Virus record (IMG/VR): IMGVR_UViG_3300018429_000004
Coordinates: 1 to 58,561 of that record
Origin: a virus
Direction: 5' to 3' (one strand)
Length of the DNA stretch: 58,561 bases
The notes under the pieces: generated by a model
Told to the model about the DNA's origin: nothing
What the model saw: the letters and a program-made list of their open reading frames with translations, nothing else
Databases searched by the model: none
Shown: piece after piece, positions 1-58,561 of the stretch
How positions within the stretch are numbered: position 1 is the first letter of the stretch
Layout of the letters: every line of letters begins with the position of its first letter
Position numbers and translations under genes: made by a program

Positions 1-98
1 GCCTCTGTGATCTCAGTGACCCACGAGGGGAAGTCCTCCAGGGTATTGATCTGATGGGCAACGTAGGTGGGGAACGGATTCCAGACGAAGAGCGGCAT
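1..98 (-). CDS. 5' fragment of minor tail protein (complete copy at 58177-58536)
   Basis: This is the first part of the gene annotated at 58177-58536, duplicated because the contig was opened inside it. It starts MPLFVWNPFP at 98 and runs off the left end. It follows the 143-residue minor tail gene (111-542) with a 12-base gap and a GGAAGGAAT-type ribosome binding site. It should not be counted as a second gene. Confidence 0.85.
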   Translation of the reverse strand, partial: MPLFVWNPFPTYVAHQINTLEDFPSWVTEITE

Positions 99-123
99 AC
101 GGATTCCTTCCTAGATGGCGAAC
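1..123. repeat. terminal direct repeat, left copy (circular join)
   Basis: These 123 bases are identical to the last 123 bases of the window (58439-58561). The repeat lies inside coding sequence, has no flanking end-like structure, and reading through it restores one intact minus-strand gene. That is what a circular or circularly permuted genome produces when assembled linearly, so it is more likely an assembly overlap than a physical terminal repeat. Confidence 0.9.
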
Positions 124-542
124 GAGGCAGCGATGGACACGTTCGAGGGTGCGAAGTCCGGGTTGACGTTGATAGAGCCGTTCGTAGCGAACCAAAAGCG
201 TCCACCCGAAGTGGCAGCAGTGCTGCCTGCGACAGGCCACATGGTCAGAGCACCAGGACGAGCACCGGCCGGAAGGTCTGCAACGATCACGGTGGCGTCG
301 GCAGTGAAGTTGCCCGCAGGGTTCGGCTGCACCCGACCGCGTACGAGGACGATCTCCCCGATACGCCGGTACTGAGGTGTCTCGCCAGAGGTCTGGTAGC
401 CAGCCCGAGGCGGGATCGGCTGCCAACCGGTGTCGTAGTGCTGGCTGAGCGGATCGATAGTCGACGCGTGGTCGTCAACTGCCTCGTTAATCGCGGCCTG
501 GATCCCTGACCGAGACGGTACGTCTGACGGCTGCAGAGGCAT
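111..542 (-). CDS. putative minor tail / tail-tip protein (143 aa)
   Basis: The 143-residue protein lies directly after the 789-residue tail protein, whose stop codon adjoins its ATG. The first 35 residues are polar and helical, a likely attachment segment. The rest (about 38-143) is a Gly/Ala/Thr/Val-rich beta domain containing GEIVLVRGRV and ADLPAGARPG, resembling the small C-terminal beta domains of phage tail appendages. I recognise no specific family; position makes a tail-tip or host-contact role likely. It could equally be a chaperone or spike cap. Confidence 0.6.
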   Translation of the reverse strand: MPLQPSDVPSRSGIQAAINEAVDDHASTIDPLSQHYDTGWQPIPPRAGYQTSGETPQYRRIGEIVLVRGRVQPNPAGNFTADATVIVADLPAGARPGALTMWPVAGSTAATSGGRFWFATNGSINVNPDFAPSNVSIAASFAI

Positions 543-2912
543 CTACATGCCCTCCTCGATCTGAGCCACCGTGGTGGCTGTTGGTGTGCGGTCGAAGTCA
601 TCCCAGGTGTAGTCGTCCCAGAGCGCATCGAAGGTGGTCCAGGTACTGCTCGGGAGGGCGTTGGCCCATTCCTCGTCGAAGTCCTCCCAGGTGGACGGCA
701 TCAGCGTGAAGTCCAACTTCTGAGTGATGCTGCCTGGGGCCCCGGCCAGATCGATCTTCGTGACGATCGCGTTGGAGCGTACGCCTGTGCGGGTGTGCAC
801 GAGTTCCACCACGTCACCCAGATCCAGCCGGTAGTCGGGAACTGCATTCACCGTGGCCGCCTGCCAAGCGCGCTGGTTCACTCGGCCCCAGATGAAGTCC
901 GCCAGCGCGTTGGCGTCATCCTCGTTCTGGACGTAGTGACCTAGGTCAATCTCCAGCGCCGTTTTGGAATCGGCGGCAGCCACGCCACGCTCGATGGTGG
1001 CTTCCTGGGTCTGATCGTAGTACCACGATGACCGAATCTTGAGCCAGGGAGCCCCGGTGTTGTCGACCATGTGGAAGGGCAAGGCCGTCCGGTTGTCGAT
1101 GAACACCTTCCAGGTCGCCGAGGAGACTCGGTCGATGCGCAGACCGATCTCGGTGTTCGGGTCGATATGGTTGCCGGACCCGTTGCTGTACCGGTACGCA
1201 TCCCACACGTGGTAGAACCCGTTGTCGCTGTCCTTGCGATTGAAGGGCAGCAGCTTCAAGTCGGTCGGGTAGATGTAGTCCAAGGTGAAGAAAGCGTCGT
1301 TGCCGCCGGGCGACGCAATAATGGTGTCCTGGAACTCGTAGACAGTCGGGAAACCTGTCTGAGCGGGCTGAGCAACAACCTCCACCACCGGCCGGTACTT
1401 GATCACCAAGCGATCTGCCTGGTCGGACCAGTTCATCCGCCAAGGCAAGTCCTCAAAGCGCAGCCCCACGTCCACGACGCGCTCCTGCTGCAGGTTGTTC
1501 AGCCCTGCCAACGTGTTCCGGTTGAGGACCTTCAGATCGCCGTAGACATCCGTGATCAGCACCCCCTGCCAGGCTTCGACGAGGTTCTGCATCGTCGTCC
1601 AAACAGACAGGGTTGGATCCAGCCAAGGAGACGTGATGGTGCCGAGCAGGGGCTCCAAGTAAATACGCCCCTGATCCCCTCCGAGGGTGTTCAGCAACGC
1701 ATCTCGTACAGCAGCAGCATTGTCCGAGTGGCTCACCACGGAGAAGTTCGAGAGGACCGCCGGACCAGCACCGCCGGTTTCGAACACCTGCATTTCGAGG
1801 TTGTGCGCGTTCACCCGGGACAACTGGTTGGCCATAGCGTGGACGTAAGGACCGAACCAGAACCCGTCACGGCGACGTACGCGCACCGAAGCCGAGTTGA
1901 AGCCTGTGCCGCTGACCGGGTTGAGCGTCACCTCGACCTGAATGCGGTTCGGGATGTCGGGGTTTCGGGTGATATCCAACGGCCCGACGTTCGTGTTGGC
2001 ATTGCCTACTCCGTTAGATCCCGTGGAATAGATGACGAGGTTGACTTCGCTATCCCCGAGATCGGTCTCCACCTGAATGCCGAAGCGGCCGTTGGTGTCG
2101 ACGTCATTCCACTCGAAACCCGCCCAGCGATCGCTGATATCGAAGGTAACGCTGAACGCCGTGGGCACCCCACGCTGCACCTCATAGTTAACCGCGATGC
2201 TGATGTCAGCAGCCGTGCTAAGACCGGCATTGCCCTCCGACGAACCCCACGAGAGGCTGTTGTTGGTGCTGTACGAGACATTAAGGGGTTCGCGAGGGAC
2301 CAGCGAACCCTGAAGCGGGACATCCAGAATCGGAGCGTAACCATCCTGGCCAGGCGTAACGTTAGCCCCTGCCCGGAACCCCATCTGCTCAGCCAATTCC
2401 GCCAGGAGCCAGACAGGATCCTTGGCCTGGGCGTTGATCTCCTCCTGGGTGATGTCCGAGGACCACTGCTGGTCCAGCACGCCGGGGGTCTGGTCCTTGC
2501 CCTCGATAGTCCTCTCGTCCAGAGCCACCTGAACGCCCTGCGACGTCAGATTGCCGTCGATCTCTGCGGCCTGGAACTGGCCGGTGGGGATCTTGGTGCC
2601 GCCCTGTGGCGCCAGCAGAATCTGGGCGTTCTGGCCAGACAGTTCGTAGACCAGCGACTGCTTCCACGGGAAGTCGTTGGGCTGCCGCTTCACGAGGGCG
2701 TTGCCGGTGCCGATGGACAGGCCAGACTGGTGGCGTACCTGACCGGGCAGCGAGGCCGACTTAATCTCCCGCGTAGACGACCAACTGGACACGTACCAGC
2801 GCACGGTGTCCGTGACCGGGTCGTCGCCCTTGGTGACAGTGTCCAAGTGCGCCAGCGGGGTATCCTCAGCCCAGGCTCGTACCTGCCAGTCGTCCGGGAT
2901 CTCGATCACCAT
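543..2912 (-). CDS. minor tail protein, probable baseplate hub/tip (789 aa)
   Basis: This large tail protein is encoded two genes after the tape measure, where siphoviruses of actinobacteria carry hub or tail-associated-lysin-type proteins. The N-terminal region starts with IPDDWQVRAW. Residues about 215-400 look like an inserted Ser/Asn/Gly-rich beta-sandwich of LamG/carbohydrate-binding type (NNSLSWGSSEG, FDISDRWAGF, RIQVEVTL). The C-terminal part returns to a tail-protein-like region (LGDVVELVHTRTGV). The start codon overlaps the stop of the preceding gene. I see no catalytic motif. Minor tail protein is secure from context; the carbohydrate-binding domain is inference. Confidence 0.7.
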   Translation of the reverse strand: MVIEIPDDWQVRAWAEDTPLAHLDTVTKGDDPVTDTVRWYVSSWSSTREIKSASLPGQVRHQSGLSIGTGNALVKRQPNDFPWKQSLVYELSGQNAQILLAPQGGTKIPTGQFQAAEIDGNLTSQGVQVALDERTIEGKDQTPGVLDQQWSSDITQEEINAQAKDPVWLLAELAEQMGFRAGANVTPGQDGYAPILDVPLQGSLVPREPLNVSYSTNNSLSWGSSEGNAGLSTAADISIAVNYEVQRGVPTAFSVTFDISDRWAGFEWNDVDTNGRFGIQVETDLGDSEVNLVIYSTGSNGVGNANTNVGPLDITRNPDIPNRIQVEVTLNPVSGTGFNSASVRVRRRDGFWFGPYVHAMANQLSRVNAHNLEMQVFETGGAGPAVLSNFSVVSHSDNAAAVRDALLNTLGGDQGRIYLEPLLGTITSPWLDPTLSVWTTMQNLVEAWQGVLITDVYGDLKVLNRNTLAGLNNLQQERVVDVGLRFEDLPWRMNWSDQADRLVIKYRPVVEVVAQPAQTGFPTVYEFQDTIIASPGGNDAFFTLDYIYPTDLKLLPFNRKDSDNGFYHVWDAYRYSNGSGNHIDPNTEIGLRIDRVSSATWKVFIDNRTALPFHMVDNTGAPWLKIRSSWYYDQTQEATIERGVAAADSKTALEIDLGHYVQNEDDANALADFIWGRVNQRAWQAATVNAVPDYRLDLGDVVELVHTRTGVRSNAIVTKIDLAGAPGSITQKLDFTLMPSTWEDFDEEWANALPSSTWTTFDALWDDYTWDDFDRTPTATTVAQIEEGM

Positions 2913-3796
2913 CAGGTCTCCTCAAACGGCGTGACAGCGTCCACGCCAACTTCCTGGAGCACAAAGGTCGAGGACTCACGAGGCAGTGCGCAAGGGTCGC
3001 AGTTCTGCCGGGGGAAGATCGGATTGATCGCCAGCGCGGGATCCTGCACGGAAATCGAGCAGGGCGTCCGACGTCCAGCCCGGTAGGACGCCGGAGCACA
3101 GTCGCCCTCGTAGACCATCAGACCAGCGGTGAACCCGACCGTTGTCCGTACATCGACCGTGCCGTCTGCGACAGGAGTGAACACCACAGTCGCCTGGTGG
3201 GGGTTGGCCACAGTCGAGCCGTTCAGCCCATTCGCGACTCCCGCAGCCGCGCCAGTCACCTGCACCGCTACCACCCCGGTACCCAGAGTCGTCCAGGCAG
3301 TAGCCGTGTAGGTGACTCCGGCCCGGACCGGGATGGAGACGATCCGATATCCCAGGACCCCGTCACCGTCGTAGGTCGGCAGCCAGATCGGCTGCCCCTC
3401 GGATTCGCCCACGTTGTACACCAACGGCCCCGACGTCACGTTCAGGTTCCGCCACAGCGAGAGCAAGTCCGGCGGGACCATGTTCACCTTGGCGTCGTTG
3501 GTATCGAGGAACAGCGTCCGCATCGAGGGATCGTTGAAGTTGTAGTCGTACGCCGCCGACTCCAACGCAGCCGTGGCTGCCGCCGTGGCGCGATCGTAGG
3601 CCAAATTCCAGGTTCGGGGACCGCGAGGCGCGCGCTGCACGTAGCGGTGCCCGTCCACCGTGACCAATTCGCTGAAGTCGCGGTTGGACACAACGTCGTT
3701 CTCGGGCTGAATACCTTCCAGGTGGACCCAATGGCCGTGCAGGCGCAGCCAGTACGGCGAGTAGGTCTCCTGGATCTCGGGTGCGAGCACGCTCAT
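2912..3796 (-). CDS. minor tail protein, distal-tail-like (294 aa)
   Basis: This is the first gene after the tape measure, the usual position of the distal tail protein that joins the tail tube to the tip. ATG at 3796 is preceded by a strong GAGGAGA site. The sequence begins MSVLAPEIQETYSPYWLRL; the middle holds a beta-rich part (YRIVSIPVRAGVTYTATAW, VDVRTTVGF) resembling carbohydrate-binding insertions of actinophage tail proteins. Its stop overlaps the next gene's ATG, indicating translational coupling. Confidence 0.65.
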   Translation of the reverse strand: MSVLAPEIQETYSPYWLRLHGHWVHLEGIQPENDVVSNRDFSELVTVDGHRYVQRAPRGPRTWNLAYDRATAAATAALESAAYDYNFNDPSMRTLFLDTNDAKVNMVPPDLLSLWRNLNVTSGPLVYNVGESEGQPIWLPTYDGDGVLGYRIVSIPVRAGVTYTATAWTTLGTGVVAVQVTGAAAGVANGLNGSTVANPHQATVVFTPVADGTVDVRTTVGFTAGLMVYEGDCAPASYRAGRRTPCSISVQDPALAINPIFPRQNCDPCALPRESSTFVLQEVGVDAVTPFEET

Positions 3797-3806
3797 CGTC
3801 GTCTCC

Positions 3807-6800
3807 TCACGCCAGCGCTTCGGCGTACTTCTGACCGTCGAGCCACAGTTCCGCCTTGGCGCGGCGATCCATCCCGGGCGTGACGATGATCTGGATGCTG
3901 TTGAGCAGGCGAGCCAGCGCCTGGATGTCCAGTCCTGCACCGCCGTTGCCCTGCCCGAAGTTGGCGTCCACCATTTCCTGGAACGCCCTGGTCTGCGCCG
4001 GGGAGAGCACGCGCTCAGGCTCCAGCGTGGCCTTGTGCATGATGCCCCTGCCGTTGGCCACGCCCCCGGAGTCGAAGATGAAGTCCAGGATGCTGAACTT
4101 CTTGCGCATCCCGCTGAGCACGTCCTTGGAGATGCTGGCGAAGAACGAGCGAGAGTTCAGGAACCCCGACGTCCCCAGCTTGTCGAGGAAGTCCTTCGGG
4201 TTCGGCAGCGAGAAGCCCTTGTGCGGCGCCACCGAGTCGGCTCCGGCAAGCCACGCGGCAGTACCCGCCTGGGTCCCCGGCGGCCGCACCTCGAAGTGGA
4301 GGTGGGGGCCGGTGCTGTTACCAGTGGAGCCGGACAGACCGATGATCTGTCCCGCCGTGACCTGCTGGCCCACACGAGCCAGCGTGCTGGAGAGGTGGGC
4401 GTAGATCGTCTCGACACCCTCACCCTTGATCCGCACGTGCTTGCCGTAGGAGTACGTCAGGTGGCGTACGGCGGTGACCAGGCCGTTGATGGCCGACATC
4501 ACCCGGGTGCCGCTCGACACCGGGAAGTCGACGCCCGTGTGACCCGCGTAGCCTCGGCCCATCGTCCGGCTCTGAACCGGGTAGACCCGGCCGCCGCGTG
4601 CATAGCCCTCGTCACGAGCACGGCGAGCGGCGCGACGGAAGGCCTTACCGCCCTCCGGCCACTGGCCAGTGTTGTTCATGTAGTCGAGCGCGCCCGGCTG
4701 CGTCTTCTCCAGCCGACGACGAGCCGCCTTGCTCATCACGAACTCATCGGCGTGGACAGCACCGGCCACCTTGTACTTGCCGCCAGGACCCGTCCAGCCG
4801 CCGCCCGCGAAGCCGGGGATCCTGCCGGAGTAGTCCGGCACGCCGGGGATCTTGCCGATTGCCCGCAGGAACGGCACCAGGGCCTTGTTGCGTACGTCGC
4901 GGAGCGGATCACGGATGGCCGCACCTACGCCGCTCCAGGCCCGCGCGATGGCATCCTTCGCCGAGCGGAAGGAAGCCGGGATCTTACCGACCGCGTCGCG
5001 GACGTTCCGGAAAATCCCCTGGATCCGATCAGCCCGGGACCGGATCGAGCCGACCAGGCTCTCCCAGATCTCCCGGCTGCGATCCCGGAGGTTTCCGAAG
5101 GCGTTCTTCGCGTCGGTGGCCATCTTCTGCACGCGCTTCACTGTGGATGTGATCAGCGCGTGGAACGGGTTGAAGAACTTGGACAGGTTCAGGCCCTGCT
5201 TCCATGCCTTAGACCAGTCACCACGCAGGAGCGCAGAGGCGAACTTCACCATCGAGGTGATGATCTTAATGACCCGGCCGAGCGAGCGGAAGAAGATCTC
5301 GATCTGAGCCGCGACGACCGGTCCGAAGGCCTTCAGCAGCGCCTTGGCGATCGGTCCAAGATCCTTGCCGAGTTCACCGAGAGCCTTCATCAGGTCTTCG
5401 AGCAGCGGCTTCATCTCCTTGAGCCCCTGGTCGATGACCGGCTTGATCGCCTTGAAGAATCCCTCGAAGCCTTCCCGCAGCGGCTTGCTCTTGTCGGCCA
5501 GCGAGCCGAAAGCAAGCGCCAACGCGGCGATCACGCCGACGGGCCCACCGACCACGAAGGCCGCGACTCCGGCGAGCACAGGCAGCAGAATCGGTGCCAG
5601 CGGCTGGATGGCCTTGAGGAACTTGGCGAAGGAGTCGACGACCCCGGCGACCACAGGACCGAGCACCTCGAAAGCCTTACCGAGGTCTTCACCGACCGTC
5701 TTCAGGATCGGGAACAGGGCCTTGCGGAAGGCATCGAGTGAGGGGGAGATGTCCTCGAAAGCCTTGCCGAGCCCAGACAGCACCGGCCCGAAGACAGCCA
5801 CCAGGTCGTCGAACCCGTCAGACATCACACCGATAGCCTGAGAGACCTTGTTGATCTTGCCGTCATCGAGACTGGCCGTCCAGCGCTCGAAGGCCTCGCC
5901 GATCTCGGAGAACTTGTCAGCCATGTCGCCAGCGGAAGGCAGGAGGGCGTTGAAGAGTTGCAGGAACCCCTTACCGAAGGCCTGAAGCCCCGGACGCAGC
6001 CGCTCGAAGACGTCAGCGACCCGGTCCATGATCGTGCTGATCAGTTCGATGCCCGGCGCGCTGCCCGCCCAGTCGGCGAAGGCGTCGATGATCTTGCCAA
6101 TGCTGCCGCCGATCTTCTCCATCCCAGGCTGCAGGCCTCGGGTGATGGTCTTGCTGAGCTTCTCGAAGGAATCCCCGACCTGGCTGAAGATGCTCTCCTG
6201 CACAGCATCACGCAGAGCGCCCCACTCGTCGCTGAGGCTACGGATGGACTCAGCGGTCTCGCGCGCCGACGGTGTCAGCCCGTTGAGGGCGTCACCGCCG
6301 CTCTTGACCGCCTCGAAGAAGCCCTTCATACCGATCACCGCGACACCCGCCGCGATGCCCACAGCGCCAAGGACGCCAGCCATGGCACCCAGCGCGGCAG
6401 CCAGACCAGCCAGGAGAGGACCGATCGGCGTCACGGCGACGGTGAGCCCGGAGAAGAGCGCAGTCAGCTTCAGGATCGCAGCCTGCGGGTCGGAGAAGAC
6501 CTGGGACTTGAACGACTGCCCGAAGCCGCCGCTGAAGGAATCGCCCGAGTCCTTCCCGGCACGGCGGAAGATCCCAGCAAGGCGAGCGAAGGCTGACTTT
6601 TTCGGTTCCTCTACCTGGGTCTCAACCTCGATGACCATGTCGAGGCGCTGGACCAGCGCCCGGAGGCGCGCAGTCTCCCGCATGAACTCCGGGGTGTTCA
6701 CCTCGGGGTCGAGCAGGACGGTCAGGTCCCGCTTGGCCAACTCGGTCTGGGCCTTCTTCAGTTCGCTGGTGAGGACGCTCTTCCGAATCTCAGGGTCAAT

Positions 6801-6923
6801 CCTGAGATTCGGAAGATTCCGCTCGGCGCGGCGGACCGCGCTGGTCGCGCCCGTACGCAGGCGCTCAGCCAGACCGTCGAGGTCGGCGTTGACATCGAAC
6901 TCGATATCCCCGATGTTGACCAT
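3807..6923 (-). CDS. tape measure protein with M23 (LytM) endopeptidase domain (1038 aa)
   Basis: At 1038 residues this is the longest protein of the genome, as expected for a tape measure; by the usual helix rule it implies a tail of roughly 150 nm. The N-terminal quarter is coiled coil, followed by a hydrophobic Gly/Ala-rich segment (about 147-200) and further helical repeats. A zinc-peptidase domain of the M23/LytM type lies near residues 790-880, with GHTGVDF carrying the first His and Asp ligands and GPHLHFEV the HxH motif, after a YAHLSS strand. The domain probably cuts peptidoglycan during DNA entry. It follows the two chaperone ORFs, the standard order. Confidence 0.93.
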   Translation of the reverse strand: MVNIGDIEFDVNADLDGLAERLRTGATSAVRRAERNLPNLRIDPEIRKSVLTSELKKAQTELAKRDLTVLLDPEVNTPEFMRETARLRALVQRLDMVIEVETQVEEPKKSAFARLAGIFRRAGKDSGDSFSGGFGQSFKSQVFSDPQAAILKLTALFSGLTVAVTPIGPLLAGLAAALGAMAGVLGAVGIAAGVAVIGMKGFFEAVKSGGDALNGLTPSARETAESIRSLSDEWGALRDAVQESIFSQVGDSFEKLSKTITRGLQPGMEKIGGSIGKIIDAFADWAGSAPGIELISTIMDRVADVFERLRPGLQAFGKGFLQLFNALLPSAGDMADKFSEIGEAFERWTASLDDGKINKVSQAIGVMSDGFDDLVAVFGPVLSGLGKAFEDISPSLDAFRKALFPILKTVGEDLGKAFEVLGPVVAGVVDSFAKFLKAIQPLAPILLPVLAGVAAFVVGGPVGVIAALALAFGSLADKSKPLREGFEGFFKAIKPVIDQGLKEMKPLLEDLMKALGELGKDLGPIAKALLKAFGPVVAAQIEIFFRSLGRVIKIITSMVKFASALLRGDWSKAWKQGLNLSKFFNPFHALITSTVKRVQKMATDAKNAFGNLRDRSREIWESLVGSIRSRADRIQGIFRNVRDAVGKIPASFRSAKDAIARAWSGVGAAIRDPLRDVRNKALVPFLRAIGKIPGVPDYSGRIPGFAGGGWTGPGGKYKVAGAVHADEFVMSKAARRRLEKTQPGALDYMNNTGQWPEGGKAFRRAARRARDEGYARGGRVYPVQSRTMGRGYAGHTGVDFPVSSGTRVMSAINGLVTAVRHLTYSYGKHVRIKGEGVETIYAHLSSTLARVGQQVTAGQIIGLSGSTGNSTGPHLHFEVRPPGTQAGTAAWLAGADSVAPHKGFSLPNPKDFLDKLGTSGFLNSRSFFASISKDVLSGMRKKFSILDFIFDSGGVANGRGIMHKATLEPERVLSPAQTRAFQEMVDANFGQGNGGAGLDIQALARLLNSIQIIVTPGMDRRAKAELWLDGQKYAEALA

Positions 6924-7195
6924 CAGCCACCTGCCATGCTGGCGAAGGCCGCCAGCGAGGCCTTAGTGGCCTCATCGGACCAAGGAGAGTTCTGCAGAGC
7001 CGCAGGCTTCGCGGCCTTCGGCGGGAGCCACAACTGGGCGTCCAACTTCTCCACGTCTTCCTCCTTGGCGTCCTTGGTGAGCCAGTAGTACGTCAGGTCG
7101 AGCAGTGCATCCAGGGGAAGTTCGATGATGTCGATCCCTTGCGAGACCGCCCATCCGTTGAACCTCGTCCAGTGGTGGTCGATCGTGCCGACCAA
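6923..7195 (-). CDS. tail assembly chaperone, downstream frame (T-like)
   Basis: A 90-residue ORF lies between the G-like chaperone and the tape measure. It opens at a TTG without a visible ribosome binding site and sits in the -1 frame relative to the upstream ORF. That arrangement fits expression as a C-terminal extension of the upstream chaperone by -1 frameshifting, as in most siphoviruses. An A/T-rich run (TATTTTG) directly before the upstream stop is the only candidate slip site seen. The product binds the tape measure during tail assembly. Its stop overlaps the tape measure ATG. Confidence 0.65.
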   Translation of the reverse strand: MVGTIDHHWTRFNGWAVSQGIDIIELPLDALLDLTYYWLTKDAKEEDVEKLDAQLWLPPKAAKPAALQNSPWSDEATKASLAAFASMAGG

Positions 7196-7203
7196 CCGCT
7201 GGA

Positions 7204-7512
7204 CTACAAAATAGGGCGGTCGTTCGCCGCCTGCTCGACCAGGAAGTCGATGATCTCCTCGAACTCGGAGAGGTCGAAGTCGTCCTTCGGGTCCTTCAGA
7301 CGGTCGGCGATGGTGGCGTACTGGTCGTCATCAAGCCCCTCGCGGAGCCAGTCGAGACCTGCACGAACTACGGACATGTCATCCGCCCCGCCTTCCAGCA
7401 GGGGCATGACCATGGCCGCCGACTTCGGCGGCCGGAAGGTGTACTTGACCTCATCGAGTTCGAACTCGATGGCGGTGCGCGCTTTCGCGGCGGTCTTGAA
7501 CTTCTTCGGCAT
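7204..7512 (-). CDS. tail assembly chaperone (G-like, 102 aa)
   Basis: The ORF of 102 residues lies immediately before the tape measure pair and begins with a basic MPKKFKTAAKART segment. Features such as RPPKSAAMVMPLLEG and FEEIIDFLVEQ resemble actinophage tail assembly chaperones, which combine a short N-terminal beta part with a helical C-terminus. It would coat the tape measure and recruit tail-tube subunits. A fraction of ribosomes probably shifts into the -1 frame near the stop at 7204 to give the longer form. Confidence 0.7.
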   Translation of the reverse strand: MPKKFKTAAKARTAIEFELDEVKYTFRPPKSAAMVMPLLEGGADDMSVVRAGLDWLREGLDDDQYATIADRLKDPKDDFDLSEFEEIIDFLVEQAANDRPIL

Positions 7513-7521
7513 GGGATCAAT

Positions 7522-8028
7522 CTACCCGAGGACAGCGCCTCTGACCTCTACGTCCCTGAGCGCCTTCTGCATGTAGCGGATCGCTTTGGTGCCCGGATGA
7601 TTGACGTGGCCCTTGTAGGTGACGATCGTGTTGCCGAAATTAATGGTTCGGTAGCCGCCGCTCGGACTGGCCTGGGCGGCGCTTGGCCGTCGGACAACGA
7701 CCCTCTTTCGCAACTTTCGGCTGTTGAAGACCAGTGCCGGACTGGCCTGGATCACATGCGGCTTCGACCCGAACTCGTAGATGTTCGCGAGCCGCCCGGT
7801 CGCAACGACTCGGTACTGGATCCCCTGACCGCGCAGGGCGCCAGCACGGCGGACCTGGATCTTGAGGTCGCTTGGGATTTTGTAGTGCCGGTGGATCCCC
7901 TGGTGCCGCAGGTGATAGCGCGCTCGGTCGGCCGCCTCCTCGGCGACCCTCTCGACGTAACGGTCAAGATCTCCACCCGGAGCGGCCAATTGCCGGACCG
8001 CCCGGGCGGAGATCGTGACTCGTGCCAT
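7522..8028 (-). CDS. tail completion / HK97 gp10-like protein (168 aa)
   Basis: MARVTISARAVRQLA opens a 168-residue basic protein; ATG 8028 overlaps the stop of the major tail gene. The stretch IYEFGSKPHVIQA and the following basic strands match what I know of the HK97 gp10 / tail-completion family, which normally shows an E-(Y/F)-G-(T/S)-xxxxxxxPFLRPA-type motif. The C-terminus PGTKAIRYMQKALRDV also fits. Such proteins sit at the head-tail interface. Here it lies after, not before, the major tail gene. Confidence 0.6.
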   Translation of the reverse strand: MARVTISARAVRQLAAPGGDLDRYVERVAEEAADRARYHLRHQGIHRHYKIPSDLKIQVRRAGALRGQGIQYRVVATGRLANIYEFGSKPHVIQASPALVFNSRKLRKRVVVRRPSAAQASPSGGYRTINFGNTIVTYKGHVNHPGTKAIRYMQKALRDVEVRGAVLG

Positions 8029-8744
8029 CAGGACGCGATGGGGGCAGGCATCGCCTGGCAGCCGCACACCGACGGCGGCGGAGCCACCCCGGTGAGGGTG
8101 GTGAGGAAGTGCCGGTCCGTGGCGATGCCCGGAGGGGGCAGCGGGGCCGGGTTGTCGTCGGCGTCGAGCATGACCTCGTAGGGCCCCTGGCCCCAACCGA
8201 TCGCCTTGTTGGTGAAGGCCCCCGTGATGGTGAAGTTGGACTCGCCGTCACCGACAACCTCGAAGTCGCCGAGGACGCCACCCTGCAGGCAGGGGAGCAG
8301 GAAGTAGCCGGAGCCTTCCTCCGCACCGGGAGTGAGGCAGGCCTCCTCCTCGCTACCGAGGCCGGTCCACAGTTCGAACGCGAACCGCTTCTCCAGATTG
8401 CCCTCACCGATGGTGAAGCCCGTGGTGTCGCCGTTGTAGTCGAGGAACGGCTCAGCGTTGGACATCATCTCGTAGAGGTCGGGATCCACCCGGCAGAACT
8501 CGACCTCAACCGTCATCCGGCTGAACGAGTCGGGGGTACGGACCGAGTAGCACGTGGTGCCATCGGCCTTGACGGGGGCAATCTCGTTGCCCTCCGTGGT
8601 CTCGGTGGACAGCGAGACGCGGATGAAGCCGTCACTGACGACGAGGCCGCACTCGGTGCCCGCAGGGCCCGGGTTGCAACAGTTGTCGAGCCGGGTCACC
8701 CGGATCTTCTTCCCCAGGACCGGGGCGAAACAGGTCGTAGGCAT
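8028..8744 (-). CDS. major tail (tube) protein (238 aa)
   Basis: A 238-residue protein lies upstream of the chaperones and tape measure, the canonical position of the tail tube subunit. It begins MPTTCFAPVLGKKIRVTRLD and contains beta-strand-rich tube-like blocks (FIRVSLSTET, MTVEVEFCRVDPDLYEMM, GGVLGDFEVVGDG). It has an unusual number of cysteines for a tube protein. A GAGAGGAACTCCTCCC leader supplies the ribosome binding site. Confidence 0.75.
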   Translation of the reverse strand: MPTTCFAPVLGKKIRVTRLDNCCNPGPAGTECGLVVSDGFIRVSLSTETTEGNEIAPVKADGTTCYSVRTPDSFSRMTVEVEFCRVDPDLYEMMSNAEPFLDYNGDTTGFTIGEGNLEKRFAFELWTGLGSEEEACLTPGAEEGSGYFLLPCLQGGVLGDFEVVGDGESNFTITGAFTNKAIGWGQGPYEVMLDADDNPAPLPPPGIATDRHFLTTLTGVAPPPSVCGCQAMPAPIAS

Positions 8745-8834
8745 TGGGAGGAGTTCCTCTCTTTCAGATATAGCGCGCTGGTCTCATGGTCGCTGACGAG
8801 TCGGCCAACGCGCCAACACCCTCAGGAGGGTCTG

Positions 8835-9083
8835 TCAGTGGACTTGCGTGTGCGGCAGGTCGGTCCGAGCCTGGCGGACGAAGCAGTCCTTCGCCTCCAG
8901 CAACTTGCGCATCCCGGCGGACTTCTCCGGACCAGCGCCGAGGTGCTCGTACATGGCCTCGGCCAGCCGGTAGACTTGCTCCGAGACAACCTGCATCTCG
9001 GGCGGAAGGTGCTGGTACTCGAACCAGCGCAGCGCCAACTCCTTGTCGTTCCAGACCTGGGGCTCGGGCATGCTCTCAGTCAC
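8835..9083 (-). CDS. small helical protein, possible Acb2/Tad1-like cyclic-nucleotide sponge (82 aa)
   Basis: This 82-residue protein follows the endolysin and overlaps it by four bases. The core reads as a two-helix hairpin: FEYQHLPPEMQVVSEQVYRL, then GPEKSAGMRKLLEAKDCFVR. From memory, the pattern of an aromatic-Tyr/His-Pro start, a helix, G-P-E-K/R, then a (K/T)-L-x-E-A-x helix is shared with the short Acb2/Tad1-hairpin proteins many phages carry; Acb2 sequesters CBASS cyclic nucleotides. The same signature also occurs in uncharacterised actinophage proteins. The family assignment is inference; function in this phage is unproven. Confidence 0.45.
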   Translation of the reverse strand: MTESMPEPQVWNDKELALRWFEYQHLPPEMQVVSEQVYRLAEAMYEHLGAGPEKSAGMRKLLEAKDCFVRQARTDLPHTQVH

Positions 9084-9799
9084 TTGATCTCTCCTTCGGT
9101 GAAGCGGTACATGATCTGCAGACCCTCGGGACCGAGGGACTTGGGGTCGGGCGTGGTCAACCGTCCGGTGCCGCCGTGCTTGGCCTCGTACGCCTTCCAG
9201 GTAGCCAGCGTGGCGCGGTCCACCCAGCCATTGACGTCCAGGCTGGCCCCGGCCTTCGCGTTGAGCGCGTTCTGGATGGCAGCGATGCCGTGGTAGCGCT
9301 TGCGCGCTCCCTCGCGTACGCCAGCAGCGATCTGGAACTGCTCCTGGACCTTGGCCAGGTCGCTGACCGTGTCCGGGTTCCAGCGCCAGCCCTCAGGCTT
9401 CAGCCACCGGCTGGTGTCCTTCCAGAGGCTGGGGTCCTCACGCACGGAAACGTGAACGTGCCCGGTGTGCGGGTTCGCACCGAGATACCTCCGGGCCACC
9501 CAGCCATACGTACGAGACCAGATGATCCCGTTGCTGATGACGTACCAGACCCGGTGGTCGCCCTTGGCTGCCTCGATCACCTGCAGGCGGATGTCACGGG
9601 TCGGGTCGTTGTCATCCACGTCGATGTCGATGGCACGCACCGCTCCGCCGTGGTTGTAGTCCGGGTTGTGGCTGGACGGTCGAGCAGCATGGCTCGGGTC
9701 ACCGATCCAGCCGTCGCTGTCCTTGTCGCGCTTCGGGAACCGCGCGTTGATCTCGTTGCGCAGCGCAACGAGGCTAGGGACGAGGTAGAAGAAACTCAC
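9080..9799 (-). CDS. endolysin: M15-type peptidase plus peptidoglycan-binding domain (239 aa)
   Basis: The N-terminal domain has the zinc-peptidase signature of LAS/M15 enzymes (VanY, L-Ala-D-Glu peptidases): a His in SSHNPDY, an Asp in RAIDIDVDD about 14 residues on, and HTGHVHVSV near residue 115. It should cut peptide stems of peptidoglycan. The C-terminal part (about 160-215, IQNALNAKAGASLDVNGWVDRATL) is a degenerate PG_binding_1 repeat with its typical D-x-x-G-W-D/V-x-x-T. No signal peptide is seen, so it needs the neighbouring holin. Confidence 0.88.
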   Translation of the reverse strand: MSFFYLVPSLVALRNEINARFPKRDKDSDGWIGDPSHAARPSSHNPDYNHGGAVRAIDIDVDDNDPTRDIRLQVIEAAKGDHRVWYVISNGIIWSRTYGWVARRYLGANPHTGHVHVSVREDPSLWKDTSRWLKPEGWRWNPDTVSDLAKVQEQFQIAAGVREGARKRYHGIAAIQNALNAKAGASLDVNGWVDRATLATWKAYEAKHGGTGRLTTPDPKSLGPEGLQIMYRFTEGEIK

Positions 9800-10158
9800 T
9801 TGTCCTCCTCGGCCACAGTCGGATCGTCGACCTCCTCGCCGACCAGTTCGTCAGCGTTGACGTCTTCGGGCTGTGCTTCCACCTCAGGGGTGGTCTCCTC
9901 TGCGGGGTTACTCATCAGGGTCTCCTTCGGTGCGATGGGCATGCCCTTGGCATCCGTACCAGTCACGTTGTGCTGGGCCGTGAACCCAAGGTACACACCA
10001 GCGAAGGACGTGATCAGCACGGAGATGCTGTACTCGGCCGGGATCGGGCCGGGGGTGGCGGCGTAGTAGACGCCGAAGGCCCCGATGACGCCAGAGGCCG
10101 CCCACCAGACTCCGTAGAGGCACTCACGGATCTTGGGGTACTTGTTCAGAGGGTTCAT
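9796..10158 (-). CDS. holin (120 aa)
   Basis: The protein has two hydrophobic segments (about 17-35 and 45-62) after a basic N-terminus, then a strongly acidic 50-residue tail rich in Glu and Asp. It overlaps the endolysin start by four bases. Small size, two transmembrane helices and adjacency to the endolysin make it the holin candidate. The acidic tail is longer than usual and would be cytoplasmic. Confidence 0.75.
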   Translation of the reverse strand: MNPLNKYPKIRECLYGVWWAASGVIGAFGVYYAATPGPIPAEYSISVLITSFAGVYLGFTAQHNVTGTDAKGMPIAPKETLMSNPAEETTPEVEAQPEDVNADELVGEEVDDPTVAEEDK

Positions 10159-10170
10159 GCGGTGCTCCGA

Positions 10171-10917
10171 TCAGTAAACGACGACCGCGCCCAGGAGGGC
10201 GTGGTCAGAGTGCAGCGGGTGACTGAACTTGCGGACCACCCGGAAGCCGGACCGAGCCACAGCCGTGTGGTCCAGCGAGCGAGGCGACGGGGTGATCCAG
10301 TGCCAGCGGACCATCGGCCGGATCTCACTCTCACGCCGATTCCAGTCCCCGCCGATCACCAGCGCGCTGGTGGGCAGCGCCTTCTTGGTGCTGGCGTACG
10401 CCTGACGCCAGCGCTGATCGGTGACGGCCGGACGGCAGGTGTGGCGACCGCGCTGCGGGAAGTGCAGGCTCACAGCGGTGAAAGACTTGGAAGTTCCGCG
10501 CAACTTCAAAGTTACGTAGGTGATGTAGCGCGCGGGGTTGTACGAGGGGCGGCCGTTCGCGCAGCGAGGCGTCGGGTTCGAGACCCGGATCAGCCGGGAG
10601 TGCGCGAGGTGCTTCAACCGCGAGGTCCGCCAGGCGATCGGGACACCGCCCACCGACCGGTATCCGGTCGTCTTCCATCCATCTGCTTGCAGGGCCCGAT
10701 GATCAGCACGCTCTCGAATCTCCTGATACAGCACCACGTCGCAATGCCGTCGGGTTTCTCGGGCATCAGCTCGCACCTTCCAGTCCGGGAGGTCGGGGGT
10801 GTTCTGGATGTTCACAGTGCAGATCCGGATAGATCTATTCACCGCCTCGGCCGAAACCGGGGCGAAGAGCACAGCTACAATCACCAGCGCTGTCAGAACA
10901 GCCGCGAACATTCTCAT
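10171..10917 (-). CDS. secreted endonuclease/exonuclease/phosphatase-fold protein (248 aa)
   Basis: Residues 1-25 form a signal peptide (MRMFAAVLTALVIVAVLFAP, Ala-rich cut region SAEA). The mature part carries the ordered motifs of the EEP (DNase I-like) superfamily: TVNIQNT, YQEIRE with the metal-binding Glu near 65, IGGDWN near 193 (the usual G-D-x-N), SLDHTAV, and the terminal SDHALLGA with the catalytic Asp-His. All key residues are present, so an active metal-dependent phosphodiesterase is likely, acting outside the membrane. It lies in the lysis cassette between two membrane proteins, so its likely timing is late. One GGATAGATCTATTC repeat lies in its coding sequence (10827-10840). Confidence 0.8.
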   Translation of the reverse strand: MRMFAAVLTALVIVAVLFAPVSAEAVNRSIRICTVNIQNTPDLPDWKVRADARETRRHCDVVLYQEIRERADHRALQADGWKTTGYRSVGGVPIAWRTSRLKHLAHSRLIRVSNPTPRCANGRPSYNPARYITYVTLKLRGTSKSFTAVSLHFPQRGRHTCRPAVTDQRWRQAYASTKKALPTSALVIGGDWNRRESEIRPMVRWHWITPSPRSLDHTAVARSGFRVVRKFSHPLHSDHALLGAVVVY

Positions 10918-11255
10918 TGCCTGCCTTCCCCGTACTGCTGGTTGTCCAGCAAGCGCCGGACAACATCCTGGGAGAAACGTTCGTGTTCAATCTGCCACGC
11001 TTCCAGCAGGGTCAATCGGCTGTGGGCATCGGCCATTCCGACCAAAAGCTCCTCGATCTTGCCGACTCGCGCCTGGAGCGAAGGCACAGCCTTCTCGACG
11101 ACCTGGTCGGCGTAGTCGGTCACGGCAGGCTTGCCCATGATGCCCTCGGAGAGAGCCCCCAACTTCTTGAACAGACGCCAAAAAACCGCGATGAACCCCG
11201 CCACCGCGACCAGGGCAACCACCACGGCCCCAATACGCAAAACCGTATCGGTCAT
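10914..11255 (-). CDS. membrane-anchored coiled-coil protein of the lysis cassette (113 aa)
   Basis: A single strong transmembrane helix lies at about 7-27 (IGAVVVALVAVAGFIAVF), followed by a basic patch and a long amphipathic helical stretch (VVEKAVPSLQARVGKIEELL). It precedes and overlaps the secreted nuclease by four bases. One-helix proteins with coiled coils near holins include class III holins, antiholins and Rz-like spanins. I cannot choose among these; a lysis accessory role is inferred from position. Confidence 0.55.
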   Translation of the reverse strand: MTDTVLRIGAVVVALVAVAGFIAVFWRLFKKLGALSEGIMGKPAVTDYADQVVEKAVPSLQARVGKIEELLVGMADAHSRLTLLEAWQIEHERFSQDVVRRLLDNQQYGEGRQ

Positions 11256-11262
11256 CGTCCCC

Positions 11263-11811
11263 TCACAGCGTCAACAGAATGTCGGAGTTGAGGACGTTGT
11301 TGTCCGCTGTCATGACCGCCTTGGTCGTTGTCCCACCGCAGCCGCCTTCAGGGTTAACCGGTGCCTGCTCCAGGATCGCGATCTGAAAGGAGGAGTTGTC
11401 GTCGACCTCATCTTTCATGCAGCACAGCAGCGCCCGGCGTACGGTCGCCATGTCCTGGATGTTGCGGTACATCTCGGCGGTCGTCTCGTCGCAGTCCGGG
11501 TGACCGTCCTGGTCAACCGTCTCGACGCACCGGTAGATCGTCACCGCGATCTCCACCGCCCACCGGTTGCCGCCGCACTTAGCGGCTCCCCGCGCCTGAG
11601 CAGGGAACGGCGAGGCGGTCGGGAAAATCCGCTCCACCTGGACGTAGGCCCGGCCGTTCTTGCCTGGCTCGCACTCGCAGCAGTCGCTGGCCGGAGGCAG
11701 CGACGTGCCGGAGTGGCCGCAGCACTCACACAGGTCGGTGAACGTGGTGCAGACGCAATGCTCGGCGATGGCAACCAGCGCCGAGACCGAGTCCTCGATC
11801 ACTCGGGCCAT
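11263..11811 (-). CDS. Cys-rich head-tail connector protein (182 aa)
   Basis: This protein has 14 cysteines in 182 residues, including CVCTTFTDLCECC and DCCEC. It overlaps the upstream 271-residue connector by 13 bases and precedes the lysis cassette. Position between capsid and tail genes indicates a head-tail joining or completion role. The Cys clusters could bind metal or form disulfides in the virion. Confidence 0.55.
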   Translation of the reverse strand: MARVIEDSVSALVAIAEHCVCTTFTDLCECCGHSGTSLPPASDCCECEPGKNGRAYVQVERIFPTASPFPAQARGAAKCGGNRWAVEIAVTIYRCVETVDQDGHPDCDETTAEMYRNIQDMATVRRALLCCMKDEVDDNSSFQIAILEQAPVNPEGGCGGTTTKAVMTADNNVLNSDILLTL

Positions 11812-12614
11812 GTCGTCGCCCTCCCCTGCTCGCGAGTCTCAGGCGACCAGATCGAGAAGTGCTTGACGTGCGGCCGGTTGGTCCGGATCCAAGCGTCCAC
11901 AAGCCAGATGCCCGTCATGCCCTCGTCCAGCCCGGTGAAGTCGTCAAGCATCGTGATCGTGATGCCCTCACGCTGGATCTCACGGACGCGAGTCGGCAGC
12001 GCGCACTTCTTGTCATTGCAGATCGCCTTCGCGATCTCACAGGCCAACAGGCCCGCGATCTCACTACCACCCGCCGGAATCGGCAGACCGTGGCGGTAGG
12101 TGACGGCCCAGGTGCCGAGCACCGCCTCTGCATCTGGGCCGCCGTCCTCGACCTTATACGGCTTGGAGAGGTCGTTGCACTCAGGCCAACACTCGCCATC
12201 GAGCCGCACGAGGTACTTGCCGTTGTCGACGCGGTACGCCGTCGGAGGCAGCACCTCGCCGTCGATGATCACCTCGTCGACGACCAGCACGGTGCCGGTC
12301 AGTTCGATCTGGCAGACGTTGTTGCACGAGCACGAGTCCTGACCGCCACAGTCGCAACCAAAGCCCGGCCACATGACCGGGTGCCCGTACACGCCGCCGA
12401 AGTTGAGCAGTTGCCCCACCGAACGGCAGTCCGACCGGCAGGGGCGGATCGTGACGGGGCAGGGCGCGAAGCGGCTGCCCGTCCACCGGTAAAGGTGGCG
12501 GGCAGCCATGGCTTCTACGGCCGCAGCGAGGTCCGGCTTATCCGCGCGCAGGGAATCGAGGGCCGAGCACTCACAAGGCTCGGCATCCCAGCCACACTGA
12601 TCGGTGACCAGCAT
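11799..12614 (-). CDS. Cys-rich head-tail adaptor (271 aa)
   Basis: The 271-residue protein with 16 cysteines follows the capsid genes. It contains APCPVTIRPC, GCDCGGQDSCSC, then QIELTGTVLVVDEVIIDGEVLPPTAYRVDNGKYLVR in pieces typical of actinophage head-to-tail adaptors: a statement of a value, a D-G-x-x-L-x-x-x-x-Y motif, then an acidic helix. The C-terminal DEGMTGIWLVDAWIRTNRP is likewise adaptor-like. It should form the first ring below the portal. Confidence 0.65.
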   Translation of the reverse strand: MLVTDQCGWDAEPCECSALDSLRADKPDLAAAVEAMAARHLYRWTGSRFAPCPVTIRPCRSDCRSVGQLLNFGGVYGHPVMWPGFGCDCGGQDSCSCNNVCQIELTGTVLVVDEVIIDGEVLPPTAYRVDNGKYLVRLDGECWPECNDLSKPYKVEDGGPDAEAVLGTWAVTYRHGLPIPAGGSEIAGLLACEIAKAICNDKKCALPTRVREIQREGITITMLDDFTGLDEGMTGIWLVDAWIRTNRPHVKHFSIWSPETREQGRATTWPE

Positions 12615-12623
12615 GCCGTCCTC

Positions 12624-13343
12624 CTAGGAACAGTCGTTCGGGAAGGTGCCAGAGACCAGCACGCAGGGGTCGAAGGCCGCGAGGATCAGGCGCTCCGCAA
12701 TGAACTGCTGGGTGTTCTGGACCTGCAACACGCCGGAGAGCATGATCTCCTCGTCCACGCCGACGTACGTCGGCCCGGTCACCCAGATCTGCGCCCCGGT
12801 GCCGTAGCCCGGGGACACAATGAAGGTGACCCAGTCCATGTTCGCGATCTGGTCGTAGAGCAGCACTGCCGCCTCGACGGTCAGATGCACCGTCAGGGCC
12901 GTGCCGAAGGACGCCTGTGCCGCAAGAGCCAGGGTCTTCGACAGTGCCTCGGCGGCACAGCCGTACGCCACCGGGGCGACGTCGCTCAGTGCCGGGTTGT
13001 CGGGGTCAGTGGCTGTGCCCAGGAGCAGAGACTGACCCAGCGCCCACTCGGTCGTGGCGTCGAGCCGCTCACGGGCGAGCCGTTCCAGGTCGATGTTGTT
13101 GATCGTGGAGCACTCGACCGGCTGAATCGCGTTGGTCGGCAGGAACTCGTGTTCGTCCCCGATGCCGGTCGGGACCTTGTCGGCAGGAACGCAGGCATCC
13201 TGCAGCAGCGGGGCTACACACCCCGTGGAGTTGAAGCGGACACCGGTACGCCACTCCAGCCCTGCCGGGAAGGAGAGGCCCCGGTCAACGAGGCCCCCCT
13301 TCCACGGCTGCTGCGGGATCCACGTGGGGTTCGACATGGTCAT
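12624..13343 (-). CDS. second capsid-like protein, possibly pentamer/vertex or minor capsid (239 aa)
   Basis: ATG 13343 follows an AAAGGGG site seven bases upstream. The protein directly follows the major capsid gene and contains helical and beta blocks (ERLARERLDATTEWALGQSLL, TVEAAVLLYDQIANMDW, LQVQNTQQFIAERL) that resemble the reduced HK97-like pentamer proteins annotated beside major capsid genes in some Streptomyces phages. Three cysteine clusters are present. An alternative is a stabilising minor capsid or decoration protein. Confidence 0.55.
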   Translation of the reverse strand: MTMSNPTWIPQQPWKGGLVDRGLSFPAGLEWRTGVRFNSTGCVAPLLQDACVPADKVPTGIGDEHEFLPTNAIQPVECSTINNIDLERLARERLDATTEWALGQSLLLGTATDPDNPALSDVAPVAYGCAAEALSKTLALAAQASFGTALTVHLTVEAAVLLYDQIANMDWVTFIVSPGYGTGAQIWVTGPTYVGVDEEIMLSGVLQVQNTQQFIAERLILAAFDPCVLVSGTFPNDCS

Positions 13344-13384
13344 CGAATGACCCCTTTCTGTTCAGTGGATCCGGTCAGGATTGG

Positions 13385-14989
13385 TCAGGAGCCGATCGGG
13401 CCCTCGGGGCACAGCGCGGTCGCGTCGCAGATCTCGACGGGGATCTCGACCCGCTTGGCCTCGCAGCCACGGCCGAGGACACCCTCGAAGGTCTCCGCGA
13501 ACGCAGCCAACTTGTTCTGCCGGTTGAGGTCGTGGTCGCGGATCTCGGTGCCGAGGTTCAGTTCGCCACCGTCCATGAAGGTGTAGAAACCCTCGGGCGC
13601 GACGACCGTGGTGATCGGGTCGTCGTAGGGAGCCCACGGGCCAGAGACCTGCGGGCTCGGGAACATGTGCAGGTCCTTGGAGTAGGTGACCCGCACGCCG
13701 TACGGAGCGAGCGCGCGCTCGATCTTGTTGGCCGCCTCGATCTCGGTGGTCTCGATGAGACGACGGACCGCAAGGTCAGCCGAGACCGCAGTGGGGACCC
13801 ACGAGGGGAGCCACACGCGGAAGTTCACCGAGTCGAGCAGGCGCTGCTGCTGGCGCTGCTCCTCAACGGCCCGGAGGACGTTGTTGACGATGTTGAGGTA
13901 GAGGTCACCGTGCGCCTGGCCCTGGTGGGTCGTGGTCGCGAAGGTGAGCATCTTCGCCCACAGGTGGATCTCGGAGAGACGCGCCTTGGACGCGGTCAGC
14001 GCACGCAGGATCTCGGCCCAGCGCGACGGGTTGAACCGCTGCTGGAAGTTGCCGATCGTGATGCACTGGTAGATCGCATCGAGTTCGACCTCCTCGGGCT
14101 CCGGGCAGACGACCTCGGCGCACTGCTTCCAGGTCTCCGGGTCGGCGGTGACGGCGGCGTCGTCCTCGCAGGTCCAGATCGCTGCACCAGCCTGCGGGAG
14201 GCAGATCGGCGGGAACCAGCGGACCGCACCGTTGACCGTCATCGACGGCAGCGAGTCGCGGATCGGACGCGAGGCGTCGAAGGGGGTGGTCGACTCCGGG
14301 AGGTTCTCGGAGAGGACGCAACAGCCACCGGCAGCCGCGACGGCTTCCGGCGAGCCGACAGCGTCGAGCAGCTCCATCACCTTGTCCGGCGAGGTCGACG
14401 CGGTCAGCGTGTGGTCCGCACCGAGGTCGGTGCGGATGGTGATCACGTTGGTGCGGGCGCCGGGGCGCTGGGCGCGGCCGAACTTGTTGAACTGGTCGGC
14501 CATCTTGTCGAGCGTGATGGATGCACCGTGCTCGGCCATGCTCGGGCCCAGGAGCACCGAGTAGTTCGTGGTGTGCTCCTCGATGACAGGCGCGGGCTCG
14601 GTGACCTTCGCGCGCTTCTGGAAGCGCTTGAGCGCCTCGTCGAGCGGAAGAACACGAGGCTTGCCGGAGGCGGCTACCTCTTCGACGACCGGCTCCTCGA
14701 CCCCCTCGGTCTCGGCCTCAACGACCTCGACCTCCTCGGTCTCGAGACCCTCCAGGAGGGCGTCGGCCTCGGCGGCGATCTCAGCCTCAGCGACCTCGGC
14801 GGCCTCCAGAGCCTGAGTGACCTCGTCGTACGCAGCCCGGAGAGAGGTCAGAGCCTCCAGGTCCGGGGTCGACTCGCTGCGGGCCGCCTTCATCGCCGTG
14901 GCGAGTTCCTTGCGGGCAGCGGTCAGTTCGGCGGCGGTCGGCGGGTTCTCGCTACCGATCCGGGCGATGATCTCCTGTGCCGTCTCCAT
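13385..14989 (-). CDS. major capsid protein with fused N-terminal coiled coil (534 aa)
   Basis: METAQEIIARIG at 14989 follows GGAAGGAG eight bases upstream, which decides the start over two upstream ATGs. Residues 1-115 are Ala/Glu-rich coiled coil ending in a very acidic VVEEVAASGKPR, like a scaffolding or delta domain to be clipped by the protease. The remaining 415 residues carry the HK97-like capsid body (EIEAANKIERALAPYGVRVTY, VAPEGFYTFMDGGELNLG, RDHDLNRQNKLAAFAETFEGV) typical of Streptomyces-phage hexamer proteins. It follows the protease and a 57-residue ORF. Confidence 0.85.
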   Translation of the reverse strand: METAQEIIARIGSENPPTAAELTAARKELATAMKAARSESTPDLEALTSLRAAYDEVTQALEAAEVAEAEIAAEADALLEGLETEEVEVVEAETEGVEEPVVEEVAASGKPRVLPLDEALKRFQKRAKVTEPAPVIEEHTTNYSVLLGPSMAEHGASITLDKMADQFNKFGRAQRPGARTNVITIRTDLGADHTLTASTSPDKVMELLDAVGSPEAVAAAGGCCVLSENLPESTTPFDASRPIRDSLPSMTVNGAVRWFPPICLPQAGAAIWTCEDDAAVTADPETWKQCAEVVCPEPEEVELDAIYQCITIGNFQQRFNPSRWAEILRALTASKARLSEIHLWAKMLTFATTTHQGQAHGDLYLNIVNNVLRAVEEQRQQQRLLDSVNFRVWLPSWVPTAVSADLAVRRLIETTEIEAANKIERALAPYGVRVTYSKDLHMFPSPQVSGPWAPYDDPITTVVAPEGFYTFMDGGELNLGTEIRDHDLNRQNKLAAFAETFEGVLGRGCEAKRVEIPVEICDATALCPEGPIGS

Positions 14990-15098
14990 CAGAGCGGCTC
15001 CTTCCATGTGATTCGTGAACACTGACCCGGATCATGAGAAAGGGCCATGTGGTGAAGAGTAGAGACCTGTGCTGGCCTTACGCCAACACCCGGCCTCG

Positions 15099-15272
15099 CT
15101 ATTGCGCTAACCCCTCCCTGAGGAACGGCGTAAGTGCGTGGGCGGCGTCATGCCAGTTGCCCGTGACGATTAGGTAGCCACAAGCGCACTCCAGCAGCGC
15201 TGCGTCCTCATCCGGAGCACCGACACCAAACCAGATCAACGGTCCCTTACAGACCTTGAAGACGTTGCTCAT
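15099..15272 (-). CDS. small unknown protein between protease and capsid (57 aa)
   Basis: ATG 15272 overlaps the protease stop (ATGA), a coupled start. The 57-residue product begins MSNVFKVCKGPLIWFG and carries a CACGY Cys pair, LIVTGNWHDAAHAL and ends at TAG 15099. Size, coupling and position between two essential virion genes support a real gene, perhaps a zinc-binding assembly factor; I do not recognise a family. About 110 bases of noncoding DNA follow before the capsid start. Confidence 0.6.
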   Translation of the reverse strand: MSNVFKVCKGPLIWFGVGAPDEDAALLECACGYLIVTGNWHDAAHALTPFLREGLAQ

Positions 15273-17719
15273 GACTCGTCGTCTTCGTCAGGGATGCTGT
15301 CGGCCAAATGCGCAGCGTACATCGGGGCCACTGCCTGAGAGATCTGCTGCAGGGTCTTCTCGATCTGGCTCTTCCACTCATCGTCGAGACCGCCTACCAA
15401 CTCGGCCTCGATGGTCTGAACCTCCAGCACCTCCGGCTCCTCGGCAGGGTCGTCGCAACCGCAGTCCTCATCGGCCAGCGCAGCCGAGGCAGCCAGAGCC
15501 ACCTCCTCGGCGGTCAGGTAACCCTTCGGGAAGCCACCCACGTTCACCGCCGGAAGACCGCACAGAGTCATCTCACCGTTCTTGCCGACCTCCCAGTGGC
15601 CGGAGACGTCCGAGGACTTGAAGGCGTAGATGTCGTCGGCGCTGGCGCCGGGGCGCAGGCGGCCCGCGAACCAGACGCCGTACGCGTCCACGCCGACACA
15701 GACATCGGCCACCGCCCGACCGGTCTTGTCGTAGTGCTTCGTGGCCTCGGCCGCGCCAATTCCGACGTTGCAGTGCGAGCCCGCCACCACGATGGTGCCG
15801 GTCCGCTTACCGCCCGCGAGCGGGGCCTGGCCGCGCATGAAGCCGTTGAGGTCCGCGTGCGGCGGAGTGATGCAACGATCGGGACGACCACGCACACAGA
15901 TACCCCACGGGGCGATGTGGCCAAAGACCCGGCCGTCATCCTCGAAGGTGGACGGCACCGACCAGCGGTTCGTGTGCGGGTCGAACCGCAGCCGGTCGTC
16001 ATTGCCCGGCACGCCGAACTGCGGGTCGTTGAAAGCCTCGATGTCGGTCTCGAACTCGATGATGCGCAGCGAGCCGGAAGCCGCGACCTCGATGACCTCG
16101 TCCTCCAGAGGCTGGATCAGGCGCAACTTCACCCTGCTGGCTGCCTCCCCAGTCAGGGCGGCCGTGTCGACGACAGCGACGTGACGCAGACGACCACGTG
16201 TGGTGACCTCCAGAGCGTCGTCGGCGTTCATCTTGCCGAGCGTGGCGTAACCGTTCTCGTCCTCTTCGAGATCGGCCGGGTTCTCCGGCAGGAAAGACTC
16301 ACCGTCGACCTCACCCATGATCGCCGACTTCTTGACCCGGAACTCCACGTCCACGTGGTCGAGCGCGACCGAGTTGCCGACAGCCCCTTCGGTGAAGAGT
16401 TCCGAGACACGCTGCACGGCGGCCCGGGTGTCCGGGTCCTCGCTGGCCGAGAGCCAGCCCCGGCCCCAGATGTCGTCGCCGTCACGCCACACTTCGGCGA
16501 TGGCACCGACAGTCATGCCGGAGTGGTCACCCTCCTCCCGATCCCAGATCAGCGGGATCGGGAGCACAGCGTCGTCCCACTCGATCGAACCCCTCGCCAA
16601 CATCCGGCCGTCACCAGAAGGCACACCCTCGATGGCGATGATGCCCTCGATCGGGATACCGGGGTTCTCCATGATCTCTGCGGCGGCAGCCACTGCGGCC
16701 TCGTAGTCCGTCTTCATGCTGCGGTCACTCCGATCGCGTCGGTCCTTGGGGGGCTTGGCCGGAGCGTCACCGTTGGCCCGCTCGGGACCGTGCGGACAGT
16801 CGGGCCAATCGTCGTACTTCTCCTGTACGCGGGCGTACGCCTTGCAGATCTTCTGCTTGACCTGATCCACCTCGTCGGTACTCAGGCCTTCGATCTGGCC
16901 GATCCCATGGCCTCCAGCCACAGCCGCCAGACCACGCGGGATCAGGGTCAGCGTGCCGCCGACGATGTCGGCAAAGCCCAGACCCCAGGCCCCCTTCTCC
17001 TCGGCGGGCATGTCGTCGTTGCGCCAGAGGAACGCCTTGGCCACACCAGCCGCGTCGACCTTGTCACCGCCCGTGGAGAAGTGCTCGAAGACCCGGTCGG
17101 CGGCCGCGCCGCCGTCCCAGTCGTACTCGCGGTCGGCGATCGGGAGGTTGATGTCGCCGTGCACCGAGAAGGTCTGCACCTCGCCATCGAGAGTCCCATC
17201 GAACCCGACTACCTCGGCCGCCCAGCCCTCCGGCAGTTCGACGTCGTCGCAGCCGAGCGCGCTCTTGCGCTTCTTGATGTGGGCCTTGGTCGCGTCGGGG
17301 TCCTTGGCCCGACCGATGGCCTGGATCGCGTTGGAGAGATCCTCGCAGTCCGCGATCGGGTAGGAGCCGTCGGGCATCGCCGTTCCGGACTCCGCCATCT
17401 TCTTCCGCTGCTCGGGCGTGTAGTCCTTGTAGAGCACCACACCGTCCTCGCGGACACCGGAGATCACCACGGTGCCGTCTTCCACAGCGGTCTCGAAGAG
17501 CCGCTCGGCGATGGCGAGGTAGCCCTCTTCCATCACGAACTCGCTCAGGAGCAGGTATGTCTGAAGACTGACCGTGTCGCCCGCGATGAAGCGGGTCATG
17601 GTCGCCGGGGACGATCCAACCTGGTGGGCCAGCGCATGCCAGGTGAGTCCCCTGGCAGTGCGGACCTTGTCCACCTGCTTGAAGAGGTCGCTCACGACCT
17701 TCTGCGCTGTCTTGGCCAT
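15269..17719 (-). CDS. capsid maturation protease with N-terminal HTH (816 aa)
   Basis: MAKTAQKVVSDL at 17719 opens an 816-residue multidomain protein. Residues about 10-60 read as an XRE-type helix-turn-helix (LTWHALAHQVGSSPATMTRF). Residues about 115-150 (SYPIADCEDLSNAIQ, HIKKRKSALG) match the module usually seen in actinophage capsid proteases. Residues about 360-600 carry the prohead-protease-like core (GMTVGAIAEVWRDGDDIWGRGWLS, GAVGNSVAL, LRHVAVVDTAALTG). A C-terminal region (GHIAPWGICVRGRPDRC, GSHCNVGI, GVWFAGRLRPGAS) also belongs to this family. The family is typically shorter and lacks an HTH. A transcription start close to the ATG is possible, because no ribosome binding site is visible. 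Confidence 0.75.
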   Translation of the reverse strand: MAKTAQKVVSDLFKQVDKVRTARGLTWHALAHQVGSSPATMTRFIAGDTVSLQTYLLLSEFVMEEGYLAIAERLFETAVEDGTVVISGVREDGVVLYKDYTPEQRKKMAESGTAMPDGSYPIADCEDLSNAIQAIGRAKDPDATKAHIKKRKSALGCDDVELPEGWAAEVVGFDGTLDGEVQTFSVHGDINLPIADREYDWDGGAAADRVFEHFSTGGDKVDAAGVAKAFLWRNDDMPAEEKGAWGLGFADIVGGTLTLIPRGLAAVAGGHGIGQIEGLSTDEVDQVKQKICKAYARVQEKYDDWPDCPHGPERANGDAPAKPPKDRRDRSDRSMKTDYEAAVAAAAEIMENPGIPIEGIIAIEGVPSGDGRMLARGSIEWDDAVLPIPLIWDREEGDHSGMTVGAIAEVWRDGDDIWGRGWLSASEDPDTRAAVQRVSELFTEGAVGNSVALDHVDVEFRVKKSAIMGEVDGESFLPENPADLEEDENGYATLGKMNADDALEVTTRGRLRHVAVVDTAALTGEAASRVKLRLIQPLEDEVIEVAASGSLRIIEFETDIEAFNDPQFGVPGNDDRLRFDPHTNRWSVPSTFEDDGRVFGHIAPWGICVRGRPDRCITPPHADLNGFMRGQAPLAGGKRTGTIVVAGSHCNVGIGAAEATKHYDKTGRAVADVCVGVDAYGVWFAGRLRPGASADDIYAFKSSDVSGHWEVGKNGEMTLCGLPAVNVGGFPKGYLTAEEVALAASAALADEDCGCDDPAEEPEVLEVQTIEAELVGGLDDEWKSQIEKTLQQISQAVAPMYAAHLADSIPDEDDES

Positions 17720-17725
17720 GAAGGC

Positions 17726-17756
17726 AGAGTACGACTTCTGAAAGACGCCTGGCCAA
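17726..17756 (-). promoter_or_regulatory. candidate promoter for the capsid operon (possibly leaderless)
   Basis: On the minus strand TTGGCC (17756-17751) and TACTCT (17731-17726) are separated by 19 bases. The predicted start of transcription would fall on or next to the ATG at 17719, which lacks a Shine-Dalgarno sequence, so a leaderless message is plausible. The spacer is longer than ideal. Confidence 0.3.
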
Positions 17757-17761
17757 CAGTG

Positions 17762-17861
17762 ACGGGCTACCAGCCACACCGAGGCCTATCCCCGCAGTTC
17801 TGGTTGCGCCAGAAGCGTGGAAGCCTAGAACTTTTCGGCCTCGGCAGGGCTGGTAGCCCGT
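17762..17861. repeat. nested inverted repeat upstream of protease gene
   Basis: A 14-bp perfect inverted repeat (ACGGGCTACCAGCC at 17762-17775, complement at 17848-17861) encloses a second one (CCGAGGCC at 17779-17786, GGCCTCGG at 17838-17845) and an inner hairpin TTCTGG-TTGCG-CCAGAA. Together these form a roughly 100-base cruciform or RNA hairpin. It lies just upstream of the capsid protease gene and just after the terminator that follows portal. It could be a regulatory leader or a protein-binding site. Confidence 0.8.
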
Positions 17862-17881
17862 AGAGAACACCGTAACGCACA

Positions 17882-17911
17882 ACACCCCCGGCTAAGGAGG
17901 CCCGGGGGTGT
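17882..17911 (-). terminator. terminator-like hairpin after portal
   Basis: ACACCCCCGG (17882-17891) and CCGGGGGTGT (17902-17911) form a ten-base-pair hairpin with a ten-base loop, 46 bases past the portal stop in the direction of minus-strand transcription. There is no clear U tract, as is common for actinobacterial terminators. Confidence 0.6.
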
Positions 17912-17957
17912 CGCGGTGCTGCGGGATATGGAATGGCCGCAGCACGTACCGATGATG

Positions 17958-19814
17958 CTAGGCCAAATCCAGCACCTGGTCCAGGATCTCGACGGGCACA
18001 GCGTGCATTGGGCCCGGGATGAACACCCGCTCGGCGGCCATCTTGGTGACCAGCCGATGCAAGGCGTGCGCCGAGGTGTCTTCGCCCTTCACCTCGCGGT
18101 ACTCACTCCACCACTGAGCCAGACCCTCGATCGACTCGGAGACGGTGTCCTCAATGTCAACGGCAGCACTGACCACCTGCTCACCAAGCGCGACAGCCAC
18201 CTCGGTGTTCTTCACGCCGTCGATGGTCCTGGTCGCGTACTCGTCCGAGCGTACGGCGGTGCGCACCTTGGCGCCGACCTTCTCCCGGGCCCGCCACACC
18301 GCCATCTGGATCGCAGCGTGCAGTGCAGCGGCCACGGGCTCCGTCGATGGAGCCGCCCCCTCAGTCGGCTCCCCGTCGATTGGTGTCTGACCCGAGCCGT
18401 CCTTGGTGTGCGGCTCACCAGGGCGCTGGCCACCGGTAGCCGCCGTCGGCTGGTCGCCCGAGCTGCCGTTGATCGCGAGCAGCAGACGCAGATCCTCCTC
18501 AGTCGGAGCGAACTCCTCCGGGATACCGAGGACAGAGCGCACCCACTTCGAGGAGACCAGGCCCATGTTCCAGGCGGTGATGGCGTCCTCGACCGAGTGC
18601 TGCCGCGCCAGGAGCGCGGTCGGATCCGGGACAAACTTCACCACGCTGGTCTCCGGCAGGTCCAGCACGCGGCTCAGGGCCGAGGCGTAGACCTGGCCGG
18701 TGGCCAGCGCGAACGGCTCGACGTGTTCCTTGTAGCCTGCCTCCTCGATCTGGAAGGCAACCGCCCGGTTGGACGCCGACATGCCCAGCAGCACCTCGGT
18801 CGGCATCGGCAGACCCCAGGCCAGACGCTGGATCGCCTTGTCCAGGCGGCTGGAGAGCAACTCGTCGTAGGCGTGGCTCATCTGCAGCCACGAGGCCCAG
18901 CCGCCGTCGGCCAGCATCTCCGCCGGGGCCCGGATCAGGATCGGCGTGGCGTACGCCTCCTCCATCGGCTTGCTGATGGCGTCCTTCAGCATCTCCGCGA
19001 AGTCGTCGGTGTCCTGGGCCACCGCGCTGTCAGGCGCGCTGTGCGGCATGTCCCCGGACGAGATGCTCAGCTCACTGGCCACGCCGAGCAGGCCGACGGT
19101 CTGCAGCCGCGAGCGGGTCTGCGCCTTGCTCAGCGCGGACAACTGCTCGATCTCCGAGAGCGCGTCGAGAACACCGGCCACGGGCGCATCCGGCAGCAGC
19201 GGGTCGATGGGCGAGGGCTTGATCCCGATGACGTACATCGCTGCCTGCTCCAGCAAGGCGGCGCGGTCGTTGTCCACGACCGAGACGACCCGCCAGCGGA
19301 ACTCCCCGTTGCCCGCATAGATCGGCCCCGAGGGCGTGGTCAGCGCCGGGTCGACCGGGGTAGCCCCGTCGATCACCGGCAGCTTCGAGGCGGGATAGGC
19401 GGCGTACGCCAACTCCCCGAAGAGCGCGAGGTTCGCTGCAACCTGTTCGGTCGACTGCCGGTCGCTGACGAGGTTGACGTACTCCTCGCTGGTCTCGCTG
19501 GGGATGACCTTGCCGTCGATCTCGACGGTCCAGCCGAGCCGGGCCACCTGCTGAGCCAGCCAGCCGACACCGAAGCGCAGTTCCCCGACGCCGTGCGCGA
19601 TGGTCGTGCGTACGTCGTAGACGTCGCCGTAGTAGTGCGCCACCTGGAGCTGCCAACCCCGGCTCACCGCCGAGGAGGTCGCGTAGGAGTACGCCGAGTT
19701 GTAGGCGGCCGCCACGCCGTCCTTCTTCGCACGCTGCTCATCCTTGGGTGGCCTGATCTCCGGCGTCTTGCGCGTGATCAGCCGTGCGAACGAGTTCTGC
19801 TTCTCAGTCACCAC
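17958..19814 (-). CDS. portal protein (about 618 aa)
   Basis: The product has the size and look of actinophage portals: an N-terminal arm (TEKQNSFARLITRKTPEIRPP), a long body with EEAYATPILIRAPAEM, SHAYDELLSSRLDKAIQRLAWGLP and the late helical region with MGLVSSKWVRSVLGIPEE, followed by an acidic, low-complexity C-terminus. Several in-frame starts exist (TTG 19820, GTG 19814, GTG 19811); GTG 19814 has AGGGG nine bases upstream. It overlaps the DUF1360 gene. Portal forms the ring through which DNA is packaged by the terminase encoded divergently. Confidence 0.8.
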   Translation of the reverse strand: MVTEKQNSFARLITRKTPEIRPPKDEQRAKKDGVAAAYNSAYSYATSSAVSRGWQLQVAHYYGDVYDVRTTIAHGVGELRFGVGWLAQQVARLGWTVEIDGKVIPSETSEEYVNLVSDRQSTEQVAANLALFGELAYAAYPASKLPVIDGATPVDPALTTPSGPIYAGNGEFRWRVVSVVDNDRAALLEQAAMYVIGIKPSPIDPLLPDAPVAGVLDALSEIEQLSALSKAQTRSRLQTVGLLGVASELSISSGDMPHSAPDSAVAQDTDDFAEMLKDAISKPMEEAYATPILIRAPAEMLADGGWASWLQMSHAYDELLSSRLDKAIQRLAWGLPMPTEVLLGMSASNRAVAFQIEEAGYKEHVEPFALATGQVYASALSRVLDLPETSVVKFVPDPTALLARQHSVEDAITAWNMGLVSSKWVRSVLGIPEEFAPTEEDLRLLLAINGSSGDQPTAATGGQRPGEPHTKDGSGQTPIDGEPTEGAAPSTEPVAAALHAAIQMAVWRAREKVGAKVRTAVRSDEYATRTIDGVKNTEVAVALGEQVVSAAVDIEDTVSESIEGLAQWWSEYREVKGEDTSAHALHRLVTKMAAERVFIPGPMHAVPVEILDQVLDLA

Positions 19815-20118
19815 GACCAAGCACCCCTGTGATCGTCGAGCCGACGAACGCCACGATCGCGGCGCTCGGGAAGGACAGGCCGACGGCGAAGTAGAGCAGC
19901 GTCGCGTAGCCGACGTTCAGCCACCAGCCCAGGCACCAGGGGCAATCGATCAGGTCGTGTCGCCAGGTCCCTTCCGGGAAGAGCACCTCGCGTGGCCGCT
20001 CGAAGATGCTGTCCCGAGCGACCATCCGCCAGAGGCGGTGGGACAAGAAGCCCGAGAAGAAGGCGGACATCGCCAGCGAGGCGAGGTTCGTGACCGAGTA
20101 CCACTCCTCGATGCTCAC
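19804..20118 (-). CDS. DUF1360-like membrane protein (104 aa)
   Basis: Two or three hydrophobic helices flank an IDCPWCLGWWLNV motif, the C-x-W-C-x-G-x-W signature I associate with DUF1360 proteins. Such small membrane proteins occur in many actinophage structural operons upstream of portal. It overlaps both neighbours by a few bases, so it is translationally coupled. Its function is unknown. Confidence 0.65.
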   Translation of the reverse strand: MSIEEWYSVTNLASLAMSAFFSGFLSHRLWRMVARDSIFERPREVLFPEGTWRHDLIDCPWCLGWWLNVGYATLLYFAVGLSFPSAAIVAFVGSTITGVLGRGD

Positions 20119-20540
20119 TGAGCCGCTGCCCGCTGCTCCGCCACAGTGGCCCCGAACAGCGCGGCGACGTCATGCTCGACCAGCACGGGCTCCAGGCTGA
20201 GCAGTTCCTTCTTCAGCCGCGCCGCGTTGCACGAGCAGACCTGTGACCAGGACATCACGCCCGGCTCGATCGCGTCCGGGTCAACGGCGGCTGCCGCAGG
20301 GCCGAGCAGGCGCAGGCTGCCCTGGCGGCCGAAGACCCGGCGCCCGGCGTCCGCCGGAGCGACCGCGAACACCAGCGGGTCGACCGCCCCCTCATACTCG
20401 TTGGGCCTGATGGTGACGTAGGTGCCGGAGGGGGAGGAGTAGTAGTCCAGCCGCCCGGTGGCGACCTGGGTCTTGCCCCCGGCGATCGACAGGGTCAGGT
20501 TCTTGATCGGCTCGATCACGTGGATGGGGTCAGTGCCCAT
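20115..20540 (-). CDS. unknown protein, first gene of the virion operon (141 aa)
   Basis: ATG 20540 (MGTDPIHVIEPIKNLTL) is preceded by GGAGAC seven bases upstream, which is better supported than an upstream in-frame ATG at 20585. The product has a beta-rich first half (GRLDYYSSPSGTYVTIRPNEY) and a helical end. It is divergent from the terminase. I do not recognise a family; the position suggests a minor virion or packaging protein. Confidence 0.55.
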   Translation of the reverse strand: MGTDPIHVIEPIKNLTLSIAGGKTQVATGRLDYYSSPSGTYVTIRPNEYEGAVDPLVFAVAPADAGRRVFGRQGSLRLLGPAAAAVDPDAIEPGVMSWSQVCSCNAARLKKELLSLEPVLVEHDVAALFGATVAEQRAAAQ

Positions 20541-20576
20541 GACTGGGTCTCCTTGGCTATGCCGGTTACGGGACGA

Positions 20577-20605
20577 TGTCCTCACTGTAGGTCACACTGA
20601 GGACA
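20577..20605. promoter_or_regulatory. inverted repeat (operator candidate) between divergent virion and terminase operons
   Basis: TGTCCTCA (20577-20584) and TGAGGACA (20598-20605) form a perfect 8-bp inverted repeat with a 13-base spacer, ending on the A of the terminase ATG. It lies in the 64-base divergent intergenic gap. The spacing gives a 21-bp centre-to-centre distance, suitable for a dimeric regulator on one DNA face, or for a hairpin at the terminase start. Confidence 0.5.
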
Positions 20606-22071
20606 TGACGGAAGGCCTGCTCCCCGACCCAGCCACGCTGGCGCAGATGACCCCTGACCAGATCCGCGCGCTGCTCGCAGACATGCCGGACGCCCACCTG
20701 GCCGCGCTGGCTGAGGCCACCGAGCCCGCCGAGCAGGGGGAGCGAGTCGACCTGCTCCCGCACCAGGAGCCTCCGCCGCCCGGCTGGGATGGCTGGGTGC
20801 TGATGGGCGGGCGTGGCTGCGGCAAGACGTTCACCACCGCCTACTTCCTGGGCCAACTCGCCAGCAGTGTCCCGGGCCTGCGTGGCCGGATCATCGCTCC
20901 GACCCTGGCCGACGCCGTGAACTCCGTGGTCAACGACCCGCAGTCCGGCATCCTTGCCCACTTCCCCAAGGCGGTCCTGAAGACCAGCGGTGTCGAGGGC
21001 GTACGCCTCTCCTTCCCCAACGCCTCCACGCTGTGGTGCGTCGGCACGCCGTCCAAGAAGGATGTCGACCGCCTGCGAGCACTGACCAACATCGACATCG
21101 ACCACTTCGAGGAGGCGGCCGCCAACCCGATGCTCGCCGAGGCGGTCAGCCAGGCAGCGCTGTCCCGCCGAGGCAACCGACTGCCCAAGCCGGTCTGGAT
21201 GGCGTCCACCACGCCACGCCCCACCGAGCAGATCAAGGCCTGGAAGGCCTCGTCGGAGGATGTGCTCGGCGAGGGCGAGATCGTCGTGCTGCGCAAGGCC
21301 CGGCTGCAGGACAACCCCTACACCCCCGACGCCTACCACCACCACGCCGAGCGGCTCAAGGGCACGCGGATCTACCGCCAGGAGATCCTCGGCGAGATCC
21401 TCGAAGACGTCGAGGGTGCTCTCTGGACGCAGACCGACTTCGACCGCTCTGTGGGCCCGGTCCGCTGGCAGGATCTCGTCAAGGTCGTCGTCGGTGTCGA
21501 CCCCCCGTCCGGAGCAGGCACCTGTGGCATCGTCGTGGTCGGCAAGGACACCAACGGTCACGTCTGGGTGCTGGCCGACTACAGCATCGAGGACGCCCAG
21601 CCCGGCGAGTGGGCACGGCGCGTCGTCCAGGCCTCCGAGGACTTCGGTGGCTGCCTGGTCGTGGCCGAGACGAACCAGGGCGGCCGGATGGTCACCAGCG
21701 TGCTGAAGGCCGCCAAGCAGACCCTGCCGGTGCAGACCGTGGTCGCGACCGAGGGTAAGAAGACCCGGGCAGAACCGATCGCGGTCCTGTGGGAGGCCGA
21801 GGAGCAGATCGCTCACCTCAGCGGGGACGTGCCTTCGGGTGTGTCTCTGGATCTCCTCGTCGACCAGTGCCTGCAGTGGGTGCCGGGCGTCGGCAACTCA
21901 CCGGACCGCGTGGACGCGATGGTCTGGGCGGCCACCTACCTGCTGCCCGAGGTCATCAAGCAGTGGAAGGTCGTCGGCACGATCATCGGTGGACGAGGGC
22001 GTACTGCTGGCGGCACAGTCGTCGGAGCAGGCAAGGTTTCTTGGACAGGCGGCCGTAAGGCGGCGCAATGA
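20605..22071 (+). CDS. terL: terminase large subunit (488 aa)
   Basis: MTEGLLPDPATLAQM at 20605 gives 488 residues. GGRGCGKT near residues 68-75 is the Walker A of the packaging ATPase; the DHFEEAA segment near 171 lies where the Walker B acidic pair is expected. The C-terminal nuclease domain has the acidic strand VVVGVDPPSGAG, a second VVAETNQGG and DRVDAMVWA, the usual three-Asp set. It cuts and pumps DNA into the prohead through the portal. ATG is chosen because it lies at the edge of the inverted repeat and upstream codons lack family similarity. Confidence 0.93.
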   Translation: MTEGLLPDPATLAQMTPDQIRALLADMPDAHLAALAEATEPAEQGERVDLLPHQEPPPPGWDGWVLMGGRGCGKTFTTAYFLGQLASSVPGLRGRIIAPTLADAVNSVVNDPQSGILAHFPKAVLKTSGVEGVRLSFPNASTLWCVGTPSKKDVDRLRALTNIDIDHFEEAAANPMLAEAVSQAALSRRGNRLPKPVWMASTTPRPTEQIKAWKASSEDVLGEGEIVVLRKARLQDNPYTPDAYHHHAERLKGTRIYRQEILGEILEDVEGALWTQTDFDRSVGPVRWQDLVKVVVGVDPPSGAGTCGIVVVGKDTNGHVWVLADYSIEDAQPGEWARRVVQASEDFGGCLVVAETNQGGRMVTSVLKAAKQTLPVQTVVATEGKKTRAEPIAVLWEAEEQIAHLSGDVPSGVSLDLLVDQCLQWVPGVGNSPDRVDAMVWAATYLLPEVIKQWKVVGTIIGGRGRTAGGTVVGAGKVSWTGGRKAAQ

Positions 22072-22104
22072 GTATGGGGCGGTAGCCCTAGAAAGGAGTA
22101 GGCT

Positions 22105-22266
22105 ATGAACTGGCTCTATCCGCGTACAGCACTGGATATGCTCTTTCCCGGGCCGTTCTGGTATCTCTGTGTATGGTGCGTGATGGTCTTTGTGTTTGTA
22201 GGGGCTGCTTCTTGGGATCTGGGAGTTCTTCTAGCTAGAGGCATTCGGTGGGTGTTGGACCGGTAG
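22105..22266 (+). CDS. small membrane protein after terminase (53 aa)
   Basis: ATG 22105 follows a perfect AGAAAGGAG site six bases upstream. MNWLYPRTALDM leads into a strongly hydrophobic helix (FWYLCVWCVMVFVFVGAA) and a short basic C-terminus. It is 33 bases after the terminase stop. A one-pass inner-membrane protein; function unknown. Confidence 0.6.
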   Translation: MNWLYPRTALDMLFPGPFWYLCVWCVMVFVFVGAASWDLGVLLARGIRWVLDR

Positions 22267-22880
22267 TTGACACGTCAATTACCTTCTCGGTTCTCCCCAA
22301 AACCTCGTGAGGGGCTGCCGCCCCGAAGGGAACGAACGCAGATGACCGGCCTCCGGGTCGCCGTCCCCGAACCCCACCCACGGCCTGAGAGGCCCTCACA
22401 TCGCCGTATACGCCTCCTCCGTCACCATCCTTACAATCTCTGTTACGAACACCGCTTCATACACAAGACGTAACCAGTACGGATACATTCTCTGTTACCA
22501 ACACCCTAGAGATATACGTTTCTTCTACAGAGTAGTAACAGAGCGCACACAGGACGTACAAACGGGGTTGTACTAGTGGGGCATCGCTCGGGCGGTGCTC
22601 GCCCGGCCCTGGCAGCCACTCGCCAGACGTCGCAACCCTCACGGGTGTGGGTGAACGGAGGTGGGGCCCTGGCCGCAACGCGGGCCCTGAGTGGAGGACA
22701 ACTCAACACAGGATGAACACGGGCAACGTGGACAGGTACGACCATCTACGCGATGGCGACGCACTGAGAAGTGCAGGTAGGCGCACGACGTAAGCCCCGT
22801 GGACGACAGACACACCCGTGTCTGGCGTACGCCGCTGGACTCTCCCCAGCCGCGTACGTCACCCACGAAAGGAACGTCGA
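22267..22880. other. 614-bp intergenic control region
   Basis: No convincing gene is present, although a 44-codon ORF starts at 22340. It opens with TTGACA at 22267 inside a TTGAC-AC-GTCAA palindrome, has a GGGG-CTGCCG-CCCC hairpin near 22314, then an A/T-rich patch (about 22430-22560) with three CTCTGTTAC motifs, then a GC hairpin (CGGGCG-GTGCT-CGCCCG) near 22590. This separates terminase from the accessory operon and probably contains its main promoter and operators. Confidence 0.55.
22438..22543. repeat. three CTCTGTTAC motifs (operator candidates)
   Basis: CTCTGTTACGAACACC occurs at 22438-22453 and CTCTGTTACCAACACC at 22490-22505, 52 bases apart on the same strand. The core returns inverted as GTAACAGAG at 22535-22543. 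The set lies in the A/T-rich part of the long intergenic region, as expected for operators of a phage regulator or a replication initiator. Confidence 0.55.
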
Positions 22881-23186
22881 ATGAGGTATCTCCTCGCCGC
22901 TCTCGCGGCCGTACTCGTCACCCTGGCCATCCCCGCCCCCTCGCACGCTGCGAGAGGTGCGGTGAGGCTTGAGGCGCCGACGCGGCACGTCAGCCACGTC
23001 AGGATCACCTACGTTCAGCCCGCCCGCGCGAACCGCGTGTGGGTGGAGTTCAACACCGGGTCGCTCTGGTCACTCAGAGTCTGCCCCGCCGAGGACTCCA
23101 GCAACTGCTACTGGGATGCCCGCAAGCAGGGCAACGGCCACGGCCGGTCCTTCGCCACGATCAAGGGGAAGACGTACTACCGATGA
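22881..23186 (+). CDS. small secreted protein (101 aa)
   Basis: MRYLLAALAAVLVTLAIPAP followed by SHA-ARG is a clear signal peptide with cleavage after residue 23. The 78-residue mature protein is basic, beta-rich (VRITYVQPARANRVWVEF) and has two cysteines (RVCPAEDSSNC). The start has GAAAGGAACGTCGA, a variant of the start-associated sequence. As the first gene of the early operon and exported, it could act at the envelope, for example against superinfection. Confidence 0.65.
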   Translation: MRYLLAALAAVLVTLAIPAPSHAARGAVRLEAPTRHVSHVRITYVQPARANRVWVEFNTGSLWSLRVCPAEDSSNCYWDARKQGNGHGRSFATIKGKTYYR

Positions 23187-23293
23187 TTTGGAAGATCGCC
23201 CAGCACCTGGTCCCCAACCCCCTGACCGGTCTGCTCATGCTCGCCGTCCCGGTCTACGCGTTCGTGGTCACCGGGACCTACTTCGCTCCCTGA
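23183..23293 (+). CDS. 36-residue membrane peptide
   Basis: ATG 23183 overlaps the TGA of the secreted protein (ATGA). The product MIWKIAQHLVPNPLTGLLM continues with one hydrophobic helix to FVVTGTYFAP. Tight coupling to a secreted protein suggests joint action at the membrane. Confidence 0.55.
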   Translation: MIWKIAQHLVPNPLTGLLMLAVPVYAFVVTGTYFAP

Positions 23294-23308
23294 GCGGCCG
23301 TAACGCAT

Positions 23309-23336
23309 GGGTCAGGGGTTAAACGCCCCCTGGCCC
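23309..23336 (+). terminator. terminator-like hairpin
   Basis: GGGTCAGGGG (23309-23318) pairs with CCCCTGGCCC (23327-23336) around an A/T loop. It closes the two-gene secreted-membrane unit. There is no U tract. Confidence 0.5.
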
Positions 23337-23399
23337 GTGTGAGTCGACCGACTCGCCCAGCCTTGCCCGCGTGAAGCGGGCCGATGAGAGGAACCACCC

Positions 23400-23834
23400 A
23401 TGCCCACCATCACCGACGTCAAGACGGCCCGCGCCCTGATCACCTTCGAGCGCGACCGGAACAAGGTCGTGTACTCGGCCTACATCGCCGCGAACGCGGT
23501 CACGCTCGACACCGTCTCCGACCACGTCGCGGCCCTGACCGAACTCGCGTTCCCGAACGTGACCACCGACGCGGCTGATGAGGTCAAGGCTGCGCGCAAG
23601 GGCTTCATGAACCGCGTGCGGAACGGCCTCAACCACCGTCTCGGCAAGCGCACCCCCTCGCAGGAAGCCGCTGAGCCGAGCACGGTCGAACCTGAGGTCG
23701 CCGAAGTCTCCCAGACAAGCGACAACGCGTTCGTCGAGACCCCCGCAGAGGCGATTCACCGCGTGGTCCACGCGGCGTACGCCGCCGGACTCACCCGTGA
23801 CGACGTCCTCGCTGCCGTCGAAGCCGCCCTGTGA
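23400..23834 (+). CDS. unknown helical protein (144 aa)
   Basis: ATG 23400 is directly preceded by the full start-associated sequence GAGAGGAACCACCC. The N-terminal 80 residues are helical and basic (FMNRVRNGLNHRLGKRT); a Glu/Pro/Ser linker joins a C-terminal helix-turn-like segment AAYAAGLTRDDVLAAV. The first CCAGACAAGCGAC repeat (23711-23723) lies in the linker. No family recognised. Confidence 0.55.
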   Translation: MPTITDVKTARALITFERDRNKVVYSAYIAANAVTLDTVSDHVAALTELAFPNVTTDAADEVKAARKGFMNRVRNGLNHRLGKRTPSQEAAEPSTVEPEVAEVSQTSDNAFVETPAEAIHRVVHAAYAAGLTRDDVLAAVEAAL

Positions 23835-24058
23835 ACGCACGAGCACGGCGTGACGCCCGCCGCAGACCTGCCCGGCGGGCGTACGCCCGGATCTCGACCA
23901 CGGACGCGATGAAGCCTGCCGTGGGCCGACGTGGCGGGGTCTCCTACCAGGGCTCCGGGCAGGCTGGTCACCGCTCCGAGTGGGCCCAGTCAGCCACTCG
24001 ACGCGATGCCGTCACGATCGATCGCAGGTGGGACACGACCGTCTCGCAGGCGGGATAG
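23831..24058 (+). CDS. small basic protein (75 aa)
   Basis: GTG 23831 overlaps the previous stop. The product is Arg-rich at its start (MNARARRDARRRPARRAY), suggesting nucleic-acid binding or a spurious ORF in GC-rich DNA. Its stop TAG lies inside the GGATAGATCTATCC palindrome at 24053-24066, a fusion seen at two other genes, which supports it being real. Confidence 0.4.
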   Translation: MNARARRDARRRPARRAYARISTTDAMKPAVGRRGGVSYQGSGQAGHRSEWAQSATRRDAVTIDRRWDTTVSQAG

Positions 24059-24066
24059 ATCTATCC
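24053..24066. repeat. GGATAGATCTATCC palindrome (with preceding stop codon)
   Basis: A perfect 14-bp palindrome, extended to 16 bp (24052-24067), supplies the stop codon of the upstream ORF. It is one of nine copies in the genome: 10827 (one mismatch), 24053, 24347 (one mismatch), 27043, 28496, 31140, 36572 (one mismatch), 40354 and 51725. Confidence 0.85.
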
Positions 24067-24396
24067 CCAACCGTTTCTAGCAGAGTTCTTAGAGACGAGT
24101 GTATGCAGTTGCGGCACTGCCGCCGCTCGGGGGACCGACACTCGGCGCGAATCTCTACGAAGATCTCTGTGTGAGTTTCTAAGAGAAGCTGTGTTTATTC
24201 ACCCCCAAGCGTGGTTTTATTCATAGAGAGAATCGATAACGTTACGCGCGAGCACACCCACACAGGGGGTCGAGTTGCGGCACCTAAACTGCCGCCACTC
24301 ATTCTTGGCTGCATACACTCAGCCGCCACTCGTTCTTTCACACAAGGGATAGATCTATCTCAGACATGCGACACCCACCCCGAAAGGAACCACCCC
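24059..24396. promoter_or_regulatory. A/T-rich noncoding region with repeats (control region or origin candidate)
   Basis: 338 bases without a gene. GTTGCGGCAC occurs at 24108 and 24274; GCCGCC(A/G)CTC occurs at 24119, 24291 and 24322, giving GCGGCA/TGCCGC inverted pairs. TTTATTCA occurs at 24194 and 24216, 22 bp (two helical turns) apart. Palindromes bound both ends (24053, 24347). Such iterated short repeats in the most A/T-rich part of the right arm suit an origin or a multi-operator promoter; no one function is shown. Confidence 0.5.
24347..24360. repeat. GGATAGATCTATCT palindrome copy
   Basis: A copy of the 14-bp palindrome with a change in the last base, 37 bases before the next start codon and just upstream of its start-associated sequence. 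Confidence 0.8.
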
Positions 24397-24771
24397 ATGC
24401 CTACCTCAGCCTTCACCTCTGCCCCCGCCGTCACCCAGACTTCCCCGATCGCCGACCGCGTCAATCTCGGCATCTCCTGGCTGGATGAGAACGCCCCTGC
24501 TTGGCGTACGCCCGTCAACCTGGACACGCTCGACCTGGGCCTCTCCACCGACTGCATCCTCGGCCAGGTCTTCTACGCTGAGGCCGCCTGGGAGGGGTAC
24601 TACAACGGGTTCGACTACATCCTGAACTCCGGCGACTTCAAAGACGCTGCTGGCGGCTCCCTGACCACTGCCTGGATGCTCCGCCACGGGTTTGAGGTCT
24701 ACGACGAGACGTACGCCCGCCTGACTGCCGCGTGGCGGCTGGCGCTCTCCCAGACAAGCAACGAGGACTGA
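24397..24771 (+). CDS. unknown protein (124 aa)
   Basis: The ATG follows GAAAGGAACCACCCC. The 124-residue product is acidic and aromatic (ISWLDENAPAWRTPVNLDTL, FYAEAAWEGYYNGFDYIL, TTAWMLRHGFEVYDETYARL). I do not recognise the family. The gene ends in a CCAGACAAGCAAC repeat (24750-24762). Confidence 0.6.
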   Translation: MPTSAFTSAPAVTQTSPIADRVNLGISWLDENAPAWRTPVNLDTLDLGLSTDCILGQVFYAEAAWEGYYNGFDYILNSGDFKDAAGGSLTTAWMLRHGFEVYDETYARLTAAWRLALSQTSNED

Positions 24772-24774
24772 GCC

Positions 24775-25155
24775 ATGCTCGCCCACATCACCGACCGTGC
24801 CCCCGAGCGCACCTACGCCGTGGTCATCGAGAGGCGCGACCTCGTGCTCGCGATGGAGCCCCACCCCGGGCACCACGTCATCGACAACGCCGACGCCCGC
24901 ATCATCGCCTCCTGGTATCACTCACCGGGGCCCTGCTGCCAGCACATCACCCTGCTCTCCCACGGCCTGCCGTTCGACACCGCCGAACTGCGTCAGGAGA
25001 TCCACGAGGAGATCGAGCCCATCGACACCCGGGACGCCGCCGCCCTACGCCACTGGCTCAACGACGTCGAGGCCCAGCGGATGCTCACTGGCACCTGGTG
25101 CGACTGCGACCCGTTCGGCCACCGTCGCGGCTGTCCGCGCCGCCCTGGCGCGTAG
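24775..25155 (+). CDS. unknown protein with C-terminal Cys cluster (126 aa)
   Basis: It starts three bases after the previous stop. The C-terminus WCDCDPFGHRRGCPRR is a Cys/His cluster able to bind zinc; the middle is helical and acidic (TAELRQEIHEEIEPIDTRDA). No family recognised. Confidence 0.55.
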   Translation: MLAHITDRAPERTYAVVIERRDLVLAMEPHPGHHVIDNADARIIASWYHSPGPCCQHITLLSHGLPFDTAELRQEIHEEIEPIDTRDAAALRHWLNDVEAQRMLTGTWCDCDPFGHRRGCPRRPGA

Positions 25156-25165
25156 AGCACCCAGC

Positions 25166-25246
25166 ATGGCCGCCCGGGATAGCCGGGAGACCGTGCTGGC
25201 TGCTCTGACGGCCAACCAAGAGGAGGTGAGACCAGTGCTCTACTGA
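25166..25246 (+). CDS. possible 26-residue peptide
   Basis: ATG 25166 starts MAARDSRETVLAALTANQEE and ends at TGA 25246. It fills the gap between larger genes but has no clear ribosome binding site, so it may be chance. About 140 bases of noncoding DNA follow, including a tRNA-like T-arm sequence that does not complete a tRNA. Confidence 0.25.
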   Translation: MAARDSRETVLAALTANQEEVRPVLY

Positions 25247-25387
25247 ACACGCCCCAGGGCCCTCACGGGCCCACCCGGCTCCCGAGGTACGGCGATGAGG
25301 CCACGACTGCCAGCAGGCGGCGTGTACGCGGTTCGACTCCGCCCTGAGCCACCCAGACAAGCGACGACCTACGAGAGGACCCACCCC

Positions 25388-25729
25388 ATGCTCTACATGA
25401 CTGCCTACGACCTCGACGACGCCATCATGCGCTTCACCGAGACCGCTCCCCGCCGAGCACAGGTGGCCCGCACCGTCCGGGCCCTGAGCGAGTGGACCGA
25501 CCGCAACAGCGACGGTTGGGTGTACTGGCCCAAGCCCCGACAGGCCGCCGCCCGTGCCATGGAGCAGATCGCGTCCACTACCTACGTGGAGGACAGCAGG
25601 CAGGAGACGACCGACCTGACCGAGGCGGGCATGACCGCTGTGCTCCGCCCCATCCGCGCCTTCTGCACCCGCCAGATCAACGCAAGCACCATGACCCCCG
25701 CCGAGCGTGACCAGATCCTGAGAGGCTGA
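25388..25729 (+). CDS. unknown helical protein (113 aa)
   Basis: GAGAGGACCCACCCC precedes ATG 25388. The product is helical (DDAIMRFTETAPRRAQVART) with basic residues and WVYWPKPRQAAARAM in the middle. No recognised domain. A CCAGACAAGCGAC copy lies 23 bases before its start (25353-25365). Confidence 0.55.
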   Translation: MLYMTAYDLDDAIMRFTETAPRRAQVARTVRALSEWTDRNSDGWVYWPKPRQAAARAMEQIASTTYVEDSRQETTDLTEAGMTAVLRPIRAFCTRQINASTMTPAERDQILRG

Positions 25730-25734
25730 CAACC

Positions 25735-25836
25735 ATGAGCACCGTGCCTCGGCGACCGACCCCTAAGCCGTTCGTCGCCCCCGTCCACACCATCCGCAAT
25801 ACCGCCCGGGTCCCCGGGCAGAAGGGAAAGGCCTAA
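25735..25836 (+). CDS. 33-residue basic peptide
   Basis: ATG 25735 begins MSTVPRRPTPKPFVAPVHTI and the ORF ends with GQKGKA. It lies six bases after the previous stop and three before the next start, so it is part of the tight gene string. Pro- and Lys/Arg-rich, probably unstructured. Confidence 0.45.
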   Translation: MSTVPRRPTPKPFVAPVHTIRNTARVPGQKGKA

Positions 25837-25838
25837 CC

Positions 25839-26099
25839 ATGGCACTCACGCCCCTGAGCAAGACCGAGGTCACCGTCGAGTCCATCACCCGACTGACCAA
25901 CAGCCGCAACGGCAACCCGCGTTGGCGGCTGCAGGTCGCCACGGTCGACGAGAACCAAGTCGTCCACTCGGTGTCCTACGCCACAGCGCCCGACGTCATG
26001 GCCGCCTACAAGGTCTGTCAGCCGATGGTCGGCAAGCGGGTCACCCTGACCCTCGACGAGAAGTCGCAGATCCAGTTCATCGACTGGGAGATCCTGTGA
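25839..26099 (+). CDS. unknown beta-rich protein (86 aa)
   Basis: The product alternates hydrophobic strands (TEVTVESITRL, PRWRLQVATVDENQVVHSV, KRVTLTLDEKSQIQFIDWEI), resembling a small OB- or SH3-like barrel. Such proteins in phage early operons often bind nucleic acid or host enzymes. No family is certain. Confidence 0.55.
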   Translation: MALTPLSKTEVTVESITRLTNSRNGNPRWRLQVATVDENQVVHSVSYATAPDVMAAYKVCQPMVGKRVTLTLDEKSQIQFIDWEIL

Positions 26100-26320
26100 T
26101 GTGGCCCTTCAGTTGGTTCATGAAGGAGGACCCGACCGCCGTCCGGCCCAAGCCCCGGGGCAAGACCTCCTGGTGGCCCCTGATCGCCTTCGTGATCGTC
26201 CTGGCGTTCGCGGGCAAGGGCTGCCAGGAGAACAAGGCACCCGACCCCTGCCCGCCGGGCGCCTGCAAGCCGGTCCCGCACAGCACCATCTCGCCCGAAG
26301 ACGTGGAGCGCCTGCCATGA
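26099..26320 (+). CDS. small membrane protein (73 aa)
   Basis: ATG 26099 overlaps the previous stop (TGATG). A cytoplasmic basic start (MWPFSWFMKEDPTAVRPKPR) leads to one membrane helix (WWPLIAFVIVLAFAG), then a short Cys/Pro-rich outside part. Its final ATGA overlaps the next gene. Confidence 0.55.
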   Translation: MWPFSWFMKEDPTAVRPKPRGKTSWWPLIAFVIVLAFAGKGCQENKAPDPCPPGACKPVPHSTISPEDVERLP

Positions 26321-26595
26321 GCGACGCCATCATCGGCGGCCTGGCCGGGTTCTGGACCGCCGCCATCATCTACGGCGTGATCTACCTGGCCACCCGCGTG
26401 AAGTGCTGGTGGGTCGAGCGCAACGCACCCTGGCGGCGCATGTCCATCCACGAGTGGTTCGAGGCCTCCGCCGCAACGGTCCGCTCCAAGGATGGGCACA
26501 ACCACATGGACCTTCACTGCGTCTACTGGGATCCCCGGTACAGCGCGACGACCTTGGACCGTTGCCCCGTCTGCAACCCGGAGCGCAAGCCATGA
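26317..26595 (+). CDS. membrane protein with Cys/His C-terminus (92 aa)
   Basis: One N-terminal hydrophobic helix (GGLAGFWTAAIIYGVIYLA) precedes a cytoplasmic domain. The C-terminal HNHMDLHCVYWDPRYS then CPVCNPERKP could form a small zinc site. It starts inside the previous stop. Confidence 0.55.
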   Translation: MSDAIIGGLAGFWTAAIIYGVIYLATRVKCWWVERNAPWRRMSIHEWFEASAATVRSKDGHNHMDLHCVYWDPRYSATTLDRCPVCNPERKP

Positions 26596-26741
26596 GAGAA
26601 GACCAGACAAGCGACCTCACCGACGACGAGCGCCGCGTATACCAGTCGCTGGTCTCGCGTGGTGTCGACCCCAAGGACGCCCTGACCGACGCACTCGATG
26701 GTGTCACGCTCGACACAGCCAGAGAGGTACGCCGACCATGA
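26592..26741 (+). CDS. 49-residue acidic protein
   Basis: It is coupled by ATGA to both neighbours. MREDQTSDLTDDERRVYQSL then GVDPKDALTDALDG reads as two amphipathic helices. A CCAGACAAGCGAC repeat (26603-26615) is part of its coding sequence. Confidence 0.5.
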   Translation: MREDQTSDLTDDERRVYQSLVSRGVDPKDALTDALDGVTLDTAREVRRP

Positions 26742-26833
26742 TCGACGGCGCCATCATCGGCATCATCCTGTGGCTCACGCTCGCCGCCACCGCGATCATC
26801 GTCGCGATGCACAGCCCCGACCGAGAGGACTGA
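26738..26833 (+). CDS. 31-residue membrane peptide
   Basis: MIDGAIIGIILWLTLAATAI is nearly all one membrane helix, followed by SPDRED. It is coupled by ATGA to the previous gene and three bases from the next. Confidence 0.5.
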   Translation: MIDGAIIGIILWLTLAATAIIVAMHSPDRED

Positions 26834-26835
26834 CC

Positions 26836-27024
26836 ATGAAGGTGATCCGCGCACTGAGCGTCACCTACAACCCTGCAGCCGACTGCTTGGCCGAGGACTG
26901 CGGGTTCGCCACGCCGCTCAGCCCCGACGCCCGCAACCAGGCCAAGATGCACGTCAAGGCGACCGGCCATGAGGTCCGCGTCATCACCGAGACCGTGGAC
27001 CTGTACCGACCCGACAACACCTGA
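26836..27024 (+). CDS. unknown protein with Cys pair (62 aa)
   Basis: MKVIRALSVTYNPAADCLAE continues with DCGFATPLSPDARNQAKMHV and KATGHEVRVITETVD. The C-x4-C with a following H-x5-H spacing matches small degraded C2H2-type zinc ribbons (compare C-x-x-C...H...H for short phage proteins). Function unknown. Confidence 0.5.
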   Translation: MKVIRALSVTYNPAADCLAEDCGFATPLSPDARNQAKMHVKATGHEVRVITETVDLYRPDNT

Positions 27025-27042
27025 TCCACACCGACCCACCCG

Positions 27043-27056
27043 GGATAGATCTATCC
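27043..27056. repeat. GGATAGATCTATCC palindrome
   Basis: A perfect copy in the 86-base gap before the DUF932 gene, about 50 bases upstream of its start-associated sequence. Position between operon segments fits an operator. Confidence 0.85.
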
Positions 27057-27110
27057 AGGCCGCTGCGCAGCAGCGAGCCCCTCCCACCCAACTGAGAGGA
27101 ACCACCCATC

Positions 27111-28295
27111 ATGACCACCTTCACCCGTACCGCCGAGGTCACCGACGCGGTGACCACCACCGCTCGCAACGCCAACCTGCCCACCCTCGTGACGATGCTC
27201 CGAGACCGGGCCGCTCGCTCGGTGGACCTCGTCGTCCCAGCCACGTCCATCGCCGCCTTCCAGGGCGACTTCTACGTCCAGGGCTCCACCCCGGTGCTCT
27301 CCGCCGACGGGGTCACCTCGGTCGACGGCCGCTACAGCCTCTCCACCGTCGCGCTGGAGGGCGTGGCCGACCGGACCGGCGTGCCGATCAAGTACCTGCG
27401 AGAGATCCACGCCGAGCGCCCGGACCTGTTCTCGGCCACTGTCAACCATATCTGGCGCGGCGGGTTCTCCAAGGACCACGTCACTCACGAGCCCGACGCC
27501 CGCTCGTTCATGCTGCGCACCTTGCTCAGCCCTGAGTCGGGGCGGCCGAACCTGCTCCGCGCCGTGCTCTCCGACAAGTACAAGCGGATCGACGACCTGG
27601 AGGTGGCCACGGCCATCCTCACCGGCCTGCAGAGCGCTGGCATCAGCGACGCCAAGGTCTCCGGTGACCTAACCGAGCGCCGCATGATGCTCCGCATCGA
27701 GGTGCCCTCCATCGCCACGCAGGGCCGCGCCCTGGTCGAGGCCTACCGGTCGCCCTACCGCAAGGAGGGTGAGCAGTCGCCGCTGGTCCACGCCGGGCTG
27801 GAGGTGCGTACCTCCTCGGTCGGCTGCGGTGCCTTCGAGATCGTGCCCCGCCTGGTGATCCAGGCATGCGACAACGGCCTGCGGGTCGACGCGCTCGGGA
27901 AGATCCGCGAGGTCCACCTCGGCGGCCGCCTGGAGCAAGGCATCGTGAACTGGTCGGACTCCACCGAGCGCAAGAACATGGAGCTGCTGCAGGCCAAGAC
28001 GGTCGACGCGGTCACCACGTTCCTGAGCCCGGGCTTCCTGACCCGCGCCGTCGAGCAGGCCAGCCTCAAGGCGGGCGAGGAGGTCGCCAACGAGAAGCAC
28101 GTGCGCGACATCACCAAGCCGCTGGGCGTGACCAACGCCGAGGTCGACGCCCTCATGGGCTTCTTCGTCGCAGGCGGCCAGACCAACCGCGCCGGTCTCG
28201 CCAACGCCCTGACCGCGATGGCGCAGGCCACCCCCGACGGTGACCGTGCTGGCGACCTGGAGGTCGCTGGCGCGGCCGTGCTGGGGCTGGTGTGA
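27111..28295 (+). CDS. DUF932-like protein (394 aa)
   Basis: The 394-residue product matches what I know of DUF932 proteins, found on phages and conjugative plasmids and of unknown biochemical role. Typical pieces are EGVADRTGVPIKYLREI, SFMLRTL, LRAVLSDKYKRIDDLEV, GLEVRTSSVGCGAFEI and EVHLGGRLEQGIV. It has a full start-associated sequence (GAGAGGAACCACCCATC) and is the largest gene of the accessory region, and the next gene starts inside its stop. Confidence 0.75.
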   Translation: MTTFTRTAEVTDAVTTTARNANLPTLVTMLRDRAARSVDLVVPATSIAAFQGDFYVQGSTPVLSADGVTSVDGRYSLSTVALEGVADRTGVPIKYLREIHAERPDLFSATVNHIWRGGFSKDHVTHEPDARSFMLRTLLSPESGRPNLLRAVLSDKYKRIDDLEVATAILTGLQSAGISDAKVSGDLTERRMMLRIEVPSIATQGRALVEAYRSPYRKEGEQSPLVHAGLEVRTSSVGCGAFEIVPRLVIQACDNGLRVDALGKIREVHLGGRLEQGIVNWSDSTERKNMELLQAKTVDAVTTFLSPGFLTRAVEQASLKAGEEVANEKHVRDITKPLGVTNAEVDALMGFFVAGGQTNRAGLANALTAMAQATPDGDRAGDLEVAGAAVLGLV

Positions 28296-28477
28296 GCATG
28301 CTGCGTACCTACACCATGCCCATCCGCCAGACCGAGCCATACGTCGAGGATCTCGAACTCACCGTCACGATCGAGCATGACTCCTACCCCACACTCACCA
28401 TCGGGAGTCTGACCTTCCAACTGGGCTCTCGGAACACCGAAGACCTGCGCGAGATCTTCAACCAGTTCGACGACTGA
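28292..28477 (+). CDS. unknown protein (61 aa)
   Basis: GTG 28292 overlaps the DUF932 stop; ATG 28298 is an alternative. The product is beta-rich (EDLELTVTIEHDSYPTLTI, LTFQLGSRNTEDLREIF). It is followed by the 30-bp palindrome. Confidence 0.5.
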   Translation: MSMLRTYTMPIRQTEPYVEDLELTVTIEHDSYPTLTIGSLTFQLGSRNTEDLREIFNQFDD

Positions 28478-28487
28478 CCACCCACCC

Positions 28488-28517
28488 GAGGGGCCGGATA
28501 GATCTATCCGGCCCCTC
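28488..28517. repeat. 30-bp perfect palindrome around GGATAGATCTATCC
   Basis: The 14-bp core (28496-28509) is extended on both sides by GAGGGGCC / GGCCCCTC to a perfect 30-bp palindrome. In RNA it makes a 13-15 bp hairpin, terminator-like after the preceding gene; in DNA it is an operator-like site 21 bases before the next start codon. Confidence 0.85.
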
Positions 28518-28538
28518 CCCACCACCGAGAGGACCACC

Positions 28539-29237
28539 ATGTTCAAGTCCGGCGACAAGATCGTCTGCATTAACACCGTGCTCACCGGCCAGGGCTACAC
28601 CGACCTGGGCCCGCTGACCAAGGGCGAGACCTACACCGTGCGCGGGGTCAGCACCGCTGGCACCATCAACCTGGCCGAGACCCCCGAGGTGTTCTGGTAC
28701 CGCGAGGACCGCTTCGAGGCAGTAGCCCCTGCCGTCACCAAGGACGAGCAGATCGCCACGCTGCGGAAGGAGATCGAGTACCTCCGCGAGACCGAGAACT
28801 CCCAGCAGAAGGCCCTCATCTCGACCCGCGACCAGGAGATCACTCGCTTGATCGAGGTCAAGGAGAGGCTGACGCGGGAGAAGGACCACGAGGGGCAGCG
28901 CTACGAACTGCGCCTCACTGAGGCGAGCGACAAGAGCGATGCGCTCGTCGCCCACCTGCACACCTTCGCCGAGCAGCAGGAGGACGCAGGCAATGACGAC
29001 GTCGCCGACGAGATCGATGGCATCCTCGCCACCTACGGCCTGCCGACGTACAAGAAGACCTACGAGTTGATCCTCACCGTGCCGGTCCAGGTGCGGGTCT
29101 CCGACATCCGAGCCACCAGCCCCGCCAAGGTCCGCGAGATGTTCGACGCGGGCGAGATCAACTGGAACGTCGCCGACCACGAGAGCCAGGTCGACGACGA
29201 GATCAAGGTCGTCGAGATCGCGGAGGTGCCCTCATGA
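28539..29237 (+). CDS. coiled-coil protein with N-terminal beta domain (232 aa)
   Basis: The start follows GAGAGGACCACC. Residues 1-60 look like a small SH3/KOW-type barrel (FKSGDKIVCINTVLTGQGYT, LTKGETYTVRGVS), residues 70-140 are a charged coiled coil, and residues 165-225 a further beta domain (YELILTVPVQVRVSDIRA). I do not recognise a family. The two other genes with related N-terminal domains in this region (31174, 31571) suggest a repeated module. Confidence 0.6.
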   Translation: MFKSGDKIVCINTVLTGQGYTDLGPLTKGETYTVRGVSTAGTINLAETPEVFWYREDRFEAVAPAVTKDEQIATLRKEIEYLRETENSQQKALISTRDQEITRLIEVKERLTREKDHEGQRYELRLTEASDKSDALVAHLHTFAEQQEDAGNDDVADEIDGILATYGLPTYKKTYELILTVPVQVRVSDIRATSPAKVREMFDAGEINWNVADHESQVDDEIKVVEIAEVPS

Positions 29238-29461
29238 GCACGCCGAACGAGAGCAACACCGTCGTGATCAGCGGCGGCTCGGTCGAGTACGACCTGGACA
29301 GCACGGCCCGACCGATCGACGACATGATCGAGGCACTGCAGGAGGCCAAGGAGAACGGTGCGCTGTTCGTCACCGGCCTGTCCGGCAACGGCCGAGGAGC
29401 CAAGTACATGTACATGTACGTCGACAGCGACGACTTGGAGTTCGTCGAGGACGCGCTGTGA
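29234..29461 (+). CDS. unknown acidic protein (75 aa)
   Basis: ATGA overlap with the previous gene. The product contains STARPIDDMIEALQEAKENG, then GAKYMYMYVDSDDLEFVED. Short beta-alpha-beta pattern; no family recognised. Confidence 0.5.
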   Translation: MSTPNESNTVVISGGSVEYDLDSTARPIDDMIEALQEAKENGALFVTGLSGNGRGAKYMYMYVDSDDLEFVEDAL

Positions 29462-29736
29462 CCTGGGCTGCTGGCTGGAAGACCGCTGATGGTGAGATGG
29501 ATGTGGTCCACGAGGCCGACACCTGGTTCTGGGCGTGGAACTACCTCATGGACACCGTCGAGCACCTCCGCGAGGAGGACTGGAAGGAGTACCCCGACGA
29601 GCCTGTCGACGAGTGGTGGCTCGACCTTGAGCGCGACCTGAAGAAGCAGGGTGAGTTCATGAGCCTGCCCCCGAAGGCGTGGACAGGCACGTCCAAGTCC
29701 AAGATCCCGGCAACCCTGTGGATGGAGGAGCGATGA
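29458..29736 (+). CDS. unknown Trp-rich protein (92 aa)
   Basis: GTG 29458 overlaps the previous stop. Nine tryptophans in 92 residues and many acidic groups (EADTWFWAWNYLMDTVEHL, DEWWLDLERDLKKQ) are unusual. No family recognised. Confidence 0.5.
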   Translation: MTWAAGWKTADGEMDVVHEADTWFWAWNYLMDTVEHLREEDWKEYPDEPVDEWWLDLERDLKKQGEFMSLPPKAWTGTSKSKIPATLWMEER

Positions 29737-29942
29737 ACCCGCGCGCTGTCCTGATTGGGTTCATGGTCACCCTGGCCGCTCTGGCCTTGCTCGCCAACCT
29801 GGTGGCAGCGCTGCTCGAACCCGAGGAGCCTGAGCCCAAGCCCATCCCGGGCTACCACCCCGAGTGCACGCAGGACGACGTCGCTGACGGAGCCTGCCTG
29901 ACCTGGGACGACATCCGAGAACAACCACTGAAAGGCAACTGA
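29733..29942 (+). CDS. small membrane protein (69 aa)
   Basis: One helix (AVLIGFMVTLAALALLANLV) then an acidic/Pro linker and YHPECTQDDVADGACLTWDD, which reads as an outside or cytoplasmic mini-domain with two cysteines. Coupled by ATGA. Confidence 0.5.
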   Translation: MNPRAVLIGFMVTLAALALLANLVAALLEPEEPEPKPIPGYHPECTQDDVADGACLTWDDIREQPLKGN

Positions 29943-29945
29943 CCC

Positions 29946-30362
29946 ATGAACGACATCAACACCGCCATCGCCGACCTGCGTACGGCGATCGCCGCCAACG
30001 CACCGCGTGACCGGTTCGCGATCGCCACCGTCATCCGCTGGACTGCTTCCGAGCGGTACACCTACGCCGCGATCAAGACCACCGTTGGCTGGTTCACCAC
30101 CGCCCGTCGCGGCAACCCGTTCATCAAGAACATGCTCACCTACGAGGAGTTGGAGGAGATCCTGGCCCGGCCGGAGACCACCGACGCCGCCGTCGCCACC
30201 ACCTGGGAGTTCCTCGACGGCCAGGGCGAGCGCGAGATCGACGTGCGGGAGGAGCCGACCGAGTCGTGGCCGAGAGTCCGGTTCCAGGCGGCCTTGAACG
30301 AGGACCCGAGCGCCGACGCGGGCAACGATCGGCACCCGGGCTGGAGCGGAGAGCGCCTCTGA
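29946..30362 (+). CDS. unknown protein (138 aa)
   Basis: It starts three bases after the previous stop. The first 80 residues are helical and basic with an aromatic strand (ATVIRWTASERYTYAAIKTT), the C-terminus polar. No family recognised. Confidence 0.5.
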   Translation: MNDINTAIADLRTAIAANAPRDRFAIATVIRWTASERYTYAAIKTTVGWFTTARRGNPFIKNMLTYEELEEILARPETTDAAVATTWEFLDGQGEREIDVREEPTESWPRVRFQAALNEDPSADAGNDRHPGWSGERL

Positions 30363-30472
30363 TGCGAGCGATCATCAGGAGGATCCTCCGGCTGCCCGCC
30401 GGGACCTGTCCGCAGTGCGGCGGCTACTCCAGCCAAGGTGGTCTCTGCTACCGCTGCCGTACCGGCGGCTGA
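30362..30472 (+). CDS. 36-residue zinc-ribbon peptide
   Basis: MRAIIRRILRLPAG then CPQC and CYRC, a complete four-Cys zinc ribbon with nearly nothing else. The ATG overlaps the previous stop. It ends before a terminator-like hairpin. Confidence 0.5.
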   Translation: MRAIIRRILRLPAGTCPQCGGYSSQGGLCYRCRTGG

Positions 30473-30481
30473 CCAATTATC

Positions 30482-30513
30482 GAGGGCCCCTCCGCGCCAA
30501 CGGAGGGGCTCTC
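30482..30513 (+). terminator. terminator-like hairpin
   Basis: GCCCCTCCG (30486-30494) and CGGAGGGGC (30501-30509) form a nine-base-pair stem with a CGCCAA loop, flanked by GAG/CTC. It ends the 28.5-30.5 kb gene string. Confidence 0.55.
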
Positions 30514-30539
30514 ACCCATCTCTGAAAGGGACCACCATC

Positions 30540-31145
30540 ATGACCGACCCCACCGACTGGCCGCAATACCTGCCGACCAAGAGAACCCTGGTCAACCGCG
30601 TGCTGCGCTGGTTCGACCAGGCCTCACCCCACGACATCGAGCAGGGCGCGACCTGGTACGCCGATGCTCACGCGCTGGCCTCCGACCTGGCCCCGGCTCT
30701 GTCGAACGACGGCGACGGGCTGAAACGTGCGGCCGAGGTCATCGCCGCGCTGAGCCCGCGCACCATCTGGTCGCGCAACGCAGCCGGTGCCGTGCTTCTC
30801 GTCACCAAGGGCGAGGCACTGCCCGGCCTGCTTGGCCGCAACGTCGGGCTGGCCCGCCAGATCATCGAGGGCGAGCGACTGGCCAGCCTGACCAACGGCC
30901 CGAAGATCCAGGCGTTCGCGAAGAACATCGCGGGCGACACCTGGACCGTGACCGTGGACGTACACGCGGCGTACGCCGTGGGGGTTGACGAGAAGACCCT
31001 CTCGCGAGCACGCTGCTACGACGCTGTGGCCGAGGCCTACCAGGCCGCTGCCCTGGCGCGTGGAGTCGAGCCGAGCACGATGCAAGCAACGACCTGGATC
31101 CTTGCCCGTCGGGCGAAGTGGTCCTTGAACCGACAGCGTGGATAG
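30540..31145 (+). CDS. conserved phage protein, DUF7178-like (201 aa)
   Basis: The start at 30540 follows GAAAGGGACCACC. The pattern of a helix with a W-Y-A-D-A-H block, then AAEVIAALSPRTIWSRNA, NVGLARQIIEGE, GPKIQAFAKNIAGD and VTVDVHAAYAVGV is common in actinophages (annotated DUF7178, as I recall). The order resembles a helix-hairpin-helix glycosylase fold, but I see no convincing catalytic Asp motif beyond VTVDVHA. The biochemical role is unknown. Confidence 0.6.
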   Translation: MTDPTDWPQYLPTKRTLVNRVLRWFDQASPHDIEQGATWYADAHALASDLAPALSNDGDGLKRAAEVIAALSPRTIWSRNAAGAVLLVTKGEALPGLLGRNVGLARQIIEGERLASLTNGPKIQAFAKNIAGDTWTVTVDVHAAYAVGVDEKTLSRARCYDAVAEAYQAAALARGVEPSTMQATTWILARRAKWSLNRQRG

Positions 31146-31153
31146 ATCTATCC
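31140..31153. repeat. GGATAGATCTATCC palindrome (with stop codon)
   Basis: The core overlaps the last codon (Gly) and TAG stop of the preceding gene and lies 21 bases before the next ATG. The same stop-codon fusion occurs at 24053 and 36572. Confidence 0.85.
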
Positions 31154-31173
31154 CGGAGAAACAGGAGAAGTAG

Positions 31174-31569
31174 ATGAGCGAGATCAAGATCGTGCCCACC
31201 CACATCGAGGGGGCAAACCTCGGGGACACCGTCTGGGACAAGGAGTCCGGCACGGAGTTCACGATCATGGCGTTCAGCGGCAAGAGGAACCAGATCAGCC
31301 TGATCGACGCCGAGGGCCAGCGGTGGATCGACAACCCGGAGAACCTGACCACGACCCCGCCGAAGCGGGAGTGGAAGGTTGGCGACGAGGTCATCACCAC
31401 GCAGGACTACGAGAGTCTCCCGGTTCGAGCGATCTGCATCGACCGCACGTGGGACTACGCCCCGATCTATCGGAGCGGGTACGGGTTCTACTACGCCAAC
31501 AGCACGAGCAGGCGGGTCGAGCCCGACGCCATCAGCGCTCGCCGCGTCATCATCTACCTGGAGGGTTGA
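31174..31569 (+). CDS. unknown beta-rich protein (131 aa)
   Basis: Two similar barrels seem present: GDTVWDKESGTEFTIMAFSG then WKVGDEVITTQDYESLPVRA. The V-G-D-x-V opening resembles the first domains of the proteins at 28539 and 31571. It follows AGGAGAAGTAG as ribosome binding site. Confidence 0.5.
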   Translation: MSEIKIVPTHIEGANLGDTVWDKESGTEFTIMAFSGKRNQISLIDAEGQRWIDNPENLTTTPPKREWKVGDEVITTQDYESLPVRAICIDRTWDYAPIYRSGYGFYYANSTSRRVEPDAISARRVIIYLEG

Positions 31570-31570
31570 G

Positions 31571-31999
31571 ATGACTGAGCACCGACCTGGTGACATCGCG
31601 ATGGTGACCGCAGGCGGGCACACCGCGCCCGCTGTGTACGGTCGTATCCCCGATGCCGACATCGCGTTCTGGTCTCTTCTGGACGGAGGACTGTTCCTGA
31701 CCTCCGACAAGGGGCTGGAGATAGGCCCCGTGCTCGGCAACGTCGCCGACTTGGCGGCGGCCGAGGCTGCCAAGATCCACGTCGGCGACACCGTGAAGGC
31801 GACCCAGGATCTGATCAACAGCGTCCAGCATCACGCCTTCAAGGACGAAGGCTGGTGGAACGGACACCCGATGGTCGTCACCCGCATCCGCAAGAGGACT
31901 AACGGCACCGACGAGTACACCTGCCGGTGGGGCGAGACCTCCTACTACCTGTCCGAGAACGGGATCGTGAAGATCTCACCTGAGAGGAACCACCCATGA
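31571..31999 (+). CDS. unknown protein (142 aa)
   Basis: It begins MTEHRPGDIAMVTAGGHTAP one base after the previous stop. A second barrel-like half begins HVGDTVKATQDLINSVQHHA and ends CRWGETSYYLSENGIVKI. The double V-G-D module indicates a duplication shared with its neighbour. Confidence 0.5.
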   Translation: MTEHRPGDIAMVTAGGHTAPAVYGRIPDADIAFWSLLDGGLFLTSDKGLEIGPVLGNVADLAAAEAAKIHVGDTVKATQDLINSVQHHAFKDEGWWNGHPMVVTRIRKRTNGTDEYTCRWGETSYYLSENGIVKISPERNHP

Positions 32000-32364
32000 G
32001 TGACTCAGCAACCATCCGCTTCTGGACTCACAACGAGGACCCCCACCCGATCGGGCTCTACCTGCACTGGGACGGAGGCCGCTACGCCAAGGTGCTGGCC
32101 GATGCTCTGCGGGTGGCCAAGCCCCGCTGGGACGACGAGGACTACGCCAACCGCATGGCAGTCCAGGCGATCCTGGTGTCTGTGGGTATCTCAGCCGACA
32201 CCCTCGGAGCCGGCCTGTTCGCAGGCACTGCCTCTCGGGACGAGGACCACCCGACCCTGAACGTGAACTGGAAGACCCAGATCGTGTGGTCTGACGACTG
32301 GCAGATGTCCTTCACGCAGTTCCTCAGGAACGACGGCAACGTCTGGGAGATGATGCAGGCATGA
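31996..32364 (+). CDS. unknown protein (122 aa)
   Basis: It has the start-associated sequence GAGAGGAACCACCC. The sequence ATIRFWTHNEDPHPIGLYLH, DGGRYAKVLADALR and ADTLGAGLFAG resembles a conserved phage family that starts with a strand and Y-x-H-W-D-G motif; I know no function for it. Confidence 0.55.
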   Translation: MSDSATIRFWTHNEDPHPIGLYLHWDGGRYAKVLADALRVAKPRWDDEDYANRMAVQAILVSVGISADTLGAGLFAGTASRDEDHPTLNVNWKTQIVWSDDWQMSFTQFLRNDGNVWEMMQA

Positions 32365-32540
32365 GCGCTGAGAACCGAGAGAAGATCCGTCAGGCCGCTG
32401 ACGCCACCATCGACACGATCAACGAGGCGGGGTTCCTGACCCCCGCCGGAGGAGACGCGGTGAAGGCATTTGGGCTTCTTCTGATCGCAGCGGCACTGGT
32501 CGAGGTGGCCGAGGCCATCGAGAAGGCAGGGCCACGATGA
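32361..32540 (+). CDS. unknown helical protein (59 aa)
   Basis: ATGA overlap with the previous gene. The product is helical (EKIRQAADATIDTINEAGFL) with a hydrophobic C-terminal helix AFGLLLIAAALVEVAEAIE. Confidence 0.45.
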   Translation: MSAENREKIRQAADATIDTINEAGFLTPAGGDAVKAFGLLLIAAALVEVAEAIEKAGPR

Positions 32541-32656
32541 AGGTCATCGGGCTCGGGTCCTGTGCTGTCGGCGGATTCCTGATCGCGGCTGACGTGTTGA
32601 GCGAGAGCACTATGGGCATGGCACTGTGGAAGATCCTCGATAGGAAGGAGGAGTGA
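32537..32656 (+). CDS. 39-residue hydrophobic peptide
   Basis: ATGA overlap on the left, TGATG on the right. MKVIGLGSCAVGGFLIAADV then ALWKILDRKEE. A membrane-associated helix is possible. Confidence 0.4.
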   Translation: MKVIGLGSCAVGGFLIAADVLSESTMGMALWKILDRKEE

Positions 32657-32811
32657 TGTTCCCGAGGCTGAAGGCCCACATCGACCGCAAGACCGAGGAG
32701 AACCTGGCGCAGATGCCACTCCACGAGCAGGACCAGATCAACGAGGCAGCGAAGACCTTTCGGGGTACCGTCCGCTATCTCCTCGACAACTTCAAGAGGA
32801 CAGGACGATGA
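32656..32811 (+). CDS. 51-residue basic helical protein
   Basis: TGATG coupled start. FPRLKAHIDRKTEENLAQMP then AAKTFRGTVRYLLDNFKR; amphipathic and charged. No family recognised. Confidence 0.45.
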   Translation: MFPRLKAHIDRKTEENLAQMPLHEQDQINEAAKTFRGTVRYLLDNFKRTGR

Positions 32812-33176
32812 CGCACTGCTTCATCAAGGTCGAGTTGGGGTTCGCCCCGCCCCGGCCCTACACGTACGCCTGGGAGGGCGACGAGCCCATCACGCGAGGC
32901 GACTTCGTGGTCGTCCCGCCGAACACCTACAACCCCGCCCCGGCCATCGGCCGCGTGCTGCGTACGATGCCTAACCCGGACTTCGCCGGGGACATCACCG
33001 TACTCAAGCAGAAGGCGAGCACCGAGGTGGTCAAGCGGCCGGTGCGCCAGTCGGACCGGTACGTGATGACCGCCGATCTGAACCGCAAGATCGACGAGAT
33101 GCACGGGCCCGGCGCAGCCGCCGCACTCGACGCAGCCATCGCCGACGGGTCGGTCTTCGGAGACGACGTGCTGTGA
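32808..33176 (+). CDS. unknown protein (122 aa)
   Basis: ATGA coupled. The first half is beta-rich (CFIKVELGFAPPRPYTYAWE, TRGDFVVVPPNTYN); the second helical. The G-D-x-V-V-V-P motif resembles the small barrel domains of other proteins in this region. No function known. Confidence 0.5.
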   Translation: MTHCFIKVELGFAPPRPYTYAWEGDEPITRGDFVVVPPNTYNPAPAIGRVLRTMPNPDFAGDITVLKQKASTEVVKRPVRQSDRYVMTADLNRKIDEMHGPGAAAALDAAIADGSVFGDDVL

Positions 33177-33385
33177 GTCTCCTCGATCCGCCGTTCTGGT
33201 CCTTCGACGTGCAGACGGTGGATCACGACGACCTCAAGGAGACCGGCTACACCAAGGCGCGCTGGTCTCGGGTCACCATCGACCGCCTGCAGGTGCCGGA
33301 CTGGCGTCACGCGTACGCCGACGCCGCCTGCATGGTGGTCGCCATCCACGGCGGGATGCCCACTCGGGTCCTGCCGAGGTACTAG
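33173..33385 (+). CDS. unknown protein (70 aa)
   Basis: GTG 33173 overlaps the previous stop. LDPPFWSFDVQTVDHDDLKE continues with RWSRVTIDRLQVPDWRHAY. Its end overlaps the convergent minus-strand cassette by four bases. Confidence 0.45.
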   Translation: MSLLDPPFWSFDVQTVDHDDLKETGYTKARWSRVTIDRLQVPDWRHAYADAACMVVAIHGGMPTRVLPRY

Positions 33386-33684
33386 CGGTGCTTCACCCTG
33401 AGGATCAGCGAGCGGTCGTCCTGACGGCCCGCCGAGGTGGTGATGTGGCAGACGGCCAGGTAGTTCTGGTCGTCTACCCCGCCCTGGAGCCACACAACGC
33501 ACTTGCCGTCGGTGATGGACTCCGGGTGGACCAGGGACTTGGTCACAGCGCCGATGCCGACCGTCGGCAGCGTCCAGACCGCTGCGGTGATGGTCTCCCC
33601 CGCCTGCAGCCAGGTGGTGAAGTCGAAGCCGTAGTCAAGGACAGCCTCGGGGTCATGGATGAAGGTGGGGATCTGGTGCGGCAT
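33382..33684 (-). CDS. fibre/decoration-associated beta protein (100 aa)
   Basis: The last gene of a minus-strand cassette. The C-terminal half (DGKCVVWLQGGVDDQNYLAV, ITTSAGRQDDRSLILRVKHR) matches a small beta domain common near phage structural genes, where a T-V-W-L-S/Q-G-G then T-T-S-A-G-R-x-D-x-R-S pattern occurs in fibre or decoration proteins. Likely a virion surface component. Confidence 0.55.
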   Translation of the reverse strand: MPHQIPTFIHDPEAVLDYGFDFTTWLQAGETITAAVWTLPTVGIGAVTKSLVHPESITDGKCVVWLQGGVDDQNYLAVCHITTSAGRQDDRSLILRVKHR

Positions 33685-35138
33685 CAGAAGTCCTCTGCTG
33701 AGATGGGAACGATGCGGCTCTCTGCCTGCACCGCAGGTACGCGGGACTCCCGGGCCACGGTCGCTGTCCGCTCCGGGTCCGGCGGCGGAATGACCGGCCC
33801 GATCGGCGACGTCACCCCGACGGCAGTGAGGGTCGGCGGACCGACCACGACCGTCGGCAGGCTGGCCACGAGGGTCCCGCTGAAGGTTGGCGCGGTCACC
33901 ATGCCCGCAGCACTGACAGACGGTGGCCCGATCGTGATCGTCGGCAGGTCAGTCAGGACCGACCCAGCGTACGTCGGCGCAGCCACCACGCCCGCAACGC
34001 TGACGGTCGGCGGACCCACCGTGACCTCCGGGAGGCTCGCGAGCAGAGCACCCTCGCCAGGAGGCGTGAACGCCCCGCTCGCCGCCATGAGCGGAGGCCC
34101 TGCCGTGAGACCAGGAACGCTGGCGATCAGGTCACCGCTGTAGATGGGCGGCGCGATCACCCCCGCCACAGCCATGGTCGGAGGACCGACCGTGACCGGC
34201 GGGAGATCGGCGACCAGCGTACCGGCCACGGAAGGAGGTGTCACGGTGCCGCTCGCGGCCATCGTCGGCGGGCCCACGGTCACGGTCGGAAAGCTCGCCG
34301 CAACAACTCCCGCGTACGTCGGCGGAGCAACCGTCCCCGCCATGCTCGCGGTCGACGGACCCACGGTCACGCTGGGGGTCGAGGCCGCGACGGAGCCTGT
34401 GTAGACAGGCACGCTGACGGTTCCCGTGATTGCCGCCGTTGAGGGGCCTACCGTCAGAGACGGAGTAGACGCCACCAAAGATCCAGTGACGGCAGCATCA
34501 GCCACGTTCAGTGCGAGGACCAGACGCTCAATGGTCGGGCTGCCAACGGTGGAGGTGGCTGCAGCCGAGAAGGTCGCATCCACCTGATCCTCAAGGTAGG
34601 CCAGCGAGAAGCCGTACCCATCCGTCCCGGAGGCGATGATGCCTGTGTCGGTCGCTTCGGTGCCTGTGCTCCAGGTGTAGGAGGGGGCCACGGCTGCGTT
34701 GATGTCCTGGCAGGCAACGGCGGCACGGAAGTCAGCGGCTGAGGTCAGCCCCGACAGGGACGGACCCGCCCCGCCGGAGGACACATTCCCCTGCGCGGCA
34801 ACACCGATGAAGGTTGTTCCTGCCGGGAACTCGTAGACGTCAAACAGGACAGGGTAGTTGGACGCGTTGTGCGTGGTCGTGAAGGTGTCTCCACCAGCCG
34901 CAGTTCGGTGCCACAGGTAGAGCCCGGCGTTGTTGATGGCTGACCCGCCAGCAGGTAGCGTCCAGCCCGCTGGCGTGGTCGAGGTGACTGCACCACCTGC
35001 CAGGACAACCAGGAAGTTTCCGGCGGTCGGCGTGAACAGGCTGCCCGCAACGACAGTCCCGGATGATGGGTCAACCGTGTGCGTGAGGGTCCCGTTGCGT
35101 GGCGCAGCGATGGCTACGTGGTTCAGCCACTTGACCAT
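33684..35138 (-). CDS. repeat-containing fibre-like protein (484 aa)
   Basis: Residues 1-200 form a beta-sandwich-like domain (NGTLTHTVDPSSGTVVAGSL, YEFPAGTTFIGVAAQ). Residues about 205-440 are eight tandem repeats of roughly 29 residues with the consensus G-x-L-V-A-S-x-P-x-V-T-V-G-P-P-T then A-x-x-G-x-V-x-x-P-x-Y. The DNA repeats at about 87 bp. The C-terminus is Pro- and Arg-rich. Such Pro/Thr/Val repeats build extended stalks. It is flanked by two other fibre-like genes, so a surface appendage of the virion is likely. Confidence 0.6.
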   Translation of the reverse strand: MVKWLNHVAIAAPRNGTLTHTVDPSSGTVVAGSLFTPTAGNFLVVLAGGAVTSTTPAGWTLPAGGSAINNAGLYLWHRTAAGGDTFTTTHNASNYPVLFDVYEFPAGTTFIGVAAQGNVSSGGAGPSLSGLTSAADFRAAVACQDINAAVAPSYTWSTGTEATDTGIIASGTDGYGFSLAYLEDQVDATFSAAATSTVGSPTIERLVLALNVADAAVTGSLVASTPSLTVGPSTAAITGTVSVPVYTGSVAASTPSVTVGPSTASMAGTVAPPTYAGVVAASFPTVTVGPPTMAASGTVTPPSVAGTLVADLPPVTVGPPTMAVAGVIAPPIYSGDLIASVPGLTAGPPLMAASGAFTPPGEGALLASLPEVTVGPPTVSVAGVVAAPTYAGSVLTDLPTITIGPPSVSAAGMVTAPTFSGTLVASLPTVVVGPPTLTAVGVTSPIGPVIPPPDPERTATVARESRVPAVQAESRIVPISAEDF

Positions 35139-35155
35139 GGCCTACGCCTCTCGGG

Positions 35156-35584
35156 CTAGGAGGTCGGTGCGGTGACGGGGATGGTGATGACCGGAGCGCC
35201 GAGGTCGACCGAGCCACCGGAGATGATGTCCGTGTCGTTGAGCGACAGGTCACCCGAGCCCTCGCCAACCGAGCCCTCCATGATGGCCGTGCCACCCGAG
35301 GTCTGGATCCGGAAGTACCCCGCCGTGCCGGTCGCGGCAGCAGTCACGGCGGCCGGGTTGGAGCCGGTGATCTGACCGGCAGCCGGGGTGGCTGCGGTCC
35401 AGGACGCGATGGTGACCGAGGCGAGCAAGGCACCTGTCGCGGCATTGCCGGGACCAGGCGCAGCCCCGGTGCGGATCTGGAGCACGCTGTTGGCGCCGAG
35501 CGAGGTGACGAGAGCGTCGTCCACGGCGGCAGTTGCAGCATCATCGAGAGCGGTTGCGACGGCGGTTGTGATGACGATTGCCAT
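35156..35584 (-). CDS. fibre/decoration-like protein (142 aa)
   Basis: First gene of the cassette. MAIVITTAVATALDDAATAA leads into a beta domain (NSVLQIRTGAAPGPGNAATG, ASWTAATPAAGQITG, AGYFRIQTSGGTAIMEGSVG) that I associate with phage capsid- or tail-associated fibre proteins, with strands ending in V-x-x-P-V-I-T-I-P. Ala/Thr/Gly make up most residues. Own promoter upstream on the minus strand. Confidence 0.6.
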   Translation of the reverse strand: MAIVITTAVATALDDAATAAVDDALVTSLGANSVLQIRTGAAPGPGNAATGALLASVTIASWTAATPAAGQITGSNPAAVTAAATGTAGYFRIQTSGGTAIMEGSVGEGSGDLSLNDTDIISGGSVDLGAPVITIPVTAPTS

Positions 35585-35599
35585 GGTAAGTAACTCCTG

Positions 35600-35629
35600 A
35601 GTCTAGATGCCTCAGGGTAGACCAACCAA
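35600..35629 (-). promoter_or_regulatory. promoter for the minus-strand fibre cassette
   Basis: On the minus strand TTGGTT (35629-35624) and TAGACT (35605-35600) are separated by exactly 18 bases, followed by a CAGGAG ribosome site and ATG 35584. This provides independent late-type expression for genes embedded against the plus-strand operon. Confidence 0.5.
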
Positions 35630-35646
35630 TGAGAGAGGGACCAACA

Positions 35647-35778
35647 ATGGCCAAGAAGAAGCCCGAGAAGTGGTACGGCGAGGAAAGCAGCACAGTTGCC
35701 AAGCCGCCCCCCGTCCGGCCTGGTGCCTGCAAGCACTGCGGCGCGTACCCACCCTGCACACCCAAGGAGAAGAAGTGA
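35647..35778 (+). CDS. 43-residue basic protein with Cys/His
   Basis: MAKKKPEKWYGEESSTVAKP then CKHCGAYPPC, a half-ribbon, and KEKK. GAGAGGGACCAACA supplies its ribosome site. Possibly a nucleic-acid binding peptide. Confidence 0.45.
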   Translation: MAKKKPEKWYGEESSTVAKPPPVRPGACKHCGAYPPCTPKEKK

Positions 35779-35933
35779 CCAAGAAGTTGCCGATCGACAA
35801 AGGCAGCCCATTCGACGATCCCTCCCCTGCTGAGAGCGACAGTGCAAAGCGGCAGCGGGAACTGGACGCCGCGAAGAAGAAGGTCGACCAGACCCGCAAG
35901 ACCTTGCCCAAGATCCTGAAGGGGAAGAAGTGA
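35775..35933 (+). CDS. 52-residue basic helical protein
   Basis: GTG 35775 overlaps the previous TGA. Residues 20-52 are a Lys-rich helix (KRQRELDAAKKKVDQTRKTL). No family recognised. Confidence 0.45.
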   Translation: MTKKLPIDKGSPFDDPSPAESDSAKRQRELDAAKKKVDQTRKTLPKILKGKK

Positions 35934-36091
35934 TGGGGCTGTTCGACTGGCTATTCGGACCAACCGAGAAGTCGTTCAAGAAAAAGTCGCTGGACCAGCA
36001 GGTCAAGGCGATGAAGAAGAACCGCGAAGGCAAGGTCCGCACCCGCGACCGCCGCAAGGCTGACAAGAAGTTCAAGAAGGGGAAGTGGTGA
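35933..36091 (+). CDS. 52-residue basic protein
   Basis: TGATG coupled. MGLFDWLFGPTEKSFKKKSL continues as a Lys/Arg-rich helix (17 Lys/Arg in 38 residues). Three successive Lys-rich short proteins suggest a nucleic-acid-binding or membrane-interacting set. Confidence 0.45.
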   Translation: MGLFDWLFGPTEKSFKKKSLDQQVKAMKKNREGKVRTRDRRKADKKFKKGKW

Positions 36092-36276
36092 TGGTGGCTG
36101 ACTTCTTCAAGGCCATTGCCGACTCAGTCGCCGAGGGTCTCAGCAAGGCGATGGTTGACCTGCTGCGCGAGGCCTTCGAGGCGGGTCGCGACTACCACTC
36201 TTGGAGTCAGTCCGACCTCTCTGAGCAGTCGAGGGAACCTGACTTCGATGAGTGGGTCTCCAAGCGTTTCAAGTAA
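36091..36276 (+). CDS. unknown helical protein (61 aa)
   Basis: ATG 36091 overlaps the previous stop. VADFFKAIADSVAEGLSKAM then EAFEAGRDYHSWSQSDLSEQ. No family recognised. Confidence 0.45.
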   Translation: MVADFFKAIADSVAEGLSKAMVDLLREAFEAGRDYHSWSQSDLSEQSREPDFDEWVSKRFK

Positions 36277-36289
36277 GAGGAGGAGAAGC

Positions 36290-36577
36290 ATGAGTGTCAA
36301 GAACCTGTGGAACCACTCAGACGAGATCGACACCAAGGCATGGGTCAGCATCTGGATGATCCCGCAACCGGGCATCTGGCCTTTCACTGCTGAAGATGTC
36401 ATCGACCGGCTCAACAACTGGTTGGAGTGCCTCGGCGCGGAGTTCCGATTTGAGCCGAATCCGGTGGTGAGCAACGACCACTACGCCCTGATGCAGGTGC
36501 GCGACCACGTCCAGGCTCTCGCGGTCACCGCGCTGGGCCGGATGGCGGCGCAGACCCTGCTCGATGAGAAGGGATAG
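36290..36577 (+). CDS. unknown protein (95 aa)
   Basis: AGGAGGAGAAGC precedes ATG 36290. The product holds DEIDTKAWVSIWMIPQPGIW and FEPNPVVSNDHYALMQVRDH. Its last Gly codon and TAG stop form part of a GGATAGATCTATGC palindrome copy. Confidence 0.5.
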   Translation: MSVKNLWNHSDEIDTKAWVSIWMIPQPGIWPFTAEDVIDRLNNWLECLGAEFRFEPNPVVSNDHYALMQVRDHVQALAVTALGRMAAQTLLDEKG

Positions 36578-36585
36578 ATCTATGC
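36572..36585. repeat. GGATAGATCTATGC palindrome joining a stop and a start codon
   Basis: One base differs from the consensus, and the change creates the ATG of the next gene (36582) while the left half supplies the TAG stop of the previous gene. It sits exactly on the gene boundary. Confidence 0.8.
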
Positions 36586-36962
36586 GAGTCGTCAGGGTCA
36601 AGGCTCGGTACGTGCACGGGACCGGTCGGAACACGCAGATGTTCCACATCATCAACCTCGACCAGGTGCGGACGTGGAGAACGCACAACTACACCAAGGA
36701 CAACGGCGAGGGGTGGGTAATCCTCGTCCTCCACACCGCGTGCGGCACTCGGGCGTCGATGACCAGCACACCCAACCTGCACGACTCCATGACCCTGGCG
36801 ATCAACCCGCCGAAGGGTCTCAGGCCCTGCCCCCGGTGCTTCCAGCGCTGGGAGGCACTGGGCAAGCCGCTCACGGCAGACCAATGGCGAGACAACGTCA
36901 AGACGTTGCGGGTCATGACCGGCCACGCCAACCGAGCAAAAGCGAGAGGGAACCAGCGATGA
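36582..36962 (+). CDS. unknown basic protein with Cys motif (126 aa)
   Basis: ATG 36582 lies in the palindrome. Product MRVVRVKARYVHGTGRNTQM..., a central VILVLHTACGTRASM and C-terminal RPCPRCFQRWEALGKPL; the CxxC could be half a zinc site. Basic overall. No family recognised. Confidence 0.5.
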   Translation: MRVVRVKARYVHGTGRNTQMFHIINLDQVRTWRTHNYTKDNGEGWVILVLHTACGTRASMTSTPNLHDSMTLAINPPKGLRPCPRCFQRWEALGKPLTADQWRDNVKTLRVMTGHANRAKARGNQR

Positions 36963-37291
36963 CTGAGGAAGAGGAGGTAAGAGAACTTCAACTCACGATC
37001 GCCCGGCTGGAGGGTGAGCGAGAAGCAGCCCAGCAAGCCACCCGCGAGATCATGAAGGAGCGCAACACCTGGGCCCGCGAACTCGCTGACATGCGTGGCG
37101 AGCGGGACGACGCACGGGAGAACCTGGACAACCTCCGCTCGTTGGCTGCCGAGCAGCAGGGCTTCGACCTCGCTCGGATCGTGAACCTGGAAGGAGTGAT
37201 TCGGGACTTCCTGGAGGAGTACGAGGCCTCCTGCCCCGACCGGTGGCCGGGCGGGATCAACAAGATGAGAGGGGCGTTGGAGGATGACTGA
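36959..37291 (+). CDS. coiled-coil protein (110 aa)
   Basis: ATGA overlap. Residues 5-65 are a continuous charged coiled coil (VRELQLTIARLEGEREAAQQ, REIMKERNTWARELADM). The C-terminal part is EGVIRDFLEEYEASCPDRWP. No family recognised. Confidence 0.5.
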   Translation: MTEEEEVRELQLTIARLEGEREAAQQATREIMKERNTWARELADMRGERDDARENLDNLRSLAAEQQGFDLARIVNLEGVIRDFLEEYEASCPDRWPGGINKMRGALEDD

Positions 37292-37490
37292 AAGGGAGGA
37301 AGACCCAACCATCGAGGAGATTCAGCGAGTCGGCCGGTACTGGGCCAAGGTGAAGATGCTCACCTGCGAGCACAGCAACGGGATTGCTGTTGATCCCGAC
37401 GGGATGACCTGCCCCGACTGCGGACAGCCGCTGCGGTTCCTGTCAGAGATCCAGATCGAGGAACTACGGTCGGTGCCGAGAAGCAGTTGA
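37284..37490 (+). CDS. zinc-ribbon protein (68 aa)
   Basis: The start overlaps the previous stop by eight bases. TCEHSNGIAVDPDGMTCPDC then GQPLRFLSEIQIEEL forms a C-x-H...C-x-x-C zinc ribbon. Its end overlaps the -35 box of the RNA array promoter. Confidence 0.5.
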   Translation: MTEREEDPTIEEIQRVGRYWAKVKMLTCEHSNGIAVDPDGMTCPDCGQPLRFLSEIQIEELRSVPRSS

Positions 37491-37517
37491 CAGCCTACCC
37501 CTAGTGTAGGGTAAGGT
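37487..37517 (+). promoter_or_regulatory. promoter of the Y RNA array
   Basis: TTGACA at 37487-37492 is followed by TAAGGT at 37512-37517 (19-base spacing) with TAGGGT at 37507 as an alternative -10 (14 bases). A consensus -35 placed just before a 740-base structured noncoding stretch strongly suggests the transcription start. It overlaps the end of the preceding gene. Confidence 0.6.
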
Positions 37518-37523
37518 CGTCTC

Positions 37524-37573
37524 TCGTTGGGCCGGGAGCGGGGGCGCTCCTCGACATACTTCCGGCCCAACGG
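37524..37573 (+). ncRNA. leader hairpin of the Y RNA array
   Basis: CGTTGGGCCGG (37525-37535) pairs perfectly with CCGGCCCAACG (37562-37572), enclosing a GAGCG-GGGG-CGCTC hairpin. The sequence before the 3' strand is ATACTT, like the CTT preceding the 3' strand in the five units below, but the 5' CGAA part is missing. It may be a degenerate sixth unit or a 5' stabilising cap. Confidence 0.5.
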
Positions 37574-37596
37574 CACAACTCAATAAGCGCAAACCC

Positions 37597-37695
37597 CTTA
37601 GAGTTCAGGGAGACGGTGAGCCGATCTCGCGTCGGTTATCTTTGGTGATTATCCCGGCGTGAACTAACTTGTTCACCGCCACCCTGAGCGCTAAG
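37597..37695 (+). ncRNA. Y RNA-like unit 1 (minimal, no tRNA-like module)
   Basis: An outer stem of 14 positions with one mismatch (37597-37610 with 37682-37695) and a 3x3 internal loop lead to the Ro-type helix CGGTGAGC (37614-37621) / GTTCACCG (37671-37678). Inside are CCGA...TCGGTTATC (37621-37640), a short insert TTTGGTGATT, CCCGG and AACTT before the 3' strand. It has the shared signature of the array with almost no effector module, and so resembles a simple Y RNA. The sequence after CCCGG (GTGAACTAACTTGTTCAC) can also form an alternative hairpin. Confidence 0.7.
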
Positions 37696-37837
37696 TGTGT
37701 CGAGCCGAATGTGTTCGGTTATCGCCTTCAGAGCGGGTGACGCAGGTTCGAATCCTGCCGTCTGACTTAGGTCAGGCGTCGTCCAGCGGCCTAGGACCCC
37801 TAACCCCGGACGCAACAACTTGTTCGACATCTTGCGC
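37688..37837 (+). ncRNA. Y RNA-like unit 2 with tRNA-like module (acceptor loop TTAG)
   Basis: The closing helix is TGTCGAGC (37698-37705) / GTTCGACA (37822-37829), extendable by GCGC pairs. After CCGAA-TGTG-TTCGGTTATC comes a module in permuted order: T arm (GCAGG-TTCGAAT-CCTGC, 37742-37758), acceptor strand CGTCTGAC, tetraloop TTAG (37767-37770), acceptor strand GTCAGGCG, TC, then D arm (GTCC...GGAC, 37781-37797). GGG 37735-37737 can pair with CCC 37798-37800 where a tRNA anticodon stem would be. This is the plan known for YrlA RNAs that mimic tRNA. Confidence 0.8.
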
Positions 37838-37838
37838 T

Positions 37839-37944
37839 GATGTGAGCCGAAGAGTATTCGGTTATCAGCCAAAGCAGCGGCTCACGCTGCTTTTCTGGGA
37901 TCACCTGTGAGGGCCCCGCCCGGATCTCACCCTTTGCTCACATC
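37839..37944 (+). ncRNA. Y RNA-like unit 3 with plain hairpin module
   Basis: GATGTGAGC (37839-37847) pairs with GCTCACATC (37936-37944), nine base pairs. CCGAA-GAGTA-TTCGGTTATC follows on the 5' side, CCCGGATCTCACCCTTT on the 3' side. The module is a strong AAAGCAGCG-GCTCA-CGCTGCTTT hairpin (37871-37893) and a shorter GC element, with no T-loop. Its hairpin plus T run might also terminate some transcripts. Confidence 0.7.
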
Positions 37945-37956
37945 TCTAACTTCATA

Positions 37957-38090
37957 TGCTGAGCCGAAGTGTTTCGGTTATCGCAAATCTGTAAGTTGCG
38001 GGTTCGAGTCCCGCCGTCCTGGTTAGCCGGGTCGTAGCTCAACTGGTAGAGTGACAGACAAAACCCCCGGAACACGCTACTTGTTCAGCA
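37957..38090 (+). ncRNA. Y RNA-like unit 4 with tRNA-like module (Cys-tRNA-like)
   Basis: The closing helix is TGCTGAGC (37957-37964) / GTTCAGCA (38083-38090). The module has T arm GCGGG-TTCGAGT-CCCGC (37998-38014), acceptor CGTCCTGG, tetraloop TTAG (38023-38026), acceptor CCGGGTCG, TA, D arm GCTC-AACTGGTA-GAGT (38037-38052), and an anticodon-stem-like helix TCTGT (37988-37992) / ACAGA (38054-38058). The bases before TCTGT (GCAAA) equal the loop of tRNA-Cys, suggesting descent from a cysteine tRNA. A T-T mismatch interrupts the acceptor. Confidence 0.8.
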
Positions 38091-38100
38091 GACTAACTTC

Positions 38101-38217
38101 GATGCGAGCCGAAGAGTATTCGGTTATCAATGGTTCGATTCCATTCCGATGAGCCGAAAACCTCATCGGGATCCCCAACCGGCAGGGGAAACCCGGATCT
38201 CACCCTTTGCTCGCGTC
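38101..38217 (+). ncRNA. Y RNA-like unit 5 with compact tRNA-like module
   Basis: GATGCGAGC (38101-38109) pairs with GCTCGCGTC (38209-38217); compared with unit 3 a T-A pair has become C-G, a compensatory change. The module has T arm AATGG-TTCGATT-CCATT (38129-38145), a capped acceptor CCGATGAG-CCGAAAAC-CTCATCGG (38146-38169), and D arm TCCCC-AACCGGCA-GGGGA (38172-38189). The anticodon arm is absent and replaced by the link to the Ro-type helix, the closest match here to the published YrlA architecture. Confidence 0.82.
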
Positions 38218-38227
38218 ACTTCTTCGG

Positions 38228-38258
38228 CCAGCACGGACCCCTCGTGCTGGTCTTTTTT
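38228..38258 (+). terminator. intrinsic terminator of the Y RNA array
   Basis: CCAGCACG (38228-38235) and CGTGCTGG (38243-38250) form an eight-base-pair hairpin followed by TCTTTTTT. It is the clearest rho-independent terminator of the genome, as expected at the end of a noncoding RNA transcript. Confidence 0.9.
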
Positions 38259-38277
38259 CTATCTGAAAGGAACCACC

Positions 38278-38661
38278 GTGGAGTTCAGTACGCAGCATGT
38301 CGCAGTCAAGATCGGGGGCTGGACCACCCTCGATATCACCCCGGAGGATGCGCCCACCGTTACCTTCTCCGGCAACCGCCGGAAGTCGGTGCGGCAGGCC
38401 CGCGCCATCTGGTCGCGCACCCTGGACGAACTCCTGAGGGACCCCTCCTACCCCGGCTACCTCCGCATCCAGTGGTCCGGGGTGAACGTGCTGAAGGACG
38501 GCTCGTTCGGAGCCGACTGGCGCGAGGAGTACCCGCGCCTCGCCGACGCCGAGGCTCGCCGTCAGATGGATGAGATCGAGGGCTGGCTCAAGGCCCAGAT
38601 CCTCAAGGACCAGGCCGACGCCGTCGAGGCGCTCGGTGCCCGCATGCGCAACATCACCTGA
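38278..38661 (+). CDS. unknown protein encoded with Ro60 (127 aa)
   Basis: GTG 38278 follows GAAAGGAACCACC. The protein begins MEFSTQHVAVKIGGWTTLDI and is followed by helices rich in Arg/Lys/Glu (NRRKSVRQARAIWSRTLDEL, EARRQMDEIEGWLKAQILKD). It is the only gene between the RNA array and Ro60, 12 bases from the latter, so it may be a partner of the RNP. I recognise no family. Confidence 0.55.
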   Translation: MEFSTQHVAVKIGGWTTLDITPEDAPTVTFSGNRRKSVRQARAIWSRTLDELLRDPSYPGYLRIQWSGVNVLKDGSFGADWREEYPRLADAEARRQMDEIEGWLKAQILKDQADAVEALGARMRNIT

Positions 38662-38673
38662 GAGGAACCATCC

Positions 38674-40332
38674 ATGAACAGCATCTACAAGGACTACGTG
38701 AAGGGCCGGAGCGCCACTCCGCAGACCGAGCAGGCGAAGCCGGAGCAGGTCAAGAACTCGGCGGGGGGCTACGTCTTCAAGGTTGACGAGGCCACAGCCA
38801 TCGACCGCTTCCTGATCCTCGGCTCGGACAAGCCGACCTACTACGCCTCGGCGCAGACCCTGACCCGCGACAACGCCAAGGCGGTCGTGGCGTACGCCCA
38901 GGGTGCGCAGACCGGGCCCGACCTCGTCGAGCGCATCGTGGAGATCAGCACCGAGGGCCGAGCCCCGAAGAACTCCCCGGCCCTGCTCGCGCTGGCCATC
39001 GCGGCCTCCGTCGGCAACGACGTCACCCAGCGCCGGGCCTTCGGTGCGCTGAGCAAGGTGGCCCGGACCTCCACCCACCTCTTCGAGTTCGTGGACTACC
39101 TCGACTCGATGCGTGGCTGGGGCCGTGCTCCGCGCCGCGCCGTCGCCGAGTGGTACACCTCGAAGACGGCCGACTCGCTGGCCTACCAGGCGGTGAAGTA
39201 CCGCCAGCGCAACGGCTGGACGCACCGTGACGTGCTCCGTCTCGCTCACCCGGCCGCGCTCAGTCCCGAGCAGGACAACGTGCTGCACTGGATCACCAAG
39301 GGCATCAGCGACACCGATCCGATCTCGCTGCCCCAGGTCATCCAGGGCTACGAGGCTGCGAAGGGCTGCGTCAACGGTGGCGAGGCTGCCCGCCTCATCT
39401 CGGAGTACAACCTCCCGTGGGAGGCGCTCCCGGACGTCGTCATCAACACCCCGCAGGTGTGGAAGGCGCTCGTGCCGACGATGGGCATGACCGCGCTGAT
39501 GCGCAACGCCTCGCGCGTGGCTCGGCTGCCCGTGACCCGCGAGAAGTCGCAGATCGAGGAGGCCATGGCGGCTCGCCTCCGTGACCCGGAGACGGTCCGC
39601 AAGGGTCGGCTGCACCCGGTGAACATCCTCACCGCGATGCGGACGTACGCCTCCGGCCGTAGTCAGACCGACGGCAGCGGCTCGACGTGGGTCCCGAACC
39701 GGCACGTCACCGACGCGCTGGACGCGGCGTTCTACGCCTCGTTCCAGTACCAGGAGCCGACCGGCAAGCGCTACCTCGTGGCGCTGGACGTGTCTGGCTC
39801 GATGGGTGCTGAGGTGAAGCCGGGCCTGAGCGCTCGCGACGTCTCGGCTGCGATGGCGATGAGCCTGCTGGCGACCGAGCCGGGCGTGGACGTGGTCGGC
39901 TTCACGGCGGCGAACACCCAGGCTCGGTACGGGCAGCGTCGGTACAGCCAGGGCTACGACCCGTACGAGGCGGCGATGACTTCGCTCGACCTGAGCCCGC
40001 GCCGTCGCCTCGACGACAACGTGGCTGCGGTCCGGGGACTGCCGTTCGGCCGGACCGACTGCTCGCTCCCGGCACGCTGGGCTCGTGAGCAGGGGCGTGA
40101 CTACGACGCGATCGTGATCTTCACCGACAACGAAACGTGGGCCGGTCGTACCGAGCACCCGTTCCAGGCGCTGCAGAAGTACCGCAAGGTGGTCGGGCAC
40201 AAGGTGGCACAGATCGTGGTCGGCCTGACCGCCACGGACTTCACCATCGCGGACCCGACCGACCCGCACAGTGTGGACGTCGCGGGCTTCGACTCGGCCC
40301 TGCCGAGCCTGGTCGCGGAGTTCACCAAGTAG
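38674..40332 (+). CDS. rsr: Ro60/Rsr-like TROVE-vWA RNA-binding protein (552 aa)
   Basis: The N-terminal two thirds form a TROVE HEAT-repeat ring (PALLALAIAASVGNDVTQRR, LFEFVDYLDSMRGWGRAPRR, MGMTALMRNASRVARLPVTR, RKGRLHPVNILTAMRTYASG). The C-terminal third is a von Willebrand A domain with an intact MIDAS: DVSGS near residue 372, a Thr in GRTDCS near 457 and FTDNE near 484. Ro60 binds Y RNAs on the outside of the ring and 3' ends of misfolded RNAs in the hole; in Deinococcus it is tethered by a Y RNA to PNPase. Length is typical. The start has GAGAGGAACCATCC. It directly follows the Y RNA array and one small gene. Confidence 0.93.
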   Translation: MNSIYKDYVKGRSATPQTEQAKPEQVKNSAGGYVFKVDEATAIDRFLILGSDKPTYYASAQTLTRDNAKAVVAYAQGAQTGPDLVERIVEISTEGRAPKNSPALLALAIAASVGNDVTQRRAFGALSKVARTSTHLFEFVDYLDSMRGWGRAPRRAVAEWYTSKTADSLAYQAVKYRQRNGWTHRDVLRLAHPAALSPEQDNVLHWITKGISDTDPISLPQVIQGYEAAKGCVNGGEAARLISEYNLPWEALPDVVINTPQVWKALVPTMGMTALMRNASRVARLPVTREKSQIEEAMAARLRDPETVRKGRLHPVNILTAMRTYASGRSQTDGSGSTWVPNRHVTDALDAAFYASFQYQEPTGKRYLVALDVSGSMGAEVKPGLSARDVSAAMAMSLLATEPGVDVVGFTAANTQARYGQRRYSQGYDPYEAAMTSLDLSPRRRLDDNVAAVRGLPFGRTDCSLPARWAREQGRDYDAIVIFTDNETWAGRTEHPFQALQKYRKVVGHKVAQIVVGLTATDFTIADPTDPHSVDVAGFDSALPSLVAEFTK

Positions 40333-40345
40333 CAGCCGCCACGTG

Positions 40346-40375
40346 AGGCCCCGGGATAGATCTATCCCGGGGCCT
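40346..40375. repeat. 30-bp perfect palindrome around GGATAGATCTATCC
   Basis: The core (40354-40367) is extended by AGGCCCCG / CGGGGCCT to a perfect 30-bp palindrome 14 bases after the Ro60 stop. As RNA it forms a GC-rich terminator-like hairpin; as DNA it is an operator-like site before the next gene. Confidence 0.85.
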
Positions 40376-40398
40376 TACCCTTGTTCGAGGAGGACACG

Positions 40399-40518
40399 GT
40401 GTACCTGTTCGGCATAATCATGGGCATCAACCTGGTCCTGGCTGCGGTCCTGGCCTGGATGGTGTTCAGCGGCTGGTCCACCGACGACCAGCGTTGCTAT
40501 CGAGAGGAGAAGCGATGA
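40399..40518 (+). CDS. 39-residue membrane peptide
   Basis: GTG 40399 follows GAGGAGGACAC. One membrane helix (LFGIIMGINLVLAAVLAWMV) and a polar end. Coupled to the next gene by ATGA. Confidence 0.5.
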   Translation: MYLFGIIMGINLVLAAVLAWMVFSGWSTDDQRCYREEKR

Positions 40519-40658
40519 GCAGGCACAAGAGCAGGCAGAAGGCCCGGTACAGGGCTGCGAGCAAGGCGGCACGGGACGGGTCGCTCTGCCTGATGGGCCA
40601 GATCCTGTTCCTGCTCGGCGGACCCCGTCTGGTCGCCGCCCTGTGGAGGTTCCGCTGA
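40515..40658 (+). CDS. 47-residue basic protein
   Basis: ATGA overlap. Lys/Arg-rich start MSRHKSRQKARYRAASKAAR then a hydrophobic helix CLMGQILFLLGGPRLVAAL. Possibly membrane-attached. Confidence 0.45.
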   Translation: MSRHKSRQKARYRAASKAARDGSLCLMGQILFLLGGPRLVAALWRFR

Positions 40659-40801
40659 TGGAGGGGGAGTGCTGGGTCTGTGGCCGGAAGCTGCTGCTGC
40701 GCGGAGCGGCGTATCCCTACCGGATGCAGGCACACCCGTCCAGCGAGACCAACGCCCTGTGCGCAGGGAGCGACCTGGAGTGGAAGGACCCGATCCTGTG
40801 A
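40658..40801 (+). CDS. 47-residue zinc-binding protein
   Basis: TGATG coupled. CWVCGRKLLLRGAAYPYRMQ then AHPSSETNALCAG provides C-x-x-C and H...C, a small zinc knuckle. No family recognised. Confidence 0.5.
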   Translation: MEGECWVCGRKLLLRGAAYPYRMQAHPSSETNALCAGSDLEWKDPIL

Positions 40802-41052
40802 AAATCGAAGAGCCGGTCGAGATGCGCTACGGCCAAACCATCACCCTCAGTCCGGAGCAGTATGCGAACGAGGAGATCCGCGCAGAGGCCGAGAAGGCAT
40901 GCATGCTCTGGTTCGTCAACAGGATGGACGTGCAGCCTGAGCCCGGGACCTGGCGGTTCCGGGAGGGCTACGACTTCACGGCCGAAGGTGGTCGAGAGAC
41001 CCGCATCCCCGACATGTGGCTCTACACCTGCGAGGTGGTGCTGAGTGAGTAG
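40798..41052 (+). CDS. unknown protein (84 aa)
   Basis: GTG 40798 overlaps the previous stop. The product (EEPVEMRYGQTITLSPEQYA, AEKACMLWFVNRMDVQPEPG, RIPDMWLYTCEVVLSE) looks like a small alpha-beta domain. No function known. Confidence 0.5.
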   Translation: MKIEEPVEMRYGQTITLSPEQYANEEIRAEAEKACMLWFVNRMDVQPEPGTWRFREGYDFTAEGGRETRIPDMWLYTCEVVLSE

Positions 41053-41602
41053 TCCAGCCCTGGCCCACATCCTGGAGATGAGCGCCGATGGCATCACCCA
41101 GGCGGAGATCGCCCGGGACACCGGGCTGAGCCAGCCCACGATCTCACGGATGTTGCGCGAGGGGCAGGAGCAGATGGTGAACAACACCGAGTTGGTCACC
41201 GCCCGGCGACTGAGCCGGGGCTCCGGCCTGCCCACGATCCCCGCTCCTGAGCGCGACGTGCTCGGCCGGATCCTATGCACCGAGGAGGAGTGCGAGCACC
41301 CCGCCAGCGCGGGGGCCGCCGTCTGTGAGGAGCACGGCGGTCCGGCCGCGCGAGTCGCGCTGGCTGACCTGATCAACCCGGCCATCCGCCGCCTCGGCGA
41401 ACTCATCCACAGCCACGACGAGCGCGTCGCGCTGGCTGCCAGCGAGGCGGTGCTCAACCGCACCGGCTACGGCAAGCAGATGGAGATCACCGTCACCGAC
41501 GCCCGCGAGGTGCTGCTGGCCCGCCTGCTGGAAGCGCGTCAGGCGTACCTGGAAGAGCACCCCGAGATCGAGCACGACACGGTGGCGGGGGAGATCCTGT
41601 GA
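41045..41602 (+). CDS. HTH DNA-binding protein, candidate small terminase subunit (185 aa)
   Basis: GTG 41045 overlaps the preceding gene. Residues about 15-40 (GITQAEIARDTGLSQPTISR) are a clear HTH. A Cys/His patch (CTEEECEH, CEEH) follows. The C-terminal half (LGELIHSHDERVALAASEAV, LNRTGYGKQ) has the pattern seen in many actinophage small terminases: D-E-R-V-A-L-A-A-x-x-x-L-x-R-x-G. That would make it TerS, 19 kb from TerL. A transcription regulator is the alternative. Confidence 0.55.
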   Translation: MSSPALAHILEMSADGITQAEIARDTGLSQPTISRMLREGQEQMVNNTELVTARRLSRGSGLPTIPAPERDVLGRILCTEEECEHPASAGAAVCEEHGGPAARVALADLINPAIRRLGELIHSHDERVALAASEAVLNRTGYGKQMEITVTDAREVLLARLLEARQAYLEEHPEIEHDTVAGEIL

Positions 41603-41641
41603 CCATGGACCTGCCCGAGATATCGGCTTAGGATGCGGAGT

Positions 41642-41676
41642 GCCCCGGCTCCCGTGTCGAGTTCGGGAGCCGGGGC
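41642..41676 (+). terminator. terminator-like hairpin
   Basis: GCCCCGGCTCCCG (41642-41654) and CGGGAGCCGGGGC (41664-41676) give a 13-base-pair hairpin in the 167-base gap before the primase gene. No U tract. This separates the accessory and replication regions. Confidence 0.65.
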
Positions 41677-41769
41677 GGAGAAGCAAGGTGTCGAACCATC
41701 CAGCACAACCCCAGCCGGGTCCCACTATAGATCCTGGCGGGTACGAAGTCGAGGAAGGACCCAACCAAC

Positions 41770-44013
41770 GTGACTGAGAACCGGTCAGAACTCCAGCCGA
41801 AGGCGGGAGCACCGTACGCGATCGGCGCACGGGAGTACCTCAAGCGAGGCTGGGATTCACCGCTGCCGGTTCCCTACGGCTCGAAGAAGTTGGTCGCCTC
41901 CGGCTGGACCGGCTACCGGGGCAAGCGCCCCGACCATGGCCAGGTCAAGCAGTGGCTGAACCACCACGGCGCCGACAACATCGCGCTGCGGATGCCCGAG
42001 GACGTCATCGGCATCGACGTCGATGCGTACGGCGAGAAGTATGGTGAGATCACCCTCGATGTCGTCGAGATGACGATCGGCCCGCTGCCCGCCACGTGGC
42101 GCTCCACGAGCCGCAAGCACGAGATCTCCGGGATCTACTGGTTCCGCCTGCCGGAGGAGGCCGTCGGCCTGCACTGGCACGACCTAGGCGGCGACGTCGA
42201 GACGATCTCGTGGCACCACCGCTACGCCATGGTCTGGCCCAGCATCCACCCGGAGACCGGCCGGACCTACGGCTGGTATGACGACTGGGGCAAGCAGGTC
42301 GTCAACCCCCCAAGCAAGGAGGATCTCGCCGTCTTGCCGATGGCGTGGATCCAGCGGCTGCTGAAGCCCAGCCACGAGGACCGCAGCACGGTCACACGCG
42401 ACACCTCCGGCCACCGCGACCCGGCGTACGGTGTACGCTCCGACGCGCAGGCCTGGATCGAGAACTCGCTGCAGCGTCTCGACGACCTGCCGAACCCTTG
42501 GCACGAGGGTGCGTTCTGGGACCAGACGACGTTCAACGTGGCCTGCGACCTCGTCCGCCTGGCCAACTCCGGCTGGACCGGCTACACCCTGGAGCAGGCG
42601 CAGGACGACCTCTTCGCCCATGCCCCCACCGACGAGGTGTGGACGGACCACGAGGTCGACGCGAAGTGGCGCTCGGCGCTCACGGCCGTCGGCGAGGAAG
42701 CCCGACCCGACCCGGTCGCCGAGGACTTCGAGCCGCTCACCAACGAGGAGCAGGGCGGCTCGCTCTTCGACGCTACGCCAATCTTCCGTCACATCCGTCA
42801 GGCCGCTCACTCTCGGGCGCTGCGTGCGCCGATGGTGCTGCAGAACGTGATGGCACGGATCCTGCTCGAAACCCCGCCCTTGTGGCAACTCCCGGCCACG
42901 GTCGGGTCGAAGGCCAGCCTGAACCTGTTCTTCGCAGCGGTCGGTACGAGCGGTGCAGGCAAGAGCGCCAGCACCCGGGTTGCAGGCGAACTGCTTGGGC
43001 TGGTCGGCCTGGAACAGAAGCGGAAGATTCTCCCGCTCGGAACCGGCGAGGGGATGGCGGACGCCTTCCTCGACTACGGTAACAAGGACGCTGACGGCAT
43101 GCCGATGGTGATCCCTGACCCCGCGCGGATGTTTGTCGTGGATGAGGTCGAGACGCTGAACCAGATGGCTGCCCGCAGTGGCACCACGCTGGGCGGCCAG
43201 ATGAAGACGGCAGGGACGGGTGGATCACTTGGGCAGGCAAACGCCAAGGCGGGGGGCCGCAACCGACACGTCCCCGAAGACTCCTACCGGATGACGATGG
43301 TGGTCAACGTCCAGCCCGCGCTGGCTGGCCCCCTGCTCGATGGATCGGATTCAGGTCTGCCTCAGCGCTTCCTGTGGATGAGCACAACTGACCCAGAGGC
43401 ACCTCGTGCACTCGCGGACATCCCGGAATGGCCGGGCTCGCTGGGCTGGGAGATGCCGGGGGACGGGTCGCCTGAGCGCGAGATCTCATACCCACAGGAG
43501 ATTGCAGACCAGATCCAACTGGCAGCCCTGCTCGCGCCCGATCGAGGCCCCGAAGGGGAGATGGAAGCCCACCTCAACCTGACCCGGCTGAAGATCGCGG
43601 CTGTGTTCGCGCTGCTCCACGGCGAGACCGACATCACCGAGCAGTGGTGGGGGTTGGCAGGTCGGTTCACGAAAGAATCCATGAAGACCATCGAGATGTG
43701 CCAGGAGGCCGTGCTGGCCAAGGCTGTCGAGGAGAACGCCCGACAGGCCAAGGCGAATGCGCACGCCCAGATCGTGGTCAACGAAACCATCAACCAGGAC
43801 GCGTTCCTGGTGGACCGGTGTCGAGACCGGATCAAGGAGATTCTCCATGACGAGGGAGAACAGATGTCCTGGGGGCAGATCAAGAGGCTGCTCTCGACGC
43901 CGCAACAGCGTGTCGCCGATCGAGCGCGCAATGCGTTGGAGATCGACGGCATCATCGAAGTGGTGGCGGGACGTCAACAGAACAGCAAGCGGATCACCTT
44001 GCTTGCGAAGTGA
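41770..44013 (+). CDS. primase-polymerase / helicase-like replication protein (747 aa)
   Basis: Residues about 1-200 match bifunctional primase-polymerase (prim-pol) domains: VPYGSKKLVASGW at the start, IGIDVDAYGEKYG near 80 with the catalytic Asp pair, and SRKHEISGIYWFR. Residues 385-700 form a P-loop ATPase with GTSGAGKSAS near 393 (Walker A) and FVVDEVE near 456 (Walker B), as in DUF3987-like helicases. It should prime and unwind at the origin. GTG 41770 is the start; it lies after a long noncoding gap. Confidence 0.85.
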   Translation: MTENRSELQPKAGAPYAIGAREYLKRGWDSPLPVPYGSKKLVASGWTGYRGKRPDHGQVKQWLNHHGADNIALRMPEDVIGIDVDAYGEKYGEITLDVVEMTIGPLPATWRSTSRKHEISGIYWFRLPEEAVGLHWHDLGGDVETISWHHRYAMVWPSIHPETGRTYGWYDDWGKQVVNPPSKEDLAVLPMAWIQRLLKPSHEDRSTVTRDTSGHRDPAYGVRSDAQAWIENSLQRLDDLPNPWHEGAFWDQTTFNVACDLVRLANSGWTGYTLEQAQDDLFAHAPTDEVWTDHEVDAKWRSALTAVGEEARPDPVAEDFEPLTNEEQGGSLFDATPIFRHIRQAAHSRALRAPMVLQNVMARILLETPPLWQLPATVGSKASLNLFFAAVGTSGAGKSASTRVAGELLGLVGLEQKRKILPLGTGEGMADAFLDYGNKDADGMPMVIPDPARMFVVDEVETLNQMAARSGTTLGGQMKTAGTGGSLGQANAKAGGRNRHVPEDSYRMTMVVNVQPALAGPLLDGSDSGLPQRFLWMSTTDPEAPRALADIPEWPGSLGWEMPGDGSPEREISYPQEIADQIQLAALLAPDRGPEGEMEAHLNLTRLKIAAVFALLHGETDITEQWWGLAGRFTKESMKTIEMCQEAVLAKAVEENARQAKANAHAQIVVNETINQDAFLVDRCRDRIKEILHDEGEQMSWGQIKRLLSTPQQRVADRARNALEIDGIIEVVAGRQQNSKRITLLAK

Positions 44014-44024
44014 GAGGCGAAGAG

Positions 44025-44219
44025 ATGAACTATCAAGTAGTTCCTGTGGGATCGTACCTCGTGATGCAGGAAGGAGCAGACACCCCCGTGGTCGCTTTAG
44101 CCGTCAGCGTCACTGACTACGGAAACGAATTGTGGGCTATGTCGACAAGGGGAGAGACGTATCTCGTGGCGTCTGATGCGGATGCCTACAAGTTGGTTCT
44201 CGGGGGCGTCGAAGATTAG
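44025..44219 (+). CDS. unknown beta-rich protein (64 aa)
   Basis: AGAGGCGAAGAG precedes ATG 44025. The product is a compact strand-rich protein (YQVVPVGSYLVMQEGADTPV, VSVTDYGNELWAMST). No family recognised. Confidence 0.5.
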   Translation: MNYQVVPVGSYLVMQEGADTPVVALAVSVTDYGNELWAMSTRGETYLVASDADAYKLVLGGVED

Positions 44220-44254
44220 GCCGCTGAGTAGCAGCAAAAAAAAAGGAGAAGCAA

Positions 44255-44419
44255 GTGCATGACATGAACCTGACACCGGACTATGCTCGCACAGTCGTGA
44301 AGTACGGCTACGACCCTCTCGATGCCGGGGGCGTCGCGGAAGCACGGAAGAGCCTGCCTCGCCCACGCGACGCCAGAGGGAGGTTCGTAACCATCTTCGG
44401 GGAGAAGAGATGCGATTAA
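44255..44419 (+). CDS. 54-residue protein
   Basis: GTG 44255 follows AAAAGGAGAAGCAA, an unusually A-rich strong ribosome site. MHDMNLTPDYARTVVKYGYD then LPRPRDARGRFVTIFGEKR. The P-R-D-A-R-G-R-F end is a motif common in phage and host DNA-associated small proteins. It overlaps the next gene. Confidence 0.45.
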   Translation: MHDMNLTPDYARTVVKYGYDPLDAGGVAEARKSLPRPRDARGRFVTIFGEKRCD

Positions 44420-44643
44420 CTCGTAAAGAACTGCGAGGTTTCGACAGAGAAGCCCAAGACCTAATCCTGGAAGCGCAGGGATTAGGTCTGAAGGTCAAGA
44501 TGTCGCGTAAGAACCATGCGATCATCAAGTCACAGAACGGCGCGACCACGGCGCTAGCCATGAGACTGCACAGTGCAGGCCGCGCGGCACAGAACACCCG
44601 TGTCGGTGTAAGAAAAGTAATCGCAGACCACTGCGGTTCATAA
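44410..44643 (+). CDS. HicA-like small protein (77 aa)
   Basis: The product contains GLKVKMSRKNHAIIKSQNGA, close to the HicA mRNA-interferase core in which G-(W/L)-x-x-x-x-x-x-x-(G/N)-S-H follows; here the catalytic His would be H of KNHAII. No HicB antitoxin is adjacent. Such HicA-like proteins occur alone in many actinophages. Confidence 0.5.
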   Translation: MRLTRKELRGFDREAQDLILEAQGLGLKVKMSRKNHAIIKSQNGATTALAMRLHSAGRAAQNTRVGVRKVIADHCGS

Positions 44644-44659
44644 CAAACAGGAGAAGCAA

Positions 44660-45670
44660 GTGTTCGCATCAATCATCGCGGCGGTCTTCGTGATCATCGC
44701 CGTCTTCGCCTTCGTGGCGCGAGGCGTGTTCAAGAGCGGCGTCAAGGCCGCGCAGGAAGAGGTTGACAAGTTCCGGGAAAACGGGACTCAGACGTACGAG
44801 GACCGGCAGCGCAAGGAGGAAGCCGAGGACAAGGTCAACAACGACTCCTTCGCCGCTACTGGCGCGCTCGGCGCCGCGCTGGTCTGCCTCGGTATCGCGG
44901 GCATCGTCATGTTCTTCGCCTGTTCGGCCATCGTCGAGGCCAAGCAGGTCGGCGTCGTGAGCACCTACGGCAAGGTCCACGAGCAGACGATGAAGCCTGG
45001 CTGGAACTGGAAGACCCCGTTCGACAAGGTCACCGAGATCGACGCCACCACACAGACCGACGAGTACAAGGGCGAGGATGCGATCCAGGTCCGGCTGAAG
45101 GACGGCAACACCGCCGAGGTCTACACCACGGTGCGCTGGTCCATCTCGTCGGAGAACGCCAGCCAGGTCTACTCGGAGTTCCGCTCGGACGACCCGACCG
45201 ACTCGCTGCGCAAGGCCATGGTTTCCACGCAGTTCAAGGCCGCCTCGAACGCCGAGTTCGCTTCGTTCGACCCGCTGAGCCTGGCCGGTATCGACGGTGA
45301 GACGCCGGACTACAAGGCGCTGGCCAAGGGCGTGCAGGACCGGCTGGAGAACGAGACCGAGGGTCTGGTCAAGGTCCGCTCGGTGACGGTCAGCCTGATC
45401 AAGTTGGACAAGCGCAGCCAGAAGCACCTCGACGACTACGTCGCTCAGGTCGCCAAGACCCGCGTGGCCAACGAAGCCAAGGAGACGGCCACCGCGCAGG
45501 CTGCCGCTAACCGCGAACTGGCCTCCTCGATCGCCAAGGACCCCAACGTCCTGGTCAACAAGTGCCTCGACACCGTGGCTGAGGCTGTGGCCTCGGGTGC
45601 TTCCCTCCCGGCAGGCTTCAACTGCATGCCTGGTAGCGGCACCGGAGTCGTGATCCCGAGCACCCGATGA
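44660..45670 (+). CDS. SPFH/prohibitin-like membrane protein (336 aa)
   Basis: GTG 44660 follows AGGAGAAGCAA. Two membrane helices (about 2-21 and 70-93, GALGAALVCLGIAGIVMFFA) precede an SPFH (band 7) domain: EAKQVGVVSTYGKVHEQTMK, PGWNWKTPFDKVTEIDA, DGNTAEVYTTVRWSI. A helical coiled coil (KTRVANEAKETATAQAAANR) follows, and a Cys-containing C-terminus. SPFH proteins organise membrane microdomains and hold protease regulators. In phages a role in membrane stress control or exclusion is plausible but unproven. Confidence 0.85.
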   Translation: MFASIIAAVFVIIAVFAFVARGVFKSGVKAAQEEVDKFRENGTQTYEDRQRKEEAEDKVNNDSFAATGALGAALVCLGIAGIVMFFACSAIVEAKQVGVVSTYGKVHEQTMKPGWNWKTPFDKVTEIDATTQTDEYKGEDAIQVRLKDGNTAEVYTTVRWSISSENASQVYSEFRSDDPTDSLRKAMVSTQFKAASNAEFASFDPLSLAGIDGETPDYKALAKGVQDRLENETEGLVKVRSVTVSLIKLDKRSQKHLDDYVAQVAKTRVANEAKETATAQAAANRELASSIAKDPNVLVNKCLDTVAEAVASGASLPAGFNCMPGSGTGVVIPSTR

Positions 45671-45846
45671 TCCGGTGGAAGCGGATCGTGCAGGCGTACG
45701 CCTGCCCGGTCTGCACCGCTGGCCCTGGCGATCCCTGCCTGACGGTCAACGGGAACGCGAAGAGCGAACCACACACAGACCGTACGCGGCTCGCCTCGGC
45801 GAACGACTGGGAGGATCCTGATGGAGTGCAAGCAGGAACTCTGTGA
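45667..45846 (+). CDS. phage zinc-finger protein (59 aa)
   Basis: ATGA overlap with the SPFH gene. ACPVCTAGPGDPCLTVNGNA then PHTDRTRLA matches the C-P-x-C...G-x-P-C-x...H-x-x-R pattern of a small zinc-binding family frequent in actinophages and their hosts. Likely nucleic-acid binding. Confidence 0.6.
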   Translation: MIRWKRIVQAYACPVCTAGPGDPCLTVNGNAKSEPHTDRTRLASANDWEDPDGVQAGTL

Positions 45847-45940
45847 GTTCTGGAACGGCCATCTCTGTGTCTGCGCCGCGATCGACGGTGACCCCGAGGC
45901 CACCGAAGCCTTGGAGAACTGGATGTCCGACGAGGACTAA
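45821..45940 (+). CDS. 39-residue acidic Cys protein
   Basis: GGGAGGATCCTG precedes ATG 45821, in a different frame overlapping the preceding gene by 26 bases. MECKQELCEFWNGHLCVCAA then ends acidic. Four cysteines might bind zinc. Confidence 0.45.
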   Translation: MECKQELCEFWNGHLCVCAAIDGDPEATEALENWMSDED

Positions 45941-45953
45941 GGCACCATAGACC

Positions 45954-46000
45954 GGGAGTGGTGGGCTTGGGTTTCCTAAGAGCGCGGGCCCACCACTCCC
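45954..46000 (+). terminator. terminator-like hairpin
   Basis: GGGAGTGGTGGGC (45954-45966) pairs with GCCCACCACTCCC (45988-46000), followed by TCTTCC. A 13-base-pair stem with a 21-base loop closes the SPFH unit. Confidence 0.7.
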
Positions 46001-46019
46001 TCTTCCACAGAGGAGAGAC

Positions 46020-46274
46020 ATGAGCCACTTTGACGGAGGCGCTGAAGACCTCCGCGACGAGTACCTGGCAGCCACGCTCAAGAAGGCGGGCCTGCCCGAG
46101 CACCTCGAAGTCTCGGAGATGCGCCTGGAGTACGGGATCAAGGACGCCGCAGGCACTGAGTGGTTCGGCTACGCCGACCGCGCCGCAGCAGAAGAGTTCT
46201 CTGGCGATGGGGACACCGTCATCGTACGTGAGGTGATCCTCACCGAGGGACACCCGGCGACCCCCCGTGAGTAG
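46020..46274 (+). CDS. unknown acidic protein (84 aa)
   Basis: AGAGGAGAGAC precedes ATG 46020. The product contains LPEHLEVSEMRLEYGIKDAA and AEEFSGDGDTVIVREVILTE. It is the first gene of the nuclease-helicase unit. No family recognised. Confidence 0.5.
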   Translation: MSHFDGGAEDLRDEYLAATLKKAGLPEHLEVSEMRLEYGIKDAAGTEWFGYADRAAAEEFSGDGDTVIVREVILTEGHPATPRE

Positions 46275-46551
46275 CCAGCGCGAGCGCAGCGCCGAGAACA
46301 AACTGCGTGACGGCGTCAAGAAGTTGGGCGGTATGGCACTGAAGATGGTGCCAACCGTCTCAGGCATCCCTGATCGTCTGGTGCTCTTGCCTGGCGGTGT
46401 GGTCTACTTCGTAGAGCTGAAGCGACAGTCTGGTGGACGGCTCAGCGAGATCCAGAAAGTGCAGATCAGTCGACTGCGCGCAATGGGGTATGACGTCGTC
46501 GTGCTCCGAGGAACTGATGAGGTTGCCGAATGGCTGTCCTCCCTGACCTGA
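46267..46551 (+). CDS. VRR-NUC nuclease (94 aa)
   Basis: GTG 46267 overlaps the previous gene. The product matches the stand-alone phage VRR-NUC nucleases: RSAENKLRDGVKKLGG with the conserved E, GIPDRLVLLPGGVVYFVELK with the PD-(D/E)xK residues Asp and E-x-K, then SEIQKVQISRLRAMGYDVVV. It likely acts as a structure-specific (Holliday junction type) nuclease with the SNF2 helicase beside it. Confidence 0.9.
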   Translation: MSSQRERSAENKLRDGVKKLGGMALKMVPTVSGIPDRLVLLPGGVVYFVELKRQSGGRLSEIQKVQISRLRAMGYDVVVLRGTDEVAEWLSSLT

Positions 46552-46566
46552 AGGAGGTGATGCCCA

Positions 46567-47938
46567 ATGCCTAGTCTCCACCGGTACCAAGAGCGCGGAG
46601 TAGCCCATCTTCACGAGCACCCTCGCGCAGGTCTCTTCATGGAGCCAGGTCTTTGACCTCGGCAAAACTGCCACCTCGCTCTCGGCACTAACGCCCGAGC
46701 ACCTGCCCGTGTTGGTGATCGCGCCAAAGCGGGTGGCTACACGCGTCTGGCCTGAGGAGGTACCGAAGTGGCGCCCGGACCTCACCATCGCGGTCGCGGT
46801 CGGCTCTCCGGCCAAGCGAGCACGGATGCTGGCCAGCAGGGCTGACATCATCACAATCAGCCAGGACTCGATCAAGGACGTGCCGGAGAAGCACAAGTTC
46901 CGCACGGTGATCATCGACGAGTCACATAACTTCAAGAGCCGCGACACCAATCGGTGGCGGCTGGCCAAGAAGATCACCAAGCGCGCCGAGCACGTCTGGC
47001 TCCTGACCGGCACACCGACTGGCAACTCTTCGCTGGACCTGTGGCCGCAGGTCTACCTGCTCGACCAAGGCGAGCGACTTGGTGTGGAGATCGCTGGTCG
47101 GAAGAACACCGGGATCGTCGCCTTCCGCAACCGCTACTTCAGTCCGGCGCTGATCCTCGACTCGGGCGTGGTGGCGAAGTGGACGCCGAAGCCTGGCGCC
47201 GACCAGCGCATCCTGCAGTTGATCGGCGACATCTGCCTGTCCATGAAGGCCGAGGACTACCTCGACATGCCCGACCTGTTCACCAACGAGGTCAAGGTCG
47301 AGATGCCCTCGGCCGCGCAGCGAGCGTACGAGGGTCTGCGCGACAATCTCGTGGCTGACCTGGAGATCCTGGGCAGCACCATCCACACGGCGGCCAACTC
47401 CGCCGTGCTCACCGACCGGTTGGCTCAGGTCACAGCCGGGTTCCTCTACGGTGACGAGACCAAGGCGGTCACCCGGCTCCACAGCGTCAAGATCGACGCG
47501 CTGAAGGAGATCGCCGAGGAGGCCGGGAGTCCTCTCCTGGTCTTCTACCGCTTCATCGAGGAGGCGAACATGATCCGCGAGGCCTTCCCGGAGGCCAAGG
47601 GCGTGGACGACCGTGGCGCGCTCGATGACTGGAACCGTGGCCGGGTTCCGCTGCTCCTGGCGCACCCCAAGTCCGCCGGAGCAGGGCTGAACCTGCAGGC
47701 CGGGGGTCATCACATCGTCTGGACCAGCCCCAACTGGTCTCTGATCGACTACAAGCAGGCGAATGACCGCCTGCACCGCCAAGGCCAGGGGCATCCGGTG
47801 ATCGTGCACCACCTCGTGGCCGAGAAGGTTGACCGAGAAGCAATCAAGGTCGTCCGGGGCAAGAAGACCTTGCTCGAAGCAGTGCTTGACACTCTGGGCG
47901 TCGACCCAGAGGACTACAACGAAGGAGACGCCGCATGA
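46567..47938 (+). CDS. SNF2-family helicase, reading frame joined by a +1 frameshift
   Basis: MPSLHRYQERGVAHLHEHPR at 46567 (strong AAGGAGG site) reads to MEPGL and a TGA at 46654; the body of the helicase continues in the +1 frame to 47938. Motifs follow in order: a shifted motif I (L-G-K-T), VLVIAPKRV (Ia), IIDESH (II), LLTGTPTGNS (III), LLVFYRF, SAGAGLNLQAGG (V) and QANDRLHRQGQ (VI). The shift site CTTTGAC is identical to that of RF2. With seven bases removed the text would read MEPGLGKT, a canonical motif I. So it is either programmed frameshifting or a mutated or mis-sequenced gene. Confidence 0.8.
46651..46657 (+). promoter_or_regulatory. RF2-like +1 frameshift site CTTTGAC
   Basis: CTT-TGA-C is the exact slip sequence used in prfB: the tRNA on CUU moves to UUU and translation resumes at GAC. 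GGAG lies nine to six bases before it, a weak Shine-Dalgarno-like stimulator. The zero-frame product would be only 29 residues. Confidence 0.5.
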
Positions 47939-48747
47939 TCATCAACCTGAACCTGAACACCGAGGACCCGCTGTCGGAACACGACAAGGTCGTCCTGCTC
48001 GCTCTCGCGGGCGAGATCAGTCTCAACGAGGGGAAGACCGCCGAGGCCCCTGAGCCGGTCCAGGAGGCACCTGGCGGTGCCGTCGTGGTGCTTGGCGCAG
48101 TTGGAGAGCACACCCCGTCGCCTGAAGGCTTCGCCGTCGCCGCCATCGAGGAGGCCATCGAAGGTGTCGCCTCAGTCCAGGAGAAGATCGCAGAGGCCGC
48201 CGCTGTCATCGAGCCGGAGAAGGCCCCGAAGAAGGTCAACGTCTCCGAGGCTTCGCTGAAGAAGTACGGCTTCCACATCGCCGAGAACGGCGAGGTCACC
48301 TGCGACCACTGCGAGCACGTTTCCGAGACCGGCCGGGCGCTGCACCTGCACGCCGGGACGCACACCCAGGCCGAGAAGATGTCTGTGCGGAAGACCACCC
48401 TCAAGTCGGTCCCGGAGAAGGTCGAGGACGCCTACCTGAGCACCGAGGAGGACGTGGCCGATGCCGAGGTCGGAGATCCCGAGCCCGACTGGGACAACCA
48501 GGACGCTCCGGAGCAGGCCACGGTCGTCGAGACCGACCCGAAGCTGCTGCGCGACAAGGTCGCCAAGGTCGCGACCGCGATGGTCGCTGCGGAGCGCCAG
48601 GCTGATGTCCGCAAGGTGCTGGACAACGACCTCGGTGGCGTCGCCCGGGTTTCGATGATTGCTGAAGGGGACCTGCAGAAGTTTCTCGACAGCGTCTCGG
48701 CCTCTCTGTCCAAGGCCGACCGCGACAAGTTCTTCAAGGACGCCTGA
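47935..48747 (+). CDS. zinc-finger replication-cassette protein (270 aa)
   Basis: ATGA overlap with the helicase. An acidic N-terminal half is followed by CDHCEHVSETGRALHLHAGT, a C2H2 finger near residue 125, and a charged C-terminal helical domain (VSMIAEGDLQKFLDSVSASL). It lies between helicase and nuclease and probably binds DNA or recruits them. No named family. Confidence 0.6.
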   Translation: MIINLNLNTEDPLSEHDKVVLLALAGEISLNEGKTAEAPEPVQEAPGGAVVVLGAVGEHTPSPEGFAVAAIEEAIEGVASVQEKIAEAAAVIEPEKAPKKVNVSEASLKKYGFHIAENGEVTCDHCEHVSETGRALHLHAGTHTQAEKMSVRKTTLKSVPEKVEDAYLSTEEDVADAEVGDPEPDWDNQDAPEQATVVETDPKLLRDKVAKVATAMVAAERQADVRKVLDNDLGGVARVSMIAEGDLQKFLDSVSASLSKADRDKFFKDA

Positions 48748-49910
48748 TGGGTGGTGAGCACGCCAGGCTTAGCCCGTCGTCGGCTCACCGCTGGATCCAC
48801 TGCCCGGCCAGCGTTCTCCTCGCGGAGGACGCTGGCCAGGTGCCCGACGAGGACTCGCCGTACGCAGCAGAGGGCACCCGAGCGCACGTCCGGGCTGAGA
48901 TCGAGGCCTCGCACCACTTCGGGTGGATTGCCTGCCAGGAGTACGAGCGCCGCCTCGACACCTGGAAGGCCACGTTGGTTGGCGAGCACGAAGAGGAGGA
49001 CATGACCGAGGCAGCGCACGGCTACGTCGCGCTGATCCAGTCAGTGGCTGACGCCAACCCCGGTGCCGTCGTGCTGCTGGAACAGCGGATGAACACCGGG
49101 ATCCCCTCCTGCTGGGGCACGGGTGACACCGTGGTCATCGCGCCGGGCCTGGTCTTCGTGATCGACCTGAAGTACGGCACCGGGGTCGAGGTCTACGCCG
49201 AGGACAACCCGCAGTTGATGCTCTACGGCGTGGCCGCACTGGACACCTTTGACATCATCGGCGAGGTCGACGATGTCTGCGTGCAGATCTACCAGCCGCG
49301 CCGCAACCACGTGGACACCTACTGCCTCTCGGCCACCGACCTGCGAGCCTGGCGCGACTCGGTCATCCCGATCGCCGAGGCAGCGCTGCAGGGGGGCGCT
49401 GAGTTCGGGCCGAGCGAGGAGGCTTGCCGCTGGTGCCCGGTCGCCGGAGAGTGCTCCGCGCGAGCACGCTTCGTCGCGACCCGGGACTTCGGCGAGCCGA
49501 CCCTACTCAGCCCCGAGCAGTTGGCCGAGGCTGTGGCACAGATCCCGAACATCCGCCGCTGGTGCCAGCAGGTGGAGGAGCGGGCGCTTACCAAGGCCTA
49601 CCAGGACAAGGTCGAGATCCCCGGCTTCAAGGTGGTGCGCTCCAACGGCCGCCGCCAGATCAAGGACGACGCGCTGGCGATCCAGATGCTGATCGACAAC
49701 GGCTTCTCCGCCGAGCAGGTGGCGCGGTTCTCGGTCAAGCCGTTCGGTGACCTGGAGCGGCTCCTGCCGAAGGACGAACTCAACGCGCTGCTCGGCGACA
49801 TCATCACGAAAAGCGAGGGGAAGCCTTCACTCGTCCCGCTGGATGACAACCGTCCGGCGATCAACGCACTGGAGGAAGAGGGCAGGGTGTTCGGAGTGAT
49901 TGAGCGGTGA
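48747..49910 (+). CDS. Cas4/RecB-like exonuclease, DUF2800-like (387 aa)
   Basis: The product has RLSPSSAHRWIHCPASVLLA with the first Cys of a possible Fe-S or zinc cluster, AEGTRAHVRAEIE, then the PD-(D/E)xK core GTGDTVVIAPGLVFVIDLKY and QLMLYGVAA, and a later three-Cys set CRWCPVAGEC. This is the DUF2800 arrangement, Cas4-related, common in phage replication cassettes beside DUF2815 and polymerase. It is expected to resect DNA for recombination. Confidence 0.88.
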   Translation: MGGEHARLSPSSAHRWIHCPASVLLAEDAGQVPDEDSPYAAEGTRAHVRAEIEASHHFGWIACQEYERRLDTWKATLVGEHEEEDMTEAAHGYVALIQSVADANPGAVVLLEQRMNTGIPSCWGTGDTVVIAPGLVFVIDLKYGTGVEVYAEDNPQLMLYGVAALDTFDIIGEVDDVCVQIYQPRRNHVDTYCLSATDLRAWRDSVIPIAEAALQGGAEFGPSEEACRWCPVAGECSARARFVATRDFGEPTLLSPEQLAEAVAQIPNIRRWCQQVEERALTKAYQDKVEIPGFKVVRSNGRRQIKDDALAIQMLIDNGFSAEQVARFSVKPFGDLERLLPKDELNALLGDIITKSEGKPSLVPLDDNRPAINALEEEGRVFGVIER

Positions 49911-50131
49911 TCTTCGTGACGATCGTGGTTGTGTTCATCGTCGCGACGACGGTGGCGGCGGGGTTCGTCTTCGCCCCGCAGATCAGCGACTGGATCGACG
50001 AGTTCACGTGGGCGGTGGTCAACCGCCGGGAGTACCGGAGGATCACCATCGCCAACCCCCATCTGCGCCCGGAGACGCTGGAGCAGATGACCCGCCGAGC
50101 CTGGGAAGAGCATCAGCGCAGCAACGCTTGA
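49907..50131 (+). CDS. small membrane protein (74 aa)
   Basis: GTG 49907 overlaps the nuclease stop. One helix (IFVTIVVVFIVATTVAAGFV) is followed by a soluble part with basic residues. Function unknown. Confidence 0.5.
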   Translation: MIFVTIVVVFIVATTVAAGFVFAPQISDWIDEFTWAVVNRREYRRITIANPHLRPETLEQMTRRAWEEHQRSNA

Positions 50132-50146
50132 CGAAGGGTCCTTCGT

Positions 50147-50464
50147 ATGACCAAAGGAAGCCGTGCTTACGAGCGCGCACACCGTCTAATTCGGAAAGCC
50201 AAGGGACGAGCAGCGGACCAACTTTGCTGCTCCTGTGGTGCTCCCGCTGAGCAGTGGGCTTACCACGGTGAGCGAGGAGAGCACGAGAAGATGCCTTATT
50301 CCCTCAACCCGGACGACTACCGAGCGATGTGCAGGCAGTGCCACCTCAAGAAGGACCGAATCGGCAAGTATGAACGCACGCCTGAACTGATCGAAAAGGT
50401 ACGCAGCATCAGGAAGACCAACGCCGCAGCCCGCACCACGCCACGTAATTGGCTGCCGGGTTGA
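50147..50464 (+). CDS. HNH-type endonuclease-like protein (105 aa)
   Basis: The product carries CCSCGAPAEQWAYHGERGEH then YSLNPDDYRAMCRQCHLKKD, the C-x-x-C / C-x-x-C-H zinc layout of HNH proteins of the small actinophage type in which A-x-x-W-A-Y precedes the DDY-x-x-M-C-x-x-C-H block. The full catalytic H-N-H is not complete (W-A-Y-H-G in place of D-H). It may be an inactive or recombination-associated member. Confidence 0.65.
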   Translation: MTKGSRAYERAHRLIRKAKGRAADQLCCSCGAPAEQWAYHGERGEHEKMPYSLNPDDYRAMCRQCHLKKDRIGKYERTPELIEKVRSIRKTNAAARTTPRNWLPG

Positions 50465-50490
50465 CCAACGGCCTAAGTAGGCCGTAGATT
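50461..50490 (+). promoter_or_regulatory. promoter with embedded palindrome upstream of DUF2815
   Basis: TTGACC (50461-50466) and TAGATT (50485-50490) are separated by exactly 18 bases. The spacer contains ACGGCCTA-AG-TAGGCCGT (50468-50485), an 8-bp inverted repeat that overlaps the -10 edge, a standard repressor operator position. The DUF2815 gene starts 75 bases downstream. Confidence 0.65.
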
Positions 50491-50564
50491 GAATCCAGCC
50501 GTCCCCGAGAGCATTCCCCGCTCGACGGGGGCGGCATCCAACAAACCGAAACCAGAGGAAACTG

Positions 50565-51113
50565 ATGGCAACCAAGGTCACCACCGGAGTCGTCCGCGCA
50601 TCGTTCGTCCGCATCTTCGAGCCGCAGCCCGGCAAGAACGCGAACGACAAGCCGAAGTACGGCATCACCCTGCTCATCCCGAAGTCGGACAAGGCGACGC
50701 TCGACGCGCTCTACGCTGCCGAGCACGAGGCCAAGGAGGCGGGCAAGAACACCAAGTTCGGGGGCAGCATCCCGCCGAACCTGAAGACCGTTATCCGTGA
50801 CGGCGACACCGACCAGGACACCGACCGCTACCCCGAGTTCGCCGGGAACATGTTCATGAACGTCCGCTCCGACCGCAAGCCGGTCGTCGTGGACCAGAAC
50901 GTCCAGGAGATCCTGGACCCGACCGAGGTCTACTCGGGCTGCTGGGTGAAGGCCAGCGTCAACGCCTACCCGTTCAACTTCGAGGGCAGCAAGGGCATCT
51001 CGTTCGGCCTGAACGCGATCCAGAAGGTTCGCGACGACGAGGCCTTCACCAGCACCAAGATCGACGCCAACGCGGAGTTCTCGCCGATCACCAACGACGG
51101 CGGCGTTCTCTGA
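50565..51113 (+). CDS. DUF2815-like single-strand DNA-binding protein (182 aa)
   Basis: ATG 50565 follows an AGAGGAAAC site. The product reads VTTGVVRASFVRIFEPQPGK, KPKYGITLLIPKSDKATLDA, NLKTVIRDGDTDQD, AGNMFMNVRSDRKPVVVDQN and EVYSGCWVKASVNAYPF, which matches DUF2815, shown or predicted in several phages to be an SSB. Between Cas4-like nuclease and polymerase it would coat single strands made in recombination and replication. Confidence 0.88.
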   Translation: MATKVTTGVVRASFVRIFEPQPGKNANDKPKYGITLLIPKSDKATLDALYAAEHEAKEAGKNTKFGGSIPPNLKTVIRDGDTDQDTDRYPEFAGNMFMNVRSDRKPVVVDQNVQEILDPTEVYSGCWVKASVNAYPFNFEGSKGISFGLNAIQKVRDDEAFTSTKIDANAEFSPITNDGGVL

Positions 51114-51130
51114 GCGTCGCCCCCTGAACG

Positions 51131-51180
51131 GCGGCCCGTGGCGGGCTTTGGAGTGGTTCCTTTCACCCGCCACGGGCCGC
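51131..51180 (+). terminator. strong terminator-like hairpin after DUF2815
   Basis: GCGGCCCGTGGCGGG (51131-51145) pairs with CCCGCCACGGGCCGC (51166-51180): 15 base pairs, perfect, with a T-rich loop. It closes the high-level SSB transcript. Confidence 0.8.
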
Positions 51181-51203
51181 TTCACATCTCCGAAAGGAAA
51201 CAC

Positions 51204-51836
51204 ATGACTAACTTCGACGAGGTCGTCGCGGCTTGGCAGCAGGACGAGGCCGTTGACCGGATCCATCCGCTCCGCCAACGGAGCGAGGAGGAATACTGGG
51301 CCTCCGGCGTGTCACAGGCCGAGGAGATCGCTTCGATGCTCCACATCGGTGCCCGTGTCATCGACTTCGGCTGCGGTGATGGCCGCCTCGCGATTCCGAT
51401 GCACCAGGCAGGGCTCCGCGTGCTCGCGGTCGACGCCTCGACGGAGATGCTGCATCGGCTGACCGACAAGGAGCCGGAGATCGCCGCCGTGCAGTCGGAC
51501 GGTATGAACCTCTTCGAGGAGGTGGCCCCGGAGCCCGACAAGGATGTCTGGCTGGCTGACGCTGTCGTGTGCCGCGCCGTGTTGATCCACCACGGCTACA
51601 ACGATGTGGCCCGGCTCGTGGGGCAGTTCGCGAAGGTCGTGAAGCCTGGCGGCCTGCTGATCGCCGACTGGCCGGTCTCCGAGAAGCCCTCGGAGCGCAG
51701 CCACTGGATCGGCGTGACGACCTGGGATAGATCTATCCGGGACAAGACGGCCGACCTCGCTGGCTGGGAGCCCGTCCAGGTCGACAGCGACCCCTCGATC
51801 TGGCGGCGCAAGGACGACAGCGATGACGTCCTCTGA
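51204..51836 (+). CDS. class I SAM-dependent methyltransferase (210 aa)
   Basis: ARVIDFGCGDGRLAIPMHQA near residue 50 is motif I of SAM-dependent methyltransferases; LAVDASTEMLHRL is the ribose-binding acidic loop, and KPGGLLIADWPVSEK the post-motif strand. There is no NPPY, so a DNA-amino MTase is unlikely; small-molecule, RNA, protein or sugar targets are possible. A GGATAGATCTATCC palindrome (51725-51738) is part of its coding sequence. GAAAGGAAACAC precedes its ATG. Confidence 0.8.
   Translation: MTNFDEVVAAWQQDEAVDRIHPLRQRSEEEYWASGVSQAEEIASMLHIGARVIDFGCGDGRLAIPMHQAGLRVLAVDASTEMLHRLTDKEPEIAAVQSDGMNLFEEVAPEPDKDVWLADAVVCRAVLIHHGYNDVARLVGQFAKVVKPGGLLIADWPVSEKPSERSHWIGVTTWDRSIRDKTADLAGWEPVQVDSDPSIWRRKDDSDDVL
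51725..51738. repeat. GGATAGATCTATCC palindrome within the methyltransferase gene
   Basis: A perfect copy that is translated as part of TWDRSIRD. It and the copy at 10827 are the only ones inside genes, and both lie in coding contexts that read D/N-R-S-I-R. Confidence 0.85.
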
Positions 51837-52056
51837 GGGCTTTGAGAACTTCGAGGTCAAGATCGAGTTCTGCCAGGTCGATCACGAGGTGCTGAACCTC
51901 TTGACCGGGGGTGCCTTTGACGCCGACGCGCCCAGCCTCCCGGTCTCGATCGAGGTGTACGCACCCATCAAGCGGACATTCTGGCAGTGGCTGCTGTGCA
52001 AGCCCCGGCAGTACCGCACCTACTACATCCCCCGGGCCGGGATCGAAAAGCCGTGA
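51823..52056 (+). CDS. unknown protein (77 aa)
   Basis: The start overlaps the methyltransferase end by 14 bases. The product (FEVKIEFCQVDHEVLNLLTG, VEVYAPIKRTFWQWLLC) shares the V-E-F-C-x-V-D phrase with the major tail protein at 8028-8744, possibly by chance. The polymerase starts inside its stop. Confidence 0.5.
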   Translation: MTSSEGFENFEVKIEFCQVDHEVLNLLTGGAFDADAPSLPVSIEVYAPIKRTFWQWLLCKPRQYRTYYIPRAGIEKP

Positions 52057-53933
52057 CTCTCGCCTTCATCGACTTCGAGACGTACTCGTGCACCGAACTG
52101 AAGAAGTCCGGTGCGTACCGCTACGTCGAGGACCCCACCTTCGAGGTGTTGATGCTCGCCATCTCCCTCGACGGCGGGCCGGTGGAGTCCTACATCGGCG
52201 AGCAGCGGATCCTGGAGATCCTCCGGCCGCTGCTCGCTCGCGACGACGTCCGATTCGTGGCGCACAACGCCAACTTCGAGCGGATCGTCATGAGCGCGCT
52301 GCTGGGGATGCCGGTCGGCACCTACCTGCACCCGCGTAAGTTCATCTGCACCGCCGTGCTCGCGGCGGAGTACAGCCTGCCGAGGTCACTGGACAAGTTG
52401 GGCGAGACGCTCGGCGGGGTGCGGAAGGATTCGGCCGGTACCCGGCTGATCAACCTGTTCTCGAAGCCGTACCGCCGCAAGCGGGTTCTGCCCGAGGACC
52501 GGCCCGAGGAGTGGCTGGAGTTCATCGCGTACTGCGTCCAGGACGTCTACACCCTGCTCGATGTCTTTCGTCGGCTGCCGAAGAAGTGGCCCACGGACGT
52601 CGAGAGGCCGCTGTGGGAAGCGAACGAACTCCTCAACGACCGGGGCGTCAAGATCGACGTCGCGATGGTCGCTGCCGCCGTCTTCGCCGGGGACGAGATC
52701 AAGGCCCGGCTGATGGCTGAGTCCAAGGAGATCACTGGGCTGGCCAACCCCAACAGCACCCAGCAGTTGCACGGCTGGCTCGAATCGCGCGGCGTCCCGT
52801 TGGAGAATCTGCAGGCCGAGACCGTCGAGTCGACGCTGGAGCACCGGACCATCCCCGACGACGTACGCCGTGTGCTGGAGATCCGTCAGGGGACCAGCCT
52901 GGCCTCGCTGAGCAAGTTCGAGGCCGCGCTGCGGGGTGTCAACGATGATGACCGGCTGCGCGGTCACATCCGCTTCTTCGCCGCGCACACCGGCCGCTTC
53001 GGCGGCACCGGGGTGCAGACCCAGAACCTCACCCGCGAGATCCTGGAGGCGGTCAAGGTCTACTTCACGGACTGCAAGGTGCTCGACGTCGAGCCCGAGC
53101 AGGGGCAGATCGACAAGATCGTCCAGGGCGAGGTCGACCGGCTGATCGCGGGGGAAGGCGAGATCACCTCCGAGTTCCTCAAGGGCCTGATCCGAGCGAT
53201 GTTCGTCGGCCCGTTCACGGGCGTCGACTTCTCCGCCATCGAGGCACGCGTCATCGCCTGGCTGGCCCACGAGAAGTGGGTTCTGGAGGCCTTCGCCGAG
53301 GGCCGTGACATCTACGTCGAGACCGCCAACCGCCTTGGCGAGGGCTACACCCGCCAACAGGGCAAGGTCGCCGTGCTGGCGCTCGGCTTCGGTGGTGGCG
53401 AGGGCGCGCTGATCCGGATGGGCGCTGAGGGCACCAGCGAGGAACTGCAGATCATCAAGCGCCTGTGGCGTACGACGAACCCGGCCATCGTGCGGTTCTG
53501 GCGAGCCTGCGAGTTGGGCTTCAAGCAGGGCGGCAAGGCTGGCCGGATCACTTTCCGCAGGGTCGGCAAGGACATGCACGCGATCCTGCCGTCCGGCCGC
53601 GCGCTGATCTACCGCGACGCCCGGGTCTTCCACGACCCGATCGAGGGCGAGCGGCTCACCTACATGGACCCGAAGGGCTTCCGCACCGACACCTGGGGCG
53701 GCTCGATCGCGGAGAACGTCACCCAGGCGGTGGCTCGCGACGTCCTCGCCGAGTCGATCGTGCGAATGACCGAGCGCGGCTACCCGATCGTGCTGCACGT
53801 ACACGACGAGATCGTGCTCGACGGCATCTACGACGTCAACGACATGGCCGACCAGATGTGCGAGCCCTTGGACTGGGCAGCGGGTCTGCCCCTGGCCGCC
53901 GAAGGGTCCACGATGGCCCGCTACCAAAAGTGA
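52053..53933 (+). CDS. family A DNA polymerase with 3'-5' exonuclease (626 aa)
   Basis: GTG 52053 opens TLAFIDFETYSCTELKKSGA; DFETY carries exonuclease motif I (D-x-E), and HNANFERIVM and YCVQDVYTLLDVF are motifs II and III. The polymerase half has motif A DFSAIEARVIAWLAHE near 391, the O-helix segment RQQGKVAVLALGFGGGE, and motif C VHDEIV near 583. Length and order are typical for phage PolA without 5' nuclease. It replicates the genome with the prim-pol and DUF2815. The start overlaps the previous stop. Confidence 0.95.
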   Translation: MTLAFIDFETYSCTELKKSGAYRYVEDPTFEVLMLAISLDGGPVESYIGEQRILEILRPLLARDDVRFVAHNANFERIVMSALLGMPVGTYLHPRKFICTAVLAAEYSLPRSLDKLGETLGGVRKDSAGTRLINLFSKPYRRKRVLPEDRPEEWLEFIAYCVQDVYTLLDVFRRLPKKWPTDVERPLWEANELLNDRGVKIDVAMVAAAVFAGDEIKARLMAESKEITGLANPNSTQQLHGWLESRGVPLENLQAETVESTLEHRTIPDDVRRVLEIRQGTSLASLSKFEAALRGVNDDDRLRGHIRFFAAHTGRFGGTGVQTQNLTREILEAVKVYFTDCKVLDVEPEQGQIDKIVQGEVDRLIAGEGEITSEFLKGLIRAMFVGPFTGVDFSAIEARVIAWLAHEKWVLEAFAEGRDIYVETANRLGEGYTRQQGKVAVLALGFGGGEGALIRMGAEGTSEELQIIKRLWRTTNPAIVRFWRACELGFKQGGKAGRITFRRVGKDMHAILPSGRALIYRDARVFHDPIEGERLTYMDPKGFRTDTWGGSIAENVTQAVARDVLAESIVRMTERGYPIVLHVHDEIVLDGIYDVNDMADQMCEPLDWAAGLPLAAEGSTMARYQK

Positions 53934-53942
53934 GGTAAGCCC

Positions 53943-54152
53943 ATGAACGAGCACAGGACCAAGGCTCTCCCCCTCGCCGTCGAGCGGCAGGCTGCTCGTG
54001 ATGAGTATGAGCGCCTGCTCAACGAGGTAATCAACACAACGCACGCCCTGATCACAAGGGCCAAGAAGACTGGAGCCGTCCCCGACGACTCCCGAATCCA
54101 CGATCTGGTTCGGGAACTCCGCGACGAATTCGGACCGGAGGTGCCCGAATGA
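53943..54152 (+). CDS. unknown helical protein (69 aa)
   Basis: GAGGTAAGCCC precedes the ATG. The product is helical (AVERQAARDEYERLLNEVIN, TRAKKTGAVPDDSRIHDL). No family recognised. Confidence 0.5.
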   Translation: MNEHRTKALPLAVERQAARDEYERLLNEVINTTHALITRAKKTGAVPDDSRIHDLVRELRDEFGPEVPE

Positions 54153-54391
54153 TTCTCGACGACCTGCTGGACAACTACCCCAAGGCGACGCTCTCCTACC
54201 GCCAAGCCATCGGGCTAGCCACGATGAACGGCAACGCAGCCGAGGTAGACGCAGCCCGCCGCGACTACTACGCGGTGGTGATGGAGAACATGCTGGCCAA
54301 GAACCTCAGCAAGTTGCCGCTGCCGCTGACCAAGGAGCAGGCGGACCGGATCCGCGCGCTGCTCAACTACGACCCGACGAAGGCAGGCTGA
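54149..54391 (+). CDS. unknown helical protein (80 aa)
   Basis: ATGA overlap with the previous gene. LDDLLDNYPKATLSYRQAIG continues into KLPLPLTKEQADRIRALLNY. No family recognised. Confidence 0.5.
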   Translation: MILDDLLDNYPKATLSYRQAIGLATMNGNAAEVDAARRDYYAVVMENMLAKNLSKLPLPLTKEQADRIRALLNYDPTKAG

Positions 54392-54392
54392 G

Positions 54393-54599
54393 ATGAGTGA
54401 TCCGGTCAACCACCCCGACCACTACAACCAGTACCCGGTCGAGGTAATCGAGATCACCGAGCACCTCAACTTCTGCCTGGGCAACGCTGTGAAGTACATC
54501 CTTCGAGCGGACTTCAAGGGTGACCCCGTTCAGGACTTGGAGAAGGCCCGCTGGTACATCGCCCGCGAGATCAACCGTCGTAACAAGGAGACCGTCTGA
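54393..54599 (+). CDS. DUF3310-like protein (68 aa)
   Basis: MSDPVNHPDHYNQYPVEVIE, LNFCLGNAVKYILRADFKGD and DLEKARWYIAREINRR are the hallmark stretches of DUF3310 (annotated in several phages as nucleotide-kinase-like). The function is uncertain, but the gene is a frequent neighbour of phage replication genes. Confidence 0.85.
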   Translation: MSDPVNHPDHYNQYPVEVIEITEHLNFCLGNAVKYILRADFKGDPVQDLEKARWYIAREINRRNKETV

Positions 54600-55606
54600 T
54601 GGCGCGCATCGGGGCGCTCGTTCACTTCTACCTCAACTGGCGCTCGGCGGGTAGCGAGAGCGTACTGCACAACATCCTCCGTCATCTGGCTGAAGAGGGA
54701 CATGAGGTGACGGCCTATGTCACCCACGCCCCCAAGAACGCCCCGGAGACCGAGTACGAGGGTGTTCGGCTGGTGCCGGTACGCTCGGCGATGCACGGCA
54801 TCTCGAAGTTGCGCACTTTCCAGCCGCAGGTCACCTTCACCCACCACGACAACGCGGTGGTCGCGCTCCAGATGCGCCGTCGGATCCGCTCGCGGATCGT
54901 CTTCCTGACGCACAACGATATGAGCATCACCGAGACGCCGCTGCGGATGGCTCCCGACTTCGTCGTGTGGAACACCGACTGGGTCCGCGAGTCCCTGGTC
55001 AAGCGGCTCCCGGCAGCCGGGAAGTTGCAGGGGATGGTGATGCACCCGCCGCTGGTCTGCCGCAACCACTTCAGCGGCTTCGATCGCGGCGACGCCATCA
55101 CCCTGGTCAACCACAACGCGCACAAGGGCGCTCACGTGCTCTTCGCACTGGCTGAGAGGATGCCGGAGCGCCGCTTCATCGCGGTCGAGGGTGGGCACGG
55201 CGACCAGGTGCCGATCCCCGAGCACCTCACCAACATCGAGCAGTGGGGGCAGAACCCCGACATGCGGCCGGTCTGGAAGGCAACCCGGCTCGTGCTGATG
55301 CCCTCGATCTACGAGTCCTACGGACTCGTCAGCGTCGAGGCAGGCTGCTCGGGTATTCCGGTCATCGCCCACCCCACGCCAGGCCTGAAGGAGGCTCTCG
55401 GCGGTGCGGGGTTCTGGGCTGACCGCGACGACATCGACGCGTACGCCCTCACGATCGAGTGGCTCGACGACGAAACGCTCTACCCCCACGCCTCGTCGAT
55501 GGCCAAGGCCAACAGCGAGATGAAGAACGAGGAGTCCATCCGGGCTCTGGAGGAACTGACCCGGCACGTCGAGCACCTGTGCCTGCCGGGCATGCGAGTG
55601 AACTAG
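54599..55606 (+). CDS. GT4-like glycosyltransferase (335 aa)
   Basis: A two-domain GT-B fold is suggested by GSESVLHNILRHLAEEGHEV in the first Rossmann domain and by the C-terminal YESYGLVSVEAGCSGIPVIA, PTPGLKEALG with the catalytic E-x7-E of GT4 enzymes. The donor sugar is not readable. It could modify virion proteins, host wall polymers or phage DNA. Start ATG overlaps the previous stop. Confidence 0.85.
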   Translation: MARIGALVHFYLNWRSAGSESVLHNILRHLAEEGHEVTAYVTHAPKNAPETEYEGVRLVPVRSAMHGISKLRTFQPQVTFTHHDNAVVALQMRRRIRSRIVFLTHNDMSITETPLRMAPDFVVWNTDWVRESLVKRLPAAGKLQGMVMHPPLVCRNHFSGFDRGDAITLVNHNAHKGAHVLFALAERMPERRFIAVEGGHGDQVPIPEHLTNIEQWGQNPDMRPVWKATRLVLMPSIYESYGLVSVEAGCSGIPVIAHPTPGLKEALGGAGFWADRDDIDAYALTIEWLDDETLYPHASSMAKANSEMKNEESIRALEELTRHVEHLCLPGMRVN

Positions 55607-55615
55607 GAGAAGCAG

Positions 55616-55945
55616 ATGACGGATATCAACCTTCGACCTGCCCGCTTCCGCAAGGTGGCGGTCGTCGAGGCCATACAGATCCAGACCGACATCGCGGACA
55701 GCGAGGAGATCGTCAGCGACAACAGCCTCAGCGTCGCCGCGATCTCGGGATGGATGGCGGGCAACAACTTCCGGGACTTCAAGGTGATCGGCGACGGCCC
55801 GTTCGGGCTCTCGATCAAGTCACTGGAGGGCTGGGTGGACGCCTACCCAGGTGACTGGGTGGTGAAGGGCTCCGTCGGTGAGTTCTGGCGTGTGCGCGGG
55901 GACATCTTCGCCACGACGTACGCGGCGGCGGCGGAGGACGACTGA
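55616..55945 (+). CDS. unknown protein (109 aa)
   Basis: AGGAGAAGCAG precedes ATG 55616. The C-terminal half (DGPFGLSIKSLEGWVDAYPG, DWVVKGSVGEFWRVRGDIF) has the G-D-W-V-(V/I)-K-G-x-x-G-E-F motif shared by a frequent small phage family of unknown function. Confidence 0.6.
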   Translation: MTDINLRPARFRKVAVVEAIQIQTDIADSEEIVSDNSLSVAAISGWMAGNNFRDFKVIGDGPFGLSIKSLEGWVDAYPGDWVVKGSVGEFWRVRGDIFATTYAAAAEDD

Positions 55946-56202
55946 TGGGCGCGCGTGGGGTAGGCGAGATCAGCACGCGGACGCATCGGCCGCCCGCGAC
56001 CAAGACGTGGAGCGTCGAGCACCGGTGGGGTCAGATGATCAGCGACACTGTGACCCTCACGGTGACTCGATCGGCTGACGGACGGCTGTCCGCGTCCTAT
56101 GGCAAGGAGAGTTTGGAGATCCGCGCCGACCTTCTTGACGCCTTCGTCGAGATGGTCAACGAGGCGGCGGCATGGAAGGACGAGGAGAAGAGCGATGACT
56201 GA
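55945..56202 (+). CDS. unknown protein (85 aa)
   Basis: TGATG-type coupling. Product EHRWGQMISDTVTLTVTRSA and ELEIRADLLDAFVEMV-like helices. No family recognised. Confidence 0.5.
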   Translation: MGARGVGEISTRTHRPPATKTWSVEHRWGQMISDTVTLTVTRSADGRLSASYGKESLEIRADLLDAFVEMVNEAAAWKDEEKSDD

Positions 56203-56647
56203 GATCATCGAGTGCAAGGAGTGCGGCCGTTACCGAGGCGCTGAGCACCCTCGGTGTGAGGTCTGCGGGTCTGACTGGTCCCGCGAGGTCGAGCCGCCCG
56301 AGATCACCGGTTCGACGTCTGACGGCTACCACACCTTCGACGAACTCTACGAGTTCCGGATGCTCTACCACGCCGCGTTCGTCAACGCTCTCCCGACGTA
56401 CCAGGGCCGCTCGCTCACGCCGACCACGGTGAAGTCGTGGAAGCACAGCGACGGCGAGCCTTGCTTCGACGGTGGCTGGTTCATCGTCGTGACAACGTTG
56501 CCGACCGGCCAGATCTCCAACCACTACGAGGCGAACAACTGGAACCTCTTCGACGTCTCTGAAGTCGATCTGCCGCCCGCGTACGACGGCCACGACGCCT
56601 CCGACGTCCTGAACCGGCTGCAGGCCTACCTGACGGAGGGGAAGTAG
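56195..56647 (+). CDS. conserved phage protein with zinc ribbon start (150 aa)
   Basis: The start overlaps the previous gene. CKECGRYRGAEHPRCEVCG is a zinc ribbon; FDELYEFRMLYHAAFVNALP, then KHSDGEPCFDGGWFIVVTTL, PTGQISNHYEANNWNLFDV and the C-terminal DGHDASDVLNRLQAYL match a family found in many phages (W-x-D-G-H-x-x-x-D-V-x-x-R-L). No function is established. Confidence 0.65.
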   Translation: MTEIIECKECGRYRGAEHPRCEVCGSDWSREVEPPEITGSTSDGYHTFDELYEFRMLYHAAFVNALPTYQGRSLTPTTVKSWKHSDGEPCFDGGWFIVVTTLPTGQISNHYEANNWNLFDVSEVDLPPAYDGHDASDVLNRLQAYLTEGK

Positions 56648-56830
56648 ATGGCAACGACAGCAGGAAAGACCGAGGTGTTCTGCCCTGGCTGCGGGGAGAA
56701 GGTCGAGGTGTCGGTGGTCGTCAAGAAGGTGGAAATGAGTTCGACCTTCGACGGCCAGCCTACGGTTGAGGTCGAGTTCGACGGACGCTGGGCCGCTCAC
56801 GAGTGCCTGGAGGTGGCTACCGATGGGTGA
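56648..56830 (+). CDS. zinc-ribbon protein (60 aa)
   Basis: TEVFCPGCGEKVEVSVVVKK then a strand VEVEFDGRWAAHECLEVA; C-x-x-C and H-x-C would bind one zinc. It starts directly after the previous stop. Confidence 0.5.
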   Translation: MATTAGKTEVFCPGCGEKVEVSVVVKKVEMSSTFDGQPTVEVEFDGRWAAHECLEVATDG

Positions 56831-57236
56831 TGAGCCGACCGAGATCCCGCTCACCCGGCTCTGGATCATGGACTGGGTCACCCGAGAAGTGCGGATGTAC
56901 AAGGAGGACGGGGGGACCCTGCTGATGCTGCCGGTCTTCCGGGAGGTCAAGGGCCGCAGCCCGTTTCGGTCGGTCGAAGAGCACTTCGCCTATGCAGCCC
57001 TTTTCAACCTGCCCGCGCTGCCTGTTGACTGGCTCTCGATCTCGATCTTCGGGCTTTACCCGGAGACTGAGGAGGAAGAGCGGCCCTGGATCGCCTTCCC
57101 GAAGGTCGACCTGAACATCGACCCGAGGGAGTGGCGCACCGTAGGATCCAAGGCCGACGGATCCCACCTCTTCGCCGGGGTCGAGGCTCCCGACACCGCG
57201 CTGATCCCGATGGCCGATCGGTGGGAAGCGAGATGA
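56823..57236 (+). CDS. unknown protein (137 aa)
   Basis: The ATG overlaps the end of the zinc-ribbon gene. LWIMDWVTREVRMYKEDGGT, VEEHFAYAALFNLPALPVDW and PRDWRTVGSKADGSH-like pieces are beta-rich. No family recognised. Confidence 0.5.
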   Translation: MGDEPTEIPLTRLWIMDWVTREVRMYKEDGGTLLMLPVFREVKGRSPFRSVEEHFAYAALFNLPALPVDWLSISIFGLYPETEEEERPWIAFPKVDLNIDPREWRTVGSKADGSHLFAGVEAPDTALIPMADRWEAR

Positions 57237-57424
57237 GCAGCATCAAGATGTTGCGCGAGAAATTATGCAGCGCGGCCACCGGCAACGACTGGCCGCCCGA
57301 CGTTCGGGTGGCGGTGAACGACCTGATCAACCTGATCGACGTACACCGCCCGCTCGGGCCGGACGGCAAGCACGGCTACCGCCACACCCCAACCTGTGGG
57401 TGCCTCGACAAGGGGATTTCGTGA
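57233..57424 (+). CDS. unknown protein (63 aa)
   Basis: ATGA coupled. The product carries SSIKMLREKLCSAATGNDWP, LINLIDVHRPLGPDGKHGY and HTPTCGCLDKG. It has three cysteines and a His-rich C-terminus. Confidence 0.5.
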   Translation: MSSIKMLREKLCSAATGNDWPPDVRVAVNDLINLIDVHRPLGPDGKHGYRHTPTCGCLDKGIS

Positions 57425-58032
57425 TCGACTTCATCATCACCGGCACCGGCCGGTCCACCACGAAGTACACCGCCGAGGTGCTGACGGCCGCCGGGCTGCC
57501 GTGCGGCCACGAGCACGCCTGCTCGTCCTGGATGGACGACTACAGCGACGACCAGGTCTGGCGCGACGCCCCGAACGGGGTCGGCGAGTCCTCCTGGCAG
57601 GCTGCTCCGTTCACAGACGCGATGCAGGCCGAGGGCGTGAAGGTGGTCCACCTCATCCGGCACCCGGCCGATGTAGCCTCCAGCATGGTCGGGAACAACA
57701 TGCTGACCGGTGAACTGCTGCCCTGGCACAAGTTCATCAGGGCGCACCTCGGTGACCGCCCCTGGCGGCTGCACCCGCACGACCGGGCGCTGCAGTTCTG
57801 GATCGACTGGAACCTGCTGGTCAAGACGCCGGACATGCGGTGGACAGCGCCGATCGGCGGCGGTGAGATTCTCGACCTGGCCCACCTGCTGGGGCGTCGG
57901 GCAGATCTCTCCGTGATCGAGTCGGTCTCAAAGCAGAGCAACCACTGGCGCGAAGTGGAGCGGCTCAAGCGCGAGGACTTCACCCGGGTGATCTGGGACG
58001 AAGCCATGGACCTGTGGCGGTCCTACTTCTGA
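57421..58032 (+). CDS. sulfotransferase-like P-loop protein (203 aa)
   Basis: GTG 57421 overlaps the previous stop. IDFIITGTGRSTTKYTAEVL is the 5'-phosphosulfate-binding loop of sulfotransferases; VVHLIRHPADVASSM holds the 3'-phosphate-binding R-x-P region and later RLKREDFTRVIWDEAMDLW ends the fold. It would transfer sulfate from PAPS. With the GT4 gene 1.8 kb upstream, modification of a glycan is a reasonable guess. It ends convergent with the tail operon. Confidence 0.75.
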   Translation: MIDFIITGTGRSTTKYTAEVLTAAGLPCGHEHACSSWMDDYSDDQVWRDAPNGVGESSWQAAPFTDAMQAEGVKVVHLIRHPADVASSMVGNNMLTGELLPWHKFIRAHLGDRPWRLHPHDRALQFWIDWNLLVKTPDMRWTAPIGGGEILDLAHLLGRRADLSVIESVSKQSNHWREVERLKREDFTRVIWDEAMDLWRSYF

Positions 58033-58175
58033 GGCTGTTTCGGGCGGTAGCGACGTACGCCGTTGGCGTCCACCACCCACTCGCCAGCAGGCAGCGCCAG
58101 GGACGGGTCATCGGGGTCATCCCCCATGACCCGTCCCTTGCGCTTCTCCCACGTGGAGAGTTTCGGCTTGACCAA
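58023..58175 (-). CDS. small protein, last gene of the tail operon (50 aa)
   Basis: TTG 58175 with CGGAGG upstream starts MVKPKLSTWEKRKGRV; an internal ATG gives MGDDPDDPSLALPAGEWVVD. It ends at TAG 58023 and overlaps the sulfotransferase end by ten bases. The V-V-D-A-N-G-V-R-R-Y end is seen in minor tail-associated proteins. Too small for an annotated fold. Confidence 0.5.
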   Translation of the reverse strand: MVKPKLSTWEKRKGRVMGDDPDDPSLALPAGEWVVDANGVRRYRPKQPQK

Positions 58176-58176
58176 C

Positions 58177-58536
58177 TCAGACCTCCGGATCCACCAACCC
58201 GTTGAACGGCTGGAAGCGACGCTGGAAGTTCACGTCGTCCTCGAACCAGGGCACGTTGATGTAGTAGAGGCTGTTGGCAATGACCCAGTAGCCGTAGGGC
58301 AACTTCTGCCGAACCTGCGACTGCCCGTCCACCTCGGTGACGACGGTGTACTCCAGGATGAACTGCTCCTGGTTGTCCGGGTCCTGCGTCACGGCGAAGT
58401 CGCTGAAGGTCCAGCCATCCTTCGGGCCGAGTAGTCCGGCCTCTGTGATCTCAGTGACCCACGAGGGGAAGTCCTCCAGGGTATTGATCTGATGGGCAAC
58501 GTAGGTGGGGAACGGATTCCAGACGAAGAGCGGCAT
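58177..58536 (-). CDS. minor tail protein (119 aa)
   Basis: The complete copy of the gene split by the contig ends. MPLFVWNPFPTYVAHQINTL, FILEYTVVTEVDGQSQVRQK and LPYGYWVIANSLYYIN indicate a compact beta-rich protein, consistent with a tail-tip component. It follows the 143-residue tail gene across the circular join and lies just before a small ORF, at the end of the structural operon. Confidence 0.65.
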   Translation of the reverse strand: MPLFVWNPFPTYVAHQINTLEDFPSWVTEITEAGLLGPKDGWTFSDFAVTQDPDNQEQFILEYTVVTEVDGQSQVRQKLPYGYWVIANSLYYINVPWFEDDVNFQRRFQPFNGLVDPEV

Positions 58537-58561
58537 ACGGATTCCTTCCTAGATGGCGAAC
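58439..58561. repeat. terminal direct repeat, right copy (circular join)
   Basis: Exact copy of bases 1-123. Joining here restores continuity of the tail operon across position 1 and shows the genome is circular or circularly permuted, with unique length 58,438 bp. Confidence 0.9.

Follow-up and report, generated by a model that had tools for sequence, protein, structure and literature searches.

The SNF2 helicase encoded in a 58,561-base virus record of metagenome type (the window, analysed at its full length) is very probably the product of a short programmed translational bypass, or 'stop hop', in which the ribosome would leave its message at a stop codon inside motif I and resume on a matched codon downstream. 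The same motif is interrupted in at least 152 unique loci, forming at least 102 clusters below 80% identity when all samples are pooled, and removing the gap rebuilds the GLGKT motif exactly. Bypassing, which can resume at a matched codon in any frame, is the only mechanism that fits all the evidence. The first-pass annotation had weighed a programmed event against an error or mutation; programmed recoding is strongly supported by the differing gaps in about 100 clusters, while the RF2 (prfB) type that it proposed is not. We infer the hop itself, and the efficiency with which it would occur, from sequence.

The break in the window helicase

The helicase features described for the window, and the VRR-NUC gene before them, lie on its plus strand. 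A strong ribosome-binding site, the Shine-Dalgarno sequence AAGGAGGTG (46551–46559), precedes an ATG at 46567, from which a first coding segment of 29 codons (46567–46653; translation MPSLHRYQERGVAHLHEHPRAGLFMEPGL) runs to the putative take-off codon CTT (Leu, 46651–46653). The seven bases that follow, TGACCTC (46654–46660), consist of the stop codon TGA (46654–46656), a C and the putative landing codon CTC (46658–46660). The second coding segment resumes at GGC AAA ACT and is stop-free from 46661 to 47938. The break in motif I reads CTT-TGA-C-CTC-GGC-AAA-ACT and the helicase goes on in the +1 frame, so that the initial description of a 29-codon frame, placed after a strong ribosome site, reaching CTT-TGA-C and continuing in +1 over 46567–47938 was correct. 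Its further claim that dropping seven bases restores GLGKT is borne out on the window sequence: with these bases omitted, GGT CTT is joined to GGC AAA ACT. The motif, GxGKT, is intact only when the 7 nt are bypassed; read with a plain +1 shift, the sequence gives GLDLGKT, with two additional residues in the P-loop.

SNF2 ATPase domains are present in the window helicase (PF00176, SNF2-rel_dom, E=4.7e-16; phrog_62, E=1.8e-128). No second SNF2 copy of the same helicase family, sought as possible cover for a dead copy, was found in the window, and matching of solved SNF2 structures by sequence gave nothing further on the insert. Directly upstream of the helicase lies a VRR-NUC nuclease gene of 94 aa (46267–46551; PF08774, E=4.5e-5; phrog_93, E=4.6e-23), a neighbour which is common to the close relative L002, the phages Montesquieu and Pd_22F, the NatCom phages and most interrupted loci. 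A phage-encoded SPFH/Band 7 protein (44660–45670; PF01145, E=2e-18) is found just upstream of the helicase region.

Both the take-off codon and the stop lie in a small hairpin, AGGTC-TTT-GACCT (46647–46659), but the folding of this region is not unusual compared to shuffled sequences (z -1.1). Predicted folding did not differ between interrupted and uninterrupted genes at the site (p=0.91) or downstream (p=0.34), and was weakly shifted upstream of it (p=0.04). A search of Rfam gave no match to any intron or other element at the helicase break.

Gaps, stops and landing codons in related helicases

A nucleotide search of annotated phages returned weak matches only, and protein searches were therefore used. 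L002, at 92% amino-acid identity, was the single close relative in a scan of viral contigs with the helicase; another 29 relatives fell at about 30–41% identity. The distant relatives which cover the motif I region are uninterrupted. L002 reads GGT CTC GGT TGA CTG TGC AAG ACA at motif I, with 9 extra bases including an in-frame TGA. It is interrupted at the same motif as the window, by a different gap, the opposite of the uninterrupted GLGKT in close homologues that the first-pass annotation had set against its own claim. A DNA pattern combining EPGL with TGAC gave 17 matches, of which L002 was the sole true one and the others were due to chance. Larger samples were gathered with an HNH alignment (L061–L140), from among the matches listed by two DNA patterns (L141–L334) and by alignment of the helicase segment after motif I, run on genomes and viral contigs (L335–L494). 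First segments were placed by a 22-residue profile and second segments by the conserved KT, and all rebuilds of G-L-G were listed by a script. Of the loci sampled by helicase similarity alone, interruptions affect 9 of 79 from genomes and 8 of 77 from viral contigs (17/156, about 10%), a rate which holds for the family neighbourhood of the interrupted members, since the helicase query was built from these.

Complete genomes with an interruption include those of Glutamicibacter phage Montesquieu (GAT ATG TAG CTA ATC GGA CTT GGA AAG ACC, a 9-nt gap with TAG) and Paenibacillus phage Pd_22F (GGT TAG GT AAA ACA), together with the Anaerocolumna sedimenticola chromosome. Ruminococcus phage NatCom_23091, found like Pd_22F by the HNH search, is interrupted at GGT TGA C AAA ACT; Brevibacterium phage LuckyBarnes has an uninterrupted helicase. 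A gap of the window's 7-nt form recurs in L277 (CTT TGA C CTT GGC), in a helicase of just 39% identity, and a second SNF2 subfamily, at about 25% identity, shows the same layout (L085, L108). A further member of that subfamily, L104, apparently contains two successive gaps at about 4010–4115 (GAA TAG CCCC GAA ATG GGG TGC GGT TAG GT AAA ACC), each with a stop and a matched landing codon. In Montesquieu (L032, about 1430–1460) the triplet at normal spacing from the helicase Shine-Dalgarno sequence GGAGGTGAT is ATA in place of ATG, consistent with a possible AUA start.

Among the clusters, gap lengths of 1, 2, 4, 5, 6, 7, 8, 9, 10, 15 and 17 nt occur, mostly 4–7 nt, and all three frames are represented. 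A stop immediately follows the last codon read in 96 of 102 clusters among the loci listed (TGA in 57, TAG in 30 and TAA in 9). It was present in 99/99 interrupted loci among the matches listed by the pattern scans, in which both patterns used TRR, which also allows TGG; in the samples gathered without patterns the stop was found in 32/36 loci (HNH-based) and in 7/8 and 3/4 (helicase-based). The remaining 6 of 102 clusters have a sense codon after take-off (e.g. CCA, CTA, AGG or TCG), and the landing codon is mostly still matched. At L068, L069, L072 and L130 the stop after the take-off Gly is replaced by CCA (GGT/GGC CCA ...), which may be a slow codon, and landing is matched or near-matched.

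In 96/96 cases the triplet preceding the resume point agrees with the take-off codon at two or three positions, with C and T treated alike at the third position. When landing triplets were shuffled among loci the mean was 68/96, and none of 20,000 shuffles was as high as observed; random coding triplets gave a mean of 23 and a maximum of 37 in 5,000 draws. Leu take-offs are paired with Leu landings (CTG/CTG, CTA/CTA, TTA/TTA, CTT/CTT), with CCC or CCG in two cases, and Gly take-offs with GGN, AGY or GAY landings, with CGC once. The common 4-nt class, GGT TGA C or GGT TAG C, lands on GAC or AGC, where only two of the three pairs could form.

In the mechanism proposed for the window, ribosomes would translate 29 codons as far as CUU, whereupon UGA would enter the A site. 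The peptidyl-tRNA-Leu would then release CUU, shift 7 nt forward and pair with the synonymous CUC, allowing coding to resume at GGC and yielding an uninterrupted GLGKT. The hops predicted for relatives span 1–17 nt and would proceed from GGU to GGU, GGC, GGA or the near-cognate AGC, AGU or GAC, from CUN to CUN, from UUA to UUA and from AUG to AUC. In relatives the first segment is 29–35 codons long, mostly 31, suggesting that the nascent chain would about fill the exit tunnel at the time of the hop. Where take-off is at the second Gly of GLG, the first Gly codon is GGC in 64/71 interrupted loci compared to 17/83 uninterrupted ones, and the Leu codon is TTA or TTG in 53/71 compared to 22/83. 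These upstream synonymous choices are a nucleotide-level constraint which is not accounted for by a pure hop model.

Competing explanations of the interruptions

The first-pass annotation took CTTTGAC for the prfB slip site and proposed an RF2-type programmed +1 shift, whereby the P-site tRNA slips from CUU to UUU and reads GAC, producing GLDLGKT at a level which senses RF2. The heptamer is indeed present at 46651–46657, where it is exactly the prfB site and the frame change is +1, and the large 4-nt class (GGT TGA C) also has a net shift of +1. It is not, however, a conserved feature among relatives, whose jumps of 1–17 nt require all three frames. CTTTGAC also occurs in L065 (CTT TGA CTA GGG) and L319 (CTT TGA CTT GGC), both of which resume in the zero frame, so that a +1 shift is wrong there and the heptamer is incidental. 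Since the stop may be TGA, TAG or TAA (TAG or TAA in 39/96 clusters), RF2 sensing is not general. In prfB a Shine-Dalgarno sequence lies three nt before CUU; the window has no element of this type, its GGAG ending six nt before CTT and its AGG one nt before. Together with the two P-loop residues that the shifted product would gain, these observations make such a shift decidedly unlikely. Readthrough of UGA, also raised initially, or reassignment of the stop would suit the 6- or 9-nt gaps which stay in frame (L002, Montesquieu), but most gaps change the frame, and for this out-of-frame majority readthrough is already excluded. The window also contains no tRNA gene, and thus no suppressor tRNA, leaving this explanation extremely improbable. 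Gaps of 1–17 nt in all three frames are explained neither by a fixed +1 shift nor by readthrough. Sequencing or assembly error could be suspected of a metagenome-type record; the finding that many independently assembled sequences, and isolate genomes as well, carry differing gaps at this motif refutes error for the class and gives it next to no probability.

The insertions might instead be scars of nuclease cutting or imprecise repair in a dead gene, from which no helicase is made. Some inserts do resemble small duplications (TTAGG occurs twice in Pd_22F), HNH genes adjoin many interrupted loci, and changes of state are frequent on the helicase tree. Random scars, however, would not each time produce a stop as the first codon together with a matched landing triplet, and the rebuilt motif is exact. 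The open reading frames are long and intact, those downstream extending for about 420 codons, and a low dN/dS, a sign of purifying selection, is seen in pairs which have a gap in common (0.06; median 0.063 over 43 pairs of shared hop type, 75–98% identical). Between the window and L002, dN is 0.037 and dS 0.33, and in pooled pairs pN/pS is below 0.32 both for the first segment and for the twelve codons after the gap. A dead gene is consequently an unlikely explanation. Production of two polypeptides, the second from an internal start codon, would agree with the annotation of Montesquieu and Pd_22F, in which the downstream CDS begins at internal starts. The break, however, lies within GLG, immediately ahead of it, or between the P-loop G and K, and an internal start would lose K and T; residues from the resume codon up to the first possible internal start are conserved (T 100%, L 100%, A 92%), and a split gene is very unlikely. 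Both segments appear to be translated, and most simply together, because the second segment alone is without the K and T of the P-loop. The selection seen on the two segments lends a single joined polypeptide indirect support.

HNH endonucleases and known bypassing systems

The VRR-NUC and helicase genes of L002 and Montesquieu are separated by an HNH_3 gene, and an HNH neighbour is also present in the NatCom phages. PF13392 is matched by the HNH_3 neighbours of L002 (E=5.9e-9), Montesquieu (E=2.5e-7) and Pd_22F (E=1.1e-14). Where an HNH gene is found just upstream, 40 of 46 loci (87%) are interrupted, compared to 17/156 in the helicase-based samples; the difference between HNH-sampled and HNH-less loci is strong (p=4e-23), and within the helicase samples alone it is weak (p=0.03). 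The window aligns with L002 on both flanks of the HNH gene, yet the HNH gene itself is absent from the window. The idea that an adjacent HNH gene is obligatory was rejected, VRR-NUC lying directly upstream at many interrupted loci that have no HNH gene; as these include the window, the HNH link is not the whole story. The window does contain a small HNH-like ORF with a CxxC...CxxCH zinc-finger (50147–50464), for which no sequence relation to the HNH_3 neighbours of relatives was found. HNH genes of another type lie upstream of the interrupted helicases of L277 (AP2-like) and L297, and more than one HNH family may be involved. In NatCom_23091 (L054, 2703–3228), and likewise in L056, a frame change close to an A run divides the HNH gene (RKKN*/IRNARL), possibly through slippage or decay.

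The interruption is far from having a single origin. On a tree of 178 helicases the interrupted state changes at least 41 times, compared to 59 for shuffled labels, and gap length changes at least 72 times. Taken with the HNH neighbour and the recurrence of the layout in the second SNF2 subfamily, these changes of state suggest repeated gain of gaps under attack on motif I DNA. The gaps most likely would have arisen and persisted by altering conserved-motif DNA, the presumed target of neighbouring HNH_3 endonucleases, while the hop would leave the protein unchanged, as has been proposed for T4 gene 60 and mobA. Whether the gap has this role in protection from HNH cutting is about an even call. 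Loci lacking an HNH gene, such as the window, could be resistance alleles, the endonuclease having been lost or belonging to competitors. The uninterrupted helicases with an HNH neighbour at L091, L094, L107, L122 and L052 mostly have an unusual motif I (GLGKS, DCG, EMG, LGLGMGKT). Altered motifs such as DCGLGKS, EMGLGKS and LGLGMGKT, the last being the odd but uninterrupted motif of the HNH-bearing Corynebacterium phage StAB, would change the DNA target as well, and are suggestive of a possible second escape from cutting.

With about 100 diverged natural sites and gaps of 1–17 nt, drawn from phages and prophages whose hosts include Firmicutes and actinobacteria, bypassing becomes a comparative subject, in which rules for take-off, stop, gap and landing can be read from the set of sites and tested. 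Current gene finders truncate these helicases. A possible reason for such sites is that they shield a conserved motif against homing nucleases without any cost to the protein. More broadly, and with the chances evenly balanced, natural short stop hops would be common in phages, and SNF2 motif I would hold fast-evolving micro-bypass sites which serve as silent alleles for resistance to HNH homing endonucleases that cut ATP-site DNA, are gained and lost dozens of times and sometimes move with the HNH gene as a cassette. No report of interrupted phage SNF2 helicases or of natural short stop hops was found in a literature search outside which most preprints and subscription journals fell.

T4 gene 60 is, to our knowledge, the one established phage case of programmed bypassing. 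There too a stop follows the take-off codon at once, the landing codon is matched and the product is restored across the insert, and an HNH endonuclease gene is nearby (mobA in T4, HNH_3 beside many of the relatives' helicases). Protection from cleavage is the role proposed for the T4 insert (PMC5009743, PMC3014915), the gap having, on one proposal, shielded against the nuclease which spread the nearby homing endonuclease (PMC5009743). The T4 gap, however, is 50 nt long, compared to 7 nt in the window and 1–17 nt among the helicases, and T4 stem-loops drive take-off and landing, whereas none were found at the helicase sites. The helicase nascent chain is only about 31 codons long, and the break lies in SNF2 motif I, in about 100 clusters rather than one case, many of them without an HNH gene.

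Synthetic stop hops of +5 and +6 were reportedly obtained in E. coli by Weiss et al. in 1987; several helicase sites have the same form (CTT TAG CTT, GGT TGA GGT), but are natural rather than constructed. With prfB the window shares the heptamer CTT TGA C, but not its type of Shine-Dalgarno sequence; relatives vary in frame and stop, and a +1 shift breaks the motif. Counterparts of gene 60 acting over shorter distances have long been presumed, and natural in-frame stop hopping was without known occurrence (PMC5009743). In mycobacteriophage Corndog, a possible bypass has been noted at a tape measure gene that is associated with an HNH (PMC4351075). The byp elements of Magnusiomyces capitatus mitochondria comprise many short bypassed inserts in needed genes, and tolerate pairing at two of three landing positions (PMC5009743). 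The helicases resemble them in both respects, but the byp elements are mitochondrial, are spread over 81 sites in 12 genes instead of a single motif in one family of genes, and have an unused codon in the A site.
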